Shown: piece by piece, positions 1-64,000 of the stretch | Numbering within the stretch: position 1 is the first letter of the stretch | Layout of the letters: every line of letters begins with the position of its first letter | Made by a program: the position numbers and the translations under genes | NCBI GenBank assembly: GCA_030068145.1 | Contig: JAPJBO010000098.1 | Location: forward strand, 186,001-250,000 | Length of the DNA: 64,000 bases | Source of the DNA: Diplonema papillatum | Taxonomy: Eukaryota; Euglenozoa; Diplonemea; Diplonemida; Diplonemidae | Reading direction: 5' to 3' | The notes under the pieces: model-generated | The model's database searches: none | What the model was told of the DNA's origin: nothing | Seen by the model: only the letters and a program-made list of their open reading frames with translations

Positions 1-80
1 CAGCCGGCCCAGGGGGGCGCCGGGACGACGTTCTCCTTCGCCGCCGCCAGCGGGTTTGGATCCCCCTCAAACCCCAACAC

Positions 81-116
<36 letters not shown>

Positions 117-810
117 GTCGCTGTTCGGCGGCGCCGGGCGGCTGTCCTTCGGCGGATTTTTCGGCAAGCAGGCGGCGGCCGAAACCCCGCGCCGCCAGCC
201 GTCCATCGAGCGGGAACCTCCCAGCCGCCACCGGTCGGCATCCCCCATCCCCACGCGGGAAAGCACCCCCGAGCTGGCCAGCCGGCCGTACGACCCATAC
301 GTTGTGGCCGACGGAGCACCCCTGCGCAATGCGGAGGATCCGCCGCGCCGCGCCAGCCCGCCCGCTGAAGTTAAACGATCGACCAGCCGCCCAGTGGCCG
401 CGGCCCCCCGCGAATTCGCGGTCGAACACACCTCCTGTCGCTTCGCCGTGCGGCGGCACGTGTCGTGGACGGAATGGCTTCTCGGCACCTCGGTGAAGGA
501 GTGCGTGCGGGCAGCGTCGGTAGAACGACCGAGCGAGTCGCCGGGGCGATCTCTCGCCAGCGACGACGCGTCCGACAACGCCTCGGATGACGGCGAGCCT
601 GATCGGGCGCAGAGTGCGTCTGTCCCCCCGGCCACCACCTTCCTCCCGGAAGATGACCCGGAAGACGCGGACGAGGTTGACGACGAAGACGACGGCGAGG
701 CCGAGGACGACGACGACGAGGACGACGACGAGCCGAGCTGCGACATCGTCGAAGACGGCAACGAAGACGACGAAGACGACGACGACGACGACGAAGACGT
801 CCTCCAGTGA
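1..810 (+). CDS. 3' terminal exon of a low-complexity FG/poly-Q/acidic-tail protein (partial)
   Basis: The + frame is open from the first base of the window to the TGA at 808-810, so this is the end of a gene whose start lies to the left. The 269 visible residues begin with a Gly/Ala/Phe-rich stretch (TFSFAAASGFG), then a poly-Gln run encoded by about eleven CAG codons, then SLFGG and LSFGGFFG. These resemble FG-type repeats of nucleoporins. A Ser/Pro/Arg-rich middle follows, with a more ordered patch around RRHVSWTEWLLG (about residues 151-162). The last 60 residues are almost entirely Asp/Glu, ending in DVLQ. The strong third-position GC of the frame supports coding. FG repeats suggest, but do not prove, a nuclear-pore or other phase-separating protein; only a few FG motifs are seen. 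I do not recognise a catalytic domain. Confidence 0.7.
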
Positions 811-2300
811 TCCGACTTCTCCCCCTCCCCCGACCCCCAGGGGTGGCCCTAGGCGGCCAGATTGCGGAGTCGTTGGCAGAATCTGACCTGATTTCCTTTT
901 TTTTTTTTTGGCCCAAATACCCCAAAAACCACACTTTGAAAATTTTTTGTGGGCCCACTTTTGCCAGGCACCTTCGAGAATTCGACCACCCAGCCTCCAA
1001 GCCGACTGCACTGTAGAAGGGGGGGGTGGGGGGTTCCTTGCAAAGTCGTTGGGGGCTCTCAGGGTAGTGTCAGCACTGCCGACCGATCCAAAGTGCTGTA
1101 ACTACCGAACCACGTGTTGAACGGACATGAGGTCATGCGGGTCTACCCCTACACGACAATCACACAAACACAACAGGTCAAAAGTCCTGAGTGAGAAAAC
1201 AACACACGGTGGTGTAAGCGAAGAACAAATTGTATTTGCCCCCCTACCTCTATATTTCCTCCGTTCGGAGTCAAAAAAGCAGCTACGTCGAGTACGTTTG
1301 GTGCCAGTGGCGCACCCTTGGGAGCACACCCTCTTTAGCTCCAGCTTCTGAGGCTGGACTTCACACGTGTGGGCTGGACAGCCACAGGGGGATCCTCCTT
1401 GACGGGTCTCTCACCCGGGCTCTTTTTTATGGTAACAAGCTTGCTTGTCTATATCAAAAAGTGTCCGATGGCAGCGTGCTGTGTTAAATCACTCAAAACA
1501 GGGTTTACACACGTACGCACAAACAAAACACACATGCACTGTGTGTTTTGTGCGCACCCGGCTGTGCGCACAAATGGAGCCACGACACTTTTTGCTCTAT
1601 TCGTGGGGTTTTCTTTTGTCCTTTCGACAGAGTGAGCCGGTGCCCCGCGTCTCACCTTTTCGGACGCGGCCCTGTGGCAGCACGCTTGTTGTTCTCGCCG
1701 GAGCGATGCCAGCGTCTGGCGCGGCGTGATTCGTGCCGACACGTGTTGCAGTGACGCTCTCGTCGCTCTTGTTGCTACAGTGGTATGGTCCTTTGACAGA
1801 GTGAGCCGATGCCTCTCATCTCACGTTTAAAACACGGCTGAGTCACGCATGCTCATGACAGACGCTAGCGTCCAACATTTCGCACGCGCGTCGCAGTCGT
1901 TGGGTGGTATTGACAAGGGGTTTCATCGGACACTTGGATGAGCTTCGTTACTTCACCGCTCTTGTTGCTATAGTGGAATTCTGTTTCTCACATTTTTTCA
2001 ACCGACGAAGAAAGTTTTCAGTTACTCGGGTTTGTGCCGTGCTATGCTCTCGTCGAGCCTGCGGGGCCAGACTGGAAGTCCATCCCCTCTTGATAGACAG
2101 ACCCATGAAAACAGCACCGGGCAATTCGATGCAGCTCTAGGGACTAGGGATGGACCTGATAGACCGTGGTGGACCGTGATTCACTGTGATAAACAGCGGC
2201 AGGCACTTCGATGCAGTCTCAAGAGATAGGGACGGACCGGCTCAAGACTCGAAATCTTGCTAAAACTCAGAGCGAACTTCAACTCTAACAAATGAGGCCG
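811..2300. other. Intergenic region with dispersed-repeat fragments
   Basis: No convincing gene. A T-run follows the first gene at about 897-910. The stretch 1095-1230 recurs at about 29,380-29,480, and 1455-1550 recurs almost intact at 50,706-50,803. The copies are interrupted by different indels, so this is decayed interspersed repeat. Confidence 0.6.
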
Positions 2301-2309
2301 CAGAATTCA

Positions 2310-2425
2310 GGGCTTACGCTCCACGTGTGGAACGTGTGGATTTCCACACGTTAATTCTTTTTGGATTTTGTTCCCCCACGTGTGGATCCACAGGTACCAC
2401 GTGTGGATTTTGATTTATTGGCCAC
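2310..2425. repeat. Cluster of CACGTGTGG palindromic boxes
   Basis: The word CCACGTGTGG or CACGTGTGGA occurs four times in about 90 bases. A perfect hairpin (ACGTGTGGA-TT-TCCACACGT) lies near 2331-2350. The E-box-like core CACGTG is a known bHLH/bZIP target in eukaryotes, but no gene starts close by, so a regulatory role is only possible. Confidence 0.45.
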
Positions 2426-2512
2426 ATGCAGGGGCTGGGTGGTCAAGGCCGCACAGCCAGGTGTCGCCAAGTCCAGTAGCTACCTAGCGACGCTATATTT
2501 TTTTTGCCGTCG

Positions 2513-2607
2513 CACATGAGGGGAAAGGTTTTTTTCCCCTCGGACCTTAAGCGCCCGCATGTGGACCACATGTATTTTCTCTGAGACCGAAAACGGAGCG
2601 TAAGCCC
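2513..2607 (-). repeat. Dispersed repeat, inverted copy of 28,599-28,692
   Basis: About 95 bases match the reverse complement of 28,599-28,692 with a few differences. Both include the self-complementary word ATGTGGACCACAT and a GGGGAAA/TTTCCCC stem. Confidence 0.6.
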
Positions 2608-2619
2608 TGCCGCAGATAC

Positions 2620-4870
2620 GATGCGCACACTAGTATGCGATACCTTAAAGGAACCTGTACGACACTGGTCACCCGGAGATTTTAAACCCCCCGGACCTCT
2701 AAGTGAACTTACACTCTAAAAAGCACACCCGAGATTCCTGAAGGGCGTCATTCTTCAAAAAGATTTCTTGCTGGAGGACCCGAATCAGTGTTGGCCATTC
2801 GATCCTCTGCAAGACTGAAAAGTTCTCAATGTCGATTATTCTGTTCCTTTGATCTGATGATATACCATTCCCCCTTCTTTTTTTTTTAAGCATGCACATC
2901 CTGCAGGGAATAGTTGTGTGCTGCTCTTGGTTCCGGGAGTTTGAAACTTCTGGCATGCACTAAAGCAGGACCGACCCCCCGTCTCGTGAGGAACGACGAA
3001 GAATGAAATGGGGCGTTAGGACACACCCCTGGCAAGTCTTAGGGCAACAACCAGGAACACACTGGTAGATGAGCAGCGACACCTGTGAAGTGAGCCAAGG
3101 GCGAAGGACATATCTGCGGCTGCTGCGGCAGTGTGTTGCCCGGTACCCCGAACGCGGGGAAGGGGAACGTGTTCTTCTCAACTACTTTGAAGCCCCTTCC
3201 CGACCGTAGCATCCGAGGAAGGTGCAAACATGGAGGGTGCTACGGTAGCCGTAGCACGGATCTTGGGCGCGTGCCTCGTGCAGGACGGGTGCATTGTGAT
3301 CCGCCGCGAAGTTCTCTCCTGGTGCAATCCGGAGAGACCGGCGTCGAGTTTCGGCTCACAGCCGGTTCCCTCGGGCGGCAACCCTAAGGGAGAGAGAGCG
3401 CAGACACAACCCGTCTTAAAAAGGACCACACACACCCCTTGCGAGTCTAGAGGAGAAACGAGTTGCTCAGTGTTGGTGCGATCGGTGTGTGATGGCAAGT
3501 TCGGGTTACCCGATAAACAAGGGTCGCGCAGGACTTGACCGATTTTTATGAAGCCATCCGAACCCGCGCCCCTTGGTCAGGAACGTCACGCACTGAGGAA
3601 CCCTATGTATGGATTTACCAGAAAAGCGGGATAGCTCGCTTGCAGAGAGAGCTATATTTGAGATTTCAAATTTACCGAACCTCTAGACTCGAATCCTTGA
3701 TTTTACCTCAAGTATTCTCAAGCAGCAATGCTGTACTGAAGGAAGCATTTCCGGAGCAACGGTGAGAAAGTCAAAGGAACCCAACCAAAAAGCCCCCGCA
3801 GAAAGGTTCACCCTTTGTCCGCGTGTAGAGCCACAAAGCTCTTTTAACCGCATGGTTTTCACCGCAAGACTCCCGCCTCCAAAGACTGCTCTTTCCAGTA
3901 CGCAAATCCTGCATGAAGTTACGTAAGACCCTTTGAGGTTTGTGATGGGCGGGAGCCGGAAAGTTTAACGGCTACCCTGAAGCAGGGACATACCCCCCAG
4001 CCCTTAGCGCAAAGAAACCGCAATCCGTTCGGGCAGGCAGAAGGGAGACCTGCTGCTTGTACCACAAAACGAGGTGTTGCGACAAATCTCAAGCACCCTG
4101 AGAATGGTCGCAGGCATTCGTCGGCCGACAGGACCTTCAGGTTAGCGCTGGGCAAGAAGAAGTTCAAACTGGCGGGTAACTCAGTATCGTGTGCGGAAAA
4201 GCATCAAATCCCGCCGCCGCAAGCCATGGCACGAAAACCCCCCTCGAGCGTTCGACGTTCAAGCGAACTTTTTCTGGTCATGACAGTATGCAAATCCTGC
4301 GGGACTCTTCTGATCATGAAAGTGTGCAAGTGCTCCGAGACTCTTGTTTCTGCGTTAGTTATCGTGGAGAGCTGCGACTCAACTATTCCTTGCAAAACCG
4401 CCTTTCGGTGGCCAGCTGCACGCGACAAGCAAAAGAAAAAAAAAAAAAAAGCCCTCAAAAAGAAACCCCGAACCACTTTTGCACAAAAGAACGGTCTTCG
4501 GACAGACTGTCTGCAAATGTTGTCAAGAGGGAATCTAAATACCCCGGTTCCTAAGAACCTCAATACTCTAGGAAGCTGCCGGCTGCTCGTACTTTTGTAG
4601 CGTGTGCATGTGTGTGTAAAGCGTGAGAACGAGGGGAAGCGACTACAGAAGCAGTCACCAATACCCTCTCTGCTCTGGCTCGGTACTGACAAGCTTGCGG
4701 GTCGTTTACAATGTTTTGTGAAGGCCACACCAAAAGACGTCGGCGCAGCATGTTTTGACGGCTGATCAGAGTTCTTAACCCCGGAGAACACTACCCCCCG
4801 GATAGTAAGGTGGAAATAAGAGGGAAGTCGATCGAAGAAGAAGAAAAAAGAAAAAGAAAAAGAAAACAAG
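2620..4870. other. Intergenic, no gene seen
   Basis: All frames are short and none shows codon bias or a motif. One copy of the widespread 45-bp motif (see 6654-6790) lies at about 2668-2720. Confidence 0.5.
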
Positions 4871-4876
4871 AAAGAA

Positions 4877-5173
4877 AAAGGCCGCTCCTGGTCCAGGAAC
4901 GTGACGGTCAACCACAGCTTGCAAATCTTGAGTCGGAGGCAGCACAGCCACAACCCCGTCCGCTCTGCCCTGTGGCTGACCGTCTCGACGAGCTTGTGTC
5001 CAGCGCGAGCGCCAAGCCCCAAGGTGCGCCACGCCTTGATGCTTTAGTTTGGGAAATCGGTAGCCACTTGACCCGTAGGCCCGTGGCTCTGCAGTACCGC
5101 CGAACACGTGAAGCTTGGCTCCCGTGTAGCAGGCTTTCCCTGGTACCTTACACGACCATACTCTGGTGAAAGC
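4877..5173 (+). repeat. 300-bp dispersed repeat (family D), copy 1
   Basis: A nearly full-length second copy is at 28,287-28,594, with identical ends (GGCCGCTCCTGG... to ...CTCTGGTGAAAGC) and small internal indels. Both copies are preceded by A-rich DNA. There is no open frame, so it is non-coding: a SINE-like unit or a dispersed structural RNA copy. I recognise no known RNA. Confidence 0.65.
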
Positions 5174-6060
5174 ACCCCATCCCGCACGCACAGCAAAGAA
5201 GCGAAAAATACGCAGTCGCAAATGGGTACTTCTCCGGGAACATACCAAAAAGAGTGCCAACACTACTCTTTCCACACAGAAATTGGATCGTAAAAACCAG
5301 CCACATGTAAAAGATGTCACGGGATAAGTAGCCGCTCGTGCATGCTGATGCCCATGTACATGTACTTAAAAGTTCCCGGATGCTTAACGACTTCATCACG
5401 CGGAGCCCTGCATAAGACTACCCCTCTCAAGTGACACCACTGCCTTAGCTTTTAACCATACTACAACTCCCTTGCCGCAACCCGAAAACCGGGTTGTACT
5501 TCGCGCAACACCGCCTGCCTGCCCGTCCCTCTGCTGCTACCCCCCCCGCACTCCCTGTTGCACGCTGTATGAGTGGCCTTGTCCACTTGAAACCGTGCGT
5601 TGGCTTTGTTTCCTACCGTTTCTTCCTTTTTTGTATACCCCTTCTCAAAAGTGGCGGCGTACCAAGGTATTAAATAACAAATGAGACGATGTCCAACCCC
5701 CCCCCCCCCCCCCCCTTCCCCTTGAAAAAATGGGCAAGGGTGGGTGGGCAAGCGAGGGGTAAAATTACGGTGTTTTTCTCGGGAGCGACGGGGTAATAAC
5801 CTTTACATATACAAGTGTTAGTTCTCGTCAATAGTATTAACCACTTCCGGACGAACTGCCACTGTAGTGGTCGTTAATTCCAGAAAGCTCGCGGGTGTCA
5901 AGTTCGTGGGTGAGAGACCGCCGTTTGCTTCATCGGAAAGACCTGACGCAAATCTTTGAAATTCGTCCTTCATCGCCTGCCTTCGCGGCACTTGGGCTTT
6001 ACAGAACTCAATGTACAATGTAGAGCCCGTGGGAGGAGAGATCCCTCCTGAAAAACACCC
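5174..6060. other. Intergenic, with a poly-C run at about 5697-5715
   Basis: A homopolymer of about 19 C is the only structure seen. No gene is supported. Confidence 0.5.
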
Positions 6061-6061
6061 C

Positions 6062-6256
6062 GATGCGCGCTGCTTCGCAGCTTGCATGGTGTCGGTTTGT
6101 GCATGACATGCACAAACCAGGGAGAGTCGAGACCGGCAACAGTTGGCAAAACAGTATCTTCCTGCGATATGTGATGCTATCACCTGCTTTGGTAATCTCC
6201 ACAGTAGTCGCTGCCGATTGTGATTTCTTGATGACGGCAACCGCGTTTGTTATCAT
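6062..6256 (-). repeat. Dispersed repeat (family H) with a perfect hairpin
   Basis: The reverse complement matches 49,500-49,686. The unit contains a 25-base hairpin at 6094-6118 with 12-base arms (GGTTTGTGCATG / CATGCACAAACC) and one loop base. At 49.6 kb the same repeat supplies the apparent 5' end of a gene. Confidence 0.65.
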
Positions 6257-6522
6257 AAAAAACCGCTGAACAAAATCAAGAGTCGAAGATTAGCGGCGAA
6301 ACTTCCTGAGTTTTCGCGCTGTAGCAGAACGACCACACCCTACCCAATCCCAAACACCCCCCAAACGCGTTAGGGAACTTCACAAGGTATCACAACGGAG
6401 GACACATCACCCGAAACGAGCGGCACCCTCTCGCACTTTTCTCAACCCCCTCCATACCCAAGCCTCTACGGTCAACCGGAGACTTTAAAATACCGACCTT
6501 CTAATCCACAAATACTACACTC

Positions 6523-6790
6523 CACGACGGAATGTACTTGGTGTCGGTCACAAACAGTCCCGGACATGGCTAGCCATATTCCATAACGAAAGCGTGCACC
6601 AAATATACAACCCGTAACCATATAGCCCTTTCTTGCCCTAAGAGAACCCATTCATGAACGGTCACACGGAGACCCTACAACCCCGGAATTTCAAGCGAAC
6701 TTTAACTCTAAATAACGCTAAAAACCGAAAAGTCACCGGAGACTTCAAGCTTCCAGAGTTTCAAACGAACCTCCACTCTAAACGCACAAC
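6523..6790 (+). repeat. Family C repeat followed by two copies of the 45-bp motif
   Basis: Family C (ACTTGGTGTCGGTCACAAAC... GGCTAGCCAT) also occurs at about 9268-9400, 15,353-15,540, 29,606-29,790, 30,410-30,560 and 46,280-46,375, and as the two halves flanking the LINE at 34,378-34,455 and 38,075-38,195. The 45-bp motif has three conserved words: CCGGAGAC, then CCGGAATT, then TCAAGCGAACTT and ACTCTAAA. It is seen at about 2670, 6480, 6660, 6740, 9450, 10,185, 29,795, 29,980, 30,575, 30,835, 31,550, 44,480, 46,375, 55,500, 60,880 and 61,320, often just downstream of family C. Confidence 0.7.
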
Positions 6791-7068
6791 ACTCCCGAGA
6801 CTTGAGTCGGCGAAAAGGGTTCATCGAATGCTGGGTGCAAGATTCAAGAATTCAAGAGCCAACCTGTTCACGCAGAGGCCCCCCTCTCATTTCTTGGTTC
6901 TGTTTTTTTTTGCTATGAGCTGTTTTTAAAACAGCTTCCCTCCCCCTCGTGAAGCCCGTCCACCGTCCTGATGAGACCGTGGCTCGATAGTTTGAGGTTA
7001 ACACAACGCAGAGTCTACAGCGATGGCCTGGGACGTGAGATTTGCGAAAGTAAAGACCCTGGGCACAT

Positions 7069-7330
7069 GCTCAGACACGGTTGTATGGGCCTCTTCCCCG
7101 TGACGGATTCGCCTGTGCACTGGTAGCACGGGTGGTCCTGGCTGTGACGAGCTACGAACAGCCGCCTGACAAACCACTCACGCTGCTGTCCTGTCTGCAG
7201 ACACTCAGGTTCCGCGCTGATGATGGTCCGCCTTATGTGCCCGTGGCTTAAAGGACCGAAACATGGCGCAGACGGGACCAGTGCGGTGTTGAGCACATAC
7301 CCATTCCAAGCACGTTCTTGCAATCCCCCC
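7069..7330 (+). repeat. 270-bp dispersed repeat (family A), copy 1
   Basis: Eight copies occur in the window: 7069-7330, 8208-8455, 14,013-14,272, about 14,487-14,660, 14,813-14,990, 15,162-15,328, 40,721-40,967, and a reverse-strand partial copy at about 26,690-26,800. Conserved words include TCAGACACGG at the left end, CGAGCTACGAACAGCCGCC in the middle and CCATTCCAAGCACGTTCTTG at the right. Left ends vary but right ends agree, as expected for a short retroposon with 5' truncation. It has no open frame. Confidence 0.75.
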
Positions 7331-8207
7331 CTCATGTGTGATAGTCTAGTCCTATTCTCATCTACCTCTCTCGATCTTGCCCGTTTCTCCTCGCTCCTGT
7401 GCTCCCTCCCGCCAATTCCCTCCTGAAATAGTTCTTGCCCTGCTTTTCTTTTTCTCGAGATCGCGGTGTGACGGGGCCGCTGCTTTCTCTTCGACTTTGC
7501 TGCACGGTGTTTACACAGTGGACTCTCTACCACAGATGGTGGATCGAAGGGGGGTGCGGAAGTCATTTTGATCATGACAGGTCGTCGGGCGTCATACGGC
7601 AAGAATTTTTATGTTGTCCTTTTGTCTAACACGCGTCTGAATTCCTGTCACTGAATGGATGGAGTAAGAGTGCTGCTGGGTGTGGAAAGGTGAGCACCGT
7701 CATTTTGAGCGCTCTACTATTCGTGCCGTTCCAGAATTGAAAATATTGAAATCTTCTGCAATGGTTCCGCTGCAAGTTGACTTCCTGCAACCTTCTTGTC
7801 CTGCAGCTGAAAAACATGCTTGAAAATCGGGTTGAAATTGCTGCCAAACCCAGCTTTCATTTATCTCGAGCTTCTGAGGCTGTACTTACTTCACCGTGCA
7901 AGTACGTGGTGCACCCTATTCATCAGTGCTATGCACCCACAACTTTCCTGCAACATTTGCCCACCATATTGTGGCTATTGTGGCCAGAGTCTTCTCCCCC
8001 CATGACCAAGGGCATCGGGGTTCGATGTTGCGTTATTACGTGGCAAAATGGTCATGTCGACGGAATTGATTTCAACCCTGGGCATTGATTTTGCCAGTGG
8101 ACCACAAGGAAAAAGGTTTCTGGCCACAATGGCCGCAATTACATCGTGGGTAAACGTTGTGGCTATTCTGACCACAAGGTGACTGCATCCATCCTCATCC
8201 CCCCCCC
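7331..8207. other. Intergenic, nothing recognised
   Basis: No frame with codon bias, no repeat shared with the rest of the window and no RNA gene were seen. Confidence 0.4.
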
Positions 8208-8455
8208 TCTCAGACACGGTTGTAGGGACCTTCTCCCCGTGACGGATTCGCCTGTGCTCTGGTAGCACGGGTGGTCCTGGCTGTGACGAGCTACGAACAG
8301 CCGCCTGACAAACCAGACTCACACTCAGGTTCCGCGCTGATGATGGTCCGCCTTATGTGTCCGTGGCTTAAAGGACCGAAACACGGCGCAGACGGGACCA
8401 GTGCGGTGTTGAGCGGCATATCCATTCCGAGCACGTTCCTTGCAATCCCCCCCTC
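8208..8455 (+). repeat. Family A repeat, copy 2
   Basis: Same unit as 7069-7330, with a short internal deletion and a CT-rich right end. Confidence 0.7.
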
Positions 8456-8653
8456 TCTCTCTCTGCATTTCCCCCCACTTTCTTTGATACGGTGTGTGCT
8501 AACCCGCCTTTGCTTTGTTTTTCTTCATTTTTGTTGTCGTGTTTTCCCCCTTTAAACCTGGCTCGAACTTGCCCCCTCGGAAAAAGACTCTTGTCGACGA
8601 CGAGAACGTTGCCTTTCTTTTTGTATCCCCACTGAAAGTTTGCAATACAATAA

Positions 8654-9013
8654 CAGCCACAGCTATTCAACCTGCGCAAACCAGAAGCAGCACCAGAAAT
8701 TCACGAAAACTCATTCACGCCCGACACGGAGGCACTCCAATGTCCGAACTGCCACACACGAACGACGAAAACTGGCACTGCAATAAAAGGCATCCACGGC
8801 CTGAGCATCCACCTGCGTTTTTGCAAGAAGAAACTACGACGCACACCACCACGCCACAGCACCACGCCTGCTAGCTCAGCAGGCAAAAGGGAGATTTGCC
8901 CGTACTGTCACAGCGACGGACAGACACCGAACAAACCACAATTCACAAGCCTACGACACCACGAACCGTGGTGCAAAACTAAACACCGCAAACCAGGAGC
9001 TACGACCAGATGA
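8654..9013 (+). pseudogene. Orphan double zinc-finger reading frame, probable retroelement N-terminal remnant
   Basis: A frame without its own ATG runs from 8654 (just after a TAA) to the TGA at 9011-9013, giving 119 residues. It carries two Cys/His clusters: CPNCHTRT...IHLRFC (from 8741) and CPYCHSDG...LRHHEPWC (about 8890-8970). Both have the CX2C...H...C layout of the N-terminal zinc fingers of several LINE classes. A family C repeat follows at 9268. It is most likely the severed 5' end of a LINE, but it could be an exon of an unseen host gene. A similar single finger lies at 50,986-51,190. Confidence 0.45.
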
Positions 9014-9630
9014 CCAGCCACGATGCCAGAGTGCATTCAGAGTACCTTAACTGCGGAGGACAACAAGCAGTCGCCACTTACGCAAGAAAGAATTGTTTTT
9101 TAGCAGCAAACAGTTCACACATAAACTACAGCTAGGTCTACAACCAGTTGCTGAGTTTTCACCACTACTACTACACCTGCTGTTGCCAAACCTTCTCTTT
9201 CTACTACCCGACCCTCCCCACCGCACGTCCTCCTCAACCTAAAAGAAAGTAAGAACGCATATTACAGACCGATACGAGCTGCATGGCAACCCCTGCTCAA
9301 CATGCATGCGCGTGGGGGGCCCAAGGCTAAATTCAAAGCGAATTTCTTCTTGGTGTCGGTCGCAACACTTACAAACATGGCTAGCCGTAGTTAAAGTGTA
9401 TAAGCATACCTACTACCCTCATACCACCCGCCTCACAGCCTCAATGGTCAACCGGAGACCCTAAAACACCGAACTCTAAACCACAATAAACGCTAGAAAA
9501 GAGACGGTCGTACGGCACCAAGAAGACAGTCAGTCACCTGCTGCGGCACCATACTGAAGAAGGCCTACCGTACGTAAGGTACGTGGATAATGGCCGAAAC
9601 CACCAATGACCAACGAGACAGCAGTGCAGT
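9014..9630. other. Intergenic with a family C copy and one 45-bp motif
   Basis: The family C copy is at about 9268-9400. A short word set (TGTGGATAATGGCCGAAACCA) at about 9578 recurs with changes at 10,048, 30,702, 31,600 and 32,092. Confidence 0.5.
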
Positions 9631-9635
9631 GCAGC

Positions 9636-9705
<70 letters not shown>

Positions 9706-9713
9706 AGCAGCAG

Positions 9714-9746
<33 letters not shown>

Positions 9747-9776
9747 AGCAGCAGCAGCCAGCTGCAGCAGCCAGCT

Positions 9777-9854
<78 letters not shown>

Positions 9855-9890
9855 AGCTGCAGCCAGCTGCAGCAGCTGCAGCAGCAGCTG
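9636..9890 (+). repeat. CAG trinucleotide repeat array, interrupted
   Basis: About 250 bases consist of CAG units with a few CCAG or CTGCAG interruptions. All three + frames stay open (poly-Gln, poly-Ala, poly-Ser), as do minus frames, which is expected of any trinucleotide array and is not evidence for coding. The flanks show no codon bias, so I treat it as a microsatellite. Confidence 0.8.
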
Positions 9891-10685
9891 TCTTTGAAGG
9901 CCTCGCCGGCGTTTACCCGCAGAGAACACACTTTCTTCATCAAATCACGCAACACAAACTGATCCCCGGCAAAATGAGAACCGTGTTCCCGTATCAGCGT
10001 CGCCTCGCTTTTCCATGCGAAAAGGTGGCACTAACACGGGGAGTGGGCATGTGGATAATGGCCGACACCACCAACGATCGACAACAAAGATGCACACCGA
10101 TGCTCTTACCTCGTGTAACCACCACTCCTTAAGAAGTACACACGCAGAGTATAAATGATATCTCCCCATATATTGTCAACAGCCACCCGGAGACTTTAAA
10201 ACCCCGGAGTTTCAAGCGAACTCTCACTCACCGTCCAACCGAAAAAACGCCGTCACAGGGCAACCGACCGAGCGAGATCTTGTCGGAAACACACGAGAAA
10301 AAAGTAGAAAGGGGAGGGATGTGACGAGGGGGCCATAAGGCAAGAACTCCGATCGGCTGGTGCAGGCAAACCGGCCGCGGAGAACAAGAAACAGTCGAAC
10401 CCGATAACCTACACACACACGGGAGTCGAAACCGCCTCCCCTCTACCCCTCCCTTCTGCTCAAGCAACGGTGCAGACCGCACGAGACGCGGCGTGCGTGT
10501 GCGTGTGTGTGTGGGAAGACGTTCTTGCGTGCGACACCCTCTCGTAATTTGGGTGTTTGCGGCTTCTTTTCTGCGTGCGTGCGGTGAAATTGCCGTACCT
10601 CCCGCTTTGCCTTGTGCTTTCGCCTCCCCCGCCGCTGCTGGCCTCCATTCCCGCCACGGCCAAGGAAAAAGGCCGGAGGTTGAAG
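9891..10685. other. Intergenic between two CAG arrays
   Basis: It holds one monomer of the TTCGAAGG repeat at about 9890-9935, one 45-bp motif at about 10,183 and a GT-rich tract near 10,495-10,515. No gene is supported. Confidence 0.45.
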
Positions 10686-11865
10686 CTGCAGACCGAAGAG
10701 AGACAGCAGCGGCAGCAGCAGCGGCGGCAGTAGCAGCAGCGGCAGCGGCAGCTGTCTTTGAAGGCCTCGTCGGCGTTTACCAGCAGAGAACACACGCTGG
10801 CAGCTGAGCAGGAGCGCGCTGTCTTCGAAGGCGTCGCGGCGTTTAGCGGCAGAGTACACAGCAGCAGCACCACAGCAGCAGCGGCAGCTGTCTTCGAAGG
10901 CCGCACGGCAGTGGCAGAGTGCACAGCCGCAACAGAGTAACAGCAGCAGCGGCAGAGCAGCGGCGTCTGTCTTCGAAGACCTCACGGCATACCGGCAGAG
11001 TGCACAGCTGCAGCAGAGTAGCAGCAGCAGGAGCGGCAGCAGAGCAGCGGCGTCTCTCTTCGCAGGCCTCACCGGCAGAGTGCAGCAGCAGCAGAGCAGC
11101 TGCGTCTGTCTTCGAAGGCCTCACGGCACACCTGCAGAGTGCAGCAGCAGAGTAGCAGCAGCAGCAGCAGAGCAGCGGCGTCTGTCTTCGAAGACCTCAC
11201 CGGCAGAGTGCAGCAGCAGAAGAGCAGCTGCGTCTGTCTTCGAAGGCCTCACGGCACACCGACAGAGTGCAGCAGCAGAGAGTAGCAGCAGCAGCAGCAG
11301 CTGCGTCTGTCTTCGAAGACGTCACGGCACACCGGCAGCACAGCTGCAGCAGAGTAGCAGCAGCAGGAGCGGCAGCAGAGCAGCGGCGTCTGTCTTCGAA
11401 GACCTCGCGGCATACCGGCAGAGTGCACAGCTGCAGCAGAGTAGCAGCAGCAGGAGCGGCGCAGAGCAGCTGCGTCTGTCTTCGAAGGCCTCACGGCACA
11501 CCTGCAGAGTGCAGCAGCAGAGCAGCAGCAGCAGCAGCAGCGGCGTCTGCCTTCGAAGGCCTCACGGCACACCGGCAGAGTGCACAGCTGCAGCAGAGTA
11601 GCAGCAGCAGCAGCAGCAGCAGAGCAGCTGCGTCTGTCTTCGAAGGCCTCACGGCACACCTGCAGAGTGCAGCAGCAGAGCAGCAGCAGCAGCAGCAGCG
11701 GCGTCTGTCTTCGAAGGCCTCACGGCATACCGACACAGCTGCAGAGCAGAGCAGCAGCATCTGTTTTTGAAGTCACGGCGGTTCACCCGCAGAGGACAGA
11801 GGACACAGCTGCACTAGCAGCGGCTGTCTTCTTCGGCCCCACGGCGCTCACCGGCAAAGTGCACA
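10686..11865 (+). repeat. Complex satellite: CAG runs alternating with a TCTTCGAAGGCCTCACGGCA unit
   Basis: About sixteen copies of a 45-50 bp core (GTCTTCGAAGGCCTCACGGC followed by CACACCGGCAGAGTGCA) are separated by CAG or GCAGCA runs of variable length, giving a period of about 50-85 bases. In one frame the core reads SVFEGLTAHRQS, but the frame shifts between monomers, so it is unlikely to be one protein. The array ends about 40 bases before the channel gene, so it may be its 5' flank or an upstream intron. Confidence 0.75.
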
Positions 11866-11906
11866 CACACGCACGGCTGGCGTTGCGCCGGGAATAGTGG
11901 GGCAGG

Positions 11907-12142
11907 ATGCGCGTCCGACCGTCGGGGAAGCGCTATGGCATGGAACGTGCGACCGAGATCACGCCGTTCTACCGAGCGTTCATCAGCTTCATGGGGAAGA
12001 AGGACATGGTCCGGGAGGTCGAAAAGCGGAAGCGGGTGCAGGATGCCCACAAAATCCTGCACCCGACGTCCGCGTTCTCGGTCTTCCTCCGGAAGCTCTG
12101 CTTCCTGACCATCGTCTACAACCTCCTCTCCGTTCCGTTCAG
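11907..12142 (+). CDS. Channel exon 1 (N-terminus and S1)
   Basis: It begins at the ATG and ends AG|GTGTGG in phase 2; the split Arg codon is completed by the first G of exon 2. It encodes KILHPTSAFSVF and S1 ending VYNLLSVPFR, the layout of CNG/HCN S1 segments. A broken second copy lies at 12,425-12,682. Confidence 0.8.
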
Positions 12143-15100
12143 GTGTGGCCCGATTCTCGTTCTCGTTTCCGCCGGCCAGTCCGTCCCTATTTCCTGGAAC
12201 TGCATCAAAGTTAAAAGAAAAATCAAGACGGGGCACTTCAGGAAAAACAGGTTTTGAGGATGGGCACTTCGTTCACCCAGATTTTGAGGATGGGACACTT
12301 CACAAAAACAATTTTAGAAGACGGGATACTTCGAAAAAATCAAAGGCTTTGAGGATGGGACACTTCGCATTGGACCTGATGGTACTCGGCCCGGGGCAGT
12401 AGGTCCCCCTGCTGCTGGTGTTGCGCCGGGAATAGTGGGGCAAGATGCGCATCCGACCGTCGGGGAAGCGCTATGGCATGGAACGTGCGACCGAGATCAC
12501 GCCGTCCTACCGAGCGTTCATCAGCTTCATGGGGAAGAAGGACATGGTCCGGGAGGCCGAAAAGCGGAAGCGGGTGCAGGATGCCCTCAAAATCCTGCAC
12601 CCGACGTCCGCGTTCTCAGTCTACCTCCATGGTCAGGAAGCTCCGCTTCCTGACCATCGTCTACAACCTCCTCTCCGCCCCAGCACATATCCATTCCAAG
12701 GACGTTCTCGCAAGCCCCCCACACCGTTCTATGCCAGTTCTCAGCTCAAATCACATGGTGATTATCGACTAGGGACAAGTGTTATCAAAAGCCGCGCCCC
12801 CCCACACCGTTCTATGCCAGTTCTCAGCTGTTTAAATCACATGGTGGTTCTCGACTAGGGACAAGTGTTATCAAAAGCCGCACCGTTCTATGCCAGTTCT
12901 CAGCTGTTTAAATCACATGGTGGTTCTCGACTAGGGACAAGTGTTATCAAAAGCCGCACCGTTCTATGCCAGTTCTCAGCTGTTTAAATCACATGGTGGT
13001 TCTCGACTAGGGACAAGTGTTATCAAAAGCCGCACCGTTCTATGCCAGTTCTCAGCTGTTTAAATCACATGGTGGTTCTCGACTAGGGACAAGTGTTATC
13101 AAAAGCCGCACCGTTCTATGCCAGTTCTCAGCTGTTTAAATCACATGGTGGTTCTCGACTAGGGACAAGTGTTATCAAAAGCCGCACCGTTCTATGCCAG
13201 TTCTCAGCTGTTTAAATCACATGGTGGTTCTCGACTAGGGACAAGTGTTATCAAAAGCCGCACCGTTCTATGCCAGTTCTCAGCTGTTTAAATCACATGG
13301 TGGTTCTCGACTAGGGACAAGTGTTATCAAAAGCCGCACCGTTCTATGCCAGTTCTCAGCTGTTTAAATCACATGGTGGTTCTCGACTAGGGACAAGTGT
13401 TATCAAAAGCCGCACCGTTCTATGCCAGTTCTCAGCTGTTTAAATCACATGGTGGTTCTCGACTAGGGACAAGTGTTATCAAAAGCCGCACCGTTCTATG
13501 CCAGTTCTCAGCTGTTTAAATCACATGGTGGTTCTCGACTAGGGACAAGTGTTATCAAAAGCCGCACCGTTCTATGCCAGTTCTCAGCTGTTTAAATCAC
13601 ATGGTGGTTCTCGACTAGGGACAAGTGTTATCAAAAGCCGCACCGTTCTATGCCAGTTCTCAGCTGTTTAAATCACATGGTGGTTCTCGACTAGGGACAA
13701 GTGTTATCAAAAGCCGCACCGTTCTATGCCAGTTCTCAGCTGTTTAAATCACATGGTGGTTCTCGACTAGGGACAAGTGTTATCAAAAGCCGCACCGTTC
13801 TATGCCAGTTCTCAGCTGTTTAAATCACATGGTGGTTCTCGACTAGGGACAAGTGTTATCAAAAGCCGCACCGTTCTATGCCAGTTCTCAGCTCCACTGT
13901 GCTCTGCGGAGTTTACTTCGCAGATTGCCACCGTAAAAAGAAGACAAGTCAGTGCTGCCTAGCGAGTCGCAGTCACAATCAGGGCGAGTGCCCTGAGTTT
14001 TTTAACTGATTGCTCAGACACGGTTGTAGGGGCCTTCTCCCCGTGACGGATTCGCCCGTGCTCTAGTAGCACGGGTGGTCCTGGCTGTGACGAGCTACGA
14101 ACAGCCGCCTGACAAACCAGACTCACACCGTCCTGTCTGCAGACACTCAGGTTCCGCGCTGATGATGGTCCGCCTTATGTGCCCGTGGCTTAAAGGACCG
14201 AAGCACGGCGCAGACGGGACCAGTGCGGTGTTGAGCACATACCCATTCCAAGCACGTTCTTGCAAGCCCACACCGTTGCAAGGCTGAAATGCTGCATCGG
14301 CGAGGTTTGCTTTTCGTGCTGCGTCTGTTGACGGCCTGCCGGCTTGCGTTTAATGTACTGGAGGTCCGCTAAAGACCGCCTGGCCTCGTGCTAGGCGTAG
14401 TTTAAGGTTGCACTGATCTACAAACAACCACTTACGAGCTTGTCAACCCCACCGATTTTCTATCTTCTTCCCCCCTCCCCCTTTTCGACAAACCAGACTC
14501 ACACCGCAGTCCTGTCTGCAGACACTCAGGTTCCACGCTGATGATGGTCCGCCTTATGTGTCCGTGGCTTAAAGGACCGAAACACGGCGCAGACGGGACC
14601 AGTGCGGTGTTGAGCACATATCTATTCCAAGCACGTTCTTGCAATCCCCCCATTCCAGTAGGGTACTTCGCGTAACGCGACTTGCTGCCCTCAGCACGCA
14701 GGATAACTTCCTCGCACTATTTTCCCTTTTGGTACTTCAACCATTGGTCCACTGTGCTCTGCGGAGTTTACTTCGCAGATTGCCACCGTAAAAAGAAGAC
14801 AAGTCAGTCGCCTGACGAACCAGACTCACACCGCAGTCCTGTCTGCAGACACTCAGGTTCCACGCTGATGATGGTCCGCCTTATGTGTCCGTGGCTTAAA
14901 GGACCGAAACACGGCGCAGACGGGACCAGTGCGGTGTTGAGCACATATCCATTCCAAGCACGTTCTTGCAATCCCCCCATTCCAGTAGGGTACTTCGCGT
15001 AACGCGACTTGCTGCCCTCAGCACGCAGGATAACTTCCTCGCACTATTTTCCCTTTTGGTACTTCAACTATTGGTGCTGCACACGGCAACCCCATGTCCA

Positions 15101-18100
15101 CTGTGCTCTGCGGAGTTTACTTCGCAGATTGCCACCGTAAAAAGAAGACAAGTCAGTCGCCTGACGAACCAGACTCACACCGCAGTCCTGTCTGCAGACA
15201 CTCAGGTTCCACGCTGATGATGGTCCGCCTTATGTGTCCGTGGCTTAAAGGACCGAAACACGGCGCAGACGGGACCAGTGCGGTGTTGAGCACATATCCA
15301 TTCCAAGCACGTTCTTGCAATCCCCCTTTTCGACGCTGTTGACTAACGGTTAGGTCGGACCCTTCCCCGGTGAACATCCCATGAAAGTAACAGTCTTGAC
15401 TCAGGCCGATGCGGGCTACATGGCAACCCCTGCTCAACATGTATGCACGCGGGGGGGCTCAGGGCCACATTCATTGCGAATGTGTTCGCGGTGTCGGCCG
15501 CAGGAGTCTTTTTTGGCTAGCCAAAGAGAGTAAAAGAGTGTACGTACAGTAGTGAGTAGAGAAGAGAACGAGTGTAAAAGAACGGAGGTAGCACGAACTA
15601 CCAGACCGGCGGAGGCCACCGCAAAGAGATTTCTTACCTTTTCCTTATCCCTCAAAACCAGCACCAATAACAACGGCCCCCCCACACCGTTCAAGTGAGA
15701 AAAAGAGAAAGAGTACGTACAGTAGTGAGTAGAGAAGAGAACGAGTGTAGAAGAAGTTGGCGGTGGCACAAACTACCGGGCCAGCGGAGACCACGCAAAA
15801 ATATTTTCTTACTTTTCCTTATCCGTCAAAACCAGCACCAATAGCAACGACCCCACACCGTTCTATGCCAGTTCGTAACAACACCAACCGCGCATCTCAG
15901 GTGCGCGTACGAGCTGCCGCTGCACCCCGTGTGGGTTGTACTTGACGCCCTCACCGACATCCCGCCCATCGTGCGAATCGTGTGCCAGTTCCTGATGCCC
16001 TTCGAGCAGGAGGGGCGCCGGGACATCGTCAGCAGCCGGTTGAAAATCACCGAGAAGTACCTCAAAGGCGGCTTCCTCCTCGACTTCGTGTCCATCCTCC
16101 CACTCGACTTCATCTTCCAGGTATGCGGCTTGCCATGCATAGATGCCGGGGGTGGTCCAACGGGATCCAGCGGACCCCCCCCAATAACGTTTGAGAGTCA
16201 ACTAAACTGTAGCACTCAGAAGGCCTACTGCTGCAGTGATGGTGTGTCTGGTGCGTACGGGAACTCTACTCATGCAATTTCACTTGAAAGAGTGCGGCTT
16301 GCCATGCATAGATGTCAGGGGTTATTCGAGACTGGAGGTCCTGTGAGCATGCAATGTGAATAGCCTCTATTCGAGCCAACCCGGCTTTTCTTCATGAAGA
16401 AAGTGTATTGTTTTTGGATAGCACTGAGCTAGCTTTTTCCCCCCCCCTTGAGAACGAAACCGAACACGAAAACAAACAACGCGCCAAGGAGGGCGATGGG
16501 AGGGAGCCTGAGAAACGGCTACCACATCTAAGGATGGCAGCAGGTACGCAAATTGCACAATAGCAACACTGCTGAGGCAGCGAAGAGAAATAGCCTCGAC
16601 ACGTACTTAGTACGTTAGAAGCAATGGATGATATCTAAACCTGTCAATGAACACAATTGGTGGACAAGTTTGGTGCCAGCACCCGCGGTAATTCCAGCAC
16701 CAATAGCGTATATGTTAATGCTGCTGCTGTTAAAAAGCTCGTAGTTGGATCCAGAGCTCAGGTTGCAGAGGCACAAGGAACCACCTCACCTGTTCCCAAG
16801 AACCAGCCTGAGACAGGTATCCACCGTACCGATAACCGATAACCTCCAAAACGTATTTTTTTTTTTAGTTCGGGCCACCAGGGCACCTTACTCCACTCCT
16901 CTGAGGTCCCCTGTTGGGGATGGTTGGGAGACCATACAATCAAGTATGGAGCCATCCTTTACTGCGGAGCAATTTCCGCTAGCAGTACAAGTACTGTGTG
17001 AACTAGAGCTTTCATCTGGGAGTTCATCCCCAAACGCCTGGAGAAGTTGGCCAGCCAGGGAATCGAACCAGCGACCCTCAGGTTATCAATCTGGCGCCCT
17101 GACCGCTATACCAGGTGTGCCCCTGTAACGTACGCTGGTGGCAGGTGGCAGAGCGACGGGCCTACCGGCCTTTAGGCCGGTAGGCCCGGGCTCGAACCCT
17201 GCCCATGACACTTACGTGCGCAATTATTTCTCAAGCTAGTAAAAGGGTGCTGCTTCCCAGGGCAGGTATTCTCATCTTGCAAAGGTGGCCGGTGCTTCCT
17301 CACGGGCCCCGACGCACGCCTGCGTCCTCTCCATCCAACCCTCTGCTTTTCTTCTTTCTCTGTATCCCCTCGTGCTGGCACCGCGAAGCGAGGTCCGTCG
17401 CTGCTAGCGGGCCCAGAAGGGAAATAAAATCAAGCAGGAGTCATATTGCAATCTACACAGGACCCTTGGTGGCGCCTCGTCCGGCTTCTCATGTGGAAGC
17501 GCTGTCAGCACCTGCAAAGTGACTGGGAAAAGGCTGCGAAGGTGAATCCCATGGTATACCGAATGGGAAAGGTTGTGTGCCTTATCCTTCTACCGACGAT
17601 CCATCTGGTGGCTTGCTGGTGGTATGGACACACTTTCTGTTTTAACCACATGCAATGTGAGGAAACTGAACCGCCCGAGTAGGACCTTCTGATCATGAAT
17701 TTGCCAATTTGCCACCTGAAACCACGTCCAGGATGTGGGGTCAGGGTAGGTCAACGAAAACTATAGTTTCCCCCTTCTACTTTCTCCTCGCGGCGTACGG
17801 TTTTTAACCACGCTCAAAGAAGAATGCACATTTCATACTCCACCGGCATATGACAGCTTGCGAGAAGCATCTCCAGAGTAGAGCCCACGTCAAAAATAGT
17901 TTATTTGCTGCTGTGGATGGATGTGCTACGAAACCAGCAGATAATCGCCACAGATTATTTTAAGCCAAACCATCTCTCTATCCACTCCACCCTCTGCAGG
18001 TACATAATAGCTCGCGAGTACAGCGCTGGCGTCCCAGTTACCCCGATTCCTGTCGACTTTGTGGCCCTCGCTACGAATGATGTATGCTGATCACCTTTTT

Positions 18101-18953
18101 CGTTGACACTCATGCACGGCGGGAGCTACATTACTCGATGTGCAGCTGGTGGCTGACCGTGTGTCCAAACGGTCCTGTCAGGGCTTATGGTCCAGGGTTT
18201 GGCTACAAACCACCCACCTAGTAGCCATATCGCCAACCCCTCTCTCCTTTCCTACTTACTTTGATCAAAGGTCACGGCAGGTTTCGGCAGCCGCTGCTCA
18301 CGCACACGTGCTCGCCTGCCTTCATGGCACTTGCACTTTACAGAAGGCAATGCTTAACAACTTGCCGACGAAATGGCAGGTGACGACGTCAGAACGTAAG
18401 CTGACCTACAAGAAAGTGCAGGCCAATCCAGGTGGTTCATGCACTCAAAATAACTCAATGCTTAACAAAAGTGCATGCCAATCCATGTGGTTCATGTACT
18501 CAAAAGAACTTAATGCTTAACAAAAGTGCATGCCAATCCATGTGGTTCATGTATTCAAAAGAACTCAATGCTTAACAAAAGTGCATGCCAATCCATGTGG
18601 TTCATGTACTCAAAAGAACTCAATGCTTAACAAAAGTGCATGCTAATCCATGTGGTTCATGTATTCAAAAGAACTCAATGCTTAACAAAATTTGACGGCG
18701 GCTTTAGATTTACATCTGATTGACACCTCAACACAAAACAAGTTGTCGACAACTACAACAAGTAAAAACAAAACCCAGAACACTACAAAGTCAGACTAGA
18801 GTCAAACTCAACAGGGTCTTTTTTTCCCCGCTGACAGTTTCAAGTCCGTTCCCTTGACTGCTGTTTCGCGAGATAGTAGGTAGGGACAGAAGGAATCTCA
18901 TTGGTCCATTCATGCGCGTCTTTAATTAGACGACGAGGCATTTGGCTACCTTA

Positions 18954-18989
<36 letters not shown>

Positions 18990-21900
18990 ACCCGATCTCT
19001 CAGCTTGACATTCAGGGCACTGGGCAGAAGTCACATTCCACTCGCCACCGCTGTGATGAAAATGCTGTGGTTTAATTAACCAGTTGGATTCCTCTTGTTC
19101 GTAACAGTTCCAAGCTGACACTTCATTGCGGGCACAACATGCAAGAATGCCTGGAAGAAATCAGGAGCCGCGGGTAGCACCCGAGAGCGCCACTCACAGC
19201 ACCTTCAATCTGAGCCCAGACCTGACCCGCACTGGCAATCCCGCATGTGTCCTCAGAGCCAATCCTTTTCCCGAAGTTACGGATCCAGTTCGCCGACTTC
19301 CCTTACCTACATTGTTCTGTCGGCCAGAGGCTTTTAGCCTAGTAGTAGAACCAGGACTCGAAGGTACAGACACTAAGGTAGTCGTCGGATATCCGATTCG
19401 GACAGATGACGAATGCCTTATTTTCCGACAGCGCCACTCCTAGGAAGGACCTGAACTTGTTGGTCGTTTCCCAGCAACACGGAGAGAGGGAAAGGAAGAG
19501 AAACGCTGCGACAAAGGTCATCCCAGACCCCAAGCAGCCCCAAAAACAGAGAAATCCTGCGAGAAAGGTCTTTCCAGACCCCAAGCAGCCCCAGAACAGA
19601 GGAACCGTGGAACTACTCAACGCCCGGTTCACAATGATCGACCAAAGGAGCGCGAACAAAAGAGGCCACAAAAAGAAAAACCCAGAGCACAAACACGTAA
19701 ACGCCGCCAAGAAAAATCGGAAGAACGACCACGTGACTCTGAGGCAAAAAAACAAAACCAAAAAAACAAGAAAAGAGCAAAAACACGCGCCAACAGAAAA
19801 GAACGGCGAAAACAAAAAACAAAACGGCCCAAATCTGACACTCGATTCCTCGCCGCTTTTGTCCACACCCGCCGCCACCCTGACGACGGCGACGACGATC
19901 ACGGAAGTCGAAGAAGAAGCGCGATCGAAAACTTCTGGAAGCGATACGGCACGAAGGTGTCAAATGGACGGAACAAGTGCGGGACCGACCGAAGCGACGT
20001 CGCCGACAGCACGACCGGAGTGATCTACGTGCTTCTGAACGAAGGGGGCACCGTCCTCTACGTGGGTCAGACGTCGAAGACGGCCGAGATGCGAAACAGC
20101 AAGCACTGGGAAAATCGGAACTCCAAGGGCAACCGTGTGTCGCAACAATTGCGAAAGCGAGGCCGAAAGCTCTACGCGTGTCCGATACAGAATGTTCCGG
20201 AACGGCTGTACGTACAGCCCGCTGACTTCGCGCGCGTTGCTCTCCCTATCGAAGATTTCTGGATCAAGTGGCTAAACCCGCCCTTGAACATGACGAATCG
20301 GCGCCACGGAGAGAGGGTCAACCGCAAGGCTGCAAAGAAGAAGAAGAGGCAACGTCCACCGCAACGCCTCCGCAAACGACGCACCGACGGCAACGTCTGG
20401 CACCGCATGGTAAACGGTGAACTCCACATTGACACCTCCCCGGGCTTCTGTTCTGGGTTGAGGAAACAATTGGACCACCTGCTGACACTCCCACAGGACC
20501 GGTTGGGAACATACGACATGGCAACATGGCACCCCAATCGTGCCCTACGCCTCCGCACGTGGCTGAGAACCTTCGTTCGAGGAAAGGACGTAACGGAAAA
20601 AGTACGTACCCTCGAGCGGCTCCTCAGTACGCGCATTCGCAACAGAACCGAGAAGCCGGCAGCCCCCCCACGACGATATTTTAAGCTGACACACCATCAC
20701 CCGGCACAAGACCGAACAGCAATAGCCGGCGTCTTGTCACGCGCACGGGTTCGCGAAACATGCCCCAACCCGGCCGTCCTCAAAAACCTCATGGTGAGCA
20801 ACCGACTGAAGCCACCTCTGGTAACCCTCGTCAGCAACGTCACCGAAGTAAGTTACGAAGCGAACCAACCGACTAGCTCAAGCTCGGTTTGTCCATGCAT
20901 GCAGCATCTAACACCACACCGCGCGGACCTTGGTGGACACGCTTTAGGACTTGCAACGGACCTGACGACGAGCCCTCCTTTCGCTCTTTCGGAAAGGACG
21001 CAAGTACCGAGTCGCGAGTAGCCCGATGACGATGTACGACTCGATAAGGCACGACGTCGAGGAATTCGTGAACTCGAACTTCCCGAAATCGAGCGAGGAG
21101 GAGAAGACCAGATTCACAACGACTCTGGTCGAAGAGTTCGACGCCGTCCTTGGAACGCTCAACGCACACACCGACGAACCTCAACTCCGAGACGCCATAC
21201 GAACCCTGAAAAAGCTCCAGGAGCACCTCGTATTTCTCCCTGTTGATAAGACGTCCCATGACTTTGGGTTTATCTGCAAGGAAAAGTACAAGGAACTTTT
21301 ACGGAGCGAGTTACAAGAGAGCTCAACGTACCAGGAAGTTGGCGAGTCGATTGAAGACGTGCTCAAACGACACCATGACTTCAACAAGTCACATCAATTC
21401 ACACACACCAACATCCTACCGTACCTTTACGGCATCCCGAAACTCCATAAACCCGAGCCACGGATGCGGTACATTGCCGGCGTGTCGGAGAAAGGGAACA
21501 TTGAGAAGAAAAACGAACAGAAGGACCGAGACGAAAAAGGCCGCGACAAGAAACGAGTGAAGACACGTGCATCAACTACCCCTGCCCACCAAGAAGCCTC
21601 CGGTTTGCTGAAGCTCGTTCTAGCCACGCTCCGAAGCAAGGACGAAGCGACGTTTTCGCAAACGGGGATACGTCGTTTCTTCGTCGTCGAGTCGGTCGAT
21701 GACGTAGCAGTGCACGTAAAGACGAACTACGCACGACTTTGCAAAAAGACGCCACGAACTTTCGATTTCAAAGAAATGTAACTGGTCGAATTCATTGTCG
21801 GTAACACCTTCGTCACGAACGGCGGAAAGTGCTACCAGCAGGTCACAGGAATCCCCATGGGCGGCAATGCAAGCCCGGACCTCGCCAACCTATACTGCTA

Positions 21901-24900
21901 CTGGTGCGAAAAGCAGTACATCGACGGCCTGGTCGCAAACGGATTGCAAGAAGAAGCCAGGAATCACGCCGACAGCGTCAGATTCATTGATGACTTCTTG
22001 ACCTGGGGCGTTCGACCACCGCCGGAATCTGTCTACGGCATGGAGTACGGAGAAACATCGAAAGGTGTCGACGACGTAGTCTTTTTGGGGATGCGGATCC
22101 GGATGGAGAGGGATACCAAAACGGACTTCATTCGGATGTCCGTCCTGGACAAGGGTGAGGAATTCCCCTGGTATCCGATCAAGTACACGCACGTCGAATC
22201 AACGGTACCACGGAACACCGGAACCTCGATCTTCAAAGGCGCTCTGATTCGAGCAGCGCGCATATGTAACAATATGCCAGATCTGAAAGTCGAGATCATG
22301 AAGGTCCACTACCGACTCCGCAACCGTGGATTCTCTGGACGGGAACTCCGACACACGTTCGACGCGTTCGTTGCGCAGACGTACGGGAAGTACGAACTGG
22401 ATGCGCGAGTGCTATCACGGTTCTACCACTTCGTCGGAAAGGCCTTTGACGAAGGACGCTCGACCAACGAAGAGAAACCGTACATCAGCATCCGTTCACC
22501 GCAACCACCCGATGTTTCACCGAGACCTCCACCCGGGAGAACCTCGCCGCAGAAAACGTCGCCACACAAACCCGAACCCACCAGCACTACGCACCTTGCG
22601 ACGAAGCCAACAAACCCACCTGGACGCAACGGCATAAGGAACATCCGCAACTCATGTTTCTTTGCCGCCAGCGTTCAGTTCCTGGCGCGAAGGACCTCCT
22701 TCCGACTGCAGCTCGCAGGCCTTTCGCACCCGAACACCAACCAGTTGAAGGTGCAGCAGCTGTTCACGGATTTCGACGCAGGCCGTGACATCCACGGAAC
22801 AATGGCCACACTACGAAGCCTTGTCTTCGACACGACGACAGACGACTCCGCGCAGCGGGACGTGCACGAACTGTTGACGTGGATACGCTCTTGCGTAACG
22901 GACGACGACGACGACCAAGCGACGGTGACATACTCCCGACTGACAACGTGTACAACATGCGAAGAGTCTTCACGAGCACTGCCGGCGTCAGAACCGTTCC
23001 TGATGGTTGAACTCAAAAACAGGGAGAAGCCCTACACCGAGTCAGTAGAGGATCTGATAAAGAAAGTGAAAAACAAGAGAGCAACCAAAGTGGACGACTT
23101 CCCCTGTAGCACGACCACAAAAGGACCGTTGGACTCACGAAGGAGTATTACACATTTCCAAACCAAATGGATGTAGTACTGCAACGAGCACAGCTGTCGA
23201 AAAAAACACGCGAAGACATCAAAATACCAGCCCGCACCCCGATCCGACCAACCATTCTGATCGGGGAAGACTCCTACACGGTAAATGGCTTCATCATCCA
23301 CACCGGAAGAGCGACGGCGGGTCATTACTATACCGTGCTAAAGGAAAATGACGAATGGGTGTGCTTCGACGACCAGCAGGTATTCGTACTCTCATGGGAG
23401 GAATGTGCCAGAAGATTCACAACGAATGGCTACATCATCTCTCTCGAGAAAGCGTAAACACTTTCACCTGGTGGAAGTAGTGCCCCGTGGCGGTTGGTTA
23501 CGAGCCACAACACACTTTGAAAACCCCCTTTTTTTAAAGAAGAACGGACGAAGGAAGGAGGAAGTGGAACCATACCGTATGGTTTCAAACCACGGAGTCC
23601 TGGACTCCTTTCCCACACTTTTTCTGCGAAGCAGACGCACAAAGGGACGGTGCCACAGCATGATTCGGCAGCCGCTGCTAAACGTAGTGCATGCTAATCC
23701 ATGTGGTTCATGTACTTAAAAGAACTCAATGCTAAACGAACATCGACGTGGGCGGCATAGAGAAAGAAGAACTACTCTACGGCACCAGAAAGTCCAAAAA
23801 ACCATGGTAAAGAAAGTAGAAGGAGAAAAAAGAAGTTGTCGACAACGACAGAAAGAAAAGAATAGAAAATAAGACTCTGCATTCCGCGAAGAAGACTTGA
23901 TGCTAGCATCAAACACATGAGAGGCAAGTAGCGCCTGAACACGAAACTAAGATTTTCCCCCCCAGCTACTCTACGGCACCCAAAGAAAGTAGAAGGAGAA
24001 AAAAGAAGTTGTCGACAACGAAAGAAAGAAAAGAACAAAAAATAAGACTCTGCATTCCGCGAAGAAGACTTGATACTAGCATCAAACACATGAGAGGCAA
24101 GTAGCGCCTGAACACGAAACTAAGAGTTTCCCCCCGTGCATAAGATGGATAGCCAAACCCCCTTGATTAAGATGGATAACAGGCGAGAATGCCAATCCAT
24201 CTTAAACACGGGGATGAGGTACCCCTGTGCAAAGTGACTACACTGTAGTCTACAGTGCCCCCGTGTTTAAGATGGATACCCAGATGGATACTGCCAAAAC
24301 CCGAGTTTTTCATCCATCTTATGCACGGGGGAGGGTAGGTACGGTATATCTCTAAAACTACGCATCTCTTCCCCAGACGCTATCGGATGATGAGGTCGCC
24401 GACACGCTGGGCGGTCTGTACGAGGGCCTCGACAGCAACAGCACCGAGGGGTACAGCCGGTACGCCAAGAATTACGTCTCGTCGCTCTACTTCTCGCTCG
24501 TGTTCCTCGTCGGCTACAACGCGGGGATTCCGCGCAACGGCGCGCAGGGCCTCTTCAGCGTCATCGTCGTGTTCCTCGGGGCCAGCGTTTTCGCGTTGAT
24601 CATCGGTTACGTCGGGTTTATCCTGCGTGAGTTGGACAACACGCAGCAGACCTTCCGCGACAAGGTCGACCAAGTAGTCCGCTTCATGCGGTATACGGAG
24701 CTGCCGAAAAAAACCGTCACCAACGTCCTCCACTTCTACAAGCACATGTGGGAGTCCCGGCGTGGCCTTGAAAAACTCAACGTCATGGACGGCATCCCGC
24801 AGTCGCTGCACCGCGAGCTGCTAGCGTACCTCCACAAAGACTTCGTCTCGAAGGTGCCGCTGTTCAAAGGTGCGCCTTCGTTCGTTTTGTTGGGTAACGT

Positions 24901-26593
24901 GCCTTAGGGGACTAGTCCCAATTTCACATTGGGACAAGTCCCCTAGGCACCTTACCCTTCTTTGTTTTAGCACCTGCTTTGTATGAAATGCTTGAGGAGA
25001 CTCCAGCTGCGAAAGATCAAAGGAGGTAAACGTGCTGTAGCCCACACAAAACACAGGTGAATCCGCGTTCAACAAAAAAGACCCACAAACTTACTGGTCA
25101 AAATCTTGACAAATACTACGTTTGAATGTACCGCCACCAGTAACAATGGCTAGGAATTCTGCTTACTGGTCTGTCTGCGCCTTTTGAGTTCGCTGACGTA
25201 CAGTCTGCGGAATACTTCTTGGTGACATGACTGCAAGAAAGAACGAAGAGGAATCAAACCATCCAGGGAAAACCCATCACCTACATTGCGTGGGGGCAAG
25301 ATGTAAATACCCGTCCAGGGGACTTACGGAAATAAGCTTGTCTGGACAAGGTCACAGGGGGAAGGGAGGGTGGGGTTTCTTCCCGTCCAACGACACCCCC
25401 CCCAACCACCTGGTTCTTGGGTGGCTTGACGACTGCGCCGCAGCATTCCCGCAGTGAGACTGTAATGCATTAGTACCATTGACTTGTAGTAGGGTGGAAC
25501 CTTCATCAAAAGGGGCAAAATATAGCTTTCCTCGATAGAGCGTGGGGATTCAAGACGATTCCCAGTAGTATAGCTACGCCATACGTTTGATCACACCTCG
25601 GAACACCAACGCAGGCTGCGATGAGTTCTTTCTGGAAGAAGTGTCGTGCTGCTTGCAATATGTCGCCGTGCTGCCCGGGTATCATGTCCTACGCAAAGGG
25701 GAGATCGGAAAGGAGATGTTCTTCATACACAGGGGGCAGGTCGACGTTGTGTCGGAAGACAACAGCATCGTTTTCGCCTCCCTGAGCGAGGGCAACTTCT
25801 TCGGGGAAGTTGCCCTCGTCGTGCCGGGGGCCAAGCGGACGGCCAGCATCGTCTGCAAGACGTTCACCGAGCTCTTCGTCCTGAACAAGGTCTGCCGCCT
25901 TTATCACGGAAGTGTCCCCCGCGCTTCTAGACTCTCTGCGGCCTCACCACGGCTACCCAGAGGCGACTCCTTTCGGCTCCCTCGGTCTCGGCAGTCTCAG
26001 ATTCTTGCTCGGGATGACGTCCAGACTCGCAGCGATGCTACACGACAGGGCTGAAGTCTGAGGAACAAGCCCTCAAACCCATGTAGCGGACACGACCACG
26101 TCGCTTGGGCAATGCACGCGAGACGAAAGGCGAAGAACGGGTGGAAGAACGATGGAAGCGAGCGACCAAAACATTTCCGAAACCGTGGTCTTTTGACACG
26201 GGTAACCGAAGACAAACGGGCCGCCAGCGATGGTGCGAACGTTGAAGCAAGCGATCTTTTCGTGCGCTGGGGGGCGCAAGCCTCACGCCAGTGTTTTTAG
26301 CCTTTTTGCTTTGCGAAGAATAGAACAAATATATCAAGATATAAGAGCTACGACCCAACTACTTTTTCACCCTACGCGAAGAAGAGAACAACACTTGTTT
26401 TACAGCAACTTTTGTCAAGAGCTACGACCCAACTACCACTTAACCCTGTGAACACGATACCAAGATCCCACCCCAACGTCCCGACACGTTCCCACAGACC
26501 GACTTTGAACGCCTGTTGGACAGCTATCCAGAGACGCGCAAAGAGATCTTGCAAGTAGCAGTGGAGCGAGGCTTGATCGGGCAACAAAAGTGA
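11907..26593 (+). CDS. Cyclic-nucleotide-gated / HCN-like cation channel, seven-exon gene (520 aa)
   Basis: Joined exons are 11907-12142, 15901-16120, 17461-17621, 18000-18081, 24377-24869, 25615-25889 and 26498-26593: 1563 nt, 520 codons plus TGA, with every splice phase agreeing. Order: basic N-terminus; S1 (about 56-79); S2 and S2-S3 (about 84-135); S3 (LLDFVSILPLDFIFQ); short S4 (WWRLVRLLMWKR); S5 (VVCLILLPTIHLVACWW); turret; pore helix and filter VGYNAG (278-283); S6; C-linker (LDNTQQTFRDKVDQVV onward); cyclic-nucleotide-binding domain (about 398-515) with FGE at 460-462 and RTAS from 472. Family knowledge: tetrameric plasma-membrane or ciliary channels opened by cAMP/cGMP and modulated by voltage. 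The filter is neither GYGD (potassium) nor the GET of animal CNG channels, so selectivity cannot be predicted. The phosphate-cassette FGE and Arg are kept, so ligand binding is plausible. The start is the first ATG of exon 1; an upstream exon is possible. Confidence 0.87.
12143..12424 (+). repeat. Short degenerate tandem repeat in intron 1
   Basis: Between about 12,215 and 12,370 a unit of about 30-38 bases (GGATGGGACACTTC plus an A-rich spacer) repeats five times with drift. Confidence 0.5.
12425..12682 (+). pseudogene. Decayed duplicate of channel exon 1
   Basis: It matches 11,885-12,130 closely, including the ATG context, but lacks the splice donor and has a 7-base insertion (ATGGTCA) at 12,629-12,635 that breaks the frame in S1. 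The insertion completes a perfect 13-base-arm palindrome (12,629-12,657), whereas exon 1 has only the 6-base imperfect version. Confidence 0.8.
12722..13894 (+). repeat. 76-bp satellite array, about 15 units, in channel intron 1
   Basis: The unit starts CACCGTTCTATGCCAGTTCT and ends ACAAGTGTTATCAAAAGCCG. Unit starts are at 12,722, 12,805 and 12,881, then every 76 bases to 13,869. The thirteen units from 12,881 appear identical; the first two differ by small indels and the last is cut after 26 bases. Perfect identity implies very recent expansion or ongoing homogenisation. One stray half unit is at 15,855. Confidence 0.9.
14013..15330 (+). repeat. Cluster of four family A copies, three in a tandem 327/349-bp arrangement
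   Basis: From 14,487 the family A right half is followed by a linker (TACTTCGCGTAACGCGACTT..., then a 58-bp CACTGTGCTCTGCGGAG unit). The composite repeats at 14,501, 14,828 and 15,177. The 58-bp unit also closes the 76-bp satellite at 13,896-13,952, so the satellite and the composite repeat share parts. Confidence 0.75.
15353..15540 (+). repeat. Family C copy, intact paralogue of the LINE insertion site
   Basis: The sequence is continuous across TGCTCAACAT where the copy at 34,378/38,195 is split by the LINE. It therefore serves as an empty-site reference for that insertion. Confidence 0.75.
15537..15865 (+). repeat. Tandem duplication of about 174 bp in channel intron 1
   Basis: The words GTACGTACAGTAGTGAGTAG and CTTATCC(C/G)TCAAAACCAGCA occur at about 15,540/15,650 and again at about 15,713/15,815, followed each time by CACACCGTTC. 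Confidence 0.6.
15901..16120 (+). CDS. Channel exon 2 (S2, S2-S3 loop, S3)
   Basis: The acceptor is GCATCTCAG at 15,892-15,900 and the donor CAG|GTATGC at 16,121. It encodes LHPVWVVLDALTDIPPIV, then SRLKITEKYLKGGFLLDF and VSILPLDFIFQ. The last block matches the S3 signature of CNG/HCN/EAG channels. It ends in phase 0. Confidence 0.85.
16125..16425 (+). repeat. Intron repeat (family G) with a partner at 63,108-63,205
   Basis: GCGGCTTGCCATGCATAGATG occurs at about 16,124 and 16,300. The stretch 16,328-16,420 (TTCGAGACTGGAGGTCCT... TGTATTG) recurs at 63,108-63,205. Confidence 0.6.
16501..16750 (+). rRNA. 18S rRNA fragment, probable pseudogene, in channel intron 2
   Basis: It starts GAGCCTGAGAAACGGCTACC and ends AAAGCTCGTAGTTGGAT, with the universal CCGCGGTAATTCCAGC near the end. 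The spacing (about 250 bases) matches the collinear region of eukaryotic 18S. Flanks are unrelated DNA, so it is a 5'- and 3'-truncated insert. A second short piece of the same region is at 53,531-53,583. Confidence 0.8.
17048..17123 (-). tRNA. tRNA-like sequence (degenerate; anticodon position GAT)
   Basis: The reverse strand has a good A box (TGGTATAGCGG) and a perfect B box (GGTTCGATTCC), the internal RNA polymerase III promoter elements. The anticodon loop reads TTGATAA (GAT, Ile), but the anticodon stem has mismatches and the acceptor and T stems pair poorly. It is more likely a tRNA pseudogene or SINE head than a working tRNA. Confidence 0.4.
17128..17212 (+). repeat. tRNA-like SINE head with a long hairpin
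   Basis: It has A-box-like GTGGCAGAGCGAC and B-box-like GGGCTCGAACCC, but between them lies a perfect hairpin with 13-base arms (GGGCCTACCGGCC / GGCCGGTAGGCCC) and a TTTA loop in place of an anticodon arm. A related copy is at about 63,250-63,320. Confidence 0.5.
17461..17621 (+). CDS. Channel exon 3 (S4 and S5)
   Basis: The acceptor is CTACACAG at 17,453-17,460 and the donor TG|GTATGG at 17,622. S4 is short, with Arg/Lys at WWRLVRLLMWKR. S5 is VVCLILLPTIHLVACWW. It ends in phase 2 and joins exon 4 to complete a Trp codon. A dispersed repeat (ACATGCAATGTGAGGAAACT; also at about 31,073 and 50,790) starts about 25 bases after the donor. Confidence 0.8.
18000..18081 (+). CDS. Channel exon 4 (82-nt exon, turret)
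   Basis: A pyrimidine-rich tract and CCTCTGCAG precede 18,000; GAT|GTATGC follows 18,081. It starts by completing Trp and reads YIIAREYSAGVPVTPIPV then DFVALATND, ending in phase 0 as exon 5 requires. Without this small exon, exons 3 and 5 do not join in frame. Confidence 0.75.
18308..18690 (+). repeat. LINE-type 3' tail followed by a 55-bp tandem array
   Basis: GCTCGCCTGCCTTCATGGCA at 18,312 is the tail word also seen at the 3' end of the LINE (38,037), and at about 49,120 and 56,680. From 18,416 a 55-bp unit (GTGCATGCCAATCCATGTGG ... CTCAATGCTTAACAAAA) repeats five times at exactly 55-base spacing. A single unit is at 23,688-23,740, so the same unit lies on both sides of the Penelope-like element. 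Confidence 0.75.
18787..19342 (-). rRNA. 28S rRNA fragment, probable pseudogene, reverse strand, in channel intron 4
   Basis: The reverse strand reads through conserved 28S landmarks in the right order: ACAATGTAGGTAAGGGAAGT, GGATTGGCTCTGAGGAC, ATTTCTGCCCAGTG-type words, GCGGGTAAACGGCGGGAGTA, TTAAGGTAGCCAAATGCC and AAGACCCTGTTGAG. Compared with the near-universal ATGACTCTCTTAAGG it lacks two bases (ATGACTCTTAAGG), exactly where several rDNA-specific retroelements and homing enzymes cut. The Penelope-like element begins immediately beyond its 5' side. A second, diverged piece is at 51,534-51,694. Confidence 0.85.
19444..21021 (+). pseudogene. Penelope-like element, basic region and GIY-YIG endonuclease
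   Basis: The frame is open from 19,444 to the TAG at 21,019-21,021. Its first part is very Lys/Arg/Gln-rich and contains a duplicated block (CDKGHPRPQAAP / CEKGLSRPQAAP), probably nucleic-acid binding. GVIYVLLNEGG and VLYVGQT (20,014-20,073) are the GIY and YIG motifs. Downstream Arg and the EDFWIKWLNPPLN block (about 20,250-20,290) fit the rest of a GIY-YIG fold. The ATG at 19,957 is internal to this frame, so the true start is probably further upstream. The coding signal passes to another frame near 20,950-20,965. Confidence 0.75.
20966..23176 (+). pseudogene. Penelope-like reverse transcriptase plus first part of a USP-like protease
   Basis: It starts in-frame at FRKGRKYRV (about 20,987), the usual opening of this RT type. 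YGIPKLHKPEPRMRYIAG (from about 21,430) is a hallmark of Penelope-like RTs. Motif A is RTFDFKEM, directly followed by the TAA at 21,779. Motif B (QQVTGIPMGGNASPDLANLY) follows only about 20 residues later, so the usual stretch of about 50 residues between A and B is missing: an internal deletion as well as a stop. Motif C is RFIDDFL (about 21,980-22,000). After the thumb and a Pro/Thr linker comes the Cys box GIRNIRNSCFFAASVQFL, with Cys at 22,655-22,657, and a CTTCEES zinc-knuckle-like site (about 22,950). Confidence 0.75.
23110..23457 (+). pseudogene. C-terminal half of the USP-like domain (His/Asp boxes), +/-1 frame from the RT
   Basis: The frame opens after a TAG at 23,107 and continues the upstream protein after a frameshift: EYYTFPNQMDVVLQR, then YTVNGFIIHTGRATAGHYY and WVCFDDQQV. 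These match the second signature of ubiquitin-specific proteases (Y-x-L-x-G-x3-H-x-G-x4-GHY) and the Asp box, so Cys, His and Asp of the triad are all present across the two frames. It ends with TAA at 23,455. Confidence 0.75.
23759..24131 (+). repeat. Family B repeat, two tandem copies
   Basis: The unit contains two perfect palindromes (GTTGTCGACAAC and TGATGCTAGCATCA) and always ends AAACTAAGA(T/G)TTTCCCCCC. Copies: 23,759-23,960, 23,962-24,131, 34,205-34,374, 40,541-40,692, with partial copies at 33,946-34,060 and 57,078-57,131. Confidence 0.75.
24131..24331. mobile_element. 201-bp MITE-like fold-back element with nested inverted repeats
   Basis: Perfect 20-base terminal inverted repeats CCCCCGTGCATAAGATGGAT (24,131-24,150) and its complement (24,312-24,331) enclose a second inverted pair (24,195-24,213 and 24,258-24,277, GTGTTTAAGATGGAT type). 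A centre hairpin CACTGTAG-T-CTACAGTG follows. No clear target duplication is visible. It ends 45 bases before channel exon 5. Confidence 0.8.
24377..24869 (+). CDS. Channel exon 5 (pore, S6, C-linker)
   Basis: The acceptor is TTCCCCAG at 24,369-24,376 and the donor AAAG|GTGCGC at 24,870; it ends in phase 1. It encodes the pore helix (YVSSLYFSLVFL), filter VGYNAGIP, S6 (VIVVFLGASVFALIIGYVG) and the C-linker through KDFVSKVPLFK. It is bracketed by fold-back structures at 24,131-24,331 and 24,893-24,956. Confidence 0.88.
24893..24956. repeat. 64-bp fold-back hairpin just after channel exon 5
   Basis: Arms of about 29 bases pair with three or four mismatches (GTGCCTTAGGGGACT... / ...AGTCCCCTAGGCAC) around a TTCAC loop. 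It starts 24 bases into the intron. Confidence 0.75.
24965..25080 (+). repeat. Family E repeat, copy in channel intron 5
   Basis: The words AGCACCTGCTTTGTA, GATCAAAGGAGGTAAA and CACAGGTGAATC recur in three copies at 59,340-60,000. The rest of the intron to 25,614 shows nothing further. Confidence 0.65.
25615..25889 (+). CDS. Channel exon 6 (cyclic-nucleotide-binding domain)
   Basis: The acceptor is CAACGCAG at 25,607-25,614; it enters in phase 1 and leaves in phase 0 at AAG|GTCTGC. It encodes LPGYHVLRKGEIGKEMFFIH, then the phosphate-binding cassette GNFFGEVALVVPGAKRTAS and TFTELFVLNK. FGE and the Arg that contact the cyclic nucleotide in this family are present. Confidence 0.88.
26498..26593 (+). 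CDS. Channel exon 7 (C-terminal helix, stop)
   Basis: The acceptor is TCCCACAG at 26,490-26,497. The 31 codons read TDFERLLDSYPETRKEIL and end GLIGQQK then TGA. The (T/D)DFxxLLxxYPExR pattern is what normally follows FVLNK in CNG-domain channels, which confirms the splice. Confidence 0.85.
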   Translation, partial: TDFERLLDSYPETRKEILQVAVERGLIGQQK

Positions 26594-27007
26594 TGAAGGT
26601 TGGCAGACTAGATCAGGCCAGTCCAGGCTAGATCCGGGCTGCACGAGGAAGCAGGAATATCGAGGGCTGCAACACATCGGTGGCACTCCGTGGTGGGTGT
26701 GCAATCGTGGCGCCCACATGAGGCGGACCATCATCAGCGCGGAACCAGGACAGCGGTGTGGGTCTGGTTTGCCAGGCGGCTAGTCAGGACGGCTCATGCT
26801 ATGAGAGCGCAGGTATATCCGTCTCGGGAAGAAGGCCCCTACCTATGTGCCTCGGGCAGTCAGTCGCAAAGCCCAGGACGCTCGCCCTGCTTGAGACTGC
26901 GACTCGCTAGAACGCACTGACTTGTCTACTGTTTAACGTGGCAATCTGCGGAGTAAGCTCCTCACAGCACACAGGTGGACATGGGTTGCCGGGTATCAAC
27001 GGCTCGT

Positions 27008-27232
27008 ACTTCTTACCTCGGGCTTATTTTGGACCGACCGCGTTGTGCTCTCAAACCTCGCACTCGTGTGCTTGCTAACAAGAAAGGTAAACCGCAAGCC
27101 AAGCTAGACCATTAGACTGCACTACTTGTGCCACGAAAGATACAAATCCCGATACCATGCCGCATAAAGAACATGAGTCTGCAAAATAAAGCCGCCCGAA
27201 CAATACAGTTTTTCGGGAGGGCGTTTTATATA
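27008..27232 (+). repeat. Family F repeat, partner at 51,722-51,915
   Basis: About 200 bases agree closely (CAAACCTCGCACTCGTGTGC..., GATACAAATCCCGATACCAT) and both end at a GCCCGAACA-TACAGT-TTTTCGGG-like stem. Confidence 0.7.
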
Positions 27233-27252
27233 ACTATCGTTTCCAATCCGTG

Positions 27253-27405
27253 CTTATAGCCACGGAAAAAGAATTTTATTCCCTTATAGCCACGAAAAAA
27301 GAATCTTATTCCCTTATAGCCACGAAAAAAGAATTTTATTCCCTTATAGCCACGGAAAAAGAATTTTATTCCCTTATAGCCACGGAAAAAGAATTTTATT
27401 CCTGG
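27253..27405 (+). repeat. 30-bp tandem array, five units
   Basis: The unit is TAGCCACGAAAAAAGAATTT plus TATTCCCTTA, at 30-base spacing. The array has an inverted counterpart at 28,085-28,270, so the two can form a large stem around a 0.7-kb loop. Confidence 0.85.
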
Positions 27406-28084
27406 AAAGCCACCTTCTCCTGTTCGTGTTCGTGGTAGGGTGCCCACCCCTCGCAAGATGAGTCTAAAACTATGTTCCTACCTCCACGAGAGTTCTGAGG
27501 AGGATACCCCTGTGTCGTCCCCATACATCGTGAGGCTTGCTGCCTGATTTCCGATAAATTTGTCCTTTGCATTTTATCCGAGGGAGAGGGAGGGGATTCA
27601 AAATGCAGATCAGACTGCAATAGAAGGAACACACACTTATCCGTTTCTTGACCTACGATGCCGTGTTATGAAAACTGTTGAGGGGCCCCTTTACAGGTCT
27701 CGCATGATTCGTTCGCCTTGGTAACACTATCCGGTAGTAGGCTTGCAATTGTGCTCTTGCTAGATCATGGCCGAATGGTGGGTGGCGCGCTCGTGCGCAA
27801 GTAAGCACAATGTTACTGCAAGCTGAACCTTAGTTGCTGTAGAGCGTTGTCAAGTCTTCAGGTTTCAGATCCGGATACTGCCTAGGCAACCAGATAGTTA
27901 GAGGTCAACCAATGGATATTTGTGTGCGTCTTTCGAAACGTTTGCGTATCTGAAAAACCCCCTTGAAACCACGACTCAGAGTACCCTTGCCGTTGATACC
28001 TTAAAGCCAGGACTTAGTGTCTGGTGCAACCAGGACTGGTTGACTGGTCTGGTTGGGTGGTTCAGGCTGTCCAGGCTGGTCAGG

Positions 28085-28270
28085 GAATAAAATTCTTTTC
28101 CCGTGGCTATAAGGGAATAAAATTCTTTTTTCGTGGCTACAAGAGAATTAAATAACATGTGGTGGCTGTAAGGGAATAAAAAACATTGACGTGGCTATAA
28201 GGGAATAAAATTCTTTTTTCGTGGCTATAAGGGAATAAAAAAAAATCGTGGTGGCTATAAGGGAATAAAC
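28085..28270 (-). repeat. 30-bp tandem array in inverted orientation, six units
   Basis: The unit (GGGAATAAAATTCTTTTTTC plus GTGGCTATAA) is the reverse complement of the 27,253-27,405 unit, with more divergence between units. Confidence 0.8.
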
Positions 28271-28286
28271 CCAAAAAATAAAAAAA

Positions 28287-28594
28287 GGCCGCTCCTGGTC
28301 CAGGAACGTGACGGTCAACCACAGCTTTCAAGGCTTGAGAGGAGGCACCACAGTGCTACAACCCCGTCCGCTCTGCCCTGTGGCTGACCGTCTCGACGAG
28401 CTTGTGTTCAGCGCAAGCGCCAAGCCCCAGGGTGCGCCACGCCTTGATGCTTTGGGAAGTCGGTAGCCACTTGACCCGTAGGCCCGTGGCTCGCCGAACA
28501 CGTGAAGCTTGGCTCCCGTGTAGCAGGCTTTCCCTGGTACCTGGTTTGTCGCGTATAGAATGGGAAAGTGATACGACCATACTCTGGTGAAAGC
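28287..28594 (+). repeat. Family D repeat, copy 2
   Basis: It matches 4877-5173 end to end with a few indels, and is directly followed by the 2513-2607 repeat in opposite orientation (28,599-28,692). Confidence 0.7.
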
Positions 28595-31500
28595 AGTGCT
28601 TACGCTCCGTTTTCGGCCTCAGAGAAGATACGTGTGGTCCACATGTGGGCGCTTAAGGTTCGAGGGAAAAAAGCCTTTCCCCTATGTGCCGCTGTGCCCG
28701 AATACACCCCGCTTTCTAATAACTATTCGGTTTGAAGCCGTAAGTAAGCCCTGCCCACAGTCCATCGATCGCAAACTGGGAACAGTCAGAGGTACTTTTA
28801 ACAAGAACATCCTCCTCTATCGGAAACAAGCATTTGCTTTTGTGTGACTGTTCAAAAATTTCCGCGCCTGCGGCGCAGGCTTAATTTGCATCTGTCTCTG
28901 CGGTGGGTGGTCGGGGCATAGCTAGTTCCCTGTCCCCAAAACGGTCGAGTGCCTGTCCAAGAGTCTGGACAAGAAATATTAATTCTGGGCCCCTCCAAAA
29001 AATAAAATAATTCGGCCATAAATTGCATGGCCACCGCAAATTAAAGGGCCATACATTGTCAGGGTGTACAAAGCCTTCAGGCCAAAAAACGTCCAGATGC
29101 GCAAAACACCCGTTTTTGGCCAAAATCACGTCTCTGTATTATGCACTGGTCAACAGGAAAAAAAAAAAAAAAAAATGAAGGCTAGCGCGAACAACTTCCG
29201 CCGGCAGAAAAACTCTGCGAAAAGCCAACTGCCTTGTTTTTGGGGGGAAACACAAAGAACGACGTTAATCGTCGATGGCCCAATGCAGGCATCGTGATGA
29301 TTTGGCATATCCAAAAAACGTGTGTGCCTTGGAAGGAAATGCTCGACGATGCTGCCAGACAAAGAACCGAAGGGATCCTAAGTGCTGTAGCCACCGACGT
29401 GGGTCTACCCCAACACACAAACACAACCGGTCAAAGTCCTGAGTGAGAAAGAAACACAAAAGCGTAAGCGAAGAACAATCCATTCGGAGTCGAATACGTC
29501 GAGTATTTTTCGGGAGTTTCGCGAAATCGTTGTCGCTTCCCAAGGGAACGGAAAAAAATCTACTACTCCAATCTACTTCTACTCTACGAGAAAATACATA
29601 AAAACGCGGACAACAGACCGGTACGGGCTACAAGGCAACCCCTGCTCAACTTGTAGAACGTGGGGGGCCCAAGATTACACTCCACGAAGGAATGTACTTG
29701 GTGTCGGTCACAAACAGTCCCGGATATGGCTAGCCATAACCCAGAACGAAAGCATGCACTAAATATAAGAGAACCCATTCATGAACGGTCACACGGAGAC
29801 CCTAAAACCCCGGTATTTCAAGCGAACTTTAACTCTAAAAAAAAGAAGGGAACAGTGTCTTAGGAGACTCAATGACTCAATGAAATAGTCCCGTAATTTC
29901 ATTACAATTCCTGGTACCCGTCCCCAAGAATTTGGCAAAAAAGTTGCTCGGTGCATTTCCCAGTACTTCCCAATGAAAAGAGACTCTAAAAATCCCGGAT
30001 TCTCAAGCGAACTTCAACTACGAAAAATGTGCCCAAAAGAAAAAAAGATTCGGAGTCGGTCCCTTCACCCCTCGCCTGACAACGACCTTTTTCGAGCCTT
30101 AGCTCCCCGAAGGTCCCCCTCACGGGTCTTTTCGGAGACCACTTGCGCAATATGCGCCGATGCCCAAAGCAAGGTTTCCTCTTTCTTTCGCTTTTCTTGG
30201 GCAAGCCGGCCCCCCCGTCTTGGGCCATAGCGCAGACGGATGCGAGGCGAGCGAGGCTCCGCGTTTTCCAACAACGGCCTACCTGCGTCAGCCACTATCC
30301 CCAGCCCTTCCATGGCTTCATTTCTTGCTTGCAAAGTCCGGATTTCCCCTTTTTGCCTTCTCTCACCCTTTTATCGTGTCTTGACAAAACGCAGTTTGTC
30401 GAACAAAAACTTGTAGAACGTGGGGGGCTCCACGAAGAAATGCTGTGATGAAATTGGTGTCGGTCACAAACAGTCCCGGACGTGGCTAGCCAAAACCCAT
30501 AACGAAAGTGCACAAAATATACAACCCGTAACCACATAGCCCTTTCTTGCTCTAAGAGAACCCATTCATGAACGGTCACACGGAGACCCTAAAACCCCAG
30601 AATTTCAAGCGAACTTTAACTCTAAAAAACGCGATCATACGGTCAAGAAGACAGACAGTCACCTACTGCGGCACCATACTAAGGAGGGCCTATCGTAAGT
30701 AAGGTATGTGGACGATGGCCGAAACCACCAATGACCAATAACCAACTACCCACCGATCCTCTTACCTCGGGTAACCACCGCTCTTACGACAGTCAGAGCA
30801 CAAAGGATATCTTCCCGTAACGACGAAGGTCACCCGGAGACTTTGAAACCCCGGAGGTTCAAGCGAACTTTCACTCTAAAAATGCGACCGATGGCAGCGT
30901 ACTATCCTCACTCCTCGTTGGAGGAAAGTAAACAGGGTCCGAAGGAAGCGCCGGGTACCTCCCCCAACAGCTTTAACGGTCCAAACGCACGAAAAAGAGA
31001 CCCCACTTTGACTTTTTGACATTTTTCATGTTTTTGGGTTCAGGGTCCTACCCATTTCATTTCTTTTTAGCCACATGCAATGTGTGAGGAAACTGAACCG
31101 CCCAAGTAGGACCTTCTGATCATGATCATTTGCCAAATTTGCCACCTGAAACCACGTCCAGGATTTGGGCTCAGGGTAGTGCGGTGTACGGTTTTCAGAT
31201 TTTCCTGCATAAGAATTAGAAGAAGGCCAAAGCTCCTATAAAGGAAGCCAAGGCTCAAACGGATCTCACAAACAATCTTGCGGGTTGCCCTTCAATGTAT
31301 TGTGCAGGCTAAAAACGACTGACGAGCACGCACACCGGTGAACATATTCAAGAGTCAAAGGTTGGCGCCGAAACTTCCTGGCTTTTCACGCCGTAGCAGA
31401 ACGACCACGCCCTACCCCATCTCAAACGCCCCCTAAACGCGTTAGGGGACTTCACAAGGTTTCACAACGGAGTGACACATCGCCCGAAACGAGCGGCACC

Positions 31501-31624
31501 CTCTCGCACTCTTCTCAACCCCCCTCCATACCCAAGCCTCTACGGTCAACCGGAGACTTTAAAATACCGACCTTCTAATCCACAAATAACGCTAAACGGG
31601 TATGTGGATAATTGTTGAACCAGA

Positions 31625-32082
31625 AAGTTGCAGGGAAGGCGGAAGGTGGGGGGGAGTGGAGGTCGTAGATGACAGCAGCGGCCGCCAAGCCGTGTAGAGG
31701 GGGGGGAAAGAAGCAATGCACCCCCTCCCGCGGTGGTACAAACGCAGTGAGTTCACGAACAAGTACGCCGCGAAGCTGAAGGAGCTGCTGGAGGAGGACC
31801 TTGGCGAGCCCGATCCAGAAGCACCACCAGCCCCCCACGCGCACCACTACCACCACCACGCCCGCAAAAAGCCCACGAGGCCCCGCACCAGCGCGCCTGC
31901 GCCAGGACTCGCTCGTGAAGCGGCGGCCCCGCGGTTTGAACCTGCCCGGGGCTCTCCCGCCAGAAGCGCAAGCCGAGCACCCGCACGGCGGCGTGCCGGC
32001 ACCAGCGGGGGCACCTGGTTCCGAGCTGAATCCCGTGGACAGGTCAACCCCGGCGACTGGAGAAAAAGCCGTCAGTAGTTAG
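31625..32082 (+). pseudogene. Truncated 5' duplicate of the following gene
   Basis: 31,625-32,060 matches 32,163-32,605: the leader, the ATG (31,716) and about 100 codons. A one-base difference around 31,868 shifts the frame after HHARK, and homology stops before the repeat region. It lies immediately upstream of the intact gene. Confidence 0.8.
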
Positions 32083-32253
32083 TTGAGGTATACATATATG
32101 TGGATAATGGTTGAAACCACACCAACGATCAAAAACTGTAACTCTAAAGTAAATTGCAGGGATTGCAGGGAAGGCGGAGGGTGGGGGGGAGTGGAGGTCG
32201 TAGATGACAGCAGCGGCCGCAGCCAAGCCGTGTAGAGGGGGGGGGAAGAAGCA

Positions 32254-33863
32254 ATGCACCCCCTCCCGCGGTGGCACAAACGCAGTGAGTTCACGAACAA
32301 GTACGCCGCGAAGCTGAAGGAGCTGCTGGAGGAGGACCTTGGCGAGCCCGCTCCAGAAGCACCACCAGCCCTCCACGCGCACCACTACCACCACCACGCC
32401 CGCAAAGCCCACGAGGCCCCGCACCAGCGCGCCTGCGCCAGGGACCCGCTCGTGAAGCGGCGGCCCCGCGGTTTGTACCTGCCCGGGGTTCTCCCGCCAG
32501 AAGCGCAAGCCGAGCACCCGCACGGCGGCGTGCCGGCACCAGCGGGGGCACCTGGTTCCGAGGCGAATCCCGTGGACAGGTCAACCCCGGCGACTCGCTC
32601 GGCTGGAGGGGGCCGTGGGGAGGACGACGACCGACTGCCGGGAGAGGAATGCAGGCACAACGGCTTGGCTGGGTTCAACACGCGCCAGGCGCACCGTGCA
32701 AGGGACGCCATCCTTGCGCACGGAGATGACGGCTGCGGGATGAACGAAGTCAGCACTTTGGGTCTACTGCCGGGGGAGGGATGCGGGCGAGACGGCGGGG
32801 CAGCGTTGAACACGCGCCAGAAACACGCGAGGATGGCCGCTCCTGCGCACGGAGATGACGGCTGCGGGATGGACGAAGTGCTGGATCCGCCGCCGGGGCA
32901 TGACGGCGTGGCTGCTGGGTTGAACACGCGGCAAGCACCCGGAGACGGCTGCGGGAAGAACGAAGTGTTCGGTCCACTGCCGGGGCATGCCGGCGTGGCT
33001 ACGGTGTTGAACACGCGGCAAGCACCCGGAGACGCCTGCGGGAAGAACGAAGTGTTCGGTCCACTGCCGGGGCAAGCCGGCGTGGCTACTGGGTTGAACA
33101 CGCGGCAAGCACCCGGAGACGGCTGCGGAAAGAACGAAGTGTTCGGTCCACTGCCGGGGCAAGCCGGCGTGGCAACTGGGTTGAACACAGCCCGAGCACC
33201 CGGAGACGCCTGCGGGAAGAACGAAAAAGCGCTGGATCCACTGCCGAAGGGGCGTGACGGCATGACCGAGTTGCACCCGGAGCGAGCACCCGCGAGGACG
33301 GCCACCCTCGCACGACCCGGCGGCGCCTGCGGGAAGAGCGAAGCGCTGGGTTCGCTGCGGGGGGGCTGGGGGAACGGCAAGGCTGGGATTAGCTCGGCGG
33401 CGGGTCTGACCGAGGGGATCGCATGGGGGGGAGGTGGAGAAGAAGGCGGCTGCGAATTGTACACCCGCCCGGGGGGGATGCTGCAGAGGGCGTGGGAGCG
33501 GGAAGATGTGGCCGGGGTCTCGTTCGCTGTGGGCCGGCTGGGGACCGCGGAAGTGCGGGAGGCGGGGCTGGCGAAGGCGGCGCGGGCCGCGGCGCAGAAG
33601 GAAGGGCTCGAGCAGGCCGCGCAGGGGAGGCGGCTGGCGCACCGCCGAATGCTTGACAACGCGTGGGCCGTCGCCGCGATGTGGGAGACCAAGCGGCAGG
33701 CCGACGGGCTCGTACGGCAGCGCAACAGGGCGTGGGTCGCGTTCTCGTGCGCGGCAAGGGACGGGCACGACGCGGCGCCGGAGGCCGCCGCCGCGGCGCC
33801 GAAGCACGCGGGCTGCCGCCCGCACTCGGCACCCGTCCCCTCCTTCATGCGGCTGAGCGACAG
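32254..33863 (+). CDS. 628-aa repeat protein, exon 1
   Basis: It opens at ATG 32,254 and ends GACAG|GTATAT. Reading past the donor gives a poly-Pro run from poly-C, clearly intronic. Strong GC bias at third positions runs to the donor. Confidence 0.72.
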
Positions 33864-36800
33864 GTATATAAAGCCCCCCCCCCCCCCCCCCCCCCCCCCT
33901 GCGACCCTTTTCCCTTTCCCCTATTTTATTTTACACTTTCTTCGACGAAGACTTGATGCTAGCATCAAACATGCATGCGAGGCAGTACTCTGCCTAAACA
34001 TTAAACTAAGTTTTTCCCCCCCCCCGGTTACTACTCTACGGCACCAGAAAGTTCAAAAATAATAGGCGCGATGTTTGTTTGTACGTGCCGGGGGAGGATT
34101 AGCCTGTTAGTGAGTGATAGTGAGTGAATATGATTGGTAGGCTAAACTTCTCCCAAACACGCTGCCAGCGTTCTCTTTCGTGTTTACAATTAATTGTTAT
34201 TACGAAAAAACCATGGTAAAGAAAGTAGAAGGAGAAAAAAGAAGTTGTCGACAACGAAAGAAAGAAAAGAACAGAAAATAAGACTCTGCATTCCGCGAAG
34301 AAGACTTGATGCTAGCATCAAACACATGAGAGGCAAGTAGCGCCTGAACACGAAACTAAGATTTTCCCCCCGGTAAAGTCCCCGGTGAACATCCCATCAA
34401 AGTAACAGCGTTGACTCAGGCCGATACGGGCTACATGGCAACCCCTGCTCAACATCGATCCTACAAGGAGCAGCCGGAGCCGCTTTACAACCTCTTAGCC
34501 TACCGCTTCAAGAGCTACATCCACCGGCAGCCGATGGAGGTGGAGGAGATAACGGGCGCAGACCTGCGTGCCCTGTTGATGAAAAAGAGTGCCAAAGGGG
34601 CGTGTGGAGTAGACGGGTGGAGAATGGCAGAGCTGAAGGCGTTGCCTGACCCGATGCTGGACGCCCTCGCGGTGCTGTTGAATCTGGTTGAGAGGACCGG
34701 CGAATGGCCACGGGCACTGCAAACAGCCCTGGTCACCATGACGCCGAAAGGTGACGACAACGACCCGGTGAAGATGAGACCGATCACGGTGACCTCCTGT
34801 GTTTACCGTCTCTGGGCCTGTCGACGGCTCAAAGACATAGTGGCCAACACGGATTCCGCCCTGGCCACCGCGGAGAAGACCCTCTGATGACGATGGCGAT
34901 GGAGATCGAGTATGCCCTGTTAAGCGGAGACCCGCTCTACGGGCTCTCCCTTGACTTCTCGAAGTGCTTCGACCGCGTGCCGCACGAGCTGACGATGCGC
35001 CTGATGCAGGAACTCGGGCTGCATGAACGAATTATGACGCCACTGCGGGGAATATACGGGGTGCTCGTAAGGCGTTTCAAACTGCCGCTGGGAGTCGGGG
35101 ACGAGTTCGAGGTGACGAACGGGATCCTCCAGGGCTGCCCGATCTCAGTCATCCTCATCAACGCGTTGCTCTCCATCCCAATGAAGGCGGTGAAGGCAGA
35201 AGCACCCGGATTGCTCACTGAATCGTACGCGGATGATGCGAATCTGATGACGAGGATCTCGGAAGCAGCCCTCCAGAAGGGAGTCGACGTAGTAGACGAG
35301 TTCTGCCGGCTCACCGGCATGGCGTTGAACATGGACAAGACGTTTGTGTTCACGACCGTCCGTGATTACGTGTCGCGACTTCAGCTCCGGAGCACGGGGA
35401 GGAAGTTTCCCCAGGCGACAGCGCTAAAATGCCTTGGGGCCAAACTGAGCACCTCACGGAAGGGGCGCGACCACAACGACACGGCCAGGCTCGAGACCGC
35501 CACCAGCACCGCCCACAACCTACGTCACGTCCCGATTCCGCAACCGAGCAGAGTGCTCTTAGTACAATCCGCGATCCTCCCAGCCGCGCTGGCGAGAGTA
35601 CCCTTCGCCCCAACGACCAAGGAATCCGTTGAGAAGCTGACGACCGGAGTCATGTCGGCGGTATGGGGGACGAAGAACCCGAAGCGAGCACCCGAGGCAG
35701 TTCTGGGAATCCTCGAGAAGGCGCATCTGACGGATCCGGCGACCCGGATGGCCTACAGCATAACGGGGCAATTCTACACCGCATGCCAGAGACTCCCGCA
35801 CCTCGTACCACAAGCAGCAAAGATACGGGAGATGTACGGGCCCCGCGTGACGGCGGCGCTGGGACCCGTAGGAATCGCTGTGAAGTACGGACTGGAGCCG
35901 TGCGGTCACGACTGGGCAGGCGGCCCCCTCGACGATGTAAAACGAAACGGTGAACCGTACTTGCCATTGGGCAAGTCCCCAGCAGAGCGGAACCACGATA
36001 TCCGCTCCGACCTGAAGACGCGGCTGCGGGCGAGACTCGTCGCGAGGCGCGGCAGTTATGCCGGCATCGCCGACGTCGACCTTGACGCCACCAACGCGCT
36101 GTGGAAATCGCGGGCCTGCCCACCCCAGACCGCGCGGCTCATCAGAGTGGCGATCGCCGGAGGCGTCAACACGGCGCAGCACACTTCGCGGATGCATCAG
36201 GGAGGTGACCCCGCATGTACGAGCTGCGGCAACGGGAGCGTCGAGGACGAGGCGCACATCTTCTGGCGGTGCGGTGCCTACACCCCGATCCGCGCGAAAG
36301 CAGAGTACGCGGCGATCGTAGCCGCGGAAAAGAGGGACTGGCCCAGGTGCCTCCTCGAGCACGGAATTGCTACGACGCGCACGAGAGATCTGGTCGGGCC
36401 GGTTCAATCCCTCATGGCGGAGATCCTGGCAGAACGTGCGAGGCACGTCAACCAAGAATGGAAGGACCGCAAAGCGAGAACTCCGTGGGAGCTTTGCGGG
36501 CAGAATCCGGTGCGAAGGTACGATTTCCCGTATCAGCGGATCGCCCCGGCTTGGGCGTGGTTACGGTACTGGGACGAACGGACCTTCCTCGCCCTCGTGG
36601 ACTGGCTCGCGGGACTTGAGTGGTCATCGACCGGCGACGTAGCATCGGTTGAGCTCGCTGTCGACTTCGAGTTGTATTCCGGCTTGGACGTACGGCTGCC
36701 CAAGAAGGAGGCGAAAACGCTTCGCGAGAAAGCGAACGGCATGCGATGCATGATCAGTGCCGTCATGAAGCTGGCGGCCCAGCAAGAGCTCGGCGGCTGC

Positions 36801-39800
36801 CTGCCCGGATCGATAAAGGCGGTGACCACGGCACTGTCCTTTATTGGACTGCCCAGCCTGCCGGGCCTGGAACCCAGACCCCGACACCGGATGCCCGCTA
36901 CAGGAGGAATCGTCCAGGAACAGTTGAAGGGGAACGGAGCCTACGACAATGGGCCCGTGTACAACGACGAACGACGCGCGAGGGCAGGCCGGTGGCCCGC
37001 CCCCCAGAGACCTGCCGCAAACCCGGACCCCGTCCATTTTCTGGGCGCGGTGGTCGACAAGAGGAACGCGACGAAGTGCGTCGCGCACTACAAGGGGAAG
37101 TGTGAGGTCTGCCGCCGCCTCGGAGACAAACAGGGGCCCACCGTGCAGGCGTGCTGTCGGCACCACCACGCCGCCGACGACGGGCTACCCATCGCGATCT
37201 GCGACCGACACCGAATGTCCAGGTGCGCGGTCTGCAACACGCCGAAGACGTGCTGTGCCGCAGGGCACCACGGGTGCCGCGAACACAACCGCGGCCCGTG
37301 CGAAGGGTGCCGCCAGCTGCCGACGCTCGCAGAGCGACGACCCGCCGCGTGCTGCGGCAAAGGGCACCACAGTGCCGACGAACCGAAGGCTACGAAGCCC
37401 GCCGCACCACCCAACACGAACACGCCGGCGCCCGCGGCCACGCCGCGCTCGCCTGCGGCTGAGCAACTGTCCGAGTCGCCCAGGAAGGGGCGGAAGCGTA
37501 TCCTGCAGGAGACCCCGCGACCGACCACCCACCGGGGGCCGAAGCGCCCGGCCAAGAAGGCAGCGACGCGGCAACGCACGCGAACGGCGCGGTGCCTCAC
37601 CAGCTCACCAACCTCCCCGCCTTCATCACCGTCATCATCACCGTCGCCCAAGACGTCATCAACGGGGAACATCATCCCCATACAAACAACCCTTCCGCGC
37701 ACGCCAACCGGCGAGCCCAAAGACGCGCCTCCCAGAAGGAGGCGGAAGCGACCCCTGCAGGAGTCCTCGAAGCTCGCATCCCCGACAGGGAAGCCACGAA
37801 GATCGAAGCGATCGCGGCAGGCCGTGAACAACTCTACGCTCGATCACGAAATGGAATGCCTAACTTCTTCCCCATCGTCGACCCGGAAACAGCCAAACCG
37901 GCCCGGAAAGTCCGCACCGCGAAAGCGAGCGGGAATTGAACTTGACTTGGAAATGGCTAGTTTGACCACATCCTCATCATCGTTGACTCTCCCGACGGAC
38001 GACGTCATAAAGTAACGCTAGCCCGTGTACAGTGCTCGCCTGCCTTGATGGCACTTGCACCTTAAAGAACTCAATGCTCAACATGCATGCACGTGGGGGG
38101 CCCAGGGCCACATTCATTGCGAATGTGTTCGTGGTGTCGGTCGCAGGAGTTCCTTTTTTTTTTTGGCTAGCCAAAGAGAGTAAAAGAGTGAAAGAGTACT
38201 TGCTGTGAGAATGCATGGGAAAGTCAGGTAATAATGGATTATTACCTGGTAATAATATCTAATAATGGGTAATAATTTCTAATAATCAGGTAATAATATC
38301 TAATAATTTCAGGAACCAGGTAATAACATCTAATAATTTCTAATAAAATCTATTAATTTGGGGCGGATTTCGGAAATCTAATAATAGGTAATAATCGTGA
38401 TTATCTGCCAACCGTGATTATTGTAGATTATTGTACATTCTTGTACATTATTGTAAATTATTGTAAATTATTGTACAGTACTGAGCCAATTCACCTACCC
38501 CCCCTGAAAGCGACTTGAGCTCGATTACACTCGATTACGCGTCGATTACACTCGATTACACTCGATTACGATCGATTACAATCGATCAGCTTTTGGTGAA
38601 TTGGGGGGGTACTGTAACAATTGATTAAACACACAGCACTCAGCCAATCCTGATTAGCCGATGCAACGTGTCTATTATCGAGCTTTCTTCTGGGGCTAAA
38701 GATGCTGATGGCACGATCATCGAATATCGAACAAAAAGAAGCATATTCGTCTGAAAAAAGGATGTATCCAGGCAGTGCAGCAGGGGACGAGGAAGTTCGG
38801 ACTGACTTGTGGAAGCAGGTTGTCGAGTGCATAGGGGCTCGGGTACCCGTTTTCCCGTATTAGCAACCTTTGCAATTTAGCGCAGCTAATACTCGAGCCT
38901 TTTGGCATTCCCTGCGGGGCAGTTCCAGGCGATAGGGCACCCTGTCCTCGAAGATGTCAAGTTTCTGTTTGTGGGTTCGATCTCCCTGGCGACAACAAGG
39001 CGGTTGAAGGCGGAGGCTAATCTCACCTTTAGGCACTGCAATGTCACGCATGCCATTGTCAGACGCCCTCGTGGGATTGACAAGGGGGTTCAGTGGACAC
39101 TCATCTGTTGGCTCCTCGTTACTGCCCACGTAGGTTCCGGGAGGTCTGCTTGGCTGCACGCGGCTTGTGGTGTTGCTTCGTTCTTGAACTTTTTCTTCGG
39201 CTTCATGCGGTTCATCGTCCCGGCCTGCCCCTGGTACACGACTCGTCTCGTCTCCGTAGCTCGTCTATCCTGCTTCACTTCGTGCTTCCATCGAGCCTAC
39301 TTGCGCTGTCACATTCCGATGGGTAGTGCGTCTGCGGGAGGAACCTGCCGTTATTGTGGCTGACACACCCTGTCCCTGCGGCCTTCATCGCTGTCTGCTC
39401 TCGTGCGGCCACTGTGGGGCATGATTCCGCCTCGGATCCTCGGTTGTGCTCCTTAGCTGGATCGCTAGCTCGATAAGAAGAGCTGGTGTGTGGGCACAAG
39501 CGAATGTGGTTGCGGTTGCGGGCCGGCCGGCGTGACTGCGAGCAGACAGGCTGCATGCGCGTGGGCCCAATCGCGCCATTCACGCGGTACTCCAAAGGCC
39601 TAATCGGGCCGGGCCGGCACATACAGATTGCGACCGGGGCCAGCGTCGCACCTCGGTCTCGTCCCTTACAGCCGGAGCACGTGGCTCTCCCCAAGCCTCT
39701 GGGAAGGTGGCGGAGCTGGGAAGACGCGAGAGAAAACCAAAGTAGCGGCGGCCGACCTCTGTCTGCAAGCACGTCTCTGGCAGGGCAGTCGGCACCAAAC

Positions 39801-41285
39801 GGAGCACAGTACCTCTTCCAAAGCAGTCGGCTGAAGCGGAGCACAGTCAATGGGCATTCAGAGAGTGCAAAGCATGTCTCTTGTAGGGCAGTGGGCAGCG
39901 GGCTTTGAGGGAAAGGTCAGCGCGGTAGCGATGACCAGGAGAACACATACAGATGGGTGGGGAGAGGCCCTGGGACTAAGGCGTGACTACCCCCGTCCCT
40001 GTCCCTCCCAGGGCGCCACCCCGAATCTAGCCTGGCTCCACCACGGTGAAGGCCCACACCTGCGGTTTCCGTCCCTCGTATGCTTGTGCTTGGCACTTCT
40101 TGGGCCAGACAGTGGTCAACATGGTCGCTCATGGGCCAGCCAGGGGTCCACCAGTGGTCGAACCCAAAATACTAGTGTCAATTTCGATCACACTCTACAA
40201 CGCTCGACTACACTCTACTACACTCTACTACACTCGATTACACTCTACTACACTCGATTACACTATATTACACTCGATTACGCTCGATCAGGGGGTGGGT
40301 GAATTGGCTCAACAGTATTGTATACAATAATATACGAAAATCTGTACAATAAAAATACAATAAAATACAATAAACGATTCGTATCACAACCGTGGTTAAC
40401 AATGCATTGTTGGTACTAAAAATTAGTAGTTGGCAGCGTACTACATGAAACTTACCAAAGCAGGTGAGTTCCGCTAGTGCGCACAAACAAATACCTTACC
40501 CACAAAACCAGCACCAACAACAACGACCCCCCCCCCCCCGGTAAAGTAGAAGGAGAAAAAGAAGTTGTCGACAACGAAAGAAAGAAAAGAACAGAAAATA
40601 AGACTCTGCATTCCGCGAAGAAGACTGGATGCTAGCATCAAACACATGAGAGGCAAGTAGCGCCTGAACACGAAACTAAGATTTTCCCCCCCCTACAAGC
40701 CCTGAGTTTTTTAACTGATTGCTCAGACACGGTTGTAGGGGTCTTCTCCCCGTGATGGATTCGCCTGTGCTCTAGTAGCACGGGTGGTCCTGGCTGTGAC
40801 GAGCTACGAACAGCCGCCTGACAAACCAGAGTCTGCAGACACTCAGGTTCCGCGCTGATGATGGTCCGCCTTATGTGTCCGTGGCTTAAAGGACCGAAAC
40901 ACGGCGCAGACGGGACCAGTGCGGTGTTGAGCACATACCCATTCCAAGCACGTTCTTGCAATCCCCCCCTCCCTTTATATCTCTAAAAACTGCCAACCCT
41001 TCCCACAGCTGCGTGAATCAAACGAAGGTTCTCGAAAGCGAGGAGCTCTACGAACGAGCCGCGCTGGAAGCGTGCCTGGTCCTCAAAGTTCAAGAGGAGC
41101 CAATCGCGGCAAAGAAGAGGGCAGACGGCGTCTCCCGGAAGCTTGCCCACTCGGCGGCCTTCCTTCACCGCGACGAGCTGCGCGCGCGGACGGGAGTCGA
41201 GCAGGCAGAGGTGTTGGAGCGGGTCACCGCCACGTTTATCGGCCGCGACAGCGCGCTGAGCCAGAATCCGACGTTTGCTTTTTAG
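32254..41285 (+). CDS. Two-exon gene for a 628-aa protein with internal repeats, unknown function
   Basis: Exons 32254-33863 and 41009-41285 total 1887 nt, in phase (phase 2 join giving Ser), with TAG at 41,283. The N-terminus is basic and helical (KRSEFTNKYAAKLKELLEE), then His/Pro-rich. Residues about 125-345 hold seven or eight degenerate repeats of about 30 residues (core NTRQAPGDGCGKNEVFGPLP), near-identical in the middle. The C-terminal third is Ala/Arg-rich and helical, continuing in exon 2 as KVLESEELYERAALEACLVL... ALSQNPTFAF. I recognise no domain and infer no function. The 7.1-kb intron hosts a LINE and family A and B repeats. A broken copy of the 5' end lies upstream. Confidence 0.7.
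33864..34375 (+). repeat. Start of the intron: C-run and family B copies
   Basis: About 27 consecutive C follow the donor at 33,873-33,899. Partial (33,946-34,060) and full (34,205-34,374) family B copies follow, ending in the usual C-run. Confidence 0.65.
34456..34887 (+). pseudogene. LINE reverse transcriptase, fingers (first frame)
   Basis: It reads from the left junction to a stop at 34,885. KSAKGACGVDGWRMAELKAL, then ERTGEWPRALQTALV, MTPKG and MRPITVTSCVYRLWA are RT0-RT2 motifs. The protein continues in another frame from about 34,840, so there is a frameshift. Confidence 0.8.
34842..38015 (+). pseudogene. LINE reverse transcriptase palm to C-terminal zinc-binding region (second frame)
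   Basis: It opens with GQHGFRPGHRGEDPL (RT motif 2a), then motif A (LSLDFSKCFDRVP, about 34,950), motif B (NGILQGCPISVILINALL), motif C (YADD at 35,225-35,236) and motif D (GMALNMDKTF). A CX2CX9HX4C finger is at about 36,212-36,270. A second, unusual Cys/His-rich domain runs 37,075-37,390 (pairs of Cys and HHH/HH clusters, e.g. CEVCRRLG, CCRHHHAADD, CDRHRMSRCAVC, CCAAGHHGC). The tail is Ser/Pro/Arg-rich with repeated RRKR and KGRKR basic patches. From 34,842 to the TAA at 38,013 the frame is intact, so the element is young. Confidence 0.82.
38220..38475 (+). repeat. AT-rich TAATAAT / TTATTGTA minisatellite
   Basis: GGTAATAAT and TCTAATAAT alternate for about 170 bases, then TTATTGTA(C/A)A units. 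It is sharply AT-rich against its neighbours. Confidence 0.75.
38476..38620. repeat. TCGATTACAC decamer array enclosed by inverted arms
   Basis: The left arm TACTGAGCCAATTCACC (38,477) and right arm GGTGAATTGGGGGGGTACTG (about 38,595) are inverted relatives. Between them TCGATTACAC repeats about seven times. The same arrangement, with only the right arm clear, is at 40,180-40,330. Confidence 0.65.
38621..40175. other. Intron segment, nothing recognised
   Basis: Long but unbiased frames on both strands; no motif, RNA gene or shared repeat was identified apart from a fragment near 39,070-39,115 resembling 1,908-1,955. Confidence 0.4.
40180..40390. repeat. Second decamer array and TACAATA tract
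   Basis: CTCGATTACAC / CTCTACTACAC units run from about 40,180 to 40,290, then GATCAGGGGGTGGGTGAATT (right arm) and an AATAC-rich tract. Confidence 0.65.
40541..40967 (+). repeat. Family B copy followed by family A copy
   Basis: The family B copy ends at the C-run (40,686-40,693). Family A starts at 40,721 with the same left extension (GCCCTGAGTTTTTTAACTGA) as the 14.0-kb copy. Exon 2 begins 41 bases later. Confidence 0.7.
41009..41285 (+). CDS. 628-aa repeat protein, exon 2 (terminal)
   Basis: The acceptor is CTTCCCACAG ending at 41,008. The exon supplies 92 residues, mostly charged helix (EELYERAALEACLVLKVQEE), and the stop. Assignment to the 32-kb gene rests on matching phase, adjacency and lack of another acceptor-less start; a transcript would settle it. 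Confidence 0.65.
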
Positions 41286-42370
41286 TGCCTCTCCGCGCCT
41301 GTTGTGCGTCGTCACTTCCTGATCCGAGCCAACGATTGACCTAGGAGGCCGATCATTACCGATCTGCCTTCAACCTTGCCTATCCGTCTTCACGATCGAC
41401 GCGCAACCGATGCGCCCGGGACGAGCAGTCGAAGGACCAAACGCGCGCCCGTCTTGGTCGCAGCCAACTGCTGATCATTAGTGATCTGCCTTCAACCGTT
41501 GCCTATCTGTCTTTCAGCCCACGATCGACAGAAGTTGCCCATCTGTCTTCATCTTCGAGTCTGGCTTCGGCGATTTTACTCCCTTCGATCCCCGCTGGAC
41601 TGCCTTCGGTTGTAGCCTTAAGCCACAAGATGACCAGCAGCCATTCATATCAGCGACCTCGTCCAACCGTCGTCTATTTGTCTTCACCGTCAGAGGCTTC
41701 GGTATTCCCTGATCCGACTCCGATCCTCAGATCGACGATGATCGATCGCAAATTGTCAACGATCGAAGGCGAGTTCGAAGGCAGCGCTTGAATGAGCGAA
41801 GTCGGTCGCCAATGATTGAAGGTAAATTGGCACTAGGTCGATGCCAGGAGGAGTCGTCAATGACCGAATATGTTGTCAATGACTAGGTCGATGCCAGGAG
41901 GAGTCGTCAATGACCGAATATGTTGTCGATGACGAGTGAAGACCCCTGTGCATATATGTTCGTCTTTTGTCGGTTCCCGCTTTTCATCAGTACTTTCGGA
42001 GAATTACTCCGGCCCGACTGCGCTCGTTCAGTTCCTGGGCTGCCTTCGATGACTTCGATCGTTGATGGCCTGCTTTCGGGTGTTGCTCGATCCGAGTTCG
42101 ATCGTCGGCAACCTTACGATGCAGATCGGCGCCACCGATGCTTTGCTCCCAAATCAAAACGATCACCGGCGGTCTACCTTGCATTCCATGAAATCCCTCC
42201 ACGGCGTTCGCAGCACGCGGTACGCCCCTTCACGCTCTTCGTATCCTCTCTCCGTCGAGCCACCCTCATGCGCCCACTGTCAGCAACCCTTTTTCTAAAT
42301 GTCGTTGCTGCAGGGTGCCTGATGTTCTTCTGTTGACCGCCGGGACGACGCATTTGTTTTACCTTCTGAG
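41286..42370. other. Intergenic with weak tandem repeats
   Basis: The phrase GATCTGCCTTCAACC...GTCTTCA recurs irregularly from 41,350 to 41,700. A 51-bp unit (ACTAGGTCGATGCCAGGAGG...) is duplicated at 41,832 and 41,883. No gene is supported. Confidence 0.5.
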
Positions 42371-42372
42371 AA

Positions 42373-42775
42373 CCATGGCAACGCAAACTGCCGTGGCACA
42401 TGTAAGAGTGGAGCAAAGAAGAGCTCAGCACAGAGAATCATGTCAAGGCAAACCGCCGTGGCACATCTATGTCAATGAGAGTGCGGCAAAGAAGAGCTGA
42501 GCGCAGGGAACCATGACAAGGAAAACTGCCGTGGCACATGTAACGAGAGTGGAGCAAAGAAGAGCTCAGCACAGAGAATCATGACAAGGCAAACAGCTGT
42601 GGCACATGTATGCCCATGAGAGTGCAGCAAAGAAGAGCTGAGCACAGGGAACCGTGACAAGGAAAACTGCGGTGGCACACTGTATGTCAACGAGAGTGCA
42701 GCAAAGAAGAGCTGAGCACAGAGAATCATGACAAGACAAACTGCCGTGGCAGATTTATGTCAACGAGAGCGCAGG
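42373..42775 (+). repeat. Tandem repeat of 64-74 bp, six units
   Basis: Units start (A)CCATG or TCATG-ACAAGG at about 42,373, 42,437, 42,510, 42,578, 42,651 and 42,725 and contain GAGAGTGCAGCAAAGAAGAG. Spacing alternates, suggesting a dimeric higher-order unit. The array stops about 95 bases before the next gene's ATG. Confidence 0.75.
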
Positions 42776-42868
42776 TGCGCACATCTACGTAACTTTAGTC
42801 CCGCGAAGTGTCTCGAGTGCAGGGGAAAAAAAACAGAAACCAGAAGGAAGGCGGGGGTTGGTCGTATA

Positions 42869-43598
42869 ATGTCGCAGGATCCCAGCGCGCCTGTATCCGA
42901 CGCGCTGGAGGCGCTTCGCTTGGTGCAGAAGGACTTGGGCGTGGACGCCGGCGTCGAAGAACCGCCGCCGTCGTGGGGCAACGAGCGGCTGCTGAAGGCG
43001 GAGCTGAACAAGGTGCGCGCCTGCGAGGAGGAGCTGCGGCTGGTCCACGCCTCGCACCTCGCCTCGAACATGGCGAAGTCGGTTCTGCGCGACTCGGGCG
43101 ACGACGCCAGCCTCCCGCCGCACGCTTTGAAGCTGAAGCGGGACTTGCAGCGCTGCGAGTTCCAACTCAAAGCCCTGAGTGTCACAACCCACCCGTTAAC
43201 GAACGAAGTTCTCCGCCTCCACGATATCGACTACACCGAGTTCATCGACATCGCGTCCACCGAAGCAACCGCTTTGCGATCCACCCGCCTGGCATCCGAC
43301 CCAGCGCAGCAGCACCTTCCTGAAGTTCTGTCCAAAATTGTGATGTTTTTGTGCTCGGTGTGCCGCCAGCACGACAAGTCGGCCGTCGTCAAGGAGTCCA
43401 TGCAGGCGCTTACGGACCGGCAGGCCGCGCACAAGGAGCACCTGCTGCGCGAGGAGTTGTACAGCGCGAAGCGCGACATCTTGGTGAAGGTCGAGCAACT
43501 GGAAGCGTTGGCAAGCATAGGTATCAACATCGCGAGCGCGAAGGCAGAAGCAGAAGAGAGGCGCGAAGACGCCATGGAGGAGTTCGCCTATCTTAAAA
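42869..43598 (+). CDS. Coiled-coil protein (384 aa), exon 1
   Basis: ATG follows TCGTATA at 42,869; the donor is AAAA|GTATGC at 43,599. The frame would run only four codons past the donor. Confidence 0.78.
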
Positions 43599-45082
43599 GT
43601 ATGCTCGTTTGTGAATAAATGCCAAGGAAGCTATGGGGCGAAGAATAGCAATGGAAACTCTTGAAAGTATTGTGGTGGGGAAAACGGGAAGGAAGGTCGT
43701 GCGCTATGCTGGCGTGAAGAAAACCAAAGAAAGCACTGAAAAGTATCGTAGTGCGCATAAAGCGAAGGGGCTCGTGAAACGATCTGGCTAAGCATCTTTG
43801 CTGATTGTTATGGAAACTCTTAAAAGTATTGTGGTGGGGAAAATGGGAAGGAAGGTCGTGCGCTATGCTGGTGTGAAGAAAAGCAAAGAAGCACTGAAAA
43901 GTATCCTAGTGAGCGCAAAAAGCGAAGGAGGCTCGTGAAACGCTCTGGCTAAGCATCTTTGCTGATTGTTATGAAAACTCTTGAGAGTATTGTGGTGGGG
44001 AAAATGGGAAGGAAGGTCGTGCGCTATGCTGGTGTGAAGAAAAGCAAAGAAAGCACTGAAAAGTATCTTAGTGAGCGCAAAAAGCGAAGGAGGCTCTGGC
44101 TAAGCATCTTTGCTGATTGATATACTACAATTGCTCACCCTTACCCGCAGGCAGCATCAAGACGCTCGAAAACATCGTCGAGTCGCTGAAGGCGGAGAAG
44201 GTGAAGCTGTTCGAAAACCTCGACAAGGTGACGCGCGGATACCGCGCGAAGAACCTCGAATTGCCCAAACAGCGCCAGCAGTTCGAACAGGTTCTCGACA
44301 AGGCGACGGCTGCGAACAAGGAGGCCACCGCCACGACCACTCTGCTGTCCCAATGCCTCGGCAGCTACCATCCTCACCCCTGTTAGGTCACAAAACCAAA
44401 GCAAGCAAGTAAAGTGTACACGAAAGATGCCCCCCCAAACCCACCCAGTACGTATTAGCTTTAAAAGAACCCATTTGACTACGGTCACACTTCTCAAGCG
44501 AACTATAACTTTGAAAAAACAGGTTGAAGGAAGTGCGCGCACTACAAGTTCCAATAGCACAAAGGAGACCTGATATATCAGGTCCAGTGTCACAGCGTTC
44601 TGGCTAAGCATCTTTTAACTGACATACTCGCTCACAATTGCTCACCCTTACCCGCAGGCAGCATCAAGACGCTCGAAAACATCGTCGAGTCGCTGAAGGC
44701 GGAGAAGGTGAAGCTGTTCGAAAACCTCGACAAGGTGACGCGCGGATACCGCGCGAAGAACCTCGAATTGCTCAAACAGCGCCAGCAGTTCGAACAGGTT
44801 CTCGACAAGGCGACGGCTGCGAACAAGGAGGCCACCGCCACGACCGTCCTGCTGTCCCAATGCCTCGGCTTCTCCGCACCAGCGGCGGAGCTTGCCGCCC
44901 ACTTGCACGGCCTCCTCTTCTCCTCTGAACACAAGGAAGCTGCCGACGTGCGCGCCTTCCTCACCGCCCACGTTCCGACCACAGCCTCCCCGCTTGACAG
45001 CAGCCAAACAGCGCTTGCATTTCGGGCTGAATCGTTGCATGAAGGACAGAACTCCTCCGCGGAGCCCAGTAATGCTGCGTGA
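42869..45082 (+). CDS. Two-exon gene for a 384-aa coiled-coil protein, unknown function
   Basis: Exons 42869-43598 and 44658-45082 total 1155 nt in phase (phase 1 join; AAA A|GC AGC gives KSS). The protein is mostly charged heptad helix: MSQDPSAPVSDALEALRLVQ, an alanine/glutamate-rich middle with a Cys pair (MFLCSVCRQH), then KTLENIVESLKAEKVKLFEN. It closes with a Ser/Ala-rich tail and TGA at 45,080. Structural or scaffolding roles are typical of such proteins but nothing points to one. A near-identical copy of the exon 2 start is present earlier in the intron (44,151) and could be used instead, ending 321 residues into the protein. Confidence 0.75.
43651..44120 (+). repeat. 160-bp tandem repeat, three units, in the intron
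   Basis: Units start ATGGAAACTCTT(G/A)AAAGTAT at 43,651, 43,810 and 43,971 and end GCTAAGCATCTTTGCTGATT. The phrase CTGGCTAAGCATCTTT appears again at 44,600 before the second exon copy, so it forms part of the duplicated block. Confidence 0.8.
44130..44388 (+). pseudogene. Truncated duplicate (or alternative) exon 2 of the coiled-coil gene
   Basis: 44,133-44,362 repeats 44,640-44,868 including CTTACCCGCAG acceptor and reading frame, with one Pro/Leu change and Thr/Val change. After SQCLG it diverges and stops at 44,384. Phase fits exon 1, so it could act as an alternative terminal exon. Confidence 0.65.
44658..45082 (+). CDS. Coiled-coil protein (384 aa), exon 2
   Basis: The acceptor is TTACCCGCAG at 44,648-44,657. 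It reads SIKTLENIVESLKAEKVKLF to EGQNSSAEPSNAA and TGA. Confidence 0.75.
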
Positions 45083-45309
45083 AAGTGAATGAAGAGTCTG
45101 TGAAAGGCCAACCCGACCGTTCTTTTCTGTTGGCATCGCCTTGCACCGGAGGCCAGTGGCACGACTGTACTGCTGTCACGATGGCTTGACTTTCCGTGCA
45201 GAGCCTCTCTTCACAGAACTCCTGCGCGGCCCGTATAGCTGCGTGAAGTGTCTCTCGCGTTGTGCGAAGGAGTCAGTCCGTCGAGGAGTCACCGTTCTTT
45301 TCTACCGGC

Positions 45310-45788
45310 CTCTCGCATTGCCGCCCGCTTGTACGGCCTCCTCTTCTCCTCTGAACACAAGGAAGCTGCCGACGTGCGCGCCTTCCTCACCGCCCACGTT
45401 CCGACCACAGCCTCCCCGCTTGACAGCAGCCAAACAGCGCTTGCATTTCGGGCTGAATCGTTGCATGAAGGACAGAACTCCTCCGCGGAGCCCAGTAATG
45501 CTGCGTGAAGTGAAGAGTCTCTCGCCGCAAGTGAAGGAGTCAGTCCACCCGACCGTTCTTTTCTGCCGGCATCTCGCACTGCACCAGCGGCAGAGATTGC
45601 CGCCCACTTGCACGGCCTCCTCTTCTCCTCTGAACACAAGGAAGCTGCCGACGTGCGCGCCTTCCTCACCGCCCACGTTCCGACCACAGCTTCCCCGCTT
45701 GACAGCAGCCAAACAGCGCTTGCATTTCGGGCTGAATTGTTGCATGAACGACAGAACTCCTCCGCGGAGCCCAGTAATGCTGCGTGAA
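45310..45788 (+). pseudogene. Two tandem copies of the 3' end of the coiled-coil gene
   Basis: 45,325-45,508 and about 45,590-45,788 repeat 44,893-45,082 almost without change, including the stop. Each lacks the upstream part of the exon and a clear acceptor. Linkers share the words GGAGTCAGTCC and CCGTTCTTTTCT. Confidence 0.8.
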
Positions 45789-45789
45789 A

Positions 45790-46440
45790 GTGAAGACAAA
45801 CACACTCTCGCCATTCCTTGTAGTATTTGCATACTTGCAAAAGGCAAAAGCTAAGTAGAGTTGATCGGCAGGCTTGAGACAGTCGTACAAAGCCTTTCGC
45901 TCACTAACCTGCAGTTCCTCGGTTCTCAAGGCAACAGCATCGAATCTTGTACTTAATGGCTCATGGGTTTGTATCATTAAATACAAGTCTTGCCAGCCAG
46001 TCAGTTGGAAGGGAGTCGGGTGAAATCCTCGAAACCGTCACGTAGATTAACGAATTCTCATCGCAAAGAACGTAGTTTGAACGACACGTGCGCCACTGCC
46101 GCTCAGTCTCCGCCTTTACAGGCCAGAGGCTGGCTCTGGGCTGCCACAATTTCTCCATCTCTTTTCGTTTTCTCGGCGCCGATGTTGTTTAGCAGTCGTC
46201 CTTTTCTGCAGGAATTGCGGGAAGGCTAAAATTACGGAACAACGGGGATTCGAGCGAAACCAACTGGAAAGTGCTGCTAAAAAGGCAACCCCTGCTCAAC
46301 TTGTAGAACGTGGGGGGCCACGAAGGAATGTACTTGGTGTCGGTCACAAACAGTCCCGGACATGGCTAGCTAGAATCTCGGAATTCTCAAGCGAACCTTA
46401 CCTCAAAAAACGCTAGAAGGCCCTCGGGCGGGGGAGAAAC
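45790..46440. other. Intergenic, family C and 45-bp motif before the next gene
   Basis: Family C is at about 46,280-46,375, followed by a 45-bp motif ending about 40 bases before the ATG. Nothing else is recognised. Confidence 0.5.
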
Positions 46441-46451
46441 GAGAGCGAACA

Positions 46452-46883
46452 ATGGGCTGCTGCTTCTCGGACGGCAGCGACGGCGAAGGGGGCGGCATCG
46501 GCCGGCTGCTGAAGGTGGCCCGGTCGGAAACGCAGCCGATCGACGTCACGACGCCGTGCGCCACGGAAGTGGTCATTCGTTACCCGGCCAAAGTGTCGGT
46601 CAACCTCTCGTCGGGGGACAAAAAACGAACGGTCGAGGTCTCGTGGCTCGACGAAGACGACAAGCAAAAATTCGACGATTCACTGGCAAACATGTTCTCC
46701 ACCCGCTACCTGCCGCGCAACCAACTCTCAGAGGCCGGGTGGAAGACTCTGGAGGACTACGACAAGACAGCTGTGATAGACCGCCCCGGCACATACTACC
46801 TCGTCACTCGCTCGTCGTCTGTCGTAAGCGATAAGAACGTCACAGTGAAAGGCACAATCCTCAAGTCGGAGGTGTTCTTGTGA
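46452..46883 (+). CDS. Small single-exon gene with MGCCFS lipidation-type N-terminus (143 aa)
   Basis: The start MGCCFS fits the eukaryotic N-myristoylation rule (Gly2, Ser6) with Cys3-Cys4 as likely palmitoylation sites, so membrane anchoring is probable. The body is a compact alpha/beta-looking domain (TEVVIRYPAKVSVNLSS, VEVSWLDEDDKQKFDDSL, RNQLSEAGWKTLEDY, TAVIDRPGTYYLVTRSSSV). It ends VTVKGTILKSEVFL then TGA. I do not recognise the family. Three decayed copies follow downstream, and the conserved part of the oldest ones is the GTYYLV...VKG block. Confidence 0.82.
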   Translation: MGCCFSDGSDGEGGGIGRLLKVARSETQPIDVTTPCATEVVIRYPAKVSVNLSSGDKKRTVEVSWLDEDDKQKFDDSLANMFSTRYLPRNQLSEAGWKTLEDYDKTAVIDRPGTYYLVTRSSSVVSDKNVTVKGTILKSEVFL

Positions 46884-46974
46884 TGACAACTGGCGCAGGT
46901 TTATCGGTCGTCAAGTGCATCTCCAGACAATTTCAAGCAGCTCCATAGGGAATAGTGATGGACCGGCTTATACA

Positions 46975-47400
46975 CGGCTACCGAAAGGGTGGCTCGGTCG
47001 GACACTGGACGTCGACGCCAAATTGCCACGGAAAAGTGAAAATTCGCTACCCAGCACTACGGCGTCAGTCAACCACCTTCCGTGTACGCGGAAGTATCCA
47101 GCTGCGGTGTCAGTCAACCTTTCCGCTGAAGCTGAAGCTGACGGGTAAAAACGTGGAGTGGCTCGATGAAGACGACAAGCAAAAAGTCGACGATTCACCA
47201 GCAAGCATGTGTTCTCCACCCGCCACCTGCCGCGCAACCAACTCTCAGAGGCCGGGTGGAAGACTCTGGAGGACTACGACGAGACAGCGGTGATAGACTG
47301 CCCCGGCACATACTACCTCGTCACTCGCTCGTCGTCAGTCGTAAGCGATAAGAACGTCACAGTGAAAGGCACAATCCTCAAGTCGGAGGTGTTCTTGTGA
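46975..47400 (+). pseudogene. Decayed copy 1 of the MGCCFS gene
   Basis: The last two thirds (from about 47,160) is nearly identical to 46,640-46,883 down to the stop, but an inserted base near 47,206 breaks the frame and the N-terminus is replaced. Confidence 0.8.
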
Positions 47401-47504
47401 TGGCAACTGCTGCAGGTTTATCGCATCCAGACAATTTCAAGCAGCTCCATAGGGAATAGAGAATAGAGATGGACCAGACTGTGGTGGGACCTGGCAGGCA
47501 TCAG

Positions 47505-47863
47505 TGATGGCTTATACACGGCTACCGAAAGGGTGGCTTGGTCGGACACTGGACGTCGACGCCAAATTGCCACGGGAAAGTGAAAATTCGCTGCTCTGCA
47601 GTGTCAGTCACCTTTTCGGCTGAAGCTGAAGCTGACCGGGACACGTGTGGCTCGACGGAAACGACAAGCAAAAATTGGACAATTAATTAGCAAACATGCT
47701 CTCCACCCGCTACCTGCCGAACAACCAGCTCTCAGACCGGGTGAAACAGCTGCGATAGAGCGCCCAGACACGTACTACTTGGTCACTCGCTCGTCGTGTG
47801 TCGAAAGCGATGAGAATGCCACGGTGAAAGGTTCGATCCCTCAAGCCGGAGGTGTCCGTATAA
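47505..47863 (+). pseudogene. Decayed copy 2 of the MGCCFS gene
   Basis: It shares the same upstream 60 bases as copy 1 (ACACGGCTACCGAAAGGGTG...) and recognisable TYYLVTRSS, with deletions and frameshifts. Confidence 0.7.
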
Positions 47864-48049
47864 GCACTGCTGGCGGAAGCTTATCGTTCGTCATTCGATG
47901 CTCCCTACCCAACAGATGAACTATCCAACCCTTAGACAATTCTACCCAGGTTAGGAAGAGCCGATCGAAAGCAACATGAACGCTGGCTTGCCACAGGCCC
48001 GTTATCCCTGTGGGAATCTTCCTGACACCCCCGATTTCATTCCTTGAGC

Positions 48050-48340
48050 GAGATGTGACCGATAGACGCCACGACGCCAAGTTACCACGGAAGGGGCTCT
48101 TCGCTACCCAGCTATAATGCCAGTCAACCTTTCGTGAAGACGTCAAGCAAAAAAATGACAATTCTATACAATGATCCATGCTTCTCACACACTTCCACCG
48201 CCTCTCAGAGGCCGCGAGGACTACGACAACACTGCGATACAACGCCCAGCACTTACTACTTGGTCTCTCACGCGTTGTTCGTCGTTAGCGATGCAAATGT
48301 CATTGGCGCAAGGTACACTCCTCAAGTCGGAGGTGCCTTA
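48050..48340 (+). pseudogene. Decayed copy 3 of the MGCCFS gene
   Basis: The oldest copy; only GACGTCAAGCAAAAA..., the Leu/Ser-rich block and TACTACTTGGTCTC can be aligned. Divergence increases with distance from the intact gene. Confidence 0.6.
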
Positions 48341-49500
48341 TGTCCGCTGCTGGCAGGGCTTAATGTTAATCCTATACGACACTTTAGTCGATGGAGTTGG
48401 TCCAAACTAAGTGTGGCTCCACAGCCCGGACCAGTAGTGCGTTGCGCAGGACGTCGCGGTGTGATCCCGTCTGTTCGATTCATTTTGGTGCTTTTCACAG
48501 CATTTTACGATATGTGTGCTGAAGTATCCGCGTGGCTTGTGCAACCAGGCGTGGAAGCGACATCAAGGAGTACTGTCAATGCAATGGCAAGAACGAGTGT
48601 ATCGGTCGTCAGCTCGATTCGTTTCGATGCATGGCAAGGCAGAGCAGTTGTTGGATGCGAAGCAGGACACGTGTGTGCTCGGTGACATGCGTGCATGTAG
48701 ATCACCGATTCTTTGCCATTGCAGGTGATGGGCGGAACCTGTCTGATGTTGCTTACATGCCTCGTTATCCGTGTCGTCTGTTACATTTGCTTCGATGCAT
48801 GACAGCGCAGATGCTGGGTGCGATGCAGTATAAATGCGCTCGGAACCGCGTGCATGAACATCACCGACCTCCTATCATCACATGCGATGGACGGCGCTCT
48901 TTGACGCCTCATGTCTGTTGTAATTGTTCCACAGCATGGCAGACACACAGGAAAGCAGCGTCAAAGACTGCAGTCTCTCACACGCGATGGCGGAGTGATC
49001 ATTCGTCTGTTCGATCCGCACTACAGGGTGCGTACTACACGTGATGCTATCCCTGTACTTGTGTATTTCTCTTCGTTGCTCTGCGTTTGCTGATCGACAG
49101 AGGTGCTGCTAAACAGCCTGCCTTCATGGCACTTGCACTTTACAGAAACTCAATGCTACACAGGGCCCTACAGAAACTCAATGCTACTACAGAAACTCAA
49201 AGCTACACAGGGCTCAACGTTGATTCTCCAAGCAGATTGATAATACCCAACAGGTCGGCGCACTGGCCTCGCTAAGCCAAAACGGGTCGAATAGATACAA
49301 CAAGCAGCAGGTGGGTTTCGCTAGTGCGCACAAACAAAACGCGCCATACTCCTTCTCGTGAAAGTATGCTAATCCTGCAGGAGCTCTCTTGAGTTTGTGA
49401 TCGCGGGAGTCGAAGCACCTAACGTTAATAACCCAAAGCAGGACCGACCCAACCCCCCGAGAAGAAGCGAAGGATAAATACACAATTTTTTTATGGTAAC
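48341..49500. other. Intergenic with degenerate repeats and a LINE-type tail word
   Basis: Imperfect repeats of about 150 bases (CGTTTCGATGCATGGCA / GCTTCGATGCATGACAGCG) run from 48,470 to 48,990. The LINE tail word is at 49,115-49,170, where CAGAAACTCAATGCTAC repeats three times. Confidence 0.5.
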
Positions 49501-49686
49501 GAACGCGGTTGTCATCATCAGAAAAGTGACAGTCGGCAGCGACTACTGTGGAATATACCAAAGCAGGTGATAGCATCACATATCGCAGGAAGATAGCTGT
49601 TGTGCCAGCAGCTGCCGGTCTCAACTCTCCCTGGTTTTGTGCATGTCATGCACAAACCGACACCATGCAAGCTGCGAAGCAACGCG
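49500..49686 (+). repeat. Family H repeat at the 5' end of the second coiled-coil gene
   Basis: It is the reverse complement of 6062-6256, including the GTGCATG/CATGCAC hairpin. The only in-frame ATG of the next coding exon (49,648) lies inside it. Confidence 0.7.
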
Positions 49687-50194
49687 TTCGTGTCCGAAGT
49701 TGCGAACCGGAGCCTGCTGGTGCAGCGGGGGCTCTCGCAGAGGCCGCAGTCGCAGGGGCAGGTGTCCTCCGCGGCAGCAGCAGCTGGTGTGGAGGGTGCG
49801 GACCCGATTGCGGCGCTACGCCGGTGCCTAGCCACTCTGCAAGAGCGGGCGTCTCACTACGGCCCGCTGTGCGGCGTCGTGATGCGGGAGTACGACCTGT
49901 TCGTGAGGGACCGCGTGCTCTGCGCACGGTCCGCGAAGCGCACGCCCTTCAACGCTCCCAGCGCCGCCGCCGCCGCCGGAGCCGAAGCCCAGTCGAACAG
50001 AGACGCCTCGCAGTGGCCCAGCAGCCGGCTGCAAACCGAAGGCGAGTGTGCCGTCGTAGCGGAGCCGAGCCCAGCCCGCGCGCGCGCCTCGCTGCTGTCG
50101 TATTCTTGCGACAAAACGAGCCCGCAACTCGCTTCTCCTGGCGTCTTGTCCGCCGCCGGCGCCAGTGAAGGGAGAAGCCCCCAAAGTGCTGCAG
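49648..50194 (+). CDS. Second coiled-coil protein, exon 1 (start uncertain)
   Basis: High GC coding bias starts at about 49,680. The donor is GCTGCAG|GTATGC at 50,195. Copies of its 3' half recur at 51,326-51,485. Confidence 0.6.
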
Positions 50195-53100
50195 GTATGC
50201 CCACCCCCCACCAGCCTAGAACATTGCTTGGCCCTTGACCCGCGGCCACGGCAAGGTCTTTCTGGTTTTTTTTTTTTTGGTGGCATCATCACCCACACGA
50301 CTCTGGGAAAGGGGGGGCTTCGCCCCCCGGCGAACGGTATGGTACATCAAATTGGGCCAAATTGGGGGTCCGGGGGGCACGTCCCCCCGGCGCACGGTAC
50401 GCTACACCAGGTACTACAGTCCCGGGTATGTGACGAGACGTCGGCTTGGCGCTTTACAGCCAAATCGGGTATGTTACACTCGTGTTACGCTGTTTTCTAG
50501 CGAAAATTATCATGTTACCTTCGTGTTACGCTATTTTACAGCCAAATTGGGCATGTTACGCTCGTGTTACGCTGTTTTTTAGCGAAGATTATCATTTTAC
50601 GCCCGTGTTACAGCCGGAAATATCATGTTACGCTCGTGTTGCGCTGCTTTTTAGCGCAAAATTATCATGTTGCGCTCGTGTTACGCTGGTTTACAGCCAG
50701 AAATATTATGTATCAAAAAGTGTCGGATGGCAGCGTGCTGTGCTACATGACTCAAACCAGGGTTTACACACGTACACACAAACAAATCACACATGCAATG
50801 TGTGAGGAAACTGAACCGCCCAAGTAGGACCTTCTGATCATGATCATTTGCCAAATTGGCCACCTGAAACCACGTCCAGGATTTGGGCTCAGGGTAGTGC
50901 GGTCAACGAAAACACTAGTTTTCCCTTTTTCTACTTTCTCTCCTACTCTCGCAGTGTACGGTTTTACTGCTTTTCGAACGTACTACTTAAATGCCGCCAC
51001 TGTGGTGTTCCAACTACAAGGTTCGGCAACCCGTTCGCAAACGTGTTTGGAGTGGGTGAACACGAAAGGACTTGCGAAAGGAATATGGGAGGACTGCAAG
51101 TCCAAGCCCAGACCGAAATTAACCCAGCACCTGCCTGGCGCGCCCCTGACCCAGCGACCTACGAGGGTCAAAAAATATTCACTACCTCCCCTTTCTCTTT
51201 TAGACAACCTTCTATTCTCTTTTCCACTTTACTTTGATACACATACTGTGCGCCTAGGCGAATTATAAGCTATGCACATATCACCCGAAAAGCGGGTGTG
51301 CGTCTTTAACTCCAGCTGCTGAGGCTGAAACGCCTCGCAGTGGCCCAGCAGCCGGCTGCAAACCGAAGCGTGTCGTCGTAGCGGAGCCGAGCCCAGCCCG
51401 CGCGCGCGCCTCGCTGCCGTCGTATTCTTGCGACAAGACGAGCCCGCGACTTGCTTCTCCAGGCGTCTTGTCCGCCTGCGCCAGCGAGGGCGCATGGGAA
51501 AAACAGGGGAGATCTTATTCTCTTGCATCGGGCCGTACCGTGAACCGCGATAGGTCTCCTAGGCTAAAAGCCTCTGGCCGACAGAACAATGTAGGTAAGG
51601 GAAGTCGGCAAACTGGTTCAGTACCTTCGGGAAAAGGATTGTCTCTGAGGACATGCGGGATTGTCAGTGCGGGTTTAGTTCTGGGCTCAGGTTGAACCAG
51701 GCGAACAGAGACGCCTCGGAACTTCTTACGTCGGGCTTATTTTGAACCGGCCTGTGTTGCTGCCCTCAAACCTCGCACTCGTGTGCTTGCTAACAAGAAA
51801 GGTAAACGGCAAACCAAGCTAGACCACTAGACTGCACTACTTGTGCCACGAAAGATACAAATCCCGATACCATGCCGCATACAGCCGCCCGAACAGTACA
51901 GTTTTTCGGGAGGGGAGTTGCGCCTCGCAGTGGCCCAGCAGCCGGTTGCGGTGTCGAGGGGGCTTGTTGAGGTCCCGAGGGGTGGGAAATGCCTCGAGCG
52001 GCGAGGAGCTTTTCCCACCACCCGAGGGACCACCAGCTGTACGTACTGGCTGTAGCTGTACAGCTGATAGCATAGCGTACTCACATGGGTAGCTACATGC
52101 TAGTGCTAGCTGTGCATACCACTGCATGTACCCTTAGATGCTACTACTGGTAGAGCTGTGTATCATGTGACTGGTGTACTGCGTGTCCTGCTATCAGCTA
52201 TCCATACGTAGGGTCTAAGTACCCAGCATGAGTACACAGAGCATCCACAGCATGATTACGTCAAACAAGGACCCAACGACACCGTCACCAGCAAGGAAGA
52301 CATCGGCGCCGGCAAACCGACGGCGGTCAGGTTCTGGGTTCAGGTTTCGGTCCCAGTTTCGGGCCCGGTCTGAAGTCTGGGCCTAATCACTGGTAGCGCC
52401 GGGCCAGTGGCCCTGGCAGGCTTGTGCGACACAACGAACCAGGGCATTGCCACACATTTTCGTTGCGTTTTTTGTGTCAATTTTCTGAACGGTTGAAAAC
52501 CCCAGCAAAATAGCGGTAACAAGTGTGCCGAGCGTGTCACGCGGTTTGCACACGAGGCAAATGAGGCGCGTTGTTCCGTCTGCGCCGATGGAACCTGAGG
52601 TTGTGCAGCAGACGGTGGCTGCAGGATCTTCGGCGATGATCTGTCGACGTGTCTGATCAGCATCGACACGACTTTCAACAGATGCTCGTGCTCCGACGGG
52701 TTTACGAGCCGGAGCCAAGCCTTCGTTACCGATCTGCTTGCCGACCGGAACCTCCACGGCGACTGTTCCTTGCGCCGTGGGCGGAAGTGATGTGGAGCAA
52801 AGTGCAAGTGCACTTGGTTTGTCGACTTCAGGAGGGTGTCGTAGTGCTTAACTTCGACGCGTTCCTCGCCGGCAAGAGACTAGGTGAAGTGAGGAGTCCT
52901 TGAGACCGATTCACGGTTGGAAGCTTTCCAAAACTGCGTCTGATGTAAAGGATGATCTTCGCTAATCCGCGTTCACAAGCCTCTCGAGAAAGAGGAGCAA
53001 CGTCACGCATGTTTGATTGAGGCTCCGGAAGCTTTTCGCCATCCTTGTCAATTGTTTTTATTAGTGGGGCGACCGCATACTCTAACTCGTCTCTCTCTCC

Positions 53101-56100
53101 CTTGTTTTTTTTATAAGGGGCGCTCAGGTAGGTGCACAGGACTCCAAAAAGACAAAGAAAAAGCCAAGCGAACGGGAAGCAAACGGAAAGCGAAAGGATG
53201 TCAAAACTTACAGCAGCTGCTGTAAACGAGAAACCATCCCAGGTACGACACGTTGACGGCGTTGCTGCTCATCGTCTTGTTTTCTTCCGGCTTACTCAAT
53301 GCTGGCTTCTTTCCGAACACTCGCGCAGCGATGTCTCCGTGATGGCTGCCAGAGGCAGGTGGTAAACCGCCATTGCACTCACTCGCGTACAACCCGCACC
53401 GCATGTGAGCCCTTTCTGGACTCAGGGGGAAGAAATCAATACAACCACTCCTTCGCTGAACGCTTACGCCCGCCATTAAACCCAGATTTAGATGAGGTTC
53501 GTGTGGGCAACAGCGCATTTACCTAGGATCCGGAGCCTAAGAAACGGCTACCACATCTAAGGATGGCAGCAGGTACGCAAATTAGTAGTTACAGCACTCG
53601 GATTCCTCCGGTTCTTTGTCTGTCAGCACTGAGGCTGCTGACGAAACGCAAGCCACCAATTTGTGCGAAAAGCGGCTTTTTTCCGCGCAGCAATGTCTCC
53701 GTGATGGCTGCCGGAGGCAGGTGGTAAACCGCCATTGCACTCACTCGCGTACAACCCGCATGTGAGCCCTCTCTGGACTCTCGCCAGCCACGTCAGCACT
53801 GAGGCTGCTGACGAAACGCAAGCTACCAATTTGTGCGAAAAGCAGCAATCACCACGGTGTGCGGTTCTCGTTCTGGTGGACATGAACTTGAACGAGGTTC
53901 AAGCAGCCCAGTCGCGACAGTCAGTAGTTGGCACATGGAACGCAGGACATCACTCCTCATGTCGTCACGTTTCCTTTGCTCAAGGCTGAGTCAAGCGCCC
54001 TTCCCAGCGAACATGCGATCAGATTCCTGACTTGCTCAGATTGTTCTCAGAATTGTTTCTCCGAAAGTATTTGGTGTACATGTCCCTTCTTCATCCGCCG
54101 TACTAGTCGAAGAAGGAGGCTGCTGTTGCGCTCTTGTGGCTTAGATAATCCTTCTCGGCGCTTCAGATGTATTTTTCGTCGTATCAGACGCTAGTCTCAG
54201 CAGACCTTAATCTAAACCGACTAACGATAGCTTTCCGTGTCCCGAGGCGCCACGATGGAAATGTGGCAGAGACACTAGAATTTCTTTTTGTATTGTTCTG
54301 GGCTGGGCTGGCATGGTAGTGCTTACCTCTTCACTACGAATTCTAATTAATTTTGGATCCGCCACAGGACCCCGAGGGCGAAAAGGACTTTTCTACAGAG
54401 GGGGGGAAGCTATATAATCGCTGAGTTGTCAACAGGAAAAAAAAAAAAAAAAAATGCTCAGCCAATACTTGTCGAAAAGCGACAGCACATTCGACTCTCT
54501 GTCCTCCAGGAGGGAGCTGTTCAGTGACTCTGACGCATTGCTGCAGCAGTGCGCCTGGTCCCTTGTCTTAACTATCCCTCGGACGGCTCCCGAGCGCCCG
54601 GTAAACGGGGATACTTCTCGACAGCGCGAGGGGAGCATGGCGAAACCGTCCATTCACGCGATGTATATGGCTCACGGACCCTGCGTTCTGTGCCACCACT
54701 AGGTGATTGAGGAAGCCCGCGAGCTTCCTGTACGAGTCCTCAACGGTCCCGTACAGATCAGCTTCCACTTGGTGGATCGCCTTTCTCGCAACTTTCTCGT
54801 GCCACGTTCGGAGTACCACCCGCAGTTCGTACAGAACCACGTTGGCTTCCGTGGTTTGTCCTTCGTCGGCGGGCAGTGGATAGTCCAAAGCGGGACTACC
54901 CGCGGTTGGCCGTCCCCGACCCTTTCCGCCTGTCGGCTCGCTTATTGGCTTGCTTCCCCGTCCCGCGGGGGCTTTTCTTGCACCTCCACGGGGGCTTTTC
55001 GTGGGGCCATAGCCGGCGTTCTCTGGCATCGGCTCCTCGGCGACGACGACACCTACGAAGTCGGGGGTTCGGTCGCCTTTCCGCTGCTTTTTCCTTCTTT
55101 TTTTGGTTTATTATTTGTCGTATAAGATCGCAGATCTTAGAAGATTCTCCCCCCCCTTCTTTTTCTCCCCCATTTTCTTTTTCCTTTTTTCATCCCCTAA
55201 TCCGTGCCTCGTAACACACAGCCGCCGATCAACACGAAACCACCCAGAAGAAAAGCCAGGCACCGGGATCTTCCTGACGAGCACGCAACCCGGTGAACTT
55301 AATCAAGAGTCGAAGATTAGCGTCGAAACTTCCTGGCTTTTCACGCCGCAGCAGAACGACCACACCCTACCCAAACCCAAGCACCCTCTAAACGCGTTAG
55401 GGGACTTCACAAGGTTTCACAACGGAGTGACACAACACCCGAAACGAGTCGCACTCTTTTACTTTTCTCAACCCCCCGCCATACCCAAGCCTCTACGGTC
55501 AACCGGAGACTTTAAAATACCGACCTTCTAATCCACAAATAACGCAAGATTAATATATCCGACGAATACCTAACACTCATACAAGGTTAAAGTGATTTTG
55601 GCCTGAAAAAAAAAACGATCGTGAAAAAACAAAAACGATCGTTTTTTTTTCCATAGGGGTTTGCTTCGGTGTGTCGAGTGACGAGTAGTGTATCACGTTC
55701 TTGCCACGACAGCGCTATGGCACTGGATCGAACAGACAGTCGAGGGTAGGCATCAGATTCGTCTTTGAAAGAGCCCCTATCTCGCAACTCGTCGGAACGG
55801 TTCATCGGAGTTCGCCGGAGTCGAAGCATTGCCTTAGGTGAAGACGTCAAAACTCAAGTAATCATGAAGAAGTACATCAAAATTGAGGAAGAAGAAAGTG
55901 CGAGACCAGGGTGAGGAAGGTGTCAGTACGAACATTCACTAAAACCTGGACGGACGAGCTGGACAAGAAGCTGGGAATAGCAGAAATTTGTTGGCTTGGT
56001 CAAGAGTTGCCACAAGCCGCCACAGCACAGGAGCGCGGCCGAGGGCATCCTGCAGGAGAAGCCACAGCTGGGAAGCGCAACTGCAGCTAGCGTTCGAGGA

Positions 56101-57930
56101 TGAGTTCACAAGTACGTTGAAAAAGAACTTCGATGAGCAGCAAAGTCAGTGTCTGAGAGTTGAGTTGGAAAGGATACATGTCGATAACCCCTGAGTGGGC
56201 ATAGAAAGCATGATTGCGGAAAAGGACGAGAAAAAGAGCATGTGGCTCACCATCCCTGCGAACAGCCTTTTTGAGGAGCGCAACACTTGACCTTCTTGCA
56301 GTTTCTGAGGATGAGAATATCGCAGGCGACGTCAACAGCATCGTGCAAAAGAGGGCGAAGGCGTCGGCCGCAGCTGCGGTGGTGACGATCAAATGTCGAC
56401 ATCAGACGCGGGGCAAGAAGCGACCGAAGCATGACACGACGCGTGCAAAGAGGTAGTATGTAGCGGCTTGTGCAGTCTATCGACACAGATTGTTGCTGCA
56501 TAACAAGTTCACACTACAACTACTACTACTACGTTTCTTTTCCTCGCTGTCCGCTATGGACGAGGGTCGAATAATGCAACCTGCCCCCTTTATTTTTTAG
56601 AAACCTTTTCTCCTTTCCTCTTGACGTTGATCATAGGTGTGCCACGGCAAGTTTTGGCAGCCGCTGCTTAACAAAGGCTCGCCTGCCTTGATGGCACTTG
56701 CGCTTTACAGAACTCACTTGCCACGCACAGGTGGGAAGGCTCACCGTCGTTCGATTCCACCGGCGGAAGGCGGGCAGAGGTTTACAGCGGATCGGACTCA
56801 GAAGGTTGCACGCCGCCTCGGCAGGGCGAAGACGAAGTCGGGTACTTGCTCGCGAGGCTGCGGGGGGAAGAAGCCCGGGTGTGCGAGGTCGAAGCGAAGG
56901 TGGAGCGCCGCCCTCGCCGAGCGGACGGAAACCATCAAGTAGTTGGAGGCCAGCGTGGAAGGATGCTCCTGCAAGATGCGGCGGGCTGCATCTCAGGAGG
57001 CCTACGACTCGTCTCATATCAAGTTGATGACGAAACGGATATCCAAATTGGTTGACAGAGCAAGTGATCCAGTCCTAGCATACTGTCTGATGTTTCTGTC
57101 TCAACATTAAACTAAACTAAGATTTCCCCCCACCTCATCAATCATGTATGAGAGGCGGTGTCTGTCAATGCATTACTACATACAAAGACTTTCCCCCGCA
57201 ACAAAACACGAACCTGCCACGCACAGGTTGGAAAGGCTCGCCCGCGTTCGATTCCACCGGCGGAAGGCGGGCGGAGGTTTACAGCGGATCGGACTCAGAA
57301 GGTTGCACGCCGCCCCGGCAGGGCGAAGACGAAGTCGGGAACTTGCTCGCGAGGCTGCGGGGGGAAGAAGCCCGGGTGTGCGAGCTCGAAGCGAAGGTGG
57401 AGCGCCTGTCGGCCGCCCTCGCCGAGCGGACGGAAACCATCAAGTCGCTGGAGGCCACCGTGGAAGGATACTCCGATCGGTTGCTGCAGGACGCTGCGGC
57501 GGCCAACGCGGACGCGTCTCGCGAAGCCCACGACTCGTCTCAGATCAAGTTGATGACGAAACGGATTTCCGAATTGGAAGAGCAAGTTATCCAATCCCAG
57601 CACGCCGTCTCCGAACTGCTTGAGCACAAGACACTCTTCGAGGACCGTCTCGACTTCGTGCAGGACATGCTCAAAGCGAAAGTCAACGAGGTGTACAACC
57701 TCCAGCAGGCGGCGCTTCACGCTTCCTCGGCCGGCGGCAAGCGCGCCAGCGCGCAGCCACCCCCGGAATCTACCGGGCAGCACTTCGTCAGGCGGAAGTC
57801 GTACGCCACGCAGGAGCCCGTCGAACTCACGATCCCCGCCGCCCCCGACAACGCAGACACGCCCGAAAAGTCAGTTTCGAAGAAGGAAAAGAGCGACGTG
57901 AAGGCAAAGAAGAAAAAGAAGAAGAAGTAA
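49648..57930 (+). CDS. Second coiled-coil protein gene (416 aa by this model), 5' end uncertain
   Basis: Exons 49648-50194 and 57227-57930 total 1251 nt, join in phase 1 (GCA G|GT TGG), and end with TAA. Exon 1 encodes LLVQRGLSQRPQ, an Ala-rich stretch, then helical IAALRRCLATLQERASHYG and REYDLFVRDRVL. Exon 2 is a long heptad coil (NLLARLRGEEARVCELEAKV... RISELEEQVIQSQHAVSELL), then a Ser/Pro linker and a basic tail of eight or more Lys. The ATG at 49,648 sits in a dispersed repeat, so either the repeat supplied a start codon or the exon really begins at an acceptor near 49,671 with missing upstream exons. Function unknown; the Lys tail suggests nucleic-acid, tubulin or acidic-lipid contact. 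Confidence 0.62.
50317..50405 (+). repeat. G/C-block hairpins with a partner at about 63,625-63,675
   Basis: GGGGGGCTTCGCCCCCCGGCG and GGGGGGCACGTCCCCCCGGCG are each strong hairpins followed by ACGGTA(T/C)G(G/C)TACA. 63,635-63,668 has the same arrangement. It may be the structured end of a repeat family. Confidence 0.55.
50455..50710 (+). repeat. Tandem repeat of about 41 bp, six units, in the intron
   Basis: The unit is CATGTTACGCTCGTGTTACG plus CTGTTTTTTAGCGAAAATTA with drift; one unit is shortened. It is followed by the repeat shared with 1455-1550, then the repeat shared with 17,645-17,800 and 31,073-31,190. Confidence 0.75.
50986..51190 (+). pseudogene. Single zinc-finger frame, probable retroelement remnant
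   Basis: LLKCRHCGVPTTRFG...GVGEHERTC has the CX2C...HX3C spacing seen in LINE N-terminal fingers and is preceded by a pyrimidine tract plus CAG. It resembles the 8654-9013 frame in kind, not in sequence. Confidence 0.35.
51326..51485 (+). pseudogene. Decayed copy of part of the second coiled-coil gene's exon 1
   Basis: It matches 49,998-50,165 (GCCTCGCAGTGGCCCAGCAG... GTCTTGTCCGCC) with indels. Shorter pieces of the same stretch are at about 51,703-51,720 and 51,915-51,960. Confidence 0.8.
51534..51694 (+). rRNA. 28S rRNA fragment, diverged, in the intron
   Basis: GGTCTCCTAGGCTAAAAGCC, ACAATGTAGGTAAGGGAAGT and CTTCGGGAAAAGGATT are 28S landmarks in sense orientation. It overlaps the 5' part of the 18,787-19,342 piece and differs from it at many positions, so it is an independent pseudogene. 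Confidence 0.75.
51722..51915 (+). repeat. Family F repeat, copy 2
   Basis: It matches 27,008-27,232, with a 17-base internal deletion. Confidence 0.7.
51960..53290. other. Intron segment, nothing firmly recognised
   Basis: A run of CAGCTGTACGTAC-like short palindromes at 52,030-52,200 is the only visible structure. Long frames on both strands near 52,340-52,900 show no motif. Confidence 0.35.
53295..53790. repeat. Duplicated intron block around an 18S fragment
   Basis: GCAGCGATGTCTCCGTGATG... CTCGCGTACAACCCGCA occurs at about 53,324 and 53,690. Between them lie a reverse family E piece (53,440-53,505) and the 18S fragment 53,531-53,583. Confidence 0.65.
53531..53583 (+). rRNA. Short 18S rRNA fragment
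   Basis: GGAGCCTAAGAAACGGCTAC through GCAGGTACGCAAATT matches the start of the 16,501-16,750 fragment with one or two changes. Confidence 0.7.
54568..55029 (-). pseudogene. Possible MULE-type transposase fragment
   Basis: The reverse-strand frame of 153 residues has an AT-hook-like GGKGRGRPTAG, then TVEDSYRKLAGFLNHLVVAQ and NAGSVSHIHRVNGRFRH. This resembles the SY-x-LP-x-(W/Y)L ... NPGS ... GRF segment that precedes the catalytic core of Mutator-like transposases. The catalytic part is absent and an A-run (54,437-54,454) interrupts what follows. It is a remnant at best. Confidence 0.4.
55130..56620. other. Intron segment with one 45-bp motif and an inverted ACGATCGT pair
   Basis: 55,250-55,555 resembles 6290-6510 and 31,340-31,590 (ACTTCCTG(A/G)(G/C)TTTTC... 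CTCTACGGTCAACCGGAGAC). AAACGATCGT occurs on both sides of an A-run at 55,605-55,650. No gene is supported. Confidence 0.5.
56720..57055 (+). pseudogene. Decayed copy of the second coiled-coil gene's exon 2 (5' half)
   Basis: It matches 57,218-57,598 from the CACGCACAG acceptor onward, with short deletions (e.g. in the CGCCTGTCGGCC stretch) that shift the frame. The LINE tail word sits just before it (56,675-56,712). Confidence 0.8.
57227..57930 (+). CDS. Second coiled-coil protein, exon 2 (terminal)
   Basis: The acceptor is CACGCACAG at 57,218-57,226. It encodes the heptad coil (residues about 210-340) and the poly-Lys end. A partial family B copy lies just upstream (57,078-57,131). Confidence 0.75.
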
Positions 57931-58009
57931 CGTAGTCGGAGGAGGAAAGCAGCGTTCTGCAGGTTTTCGGACCCGAGCGAATCATGCAAAAAGCAGCTAG
58001 GGGGTTGCG

Positions 58010-58335
58010 CCAACCGGTTCGTGACTCCGTCACGATCCCAGCCTCCCCTGACAACGCAGACACGCGCCCGAAAAGTCAGTTTCGAAGAAGGAGAAGAGCG
58101 ACACGAAGGCAAAGAAGAAGTAGCTCGTCTAGAAGGCGACTCCTCCACTAGTCGGTGTAGAAGGAACACAGAGTTGTGCAGCCGTACAGCGAATGCGCTG
58201 AACGCAAGAAGCGAATCATGCAGAGCCACTTACTCCATTTTATGACTCGAAGACCGCCTAACTTCGTGCAGGTGAAAAAGAAAGTCGACGACGTGTACAA
58301 CCTGCAGCCCTCAGTTGTAGCGTCGTTGACTTTCT
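58010..58335 (+). pseudogene. Decayed copies of the 3' end of the second coiled-coil gene
   Basis: 58,020-58,123 repeats 57,822-57,930 (ACGCAGACACGC...CCGAAAAGTCAG, Lys codons, stop), and 58,259-58,310 repeats 57,652-57,705 (AACTTCGTGCAGG... GTGTACAACCTGCAG). Order is scrambled relative to the gene. Confidence 0.7.
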
Positions 58336-58339
58336 AGGC

Positions 58340-59310
58340 TGAAGTCGAAATTTGAGTGCGTGAGCCCCTCCGAAGAAAGCTGGTTGCTTCACGTTTCCTC
58401 TTCGTTCGGCACCACCGTCGTCTCCGCTCCCTGCTGTGCGGGCTCCTTCCGTTTGACGCGGGCCGCTTCAGCCCCTGCAGCCCTGCCGAGTGTGTTCGTG
58501 GTTAAGAGGAGCGAAACACGGTGCAGAGTTGTGCACATATTGGCGCAAGTCGCTCGTAAAACGTGGGGTTCAGGACAGTGCCGTGATGCTACCACTGGAT
58601 GGAATATGGCTGCACACTGTGTCAACAGAGGAACTCACGTTTCTAGCGCCTGGTATCTACAGTTGTTCGATGCTGGATTATTGCTGACGCCTCTAAGCCA
58701 GAAGATTCCAGAGGAATGCGTGAGCTACCACAGGGCAAATCGATTTCACCTTCGAAATTCCCATCCAAATCCTGTCTACACGAATCCGAATGGAACGGGG
58801 CGTAACGGACTGAGGAGCCTTGGTTCTGAGGGTATCTTTGTAGAACCAGAAGGTTGTCCCATCCTTGCGGTCCCACCAGCACCAGAGGCACCCGCGACCC
58901 TATCTTCGCTCGCCTATCCGAACGGAAATCGTGCTACCAGACGCCCCCGAAACAACCCCACGAGAAACGGGGCAACCCTGGCCCCGCGAAGTCCCCGTCT
59001 CCACGCATCCTCAGGTCTGTCCTCCTTTCGGTCACCCAAGGCCATCCTTGCGGCACGGTCTGCGCTGCAACCAACAGTTTTCTACCCAAAATCCGCAGTT
59101 TTGCCCCCGCGGCTCCCCTTTCCAGGGAGAGCCGACACATCGCTGCAAAAAACGTTTTTTTTTCGTCGTGCGCCCTTCCCCTCTCCTGTTCTGTCGCCAA
59201 CTGGGACTGTCGCTGCTAAATAGTAGTTAATCATGTGCACCGCATGCAACTTTACCAAACCCGGAGTGTGGCGTACCGCTGGTGCGCAAAAAGCGACATT
59301 CAATTCATTT
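58340..59310. other. Intergenic, nothing recognised
   Basis: Long unbiased frames, no motif. A CATGTG/A-rich tract near 59,150-59,165 is the only simple feature. Confidence 0.4.
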
Positions 59311-59314
59311 TCAG

Positions 59315-60060
59315 CAGTACATCGGCACTGAGAGATGGGAACCTTTTTTTGTTGCATAAGCACCTGCTTTGTAGGAAATACTTGAGGAGGCTGCCAGCTG
59401 CAAAAGATCAAAGGAGGTAAATGTGCTGCAGCGGCCAGAGCGCCCGCTGCAGCACCAACTCCGGTGCCGCCACTCACTGTAGCAGAGCCGCAACCTGCAG
59501 CGCGCCTCCGGAGCGACTTACGCCCGCCGTAGCAGTGCGAAGAGAAGTGAGGAGACCGGAAACTCCCCGGAGAGATGGTCCCTGCACTCTAACTCGTCTC
59601 TCTCTCTCCCCCTTTTCAGCAGTACATCGGCACTGAGAGATGGGAACCTTTTTTTGTTGCATAAGCACCTGCTTTGTAGGAAATACTTCAGGAGGCTGCC
59701 AGCTGCAAAAGATCAAAGGAGGTAAATGTGCTGCAGCCCACACGAAACACAGGTGAATCTGGGTTTAGTGGCGGGCGTAAGCGTTCAACAAAAAAGACCC
59801 ATTTTGTAGTTGTATTGTTTCTCCCCCTCTAGCCTCCTTCGAAGTAAGCACAAGGCAGCCCCTCTAGTATTTTTGTATAAGCACCTGCTTTGTAGGAAGT
59901 ACTTGAGGAGGCTGCCAGCTGCAAAATATCAAAGGAGGTAAATGCCCACACACGAAACACAGGTGAATCTGGGTTCAATGGCGGGCGTAAGCGTTCAACA
60001 CAAAGACCCACTTTGTAGTTGTATTGTTTCTCCCCCTCCAGCCTCCTTCGACGTAAGCAC
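59315..60060 (+). repeat. Family E repeat, three tandem-like copies
   Basis: CATAAGCACCTGCTTTGTAG ... GATCAAAGGAGGTAAATG occurs at about 59,355, 59,660 and 59,875, followed in two cases by CACAGGTGAATCTGGGTT and GGCGGGCGTAAGCGTTCAAC. Other copies: 24,965-25,080, and reverse at 53,440-53,505. Confidence 0.75.
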
Positions 60061-61060
60061 ACGGCAGCCCCTCGAGTATTTTAACGACGGTGCGTGTGAA
60101 AGGTTAAGCAACGCGAAGCATAAAGTGGAAACGATGCCTCTGTACACGCAAGGGGCAAAAGTATGCAAGTTCCGCGGGGGAGAGTACTTGCAACCGGGAG
60201 TCGCAAAATCGCGTTTGATCCCATCCCCACGAAGCACCCGCACGGTGAAGGTACTGGCGCAAACGACCACCTGCGGATTCCTCGACGAATGGCAGACCAG
60301 CAAAATACCCCTCTCTCGCCGCAATTCAACGAGTCAGCCACACTCGAATAGACGATCGATAAAATGCGCTGCAAACCTGCCTAATTTGGATTTTTGTTTT
60401 TGGTCGGGACACCGAATCGATATTGCGTACTTCTCGATGTCCCATTTTTAACTCAGAACCCGAGAAGGAATACTCAAAACGAAGTCCTTAGCGGTTCTCT
60501 GACAGGTTTCGTCTAAGACCGAGTGAAGAACATACACCACACGCAAGCACACGTATTGACACCACCGCAGATACGAAACGCATACTAGTATACGATACCT
60601 GACAACAATGGTGACGATGGTGATTACGGTCATCCGGAGAATGCTTTGTGCGCTTCACTCGGTGACGATCTTGACCAGCTCAATGAATTGAACGCCAAAG
60701 AAAGAAAACTAAACGAATTGCGGGTAACCCCCCGAGATAGCCGCTGAATGGTGAGAGAAACAGGCTAGCCCAGGAGGTCACATCACCAAACTTTTGTTGT
60801 CCGATCTTTGGAATCCGGTGCCCAACACCTCCCTAGTGAGTGGTTCGTTACGCGCTTAGCATTCCCACGATGAATCGACAGACTTTAAAACCCCGGATCC
60901 CGAAGCGAACTTACACTCTAAACAAGCAAACCCGAATAGCAACAACCCACAGGGGGGAGAGGTGCGCGGAGCTATAGGAGCCGTTTTTCTTTCTCTCTCC
61001 TCCTTCTCCCTCTCCTGGGCTTCCCATCAAGTTCCTCCCCTCGAAATTCGGTATCAGCAA
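60061..61060. other. Intergenic upstream of the RRM gene
   Basis: One 45-bp motif at about 60,880-60,925. AGATACGAAACGCATACTAG at 60,570 resembles 2612 and 62,205. A pyrimidine-rich stretch (60,985-61,015) precedes the ATG and could be a promoter or leader feature. Confidence 0.4.
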
Positions 61061-61064
61061 CAAG

Positions 61065-61133
61065 ATGGCGTTCGACCCCGCTGCTAGTGTTAACAGGCTC
61101 TACATCGCCAACCTCGGAGAGGGAATGGACCAG
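61065..61133 (+). CDS. RRM protein, exon 1
   Basis: It encodes MAFDPAASVNRLYIANLGEG then MDQ; the donor is CAG|GTATGC. The intron includes a 45-bp motif at about 61,320. Confidence 0.75.
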
Positions 61134-62682
61134 GTATGCCGATTGTTGAGACGGAACACTGCCTCTCACGCGTAGTTGATGATAGCGTCGAGCCTTCTTC
61201 GAGAAGCGGTTGCATGTAGCAATGAAAAACAGAAATGAAAATCCATCCACAAATAACGCTAGAAAAGAGAACGGATTGACAGCAGAACCACCACCGAAAG
61301 GAAGGAAACAGCCTCAATGGTCAACCGGAGACCCTAAAACACCGAACCTCTAAACCACAATAAACGATAGAAAACAAGAACTGTCGAAAGACACCAGACT
61401 GTACACCAACCCGGGTTGATTGTCAACACAATGGGAATGGCGCTGGAAGGGCGACGAGAACAACCCGCGGACGATCAGTCCCAGGCTCTTCCATTAGTCA
61501 GCGGTAGTCATGCTTGTCGTAATTTCTTCGGCAAGGTCAGGTTTCAAAGGATTAGGTGATAGATTCATCATCGTCTTGTCTTCACGTCTAAAACCTATTT
61601 TTCTCCTTTGTGCACCGCAACTATACCGCCCAACACAGGATTGGTTGACCAAGACGTTCAGTCAATTCAGCCCCGTCCAGAAAGTGTTCGTGATGCACGA
61701 CAGGAAGTCGAAGCAGGGAAGGTTCAGTGCCTTCGTGACACTTTCGGACCAGCCCTCGTGCCAAAGAGCCATCGATGCTCTGCACAACTCTCCTTGCCTC
61801 GACAACAACAACTTCACGCTCGTCGTAAGGTATCTGCCTCTTGCCTTTTGTCATGTTATTTTGTTTCCCTTCTCTGGGGAAGAGCTGCCGCGCCAAACCT
61901 CGCTTCTTTGTACCACATGCGGAGAAAAGAGAAAGAGAGACATAAATAGAGACAGAGAGGGTTTGGAGGAAGACGCTGGCGTGCGTCGGGGCCAGTGAGA
62001 AGCACCGGCCACCTTGCTAGATAAATCCTGCCGCGAAAAGGAGCCCTTTCATTCGCTGCCAAAGCGCAGCCTACAGCAACCAGTGGGCCGGCAACGGCAA
62101 GAAAGTATTGGGCAAACAGCAAGCCTTGTGCGTAGGGGATACACGTTTGTGTGTTCCGGCCTGACGAGGTTTAGCAGGAGCAACCTGCAAAAATACTTCG
62201 ACAGATACGATATGCACACCAGAATACGATACCTGGCCCTAGGAATCCTTACCGATAAACCCTCGGATCGTCGTCAGCTAACTTTTTACTCTAAAATACC
62301 GCCGAAAACAAACAGACTCTCCGAGCCGGCGGGGGCGAAGCAGCCGCAACGGCAGATGATGGGAGGATATCCAGACCAAGGGGGCGCGGCGTACGGCAAC
62401 CAGTGGGCCGGCAACGCCGGGTACAATGCGTACGGGGGCGGCAAGGGCGCCGGCGGGTACAACGTGCACCAGGGCGGCGCGGCCTACGGCGGCGGCGGCG
62501 GCGGCGGCTGGAACCAGGGCAGGGGCGCCGGCGGCTACCAGCCGCAGCAGCAGCAGCCGCAGCAGCAGCAGCAGCAGCAGGCCGCGGCCCCGTCAGCGAC
62601 TGGCAACGTCATCTACTCCGGCGGGAAGGCGTGGTACGAGGCCACCGACCCGAGCTCGCGGAAGGTGCTGCTTTTCTTCTAG
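61065..62682 (+). CDS. RNA-binding protein with one RRM and a Gly/Gln-rich tail (three exons, 193 aa)
   Basis: Exons 61065-61133, 61639-61824 and 62356-62682 join in phase 0. Exon 1 carries RNP2 (RLYIANL); exon 2 carries the rest of the RRM, with RNP1-like KQGRFSAFVTL and DNNNFTLV at the fold's end. Exon 3 is Gly/Tyr/Asn-rich (GGAAYGNQWAGNAGYNAYGG) with poly-Gly and poly-Gln runs, like hnRNP low-complexity tails. It ends GGKAWYEATDPSSRKVLLFF. WYEATDPSS is the usual opening of a WW domain; a donor-like GAAG|GTGCTG at 62,665 (phase 0) could lead to the rest of a WW domain in another exon. The exon 3 acceptor is not certain (62,355 or 62,340). Confidence 0.72.
61639..61824 (+). CDS. RRM protein, exon 2
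   Basis: The acceptor is CAACACAG at 61,631-61,638 and the donor GTC|GTAAGG at 61,825. It reads DWLTKTFSQFSPVQKVFVMH and KQGRFSAFVTLSD, the beta2-beta3 part of an RRM. Confidence 0.78.
62356..62682 (+). CDS. RRM protein, exon 3 (terminal in this model)
   Basis: It starts after CGGCAG at 62,355. A short fragment of the same exon (CAACCAGTGGGCCGGCAAC) lies in the preceding intron at about 62,077-62,095. Confidence 0.65.
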   Translation: MMGGYPDQGGAAYGNQWAGNAGYNAYGGGKGAGGYNVHQGGAAYGGGGGGGWNQGRGAGGYQPQQQQPQQQQQQQAAAPSATGNVIYSGGKAWYEATDPSSRKVLLFF

Positions 62683-63780
62683 TTCTAGCAATCTTGAGGT
62701 TGTCCTTGTGCGATTGGACCTGTACGCGTTCAGGTTAAACTGCTGCTCTCTAAGGAAGTAGTTACTGGTTTTCGCGTAGATCAGAATTCCTTACCTGAAA
62801 ATGACACAGGGTAAACACAAGTGGGAAAATGATGCTGCCAGCACGCAAAAAACAAAACGAAGCGTTTGTCTTCTTCCCTTGTCGGAGTTTTGCCCACAAG
62901 TGTTTCCTGAACAATCCTTCAGTAAACAATTGGCACCCTCGGCGTGCACGGTGTCGCATGAGGGATAGAACACACAAGTTGTTCTTTCATCAGCTTTCGC
63001 CTCCTCCGTGGGCCACTCAACCGCGGCCACGTCCTTCCATTTCACAGTAGAAAGATCAATGTCGTCACGATGAACGGCGGGCATTTTCACTTACGTCCCT
63101 TTTTCGAGACTGGAGGTCCTATGAACATGCAATGTGAATAGCCTCTATTCGAGCCAACCCGGCTTTTCTTGCAACAATTATGAAACTGTATTGTTTTTTG
63201 GACTGGATAATATTGCGGATATAACTTTTCTCCCGCCTGCCAGTAGACAGGGGCGTGGCATAGTGAGCGGGTGACGGCCTTCAGGCCAGTAGGCCCGGGC
63301 TCGAACACCGCTCACCGCACTTTTCCGGGCGACTTTTTCGAGATTTCTTGTGTTCCGGGGTCTAATGTGCCCGAAATTTGCGTTTTTTGCGAAGTTTCTC
63401 GGTATCTCGCGGTATTTGGGTCACCCCGTCGCCCCGAGGCCGGCGGGGGGGGGGGGACCATAGATGGAAACATAAAACCCAAAACCCAAGGCCACCAGAC
63501 ACCTAGTATTTGGTGGCCAGCCACTTCTGGGCGGCTGGTCCTTTTTCCCGATCTTATATGCACACCTCCGAATTTAAATGGGCGAAGCCCGGCTTTTCTT
63601 TGCACCAATCCTTCCAAATAAGAGGGGGGGATCCGGGGGGCACCGCCCCCCGGCCGAACGGTACGGTACAGCGACACAGATCGTGCGGTGAAAAACCTCA
63701 AGCTTCACGGATTTCCGAGGGAATCTGTGAAGCTTACGAACCTTCTCACACTCGTATTTCTTAGTTTCGAGTCCCCCACC
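62683..63780. other. Downstream region: family G copy, tRNA-like repeat, G/C hairpin
   Basis: Family G is at 63,108-63,205; a tRNA-like repeat at 63,250-63,320 (GTGGCATAGTGAGCGGG ... GGGCTCGAACACCG); a G/C-block hairpin at about 63,635-63,668. A reverse-strand frame at 62,860-63,090 (DLSTVKWKDVAAVEWP) has weak coding character but no support. Confidence 0.5.
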
Positions 63781-63784
63781 AACG

Positions 63785-64000
63785 AGACCTGTAACCGAGT
63801 TTAACTAGTGCGTAACCACTGTAACCGGGTGTAACCAGTCTGTAACCGGGATGTTACCGCTTCAACCACTTGTACCCAGCATGTAACCACTGTAACCGGG
63901 TGTAACCAGTCTGTAACCGGGATGTAACCGCTGTAACCACTTGTAACCAGCATGTAACCACTGTAACCGAGTGTAACCAGTCTGTAACCGGGATGTAACC
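63785..64000 (+). repeat. 71-bp GTAACC-rich satellite, at least 2.7 units, continuing off the window
   Basis: CGTAACCACTGTAACCGGGTG-type unit starts at 63,812, 63,883 and 63,954 (71-base spacing). Within each unit GTAACC recurs every 9-13 bases, so the 71-bp unit itself grew from a shorter one. Confidence 0.85.

Follow-up and report, generated by a model that had tools for sequence, protein, structure and literature searches.

The window, a 64,000-nucleotide stretch of the genome of the free-living diplonemid Diplonema papillatum, contains the remains of a retroelement at 19356..24135 on the forward strand. It is almost certainly one, now decayed, of many copies of a Penelope-like element (PLE) with an N-terminal GIY-YIG endonuclease and a single polyprotein that ends in a compact ubiquitin-specific protease (USP). 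The copy was assigned to subfamily A of what is called family I here by its identity to an intact copy (L031), which was 99.6-99.7% across 19356-21780 and 21780-23684, and 97.9% between window positions 23539-23962 and the L031 pseudo-LTR (pLTR). The window copy is a pseudogene: compared with L031 it is truncated at the 5′ end, starting only at 19356, its reading frame is broken by shifts near 20.96 kb and near 23.1 kb, and 179 nt of the reverse transcriptase (RT) are absent at 21780/21781, next to a stop.

All features of the copy are on the + strand. N-terminal to the RT, a GIY-YIG endonuclease domain is encoded at 20017..20280 (PF01541, E 1.7e-5, 25.5 bits versus a cut-off of 22.6), which had been absent from the sequence-only reading of this DNA and is added here. 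Between endonuclease and RT lies a CxC motif (CPC; 20890..20898) that is kept in four intact copies (L031-L034) and in a distant relative (P0009). The first part of the RT (20966..21781) reaches motif A (FDFKEM; 21761-21778) and ends in a stop at the site of the missing 179 nt; the second (21782..22483) contains GIPMGGNASPD (21848-21880) and FIDDF (21983-21997). A Pro/Thr-rich linker, recognized by its sequence (22484..22630), leads to the USP (peptidase C19) domain (22631..23454), the frame of which is closed by a stop codon at 23455-23457. The right pLTR (23539-23962) and a further partial repeat of its end (23982-24135) occupy 23539..24135. Tandem 55-bp units matching the pLTR (18358..18745, +; 83-86% identity to L031 251-327) may or may not belong to the insertion.

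Between the 55-bp units and the element, an antisense piece of 28S rRNA (18840-19319, - strand; Rfam LSU_rRNA_eukarya, E 8.9e-99; about 18790-19343 by eye) adjoins the truncated 5′ end at 19356. Some 3,600 scattered 28S pieces have been described in this genome (PMC10161547), and the fragment is not supported as a part of the element, as no LSU match at E ≤ 1 was obtained in copies L031-L035. Downstream, 25569-26051 matched cNMP_binding (E 9.9e-14) and 24356-24904 matched Ion_trans_2 below the cut-off (E 5e-4); no family was matched by 15845-16360. The element is flanked by pieces of what is likely a cyclic-nucleotide-gated channel gene and may therefore have come to rest in an intron, a location reported for transposable elements of D. 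papillatum (PMC10161547). Inverted repeats at 24131-24331 (20-nt arms, 100% complementary) and 24889-24963 (a long hairpin) are perhaps small mobile repeats, and another retroelement frame is present at 34755-38012 (+; RVT_1, E 6.6e-19; zf-RVT matched weakly, below its cut-off).

Intact copies and class of the element

The sequence-only reading had proposed a USP-like domain fused to a retroelement and had named its signature boxes. These were located where it had placed them: GIRNIRNSC at 22631-22657 (Cys codon 22655-22657), the first zinc pair CTTC at 22949-22960, GHYY at 23320-23331, and FDDQQV at 23365-23382. When the two frames were searched separately, the first matched the UCH profile (PF00443) at 22622-23130 with E 4.4e-4 and 20.4 bits, under the 23.9-bit cut-off, and the second at 23134-23454 with E 1.7e-10 and 41.4 bits, over it. 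The frameshift near 23.1 kb removes the second zinc Cys pair from the window copy (C163 is lost).

When the 271-Mb assembly was searched with the translation of 21782-23130, in which the USP starts near residue 284, at least 95 family I matches were scored (94 of 1,409 candidates). Ninety of these 95 extended to query residue 403 or beyond, that is, into the USP, so the RT does not mainly occur without this region; the five that stopped short were on C1725, C1796, C30, C187:30215 and one of two C234 pieces. Thirty-five of the 95 matches fell in open frames of 1,400 aa or more. By identity, the matches clustered near 100, 90, 77 and 74%, and one intact copy per group was read (L031, 1,491 aa; L032, 1,513; L033, 1,458; L034, 1,448). 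In all four, a single frame encoded GIY-YIG, the CxC motif, motifs A to C of the RT, and the USP, which bears out the proposed fusion and rules out that the USP is a separate gene beside the element. The UCH match was over the cut-off in each (58.7-66.5 bits versus 23.9) and covered nearly the whole profile (E 9e-16 to 3.8e-18), which excludes a chance resemblance of motifs.

GIY-YIG exceeded the Pfam cut-off in three of the four copies (L033 reached 21.4 bits versus 22.6). Because Pfam RVT_1 gave matches only below the cut-off, and in only two of the four, the RT was called by its motifs and by aligning it with P0009, a protein of 22% identity that consists of an N-terminal GIY-YIG, a CxC motif (CEC) and an RT, without USP. 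Among solved structures the RT had no match at E ≤ 0.1, and NCBIfam returned weak matches, all below the cut-off. The RT contains a long stretch between RYIAGVS and motif A, for which no usable structure was obtained.

The assignment to PLEs draws on architecture and motifs rather than on an RT phylogeny. PLEs, canonical Penelope/Poseidon elements among them, are described as single ORFs encoding a telomerase-like RT and a GIY-YIG endonuclease, with pLTRs and tandem copies (PMC11167929). The present elements, whose RT is putatively telomerase-like, fit this description, with flanking repeats (pLTRs) in L031 and L033, and exact head-to-tail units in L034 (period 5,726 nt) and L035 (period 5,850 nt), with three units in C510, although such exact arrays could partly reflect assembly. 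The identical arrays, together with near-identical full-length copies, point to recent spread. In contrast to canonical Penelope/Poseidon elements, in which the endonuclease is C-terminal and for which the portion of the source available describes no USP (PMC11167929), the endonuclease is N-terminal to the RT in the window copy and in the copies read of family I and of family II (below).

A hammerhead ribozyme in the pLTR, as in canonical clades, was not supported: Rfam gave no match in L031-L035, nor in 501 bases of L033 at E ≤ 10, and closing stems were not found. Half a hammerhead core (CUGANGA, a 5-bp stem and GAAA) is present in the pLTRs of L033 and L034, at reverse-strand positions 340 and 6096 of the former and 2323 and 8049 of the latter, and is conserved in these two subfamilies. 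The left pLTR of L033 begins two bases ahead of this core. Elements of the Naiad/Chlamys clade reportedly have an N-terminal GIY-YIG endonuclease, a CxC motif between endonuclease and RT, and an insertion-in-fingers domain in the RT. The N-terminal endonuclease and CxC motif of the present elements would fit what is said of this clade, to which an RT C-terminal to the endonuclease, pLTRs with tandem copies, and the lack of an Rfam hammerhead are also attributed. For Chlamys, the endonuclease is said to be without CxxC, as is that of the elements described here; P0009 has CxxC. What differs from the clade is the USP after the RT and the diplonemid host.

Conservation and origin of the USP

A profile of the endonuclease-RT core listed 17 proteins, nine of family I and eight (P0013-P0020; family II) at 31-35% identity. 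Two of the eight, P0013 and P0015, had precomputed UCH domains, and hmmscan placed the USP C-terminal to the RT in both (5.1e-23 and 1.3e-20, respectively), which also contain CPC as the CxC motif. P0014 was not taken as a USP-less relative, since its gene model starts a USP and then skips to the tail. Beyond the USP, P0013 and P0015 end in a Cys/His-rich tail (CxxC...H...C) that may be a zinc finger. Searching the genome with P0013 yielded at least 31 matches (31 of 1,258 candidates scored), of which 14 were full-length at 100% identity, with frames of 1,562 or 1,570 aa; 13 were without the N-terminal part but extended to the end, and four, at 68% identity, had frames of 1,590 aa. The two copies read from DNA (L036 and L039) encode the UCH domain (82.2 and 72.6 bits) in the same frame as GIY-YIG, which was over the cut-off in one of them and below it in L039 (20.0 bits). 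Families I and II share 34-41% identity in GIY-YIG, 35-37% from CxC through the RT, and 22-23% in the USP.

In the best 30 of the 95 family I matches, the catalytic Cys, His and Asp were complete in 29, the exception being the truncated L010; all four zinc Cys were present in 27 (exceptions: the window copy, L010 and L011). In the window copy the triad is distributed over two frames, and two aligned pieces had to be joined at four of the loci (L001, L009, L028 and L030). C10, the HE box, C108/C111, C160/C163, H233 and D248/D249 were invariant across the four family I subfamilies, and the triad and zinc Cys pairs were also invariant in both family II USPs. By sequence, the closest solved structures were USP21, USP28/25 and USP15, then USP36. 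With these cellular enzymes and USP12/46 the domain shares the Cys box, the (Q/R)D(A/V)HE box, the zinc Cys pairs, and the His and Asp boxes; it differs in its size of about 277 aa and in its fusion to an endonuclease-RT polyprotein. Of the two Cys boxes, GNTCF (family II) is closer to the canonical form than RNSCFF (family I). An AlphaFold model was unusable (mean pLDDT 38.5) and says nothing on the fold of the USP.

Selection was estimated from Nei-Gojobori counts on natural frames between pairs of family I subfamilies, where many dS values exceeded 1 and the ratios are rough. For the USP, dN/dS was 0.249 in the closest pair (A-B), near the 0.305 of the linker in that pair, and 0.096-0.150 in the five other pairs. 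The RT ranged between 0.059 and 0.111, GIY-YIG between 0.031 and 0.092, the basic N-terminal region between 0.259 and 0.370, and the linker, highest among the regions C-terminal to the endonuclease, between 0.162 and 0.352. In family II (L036 versus L039), where dS was near-saturated, the ratios were 0.154 for the USP, 0.079 for the RT and 0.207 for the linker. Purifying selection acts on the USP, though less strictly than on the RT. That it is a captured host fragment and a functionless passenger is most improbable: PLEs can transduce host DNA (PMC6431247), and the window copy itself is broken, but both families have retained the domain at dN/dS values far under 1, and the triad is intact in 29 of the 30 loci inspected.

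A PF00443 search of the genome gave at least 149 scored loci (935 candidates; 0 of 14 named genomes in the control), a total that is low since family I copies were not seen among them. A compact family II footprint, with profile positions 1 or 2 to 240 matched over 774-801 nt, was found at 112 of the 149, 34 scored above the retroelement type, and three were counted as other fragments. Seventeen of the 34 high scorers were fetched (16 as host USPs, and one on C9), as were three of the 112 compact loci, whose domain was read completely. A tree of 26 USPs recovered each of the two families as a clade with 100/100 support and a long stem. The best tree kept the two clades apart; forcing them together was not rejected (p-AU 0.234). 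The domain may have been acquired once or twice.

When a profile of the USP alone was searched at E ≤ 1e-5, no free-standing relative was detected among 3,715 candidates (proteins of ∼152-483 aa sharing short words). An exception came from outside this search: the gene at L056 302-2407 (+; C9:544500-548300) encodes, in a 702-aa frame, a metallo-beta-lactamase domain (3.2e-8) and a USP (6.5e-32) that is the sister of the family II USPs in the tree. This gene may represent the donor or a recipient of the domain, or another mobile gene. In four scans of viral contigs, no relatives were confirmed.

Proposed role of the predicted deubiquitinase

The fusion, the conserved triad and the selection together predict a working deubiquitinase that serves the element; peptidase activity, substrate and effect on retrotransposition are what we infer from sequence. 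Since the USP is tied to the polymerase, the element's own complex would be its simplest target, with chromatin or repair factors at the nick next, and silencing factors possible. The USP would stay within the ribonucleoprotein, acting in cis, and would strip ubiquitin off the element's own endonuclease-RT protein and close partners. Spared from the proteasome in this way, that protein might last through target-primed reverse transcription. Viruses offer a precedent, with deubiquitinases whose target or fusion partner is the viral polymerase (the tymovirus PRO/DUB and the nairovirus L protein). The position of the USP, at the C-terminus in each of two families whose RTs share 35-37% identity, counts for this reading; counting against it are the faster evolution of the USP relative to the RT and the less canonical Cys box of family I. 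Action in cis on the element's own complex is put forward tentatively. The identity of the element combined with deubiquitination in cis is the best overall explanation, to which we give an even chance.

The USP might instead work at the insertion site, where deubiquitination of histones, PCNA or repair factors would allow the endonuclease nick to become an insertion. Tethered to the endonuclease-RT it would travel to the target, and the same idea has been proposed for the OTU/Ulp1 domains of Ginger transposases (PMC2836005); no sequence feature points to histones or PCNA, however, and this role is possible but rather doubtful. Action in trans on host silencing factors, in RNA interference or chromatin silencing (the sequence-only reading had also considered host silencing factors), is unlikely. 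The RNAi components encoded by D. papillatum (PMC10161547) and the faster evolution of linker and USP relative to the RT speak for it; against it, an arms race is not indicated by dN/dS values well under 1, and no host target is known. The USP follows a flexible linker within a single long polyprotein and might be the maturation protease of that polyprotein, but this is very improbable, because Pfam reported no ubiquitin-like domain there for the USP to cut.

Ubiquitin and SUMO proteases of other families, OTU and Ulp1, are carried by Ginger, Mutator and Helitron/Helentron, all of them DNA transposons (PMC2836005, PMC6431247). A peptidase C19 fusion, that is, a USP-type deubiquitinase on a mobile-element enzyme, has been described in Trichomonas vaginalis, where the partner (transposase_11) is a DNA transposase and not a retroelement protein (PMC2836005). 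Among retroelements, the giant Gypsy-like Burro of planarians bears ubiquitin-system domains, but this LTR element has MATH/TRAF and RING-type domains, and no USP is described for it in the text available (PMC6431247). In the searchable literature, from which subscription papers are largely absent, no retroelement with a USP was found, and the main text of the D. papillatum genome paper contains the words "Penelope" and "ubiquitin" zero times each (PMC10161547, as available). C19 on a DNA transposase is already known (PMC2836005); within that literature, C19 on a retroelement appears to be new. The USP would be a new domain in the PLE repertoire and links a telomerase-related class of retroelements to the ubiquitin system.

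To us it is an evenly balanced question whether diplonemid PLEs run on an RT-USP polyprotein. In this reading, an active deubiquitinase, maintained by selection in no fewer than two deeply diverged families after one or perhaps two acquisitions, would take part in retrotransposition. If so, retroelements, beside DNA transposons and viruses, would bear their own USP against ubiquitin control. Many intact, near-identical copies exist and gene replacement has been achieved in this host (PMC10161547), which makes the need for an own deubiquitinase directly testable.

The finding also bears on annotation, as NCBI gene models of copies carry host-like names ("ubiquitin carboxyl-terminal hydrolase 26" and "16"). 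Five further NCBI models (P0003, P0006, P0007, P0008 and P0019) join parts of these elements to host-like genes (UNC93-like, dynein intermediate chain, STIP1-like and RRP12), and probably represent chimeric annotation.
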